A program made the position numbers and the translations under genes. A stretch of 7,292 bases of DNA. Source: Gammaproteobacteria bacterium. Lineage in GTDB: Bacteria; Pseudomonadota; Gammaproteobacteria; SURF-13. Of the stretch, positions 1 to 7,292 are shown one piece after another. The notes below the pieces were generated by a model that saw only the letters and a program-made list of their open reading frames with translations, had not been told where the DNA came from and searched no databases. Position 1 is the first letter of the stretch. Each line of letters opens with the position of its first letter. The stretch covers positions 1 to 7,292 of the forward strand of contig JAMDBH010000006.1 in NCBI GenBank assembly GCA_023487615.1. Reading direction: 5' to 3'.

Positions 1-338
1 TAGGGATTGCCGAGGCCAAGACATGGACGGCGCATCCCTGCGCGAGTTTCGCCAACCTGTTTGCGTTTGCGGCGGTGAGATGGACTATTTCATTGCCTGA
101 GACAGCCATCGGTTACCTGTGGGCGTGGGTGGAAAACCAGACAACGGCCGCAATGAAATTGATACCATTGGGGCAAAGCGCCGGCCAGCGACTGCTCTCC
201 CGTGCCATCGAGATCATCCCCGCAGCGGTGCAACAGGGATTGCAGATTGCCGATGACGAAATCGGCACGTTTGCGCCGGGACTGGCCCTGGCGAGCGCCC
301 GCCACGAAACCCAATACACCCGCTTGTTTCGCTCATGA
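1..338 (+). CDS. ureF: Urease accessory protein UreF (3' part; start lies before the window)
   Basis: UreF works in the cytoplasm with UreD/UreH and UreG to load nickel into the urease active site; in the family it modulates the UreG GTPase within the UreDFG complex. The frame is open from base 3 with no start of its own in the window, so this is the C-terminal part only: 111 residues, against roughly 220-240 for a usual UreF. Family features visible are the helical stretch with [10 protein letters not shown], then [17 protein letters not shown], and the very typical C-terminal end [18 protein letters not shown] at 75 opens a shorter frame, but the family homology runs upstream of it, so it is not the real start. 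The stop overlaps the ureG start (ATGA, 335-338), which implies translational coupling in one operon. Identification is firm; only the missing N-terminus is unknown. Confidence 0.95.
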
Positions 339-961
339 GCGCCATTTCCACACGCACCATAAAGTCACCGTTACGGATTGGGGTGGGCGGCCCGGTCGGC
401 TCCGGCAAGACCGCGCTGGTGGACGCCCTGTGCAAGCGGCTACGGGAGCGTTATCAGATCGCCGTCGTCACCAACGACATCTATACTTACGAGGACGCCC
501 AGTTTTTAATCCGCAGCGGCGCGCTGGCCGAGGAGCGCATCATCGGCGTAGAGACCGGCGGCTGCCCGCACACCGCCATCCGCGAAGACGCCTCGATGAA
601 TCTCGCGGCGGTAGCGCAGTTGAGTCAACGCTTTCCCGATCTCGACATGGTGATGGTGGAGAGCGGCGGCGATAATCTCGCGGCCACCTTCAGTCCTGAA
701 CTTTCCGACCTCACGCTCTACGTCATTGATGTCGCGGCGGGCGACAAGATCCCGCGCAAGGGCGGCCCCGGCATCACCAAGTCCGATTTATTAATCATCA
801 ACAAGATTGATTTGGCCCCTTACGTCGGAGCCTCGCTCGAAGTCATGGAGCGCGACGCGCGCAAGATGCGCGGCGAACGGCCCTTTATGTTCACCAATCT
901 CAAAACCGGCGCAGGGCTGGCGGAGGTCGAAGTCTTCATCATCAAACAGGGGCTACTCTAA
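335..961 (+). CDS. ureG: Urease accessory GTPase UreG (nickel insertion)
   Basis: UreG is the cytoplasmic SIMIBI-class GTPase that delivers nickel to apo-urease, powered by GTP hydrolysis, together with UreE, UreF and UreD/H. The 208 residues are the usual family length and the protein is complete. Visible motifs: P-loop GPVGSGKT (residues 19-26), the [10 protein letters not shown] segment (46-55), [14 protein letters not shown] (72-85) containing the nickel-binding Cys-Pro-His at 77-79, [15 protein letters not shown] (109-123), and the guanine-specificity motif NKID (156-159). The C-terminus, ending in KQGLL, resembles the family's usual end. The start ATG lies inside the ureF stop (4-base overlap), so translation is probably coupled. 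No key residue is missing. It is the last gene of the urease cluster here; the next gene on this strand starts 346 bases downstream under a separate promoter. Confidence 0.98.
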
Positions 962-977
962 GCGTAATCGGCCCCTG
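947..977 (+). other. Hairpin across the ureG stop codon
   Basis: A perfect 7-bp GC-rich stem, CAGGGGC (947-953) with GCCCCTG (971-977), encloses a 17-base loop containing the ureG stop codon. No T-run follows, so it is not a standard factor-independent terminator. It could protect the 3' end of the ure mRNA, act as a pause site, or be chance. Confidence 0.25.
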
Positions 978-1049
978 CCCTACGAAACCATTTCTAACGG
1001 CGTCTTCTTCGTGTCGATAGGAAAAGTTTTTTAACCTACCTCTAGTCTT

Positions 1050-1111
1050 GCGGTTCGCACCAGCGGGTGAAAACCGCGGGAGCGCCTCAAAGATTTACCC
1101 CTCCGTTTTTT
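1050..1111 (+). terminator. Possible weak terminator of the urease operon
   Basis: A hairpin at 1050-1077 has an outer stem GCGGTT/AACCGC, a 2x2 internal loop, an inner stem CACC/GGTG and a 4-base loop. A run of six T follows only at 1106-1111, 28 bases beyond the stem. A poorer alternative stem (CGGGAG near 1077 with CTCCG near 1101, one bulge) would sit directly before that T-run. The two stems share base 1077 and neither arrangement is convincing alone, but this is the only terminator-like structure between ureG and the next promoter. Confidence 0.3.
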
Positions 1112-1131
1112 GATCCTCCATCTTATTTTTG

Positions 1132-1148
1132 TGCCTCAAATAAGTGCA
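1132..1148 (+). promoter_or_regulatory. NtrC-like enhancer site 1a (upstream of the porin gene)
   Basis: TGCCTCAAATAAGTGCA matches 9 of the 12 fixed positions of the NtrC consensus TGCACC-N5-GGTGCA. Its centre lies about 131 bases before the predicted sigma-54 start site, a normal enhancer position. It is paired with a second site 31 bp downstream, about three helical turns, so both face the same side of the DNA. Confidence 0.55.
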
Positions 1149-1162
1149 TTGGGCACGCGTTG

Positions 1163-1179
1163 TGCCTCATAAAGGTGCG
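1163..1179 (+). promoter_or_regulatory. NtrC-like enhancer site 1b (upstream of the porin gene)
   Basis: TGCCTCATAAAGGTGCG matches 9 of the 12 fixed positions of TGCACC-N5-GGTGCA, with a perfect GGTGC right half. Its centre is about 100 bases before the predicted start site. It also resembles site 1a (both begin GTGCCTCA when the preceding base is included), so the two form an imperfect direct repeat with a 31-bp period. Confidence 0.6.
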
Positions 1180-1222
1180 CCGGAGCCCTCGTTGATTCGC
1201 CTTGGAAATTCCTAACTTCTTA

Positions 1223-1236
1223 TTTTACATATAAAA
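1223..1236. repeat. AT-rich near-palindrome before the first -24/-12 promoter
   Basis: TTTTACATATAAAA is symmetric at all but one base pair. It sits between the NtrC-like pair and the -24 element. A perfect palindrome of the same length occupies the equivalent place at 2506-2519. It could be a bendable or protein-bound spacer, but no known factor consensus is clearly matched. Confidence 0.4.
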
Positions 1237-1244
1237 GATTAACA

Positions 1245-1259
1245 TGGCATGGAAGCTGC
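1245..1259 (+). promoter_or_regulatory. Sigma-54 (-24/-12) promoter of the porin gene
   Basis: TGGCATGGAAGCTGC fits the sigma-54 consensus TGGCACG-N4-TTGC. The invariant GG (1246-1247) and GC (1258-1259) have exactly the required spacing. The predicted start is near 1271, giving a leader of about 37 bases before the ATG at 1308. Upstream NtrC-like sites at about -131 and -100 complete a standard nitrogen-regulated layout. The -12 element has C for the first T of TTGC. Confidence 0.8.
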
Positions 1260-1307
1260 GGAGTTTTAGCTCGATATTTATAACAACTTGATCTGGAGAC
1301 TTAAATC

Positions 1308-2399
1308 ATGAACTCAAAGAAATTAAAACTGCCCGTTTTCGCCTGTGTCTTAGCTCTAAGCCCTCTGCTTGCTGGCGCTGACGAGGCCGCCCCCGAAGAA
1401 GCCTCCGATTTTAGCCTCTCGGGTTACATAGATAGTTCCTATTATTATCTAACGGGCTCGGGCACCTTTACCAGCGGTGTGCCCACGCGTGCCTTTGATA
1501 GGAAACGTGAAAACCGCTTTGACCTACAAACCTTTGCGGTTACGGCATCTTATTTGCCTAAACAGGGCTTGGGCGGGCTGCTGGACTTGAATTTCGGCAA
1601 CGACGCCGATGTGATCGCGCCGTTTCATACCCCCGCCAATGATCAATTCGACATCCAGGCGGGCTACCTGCAATATGCTACCGGCCCGTTCACGGCTATC
1701 GCGGGCAAGTTTGTCACCCTGGCCGGCGCGGAGGTTATTAAAAGCCCCAGTGATGTGAATTTCAGCCGTTCCATTTTGTTTGGCTATGCCATTCCCTTTT
1801 CTCACACCGGGGCACGTCTAAGCTATGCCTTGAATGACAAGATGAGCTTTATGATCGGTCTGAACAAGGGCTGGGACGTGTTACAAGATAACAACTCCTC
1901 TAACACCATGGAGCTCGGCGCCTCACTGGGGCTTGCCGATTCCTTCACCCTGTTCCTGGACGCATACAGCGGCAAAGAACCCGGCAACACCGGAATCCAG
2001 GGCACGCGTAATTTGATTGATATGGTAGGTACTTATACTGTCAGCGACGCCTTGAGTTTGGTGCTCAACTATGACTACGCCAAACAGAGCGATGCTATCG
2101 ACGCAGGCCAGGATGCCACCTGGAGTGGCTTGGCCGCTTATGCCAATTATAAATTCAATGATAAATGGCGCCTCAGTTTGCGCGGCGAATACTTTGACGA
2201 TAAAGACGGCTATCGTACCGGTGTGGCCCAAAAGTGGAAGGAAGCCACCCTTACCTTGGCGTACCTGCCGAATGAGTCATTGGAATTCCGCGGCGAGGTG
2301 CGCGCTGATAAGTCGGATAAGAACGCTTTCCTCAATACGGACGGGACCACCGATAGTACACAGCGTTCCTTTGGGATAGAGGCCCTCATCAAGTTTTAG
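1308..2399 (+). CDS. Outer-membrane porin, BBP2/OmpL-like; probable urea or small-amide channel
   Basis: The protein is 363 residues and complete. It starts with a signal peptide (basic MNSKKLKL, hydrophobic core, likely cut after AGA at residue 24). The mature part is rich in alternating polar/aromatic strands and ends in a terminal Phe (ALIKF), the usual mark of BAM-inserted barrels. The stretch GKF at 133-135 through NFSRSILFGYAIPFSHTG (151-168) is typical of the putative beta-barrel porin-2 family (PF07642). ATG at 1308 has GGAG nine bases upstream. Predicted control is by sigma-54 and NtrC. The role as an outer-membrane path for urea is inferred from its place before urtA; Methylophilus methylotrophus has a comparable amide/urea-induced porin (FmdC) with an amide ABC transporter. 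Its own promoter and the fresh one at 2527 suggest it can be expressed separately from the next gene. Base composition looks more AT-rich than in the urt genes. Confidence 0.8.
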   Translation: MNSKKLKLPVFACVLALSPLLAGADEAAPEEASDFSLSGYIDSSYYYLTGSGTFTSGVPTRAFDRKRENRFDLQTFAVTASYLPKQGLGGLLDLNFGNDADVIAPFHTPANDQFDIQAGYLQYATGPFTAIAGKFVTLAGAEVIKSPSDVNFSRSILFGYAIPFSHTGARLSYALNDKMSFMIGLNKGWDVLQDNNSSNTMELGASLGLADSFTLFLDAYSGKEPGNTGIQGTRNLIDMVGTYTVSDALSLVLNYDYAKQSDAIDAGQDATWSGLAAYANYKFNDKWRLSLRGEYFDDKDGYRTGVAQKWKEATLTLAYLPNESLEFRGEVRADKSDKNAFLNTDGTTDSTQRSFGIEALIKF

Positions 2400-2413
2400 C
2401 CTTTGCCCCTTTG

Positions 2414-2430
2414 CGTTTCAAATAAGTGCA
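2414..2430 (+). promoter_or_regulatory. NtrC-like enhancer site 2a (upstream of the TIGR02001 gene)
   Basis: CGTTTCAAATAAGTGCA keeps a good right half (GTGCA) but a poor left half: 7 of 12 fixed positions of TGCACC-N5-GGTGCA. It is the in-register copy of site 1a, exactly 1282 bases downstream of it, and lies about 131 bases before the predicted start site. On sequence alone it would be marginal; position and pairing raise its likelihood. Confidence 0.4.
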
Positions 2431-2444
2431 TTGCGCCTTAGCGA

Positions 2445-2461
2445 GGCATCTAGATGGTGCA
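2445..2461 (+). promoter_or_regulatory. NtrC-like enhancer site 2b (upstream of the TIGR02001 gene)
   Basis: GGCATCTAGATGGTGCA matches 10 of the 12 fixed positions of TGCACC-N5-GGTGCA, the best of the four sites, with a perfect right half. Its centre is about 100 bases before the predicted start site and 31 bp from site 2a. It contains the exact palindrome CATCTAGATG (2447-2456). Confidence 0.65.
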
Positions 2462-2505
2462 CTGGAACCCCCATTAATTCTGGCTGTTACCACCTAACCG
2501 TTTAT

Positions 2506-2519
2506 TTTTCATATGAAAA
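2506..2519. repeat. Perfect 14-bp AT-rich palindrome before the second -24/-12 promoter
   Basis: TTTTCATATGAAAA is a perfect inverted repeat seven bases before the -24 element. It corresponds to the near-palindrome at 1223-1236. It may be an operator or a bend; no known binding protein can be named from the sequence. Confidence 0.5.
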
Positions 2520-2526
2520 TTTTTCA

Positions 2527-2541
2527 TGGCACGAAAGCTGC
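2527..2541 (+). promoter_or_regulatory. Sigma-54 (-24/-12) promoter of the TIGR02001 gene and probably urtA
   Basis: TGGCACGAAAGCTGC has a perfect TGGCACG -24 element and CTGC for the TTGC -12 element, with GG (2528-2529) and GC (2540-2541) at the required spacing. The predicted start is near 2553. Because only 39 bases without a terminator separate the following gene from urtA, this promoter probably drives both. It fits the consensus better than the copy at 1245. Confidence 0.85.
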
Positions 2542-2589
2542 CTAGCTCCAGTTCGATGTTTACAACAACTCGATCCGGAGACTTAAATC

Positions 2590-3393
2590 ATGAACTCAAA
2601 GAAATTAAAACTGCCCATTTTGGGACTGGCTACAGTGCTTGGCGCCGCCTCATCCCTGATGCTGTCCGGCACCGTGCGTGCGGATTTAACCGTTGAGACG
2701 GAAAATAAATCCACGACGGTGACTCCCGACCCTGCGTCCCCACACAAGCTCACCGGCAATATCGGCGTCTATTCCAAATACATTCTGCGTGGCATTACTA
2801 ACACGCCGGAAAACAACGAGCCCTCTATCCAAGGAGGCGTGGATTACACTCATGCAAGCGGATTCTATCTGGGCTATTGGGGATCCAACCTGGGTTACGC
2901 GGATCCAGGCAAATCCAACGGTTTTGAAAATGATTTCTATGGCGGCTACGCGGGCAGCGCAGGGCCGGTCACTTATTCCATAGGTCTCATTAAGTACATC
3001 TACCTCCATCTGGACAACTTTGATGGCCTGGAGGCGGTGGGTACTGTCGGTACCGGACCGGTCACCTTGGGCTTCAAATATTTGACCGACGACGTGGTGT
3101 GGGGTAATAAAGGCGACACCTATTGGACACTGGGTTACAAAACCGCCCTGCCGATGGATTTCAGCCTTGGCGCTACCTTGGGCTATTACGTCTATAAGGA
3201 CAGCGGGAAATACATCGCCAGCACCGTTGAGAATTCGGCCTTCCGCCATCTCGACCTCAACCTCTCGCACCCTATAGGCAATACTGGCGCAACGGCAGGC
3301 ATCACCTATGTGGTCGGCGGCAAGGATCGCAACGGCGTGAATCAAGACAACGATGTGGTCCTCAACATCGGTTATGGCTTTGATTTCAAATAG
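2590..3393 (+). CDS. TIGR02001 (Gcw_chp, PF09694) family outer-membrane protein
   Basis: The protein is 267 residues with a signal peptide (MNSKKLKLP start, likely cut after VRA at residue 31). The family's hallmark segment runs from about residue 58 to 101: YSKYILRG (61-68), EPSIQGGVDYTH (77-88) and SGFYLGYWGSNL (90-101). Alternating aromatic strands follow to the end, GYGFDFK, consistent with a small outer-membrane barrel. The family is common in Proteobacteria but has no established molecular function; from memory, members often lie near nitrogen genes such as glnK-amtB, which would fit here. ATG at 2590 has GGAG nine bases upstream. It shares its first nine residues and its whole control region with the porin at 1308, but the rest is unrelated to it. 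It sits 39 bases before urtA with no terminator between, so the two are probably co-transcribed. A role in urea or ammonium passage is inference. Confidence 0.85.
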   Translation: MNSKKLKLPILGLATVLGAASSLMLSGTVRADLTVETENKSTTVTPDPASPHKLTGNIGVYSKYILRGITNTPENNEPSIQGGVDYTHASGFYLGYWGSNLGYADPGKSNGFENDFYGGYAGSAGPVTYSIGLIKYIYLHLDNFDGLEAVGTVGTGPVTLGFKYLTDDVVWGNKGDTYWTLGYKTALPMDFSLGATLGYYVYKDSGKYIASTVENSAFRHLDLNLSHPIGNTGATAGITYVVGGKDRNGVNQDNDVVLNIGYGFDFK

Positions 3394-3432
3394 CCGGCGT
3401 TGGTCCCTTAACGAATATCCAAGAGGCTAATC

Positions 3433-4689
3433 ATGTTCCATAAAACATTGTTGACAAGCAGCGCGGCCGTATTCGCCGCGCTGCTGACTACATTGGCCGC
3501 CGGAACAGCAGTGGCCGAGGAGCCGCCGATCAAGGTCGGTATCCTGCACTCGCTGTCCGGCACCATGGCGATCAGCGAGACGTCGTTGAAAGACGTCGCG
3601 CTGATGACCATCGAGGAGATCAACAGTCAGGGCGGTGTATTGGGCCGCATGATTGAACCGGTGGTGGTGGATCCCGCCTCTAACTGGCCGCTGTTCGCGG
3701 AGAAGGCGCGCCAGTTGATTTCCCAGGACAAGGTCGCGGTGGTGTTCGGCTGCTGGACCTCGGTGTCGCGCAAATCGGTGCTGCCGGTGTTCGAGGAACT
3801 GAACGGCTTGCTGTTTTATCCAGTGCAATACGAAGGCGAGGAGCTTTCGCAAAACGTGTTCTACACCGGGGCGGCGCCGAATCAGCAGGCCATCCCGGCG
3901 GTGGAATATCTGATGGGTGAAGAGGGTGGCGGCGCCAAGCGCTTCTATCTGCTCGGCACCGATTATGTCTATCCGCGCACCACCAACAAAATCCTGCGCG
4001 CCTTCCTGAAGTCCAAGGGCGTGGCGGAGAAGGACATCGAAGAGGTGTATACGCCGTTCGGGCACAGCGACTATCAGACCATCGTCGGCAACATCAAGAA
4101 GTTCTCATCCGGCGGCAAGACCGCGGTGATCTCCACCATCAACGGCGATTCCAACGTGCCGTTCTACAAAGAGCTGGGTAACGCGGGCTTGAAGGCCACC
4201 GACGTGCCGGTCATCGCCTTCTCGGTGGGTGAAGAAGAGCTGCGCGGCATAGACACCAAACCGCTGGTCGGTCATCTCGCGGCATGGAATTATTTCATGT
4301 CTGTCAAGAGCCCGGAAAACGACGCCTTTATAGCCAAGTGGAAGGCCTATGTGAAGAAGAATAATTTGCCCGGCGGCGACAAGCGCGTCACCAATGATCC
4401 GATGGAGGCCACCTATGTCGGCATCCACATGTGGGCCAACGCGGTCAAAAAGGCGGGCAGCACCGATGTGGACGCGGTGCGCAAGGCGATGGCGGGTCAG
4501 ACCTTCAAGGCGCCGTCCGGCTTCGTGTTGAAGATGGATGAGACCAATCATCATCTGTGGAAACCGGTGATGATCGGCGAGGTGCAGGACAACGGCCAGT
4601 TCGACATCGTCTGGAAGACCAGCGGGCCGATCCGCGCCCAGCCCTGGAGTCCCTACATTCCCGGCAACGAGAAGAAATCAGACAAGTAA
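3433..4689 (+). CDS. urtA: Urea ABC transporter, periplasmic urea-binding protein UrtA
   Basis: UrtA captures urea in the periplasm and hands it to the UrtBC permease. The 418 residues form a complete protein of the expected size, starting with a signal peptide (likely cut after AVA at residue 28) and then KVGILHSLSGTMAISE (34-49), the typical beginning of the UrtA/AmiC-like branch of the Leu/Ile/Val-binding family. Other family stretches are FGCWTSVSRKSVLPVFE, LFYPVQYEG, INGDSNVPFYKELGN, HLAAWNYF and NHHLWKPVMIGE. A short-chain amide binder of the FmdD type is the main alternative, but adjacent urease genes favour urea. ATG at 3433 has AAGAGG six bases upstream. A strong hairpin terminator lies between it and urtB, probably making the binding protein more abundant than the membrane parts. 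It is likely expressed from the sigma-54 promoter at 2527. Confidence 0.96.
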   Translation: MFHKTLLTSSAAVFAALLTTLAAGTAVAEEPPIKVGILHSLSGTMAISETSLKDVALMTIEEINSQGGVLGRMIEPVVVDPASNWPLFAEKARQLISQDKVAVVFGCWTSVSRKSVLPVFEELNGLLFYPVQYEGEELSQNVFYTGAAPNQQAIPAVEYLMGEEGGGAKRFYLLGTDYVYPRTTNKILRAFLKSKGVAEKDIEEVYTPFGHSDYQTIVGNIKKFSSGGKTAVISTINGDSNVPFYKELGNAGLKATDVPVIAFSVGEEELRGIDTKPLVGHLAAWNYFMSVKSPENDAFIAKWKAYVKKNNLPGGDKRVTNDPMEATYVGIHMWANAVKKAGSTDVDAVRKAMAGQTFKAPSGFVLKMDETNHHLWKPVMIGEVQDNGQFDIVWKTSGPIRAQPWSPYIPGNEKKSDK

Positions 4690-4725
4690 TATCTCTCCCA
4701 AAAAAAAGCGCATTGACGTATGTTT

Positions 4726-4761
4726 AGGCCGGGAAGAAGTTGAGTCCCGGCCTTGTTTTTT
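4726..4761 (+). terminator. Factor-independent terminator between urtA and urtB
   Basis: A perfect 9-bp stem, AGGCCGGGA (4726-4734) with TCCCGGCCT (4745-4753), has a 10-base loop and is followed by TGTTTTTT. It ends only 13 bases before the likely urtB start. As urtB has no visible promoter of its own, the structure probably works as a partial terminator that raises urtA output over urtBC. Confidence 0.9.
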
Positions 4762-4774
4762 GTTCGCACGGAAA

Positions 4775-6379
4775 ATGATGAAAGCGAATTTCTTCAACTG
4801 GTGGAATGTATTGGCGCTGCTGTTAATCGTGCTGACGGGCCGGGTGTGGGCGCTGGACGCCGCGACCCTGAGCACGCTCGCCGCCGGCGAGACCGGCGCC
4901 AAGATCGCCGCGCTTGAGCAATTGGTGAACACCGGCGACGCCACGGCGTTACCGGTGTTGGAGGCGCTGTTGGCGGGGACGCTGCATGTCGCCGAAGACA
5001 AAACGGTGGTGATCGCAACCCAAACCGGCGTCATGAACGCACTGACCCTGCAAGCCATTTCGCCAACGCCGGGCAATTTACAAAAGATAACCATCAATAA
5101 TCGCCTGCGCCAACGGCTCGGCACCGCCATCGCGGCGCTGCGGCTGGCCGCGCCGGAGCGGGCGCTACGGCTGGCCGCCGCCACCGAGTTGCAAAAAAAC
5201 GCCAGCGACGCACTGCTGCCGCTGATCGAGCGCCGCTTGCAACAAGAGCCGGATGCCGAGATCAAGTCTCTGTTGAGTAACGTGCAGGCCGGTCTGCTCT
5301 TACGTGCCCCTGAATCCGGGAAAAGACTTCAGGCCATCAAGGACCTGGCGCGGAATCCCAGTAACCACATCAAATCGCTGCTGCTGGCGCGACTTGGGAG
5401 CGGCGCCGAGACCGATCAAGAGGTACGCCACGCTATAGTCTCGGCGGTGGCCGATATAGACGCCGGATTGAAGAAGGTGGAGTATCTCGGTCACCTGTTT
5501 AGCGGCCTGAGTCTCGGCAGTATCCTGTTGCTCGCCGCGCTGGGCCTTGCCATCACCTTCGGTCTGATGGGCATCATCAACATGGCCCACGGCGAACTGC
5601 TGATGATCGGGGCCTACGCGACCTACGTCGTGCAGATTTTGTTCAAGCAGTATTGGCCGGCAGCTTTTGACGCTTACCTGCTGGCCGCCGTACCGTTGTC
5701 CTTTCTCGCGGCGGCCTTGGTGGGCATGGCCATGGAGCGTAGCGTGATACGCTATTTGTACGGCCGGCCGCTGGAGACCCTGCTCGCCACCTGGGGTATC
5801 AGCCTGTTGTTGATTCAAACGGTGCGGGTGATATTCGGCGCGCAAAACGTCGCGGTGGATAATCCTTCCTGGATGTCAGGCGGCTGGACGGCGATGAGCG
5901 GTCTGGTGCTGCCTTATAACCGTATCGTCATCATCCTGTTCGCCCTGTTTGTAGTGCTACTGGTGTGGGTGTTATTGAACCGCACGCGGCTCGGTTTATA
6001 CGTGCGCGCCGTCACCCAGAACCGCGGCATGGCCGCCTGCATGGGTATCCCTACTCCCAAAGTAGACATGCTCGCCTTCGGTTTGGGCTCCGGCATTGCG
6101 GGTCTCGGCGGCTGCGCGCTGTCCCAGATCGGCAACGTCGGACCCGAACTCGGGCAGGGGTATATCGTGGACTCCTTCATGGTGGTGGTTTTGGGCGGCG
6201 TCGGGCAACTCGCCGGCACCGTCGTCGCGGCGCTGGGGCTGGGCGGGATCAATAAATTTCTGGAGCCCTACGCCGGCGCCGTGCTGGGCAAGATCATCAT
6301 CCTGGTGATGATCATCATCTTTATTCAAAAGCGCCCGCAAGGACTGTTTGCGCTCAAGGGCAGGAGCGCCGAGAGCTGA
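4775..6379 (+). CDS. urtB: Urea ABC transporter permease UrtB
   Basis: UrtB is one of two inner-membrane permeases forming the urea channel, in the LivH branch of branched-chain amino-acid-type transporters. From ATG 4775 it has 534 residues, a usual length for proteobacterial UrtB. Order: signal peptide or first membrane segment (residues 8-26, likely cut after VWA), a helical repeat-like domain of about 210 residues (to about 238) predicted periplasmic, then the permease domain with several membrane helices. The permease hallmark GLMGIINMAHGE is at 263-274, and the cytoplasmic EAA-type loop around RAVTQNRGMAACMG at about 411-424. An upstream in-frame TTG at 4760 lies in the terminator T-run and is less likely; ATG 4778 is also possible. 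No strong ribosome binding site is visible before either ATG, so translation may be modest. It lies 85 bases after urtA and 4 bases before urtC. Confidence 0.95.
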   Translation: MMKANFFNWWNVLALLLIVLTGRVWALDAATLSTLAAGETGAKIAALEQLVNTGDATALPVLEALLAGTLHVAEDKTVVIATQTGVMNALTLQAISPTPGNLQKITINNRLRQRLGTAIAALRLAAPERALRLAAATELQKNASDALLPLIERRLQQEPDAEIKSLLSNVQAGLLLRAPESGKRLQAIKDLARNPSNHIKSLLLARLGSGAETDQEVRHAIVSAVADIDAGLKKVEYLGHLFSGLSLGSILLLAALGLAITFGLMGIINMAHGELLMIGAYATYVVQILFKQYWPAAFDAYLLAAVPLSFLAAALVGMAMERSVIRYLYGRPLETLLATWGISLLLIQTVRVIFGAQNVAVDNPSWMSGGWTAMSGLVLPYNRIVIILFALFVVLLVWVLLNRTRLGLYVRAVTQNRGMAACMGIPTPKVDMLAFGLGSGIAGLGGCALSQIGNVGPELGQGYIVDSFMVVVLGGVGQLAGTVVAALGLGGINKFLEPYAGAVLGKIIILVMIIIFIQKRPQGLFALKGRSAES

Positions 6380-6383
6380 TCTT

Positions 6384-7292
6384 ATGCGCCGAGTGATGGA
6401 ATTGTACGGGACGCAGGGTTGGCTGATGCTGTGTGGCGCGGCCCTTCTGGTTATGGTCATCATCCCGCTGCTTAATCTGGCGTTGCCGCCGGGGCACGTG
6501 CTCCATGTGCCGGACCACATCGTGACCTTGTTGGGCAAGATCATGTGCTACGCCATCGTGGCGCTCGCTATGGACTTGATCTGGGGCTACACCGGGATTT
6601 TAAGCTTAGGGCACGGCCTGTTTTTCGCCTTGGGCGGCTATGCGATGGGCATGCATCTGATGCGCGAGATCGGGCGCGACGGTGTCTATGGCAGCGATCT
6701 GCCGGACTTCATGGTGTTTCTGGACTGGAAGGAACTGCCTTGGTACTGGCTGGGCTCGGATCACTTCGGCTTCGCCCTGCTGATGGTAGTCCTCGCCCCC
6801 GGCCTGCTTGCACTGGTATTCGGTTATTTCGCCTTCCGCTCGCGGGTGAAGGGCGTGTATTTCGCCATCATCACCCAGGCCCTTACGTTCGCCTTCATGC
6901 TGCTGTTCTTCAGAAACGAGACCGGCTTCGGCGGGAACAATGGCTTTACCGATTTCAAGCGCATCTTGGGATTCCCGCTTGCCGACCCTTCCACCAAGGT
7001 CGCCTTGTTCATAATCACCGCCTTTACACTGCTCGCCGTATTATTGCTCTGCCGATTTATCGTTTACTCCAAGCTGGGCCGGGTGCTCACCGCCATCCGT
7101 GACGCCGAGAGCCGCTTGATGTTTTCCGGTTACGACCCACTGCGCTACAAGCTGTTTGTGTGGACCTTGTCGGCGGTGTTGTGCGGCATCGCCGGAGCCT
7201 TATATGTACCGCAGGTGGGCATCATAAATCCGAGCGAGATGTCGCCGGCCAACTCCATTGAGATCGCCGTATGGGTCGCCCTGGGCGGGCGC
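6384..7292 (+). CDS. urtC: Urea ABC transporter permease UrtC (3' end outside the window)
   Basis: UrtC is the second inner-membrane permease, in the LivM branch, and pairs with UrtB. The frame is open from ATG 6384 to the window end: 303 residues, against roughly 350-380 for the full protein, so the C-terminus is missing. Visible features: a hydrophobic first helix (13-34), the family segment GYTGILSLGHGLFFALGG (68-85), a UrtC-type insert with acidic and aromatic residues (about 95-126), further helices, the motif ETGFGGNNGFTDFK (178-191), and the cytoplasmic loop KLGRVLTAIRDAESR. It begins four bases after the urtB stop with GAGAG upstream, so it is in the same operon and probably translationally coupled. 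Genes for the UrtD and UrtE ATPases would be expected next, beyond the window. Confidence 0.96.
   Translation, partial: MRRVMELYGTQGWLMLCGAALLVMVIIPLLNLALPPGHVLHVPDHIVTLLGKIMCYAIVALAMDLIWGYTGILSLGHGLFFALGGYAMGMHLMREIGRDGVYGSDLPDFMVFLDWKELPWYWLGSDHFGFALLMVVLAPGLLALVFGYFAFRSRVKGVYFAIITQALTFAFMLLFFRNETGFGGNNGFTDFKRILGFPLADPSTKVALFIITAFTLLAVLLLCRFIVYSKLGRVLTAIRDAESRLMFSGYDPLRYKLFVWTLSAVLCGIAGALYVPQVGIINPSEMSPANSIEIAVWVALGGR

Follow-up and report, generated by a model that had tools for sequence, protein, structure and literature searches.

An outer-membrane porin gene that appears to sit behind the nitrogen-type promoter and signal-peptide start of its unrelated neighbor in a gammaproteobacterial urea locus

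How do two adjacent outer-membrane barrel genes of different families come to carry the same control region and the same first nine codons? The question is raised by a pair of genes between ureG and urtA (Table 1), which we examined within a window, i.e., the whole 7,292-nucleotide stretch of DNA analyzed here, where only 39 bases separate torF from urtA. Comparing the window with itself, we found that a module reaching from upstream of each gene into its coding region matched at 154 of 208 bases, with no indel and at a constant offset of 1282, as originally predicted, while the runner-up among 6,700 offsets reached 90 of 208 (per-offset maxima: mean 69.7, s.d. 6.0). The duplication is real, and chance is excluded. 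The region previously described as similar from position 1132 onward is indeed duplicated, but the similarity starts earlier, at ~1127 and 2409. Outside the module, identity was 14/56 over positions 1345–1400 and 5/13 over 1120–1132. An assembly error is an unlikely source of the two copies, since 26% of their bases differ and two contigs are listed for the BBP2 protein.

Identity within the module is uneven. It amounts to 72/113 over positions 1132–1244, 13/16 in the sigma-54 element, and 60/65 over 1270–1334, the last ending in a 40-base block that includes the GGAG, the ATG, and codons 1–9 and is identical at all 40 positions, so that a diverged upstream part and a near-identical start stand much as first described. 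All five differences over 1270–1334 are transitions, compared to 19 of 41 in the 5′ part (1132–1244), and synonymous sites in the nine leader codons are identical throughout. The 40-base block was not found elsewhere in the window beyond its two copies, a 39-mer of it was absent from the viral contigs searched, and the codon pattern of the MNSKKLKLP start occurred in 0 of 185 related genomes, none of which was known beforehand to hold it. A common short repeat or a general secretion cassette is unsupported by these searches. Pairs of sigma-54 regions within one genome did not generally resemble each other to this degree: the window pair reached z = 62, versus 2.3, 1.0, −0.4, and 1.2 for four within-genome control pairs, the highest of which (G038) was equaled by 10 of 200 shuffles.

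The two barrels themselves belong to separate families. Residues 35–363 of the first protein matched the BBP2 family at 229.9 bits (gathering cut-off 26.2), and the second scored 92.7 bits against the curated NCBIfam cut-off of 47.15 for TIGR02001. Predicted models have 16 strands for BBP2 (mean pLDDT 75) and 12 for TorF (mean pLDDT 79), and the 16-strand model of this putative outer-membrane porin is similar to porins of solved structure, OprP and DcaP among them; a sequence search of solved structures returned no match for either family. Between the mature proteins, no homology was detected (hhalign probability 0.2%), and the sole significant BLASTP match begins at the shared leader. A simple tandem gene duplication is thereby rejected, and one control-plus-leader module preceding two unrelated barrels, the core of the original prediction, is upheld; within what was searched, neither mature-protein homology nor a common short repeat came to light. 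Both genes have a lower GC3 (0.62 for BBP2, 0.64 for TorF) than the ure and urt genes (0.69–0.81). We infer urea- or ammonium-related substrates for both barrels.

Next to the leader, both copies contain predicted elements of nitrogen control, in line with the control type first proposed, with one dyad of copy 2 being weak. Sites were scored against what we take to be the NtrC and sigma-54 consensus strings, and the NtrC-like dyads are imperfect. In each copy, a −24 GG and a −12 GC are separated by 10 bases. The best-scoring spacing of NtrC-like dyads is 31 bp in copy 1, while in copy 2 a 41-bp spacing scores 17.1 versus 17.0 for the 31-bp pair, whose upstream site is weak; across 46 upstream regions from relatives and the window, 30–32 bp was the best spacing in 28. 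No IHF consensus was found between the NtrC and sigma-54 sites in either copy. An AT-rich palindrome had been proposed for both copies: it is perfect in copy 2 but imperfect in copy 1. ATGGCATGGAAGCTGC occurs also upstream of TorF in L004, the closest relative, and both copies resemble the TorF promoter of L004 only around the sigma-54 core (z ~6). NtrC binding and sigma-54 activity are inferred for both copies.

Table 1 Features of the porin island and its edges. Promoter elements are predicted; scores are relative to an assumed consensus.
Feature	Positions	Strand	Remarks
ureG, left edge of porin island	335–961	+	TIGR00101; high DNA identity to L004 ends at ~951
Module copy 1 (NtrC-like sites to BBP2 codon 9)	1127–1334	+	154/208 identity to 2409–2616
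NtrC-like dyad TGCCTCAAATAAGTGCA	1132–1148	+	9.1 of 11.6; assumed consensus
NtrC-like dyad TGCCTCATAAAGGTGCG	1163–1179	+	8.5; 31 bp past the 1132–1148 dyad
Sigma-54 −24/−12 element TGGCATGGAAGCTGCG	1245–1260	+	12.7 of 14.8; assumed consensus
40-base block, copy 1	1295–1334	+	GGAG ribosome-binding site 1295–1298, ATG 1308, nine codons MNSKKLKLP
BBP2-family (PF07642) porin, putative, 363 aa	1308–2399	+	Pfam E 6.4e-68; read as chimera: TorF-type codons 1–9, BBP2 from codon 10
Module copy 2 (upstream of and into TorF)	2409–2616	+	Starts ~10 bases past the BBP2 stop
Weak NtrC-like dyad CGTTTCAAATAAGTGCA	2414–2430	+	7.5 of 11.6
NtrC-like dyad GGCATCTAGATGGTGCA	2445–2461	+	9.5; 31 bp past the weak dyad 2414–2430
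Perfect AT-rich palindrome TTTTCATATGAAAA	2506–2519	.	Copy 1 counterpart imperfect
Sigma-54 −24/−12 element TGGCACGAAAGCTGCC	2527–2542	+	13.4 of 14.8, top + strand score in window; assumed consensus
40-base block, copy 2	2577–2616	+	GGAG 2577–2580, ATG 2590, nine codons
TorF/TIGR02001/Gcw_chp (PF09694) putative porin, 267 aa	2590–3393	+	Presumed native owner of the module
urtA, right edge	3433–4689	+	TIGR03407; high DNA identity to L004 picks up again at ~3527, within the gene

We favor, with a probability of about 0.7, the reading that the BBP2 gene is a chimera carrying the control region and signal-peptide start of TorF, and that NtrC/sigma-54 slots accept one unrelated barrel in place of another. 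Specifically, a TorF-type 5′ module of paired NtrC sites, a sigma-54 promoter, a ribosome-binding site, and nine signal-peptide codons would be present twice, with copy 2 leading the native torF and copy 1 fused from codon 10 to the body of a BBP2 porin with relatives at the front of glnK-amtB clusters. A signal-peptide start being interchangeable, BBP2 would still be exported. When nitrogen is limiting, binding of NtrC~P to the paired dyads would activate the sigma-54 polymerase at each of the two promoters, and two different outer-membrane channels would be made alongside the urt urea transporter. For the near-identical start region, the best account is that exchange or gene conversion acted there more recently, or that translation initiation is under constraint.

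The proposed direction of transfer is read from protein N-termini, because the closest relatives (P0001–P0004 and P0122) are known as proteins without readable DNA. The MNSKKLKLP start was found in 1 of the 120 TorF homologues listed (P0002; best 120 of 1007) and in none of the 119 BBP2 homologues listed other than the window’s own (best 120 of 2322). The entire signal peptide of P0002 resembles that of the window’s TorF, and P0004, also a TorF, has most of the leader start in common with the window. P0122, the closest BBP2 among the matches listed (78%), has a listed sequence that begins within the signal peptide, and when the 40 N-terminal residues of BBP2 served as query, the window’s own protein alone was recovered. 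As judged from these listed homologues, the leader probably belongs to TorF, and the predicted capture of a signal-peptide start by the BBP2 gene is likewise probable.

Two routes to this chimera can be considered. In the first, a serious candidate that we nonetheless place somewhat below even odds, the module together with torF was duplicated in tandem between ureG and urtA, and the first torF body was then replaced by BBP2; the module copies would then be relics of an ordinary gene duplication. Paired TorF genes do occur, i.e., one urea locus of L001 has two with separate sigma-54 sites, and L027 and L028 each have two close together, and the greater divergence of the module’s 5′ part relative to its start also fits this route. 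No torF remnant is visible around the BBP2 gene, which counts against the chimera reading as a whole and, for the stretch before position 2409, against this route. The route is further weakened by the L001 pair, which has neither leader nor promoter in common, so that this duplication would be older or one of its copies imported. Alternatively, a single recombination event may have carried BBP2 (from codon 10) and a second module into torF at codon 9, the source perhaps being a glnK-amtB neighbor; two torF genes would then never have existed. We would hold the odds against this possibility to be slightly longer. The sharp junction at codon 9 argues for such an insertion, as does the readiness of the ureG-urtA interval to accept insertions, exemplified by an fmd-type cluster in L004; glnK-amtB lies just 3′ of the urt genes in L004, so the BBP2 source could have been near. 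The upstream module parts (64% identical) are, however, too diverged for a single recent event, unless later conversion renewed the 3′ part.

It is unlikely that the module, or its upstream part, belonged first to BBP2 and was borrowed by torF. The upstream NtrC-like dyad is stronger in copy 1 than in copy 2 (9.1 vs 7.5), and the native BBP2 control region of G015 weakly matches copy 1 at this dyad (z 3.7, a level reached by 1 of 200 shuffles) but not copy 2 (z 0.6), which leans slightly toward BBP2 as owner of that upstream part; the N-termini described above nevertheless tie the start to TorF homologues rather than to any other listed BBP2. Selection for joint post-transcriptional control of the first ~65 presumed transcribed bases, e.g., by one small RNA or an initiation element, in place of gene conversion, is similarly improbable: the contrast between the start and the 5′ part, the transitions-only differences, and the unchanged synonymous sites would all suit it, but the TorF genes of L004 and L001 do not have this start, no shared RNA fold of the two gene starts was found, and recent conversion explains the near-identity equally well.

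Under the preferred chimera reading, the fused BBP2 body need not have been new to nitrogen control, and the suggestion that a barrel was newly drawn into the regulon is probably wrong. BBP2 relatives, at 32–54% identity to the window’s BBP2, lie directly 5′ of glnK-amtB in eight of nine contexts (L057–L059, L061, L062, and L096–L098), with the ninth, L060, away from glnK; these nine were covered out of 16 BBP2 places found, the weaker matches L050–L056 being left out. Among the seven glnK-linked cases with readable upstream DNA, six combined a sigma-54 site scoring ≥12.4 with top NtrC-like dyads 31–32 bp apart, while L062 was without a good site of either kind. A plasmid search with BBP2 returned nine records, with a top identity of 44%. 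For TorF, a sigma-54 site scoring ≥12.4 preceded 35 of 40 genes versus 6.5% of random 250-base stretches (start codons picked by a simple rule; distant L040–L043 and two upstream regions <150 bases excluded), the remainder being L027_8930, L028_8925, L029, L037, and L038.

TorF lies ≤900 bases 5′ of glnK in at least 39 of 86 TorF-bearing genomes, and BBP2 does so in five genomes among the matches listed, a set disjoint from that of TorF (the GlnK table includes GlnB-type paralogues, and UrtA rows were taken at E ≤ 1e-140, both from the matches listed). Of 30 glnK-type loci, 15 had neither barrel, and TorF was within 1.5 kb of urtA at 7 of 30 urtA loci, one of them divergent. TorF, BBP2, and a Porin_O_P-like barrel were all found at the heads of urt or glnK-amtB loci. 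Upstream DNA of the compared relatives aligns only over short stretches. The wider feature is a slot, not a cassette: the idea of a cassette serving more broadly to recruit surface proteins is unsupported, given the absence of the leader pattern from the 185 genomes, the self-only recovery with the BBP2 N-terminus, and the little or no sharing in four control pairs. It is a more doubtful proposition that non-homologous channels swap at NtrC/sigma-54 operon heads (urt, glnK-amtB) when recombination runs through the promoter-to-signal-peptide module, with this contig as a caught intermediate; such swaps would require only a few leader codons to be exchanged, and would leave what may be seen here, i.e., both barrels adjacent and the fusion point still visible. 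To our knowledge, it is poorly established which channels carry urea and other small nitrogen compounds across the outer membrane, and the slot pattern marks TorF, BBP2, and Porin_O_P-like barrels, with control regions mostly of the sigma-54 type, as candidate nitrogen-scavenging porin families. The chimera further suggests that a signal-peptide start can travel with a promoter, one regulatory module thus serving two unrelated exported proteins.

Known systems share parts of this arrangement. In Herbaspirillum seropedicae, expression of nlmA-glnK-amtB was found by experiment to be NtrC-dependent and increased under nitrogen limitation, and NlmA is most probably periplasmic (PMC3023670). The likeness lies in a gene for a membrane-associated protein heading a glnK-amtB operon, while the passages of that report on the operon describe no shared module or second barrel (PMC3023670). 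Another porin, fmdC, belongs to the fmdCABDEF cluster of Methylophilus methylotrophus (PMC10781810; for fmdC-type porins, see also PMC7078480 and PMC11064514); the window’s genes adjoin ure and urt rather than fmd, whereas L004 carries its fmd-type cluster in the slot. Closer in kind are the BBP2 porin-glnK-amtB clusters, which have the same barrel family and, in six of seven, a sigma-54 site of their own together with NtrC-like dyads in pairs, but which differ in their leaders where these could be read and in being sited before glnK instead of in a urea locus; no sharing of nine codons with TorF was seen in them. The ureG-TorF-urtA loci of Gammaproteobacteria (21 of 43 loci) place TorF between ureG and urtA as in the window, in most cases with a sigma-54 site upstream of it. 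These loci have a single TorF in that interval and no BBP2 match. In the contig described here, what appears to be preserved is the placing of one porin gene behind another’s promoter.

Positions 1127-1334 and 2409-2616 of the window are identical at 154/208 positions at a fixed offset of 1282, and the matching stretch ends at codon 9 of the two porin genes. The runner-up among 6,700 offsets reached 90 matches in its best stretch, so that the duplicated control-plus-start block of the original prediction is real. Its diverged middle and preserved start are likewise borne out: identity is 72/113 over 1132-1244, 13/16 in the sigma-54 element, 60/65 over 1270-1334 and 40/40 over 1295-1334, a run whose expected number in 203 positions is ~0.0003 if identity is 74% and 0.0013 if it is 77%. 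All five differences between 1270-1334 and 2552-2616, presumably the 65 bases with which each mRNA begins, are transitions, compared to 19 of the 41 in the upstream part. Judging by this difference in identity and transition pattern, the upstream part seems to be old; the start region seems more recent or more tightly constrained. The near-identity of the two 65-base stretches could stem from conversion in recent times, or mark an element used by both mRNAs in post-transcriptional control.

The window, one entire 7,292-base contig, reads ureF (partial)-ureG-BBP2 porin-TorF porin-urtA-urtB-urtC (partial) on one strand. Beyond codon nine the two barrels are unrelated, as had been proposed: comparison of the family profiles gave a probability of 0.2%, and the sole significant BLASTP match between the proteins begins at the shared leader. 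Models built from family alignments have 16 strands for BBP2 (mean pLDDT 75) and 12 for TorF (mean pLDDT 79). The BBP2 model found general and specific porins in Foldseek searches, including OprP and DcaP (lowest E 1.8e-14); for TorF the hits were weaker, among them the barrels Tsx, OmpG, NanC, and KdgM, with 1.5e-5 as the best E. GC3 is 0.62 for BBP2 and 0.64 for TorF vs 0.69 to 0.81 for the ure and urt genes, consistent with a separate history.

Coordinates of control elements and barrel genes in the window and in two loci of relatives (L129, L130)
Feature	Position	Strand	Basis
Sigma-54 element, strong, copy 1	1245-1260	+	consensus string
Sigma-54 element, strong, copy 2	2527-2542	+	consensus string
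BBP2 porin gene	1308-2399	+	PF07642, 229.9 bits
TorF gene	2590-3393	+	PF09694, 99.2 bits; TIGR02001, 92.7 bits; NCBI name "TorF family putative porin"
Third barrel-like protein before urtA	L129 6416-7600	-	
Third barrel-like protein before urtA	L130 207-1364	+	Porin_O_P match

The MNSKKLKLP start, followed by the rest of the signal peptide, was found in one of 120 TorF homologues among the matches listed (P0002), with a similar start in another (P0004), and in none of 119 BBP2 homologues among the matches listed, the window's own protein excluded. From codon 10 on, the aligned BBP2 signal peptide was read as resembling BBP2 leaders. Because the leader occurs in a TorF homologue and is absent from the BBP2 homologues listed, we take the control region and the beginning of the signal peptide in the BBP2 gene to be TorF's. 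This assignment is less secure for the upstream part than for the leader, since copy 1, at its upstream NtrC-like dyad (1132-1148), weakly matches the control region of a BBP2 gene before glnK-amtB (L057/G015; z = 3.7, 1/200 shuffles), a match that copy 2 lacks (z = 0.6). The arrangement may have arisen either by a tandem torF duplication followed by replacement or by a single insertion.

Motifs were scored with sigma-54 and NtrC consensus strings, and relatives served to test them. NtrC-like dyads lie 31 bp apart in both copies; in copy 2, where one dyad is weak, a spacing of 41 bp does equally well. Among the 40 TorF upstream regions of ≥150 bases from relatives, 35 had a sigma-54 element scoring ≥12.4, vs 6.5% of 250-base stretches drawn at random from those loci. 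In a set of 46 upstream regions, comprising 40 of TorF genes, 4 of BBP2 genes, and the window's 2, the best dyad spacing was 30-32 bp, i.e., about three helical turns, in 28, where a uniform distribution over the 44 spacings between 18 and 61 would give ~3. Given these frequencies, the window shares the control architecture of its relatives, with NtrC binding predicted. The + strand has no terminator-like site among those listed, either from the BBP2 stop to torF or from torF to urtA, so that readthrough into urt is possible.

BBP2 matches were found in 12 of 185 genomes around the closest relative and, at E ≤ 1e-40, in 7 of 369 from the class, with five genomes common to both sets. Among the nine strongest matches, whose contexts were read, eight BBP2 genes stood directly before glnK and amtB (L057, L058, L059, L061, L062, L096, L097, and L098). 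A sigma-54 element scoring ≥12.4, with 31-32 bp between the two best dyads, preceded 6/7 glnK-linked genes with upstream DNA (e.g., TGCACCATCGTGGTGCA in L057); L062 had neither a good element nor a dyad pair, and L060, away from glnK, had neither motif. The capture of a barrel gene by a nitrogen promoter therefore stands in part: BBP2 probably has a TorF start, but its family, with relatives already in nitrogen operons, was probably no new recruit, which is the one correction to that interpretation.

TorF occupies similar positions. A single scan of genome contigs with the TorF alignment yielded 43 loci, 21 of which had ureG, TorF, and urtA in order without other window-type genes between; L001 and L004, the closest relative, keep this order with further genes between, and in L017 TorF directly precedes glnK-amtB, with a sigma-54 element and paired dyads. 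The urea locus of L001 has a pair of TorF genes (669-1403 and 9935-10669) whose leaders are unrelated and each of which has a sigma-54 element; one of the pair precedes a second urt-like gene set. By coordinates, TorF lies <900 bases before glnK in at least 39 of 86 TorF-bearing genomes and, among the matches listed, ahead of a strong urtA match in 6; of the 12 BBP2-bearing genomes, the listed matches place BBP2 before glnK in 5 and before urtA in none, and the TorF-glnK and BBP2-glnK genome sets are disjoint among these matches. The 30 best glnK-type loci by profile held TorF in 12, BBP2 in 3, neither in 15, and both in 0; the 30 best urtA loci had TorF within 1.5 kb in 7 (one divergent) and BBP2 in 0. 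In two genomes with UrtA 82% identical to the window's (G038 and G184), a third kind of gene precedes urtA, with a sigma-54 element before it in both. The two proteins are 90.5% identical; that of G038 matches Porin_O_P at 23.3 bits (cut-off 20.9), and that of G184 has no Pfam match. The gene in this position in G143 (L132) had neither a Pfam match nor a sigma-54 element in the scanned stretch.

Compared to the window, L004 encodes UreG, UrtA, and UrtC at 95%, 91%, and 94% protein identity and TorF at only 61%, and 1.7 Mb of its genome gave no BBP2 match. In L004 ureG and torF are separated by an fmd-type cluster (1095-9172) of formamidase, amide ABC transporter, and amidase genes, so the ureG-urtA interval seems prone to insertion of nitrogen genes. 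High DNA identity stops at the ureG stop and returns within urtA at ~3527, alignment in between being confined to part of torF (66%); hence one of the two lineages seems to have exchanged this interval in its entirety. The boundary seems to fall inside the urtA signal peptide, comparable to codon 9 of BBP2. This part of urtA (3433-3526, vs 10682-10778 in L004) has no gap-free alignment, and the remainder is ~86% identical in DNA.

The idea of a wider recruiting cassette found no support. A degenerate codon pattern of the leader occurred in 0/185 related genomes, a search with the first 40 BBP2 residues (17 candidates scored) returned only the window's own protein, and no viral contig contained a 39-mer of the repeat. 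Pairs of sigma-54 control regions within each of four other genomes gave z = 2.3 (10/200 shuffles as high), 1.0, -0.4, and 1.2, vs 62 for the window pair. As far as could be seen, the shared module is specific to this lineage; what is widespread is that the slot holds now one barrel, now another.

Under nitrogen limitation, both porin genes, and probably urt as well, would be activated by NtrC~P with sigma-54 polymerase (compare the fmdC-type porins in PMC7078480 and PMC11064514). While the duplication, its junction, the protein families, and the gene neighbourhoods are shown, we infer the regulation, the substrates, the direction of transfer, and the sequence of events. Judged by title and opening of the abstract, no paper found among open-licence full texts on TIGR02001, the TorF family name (which led to work on gold nanoparticles), TorF with urea and sigma-54, glnK/amtB porins, nlmA, FmdC, or promoter or signal-sequence capture describes the arrangement, and we rate it as a variation on the known NtrC/sigma-54 porin slot.
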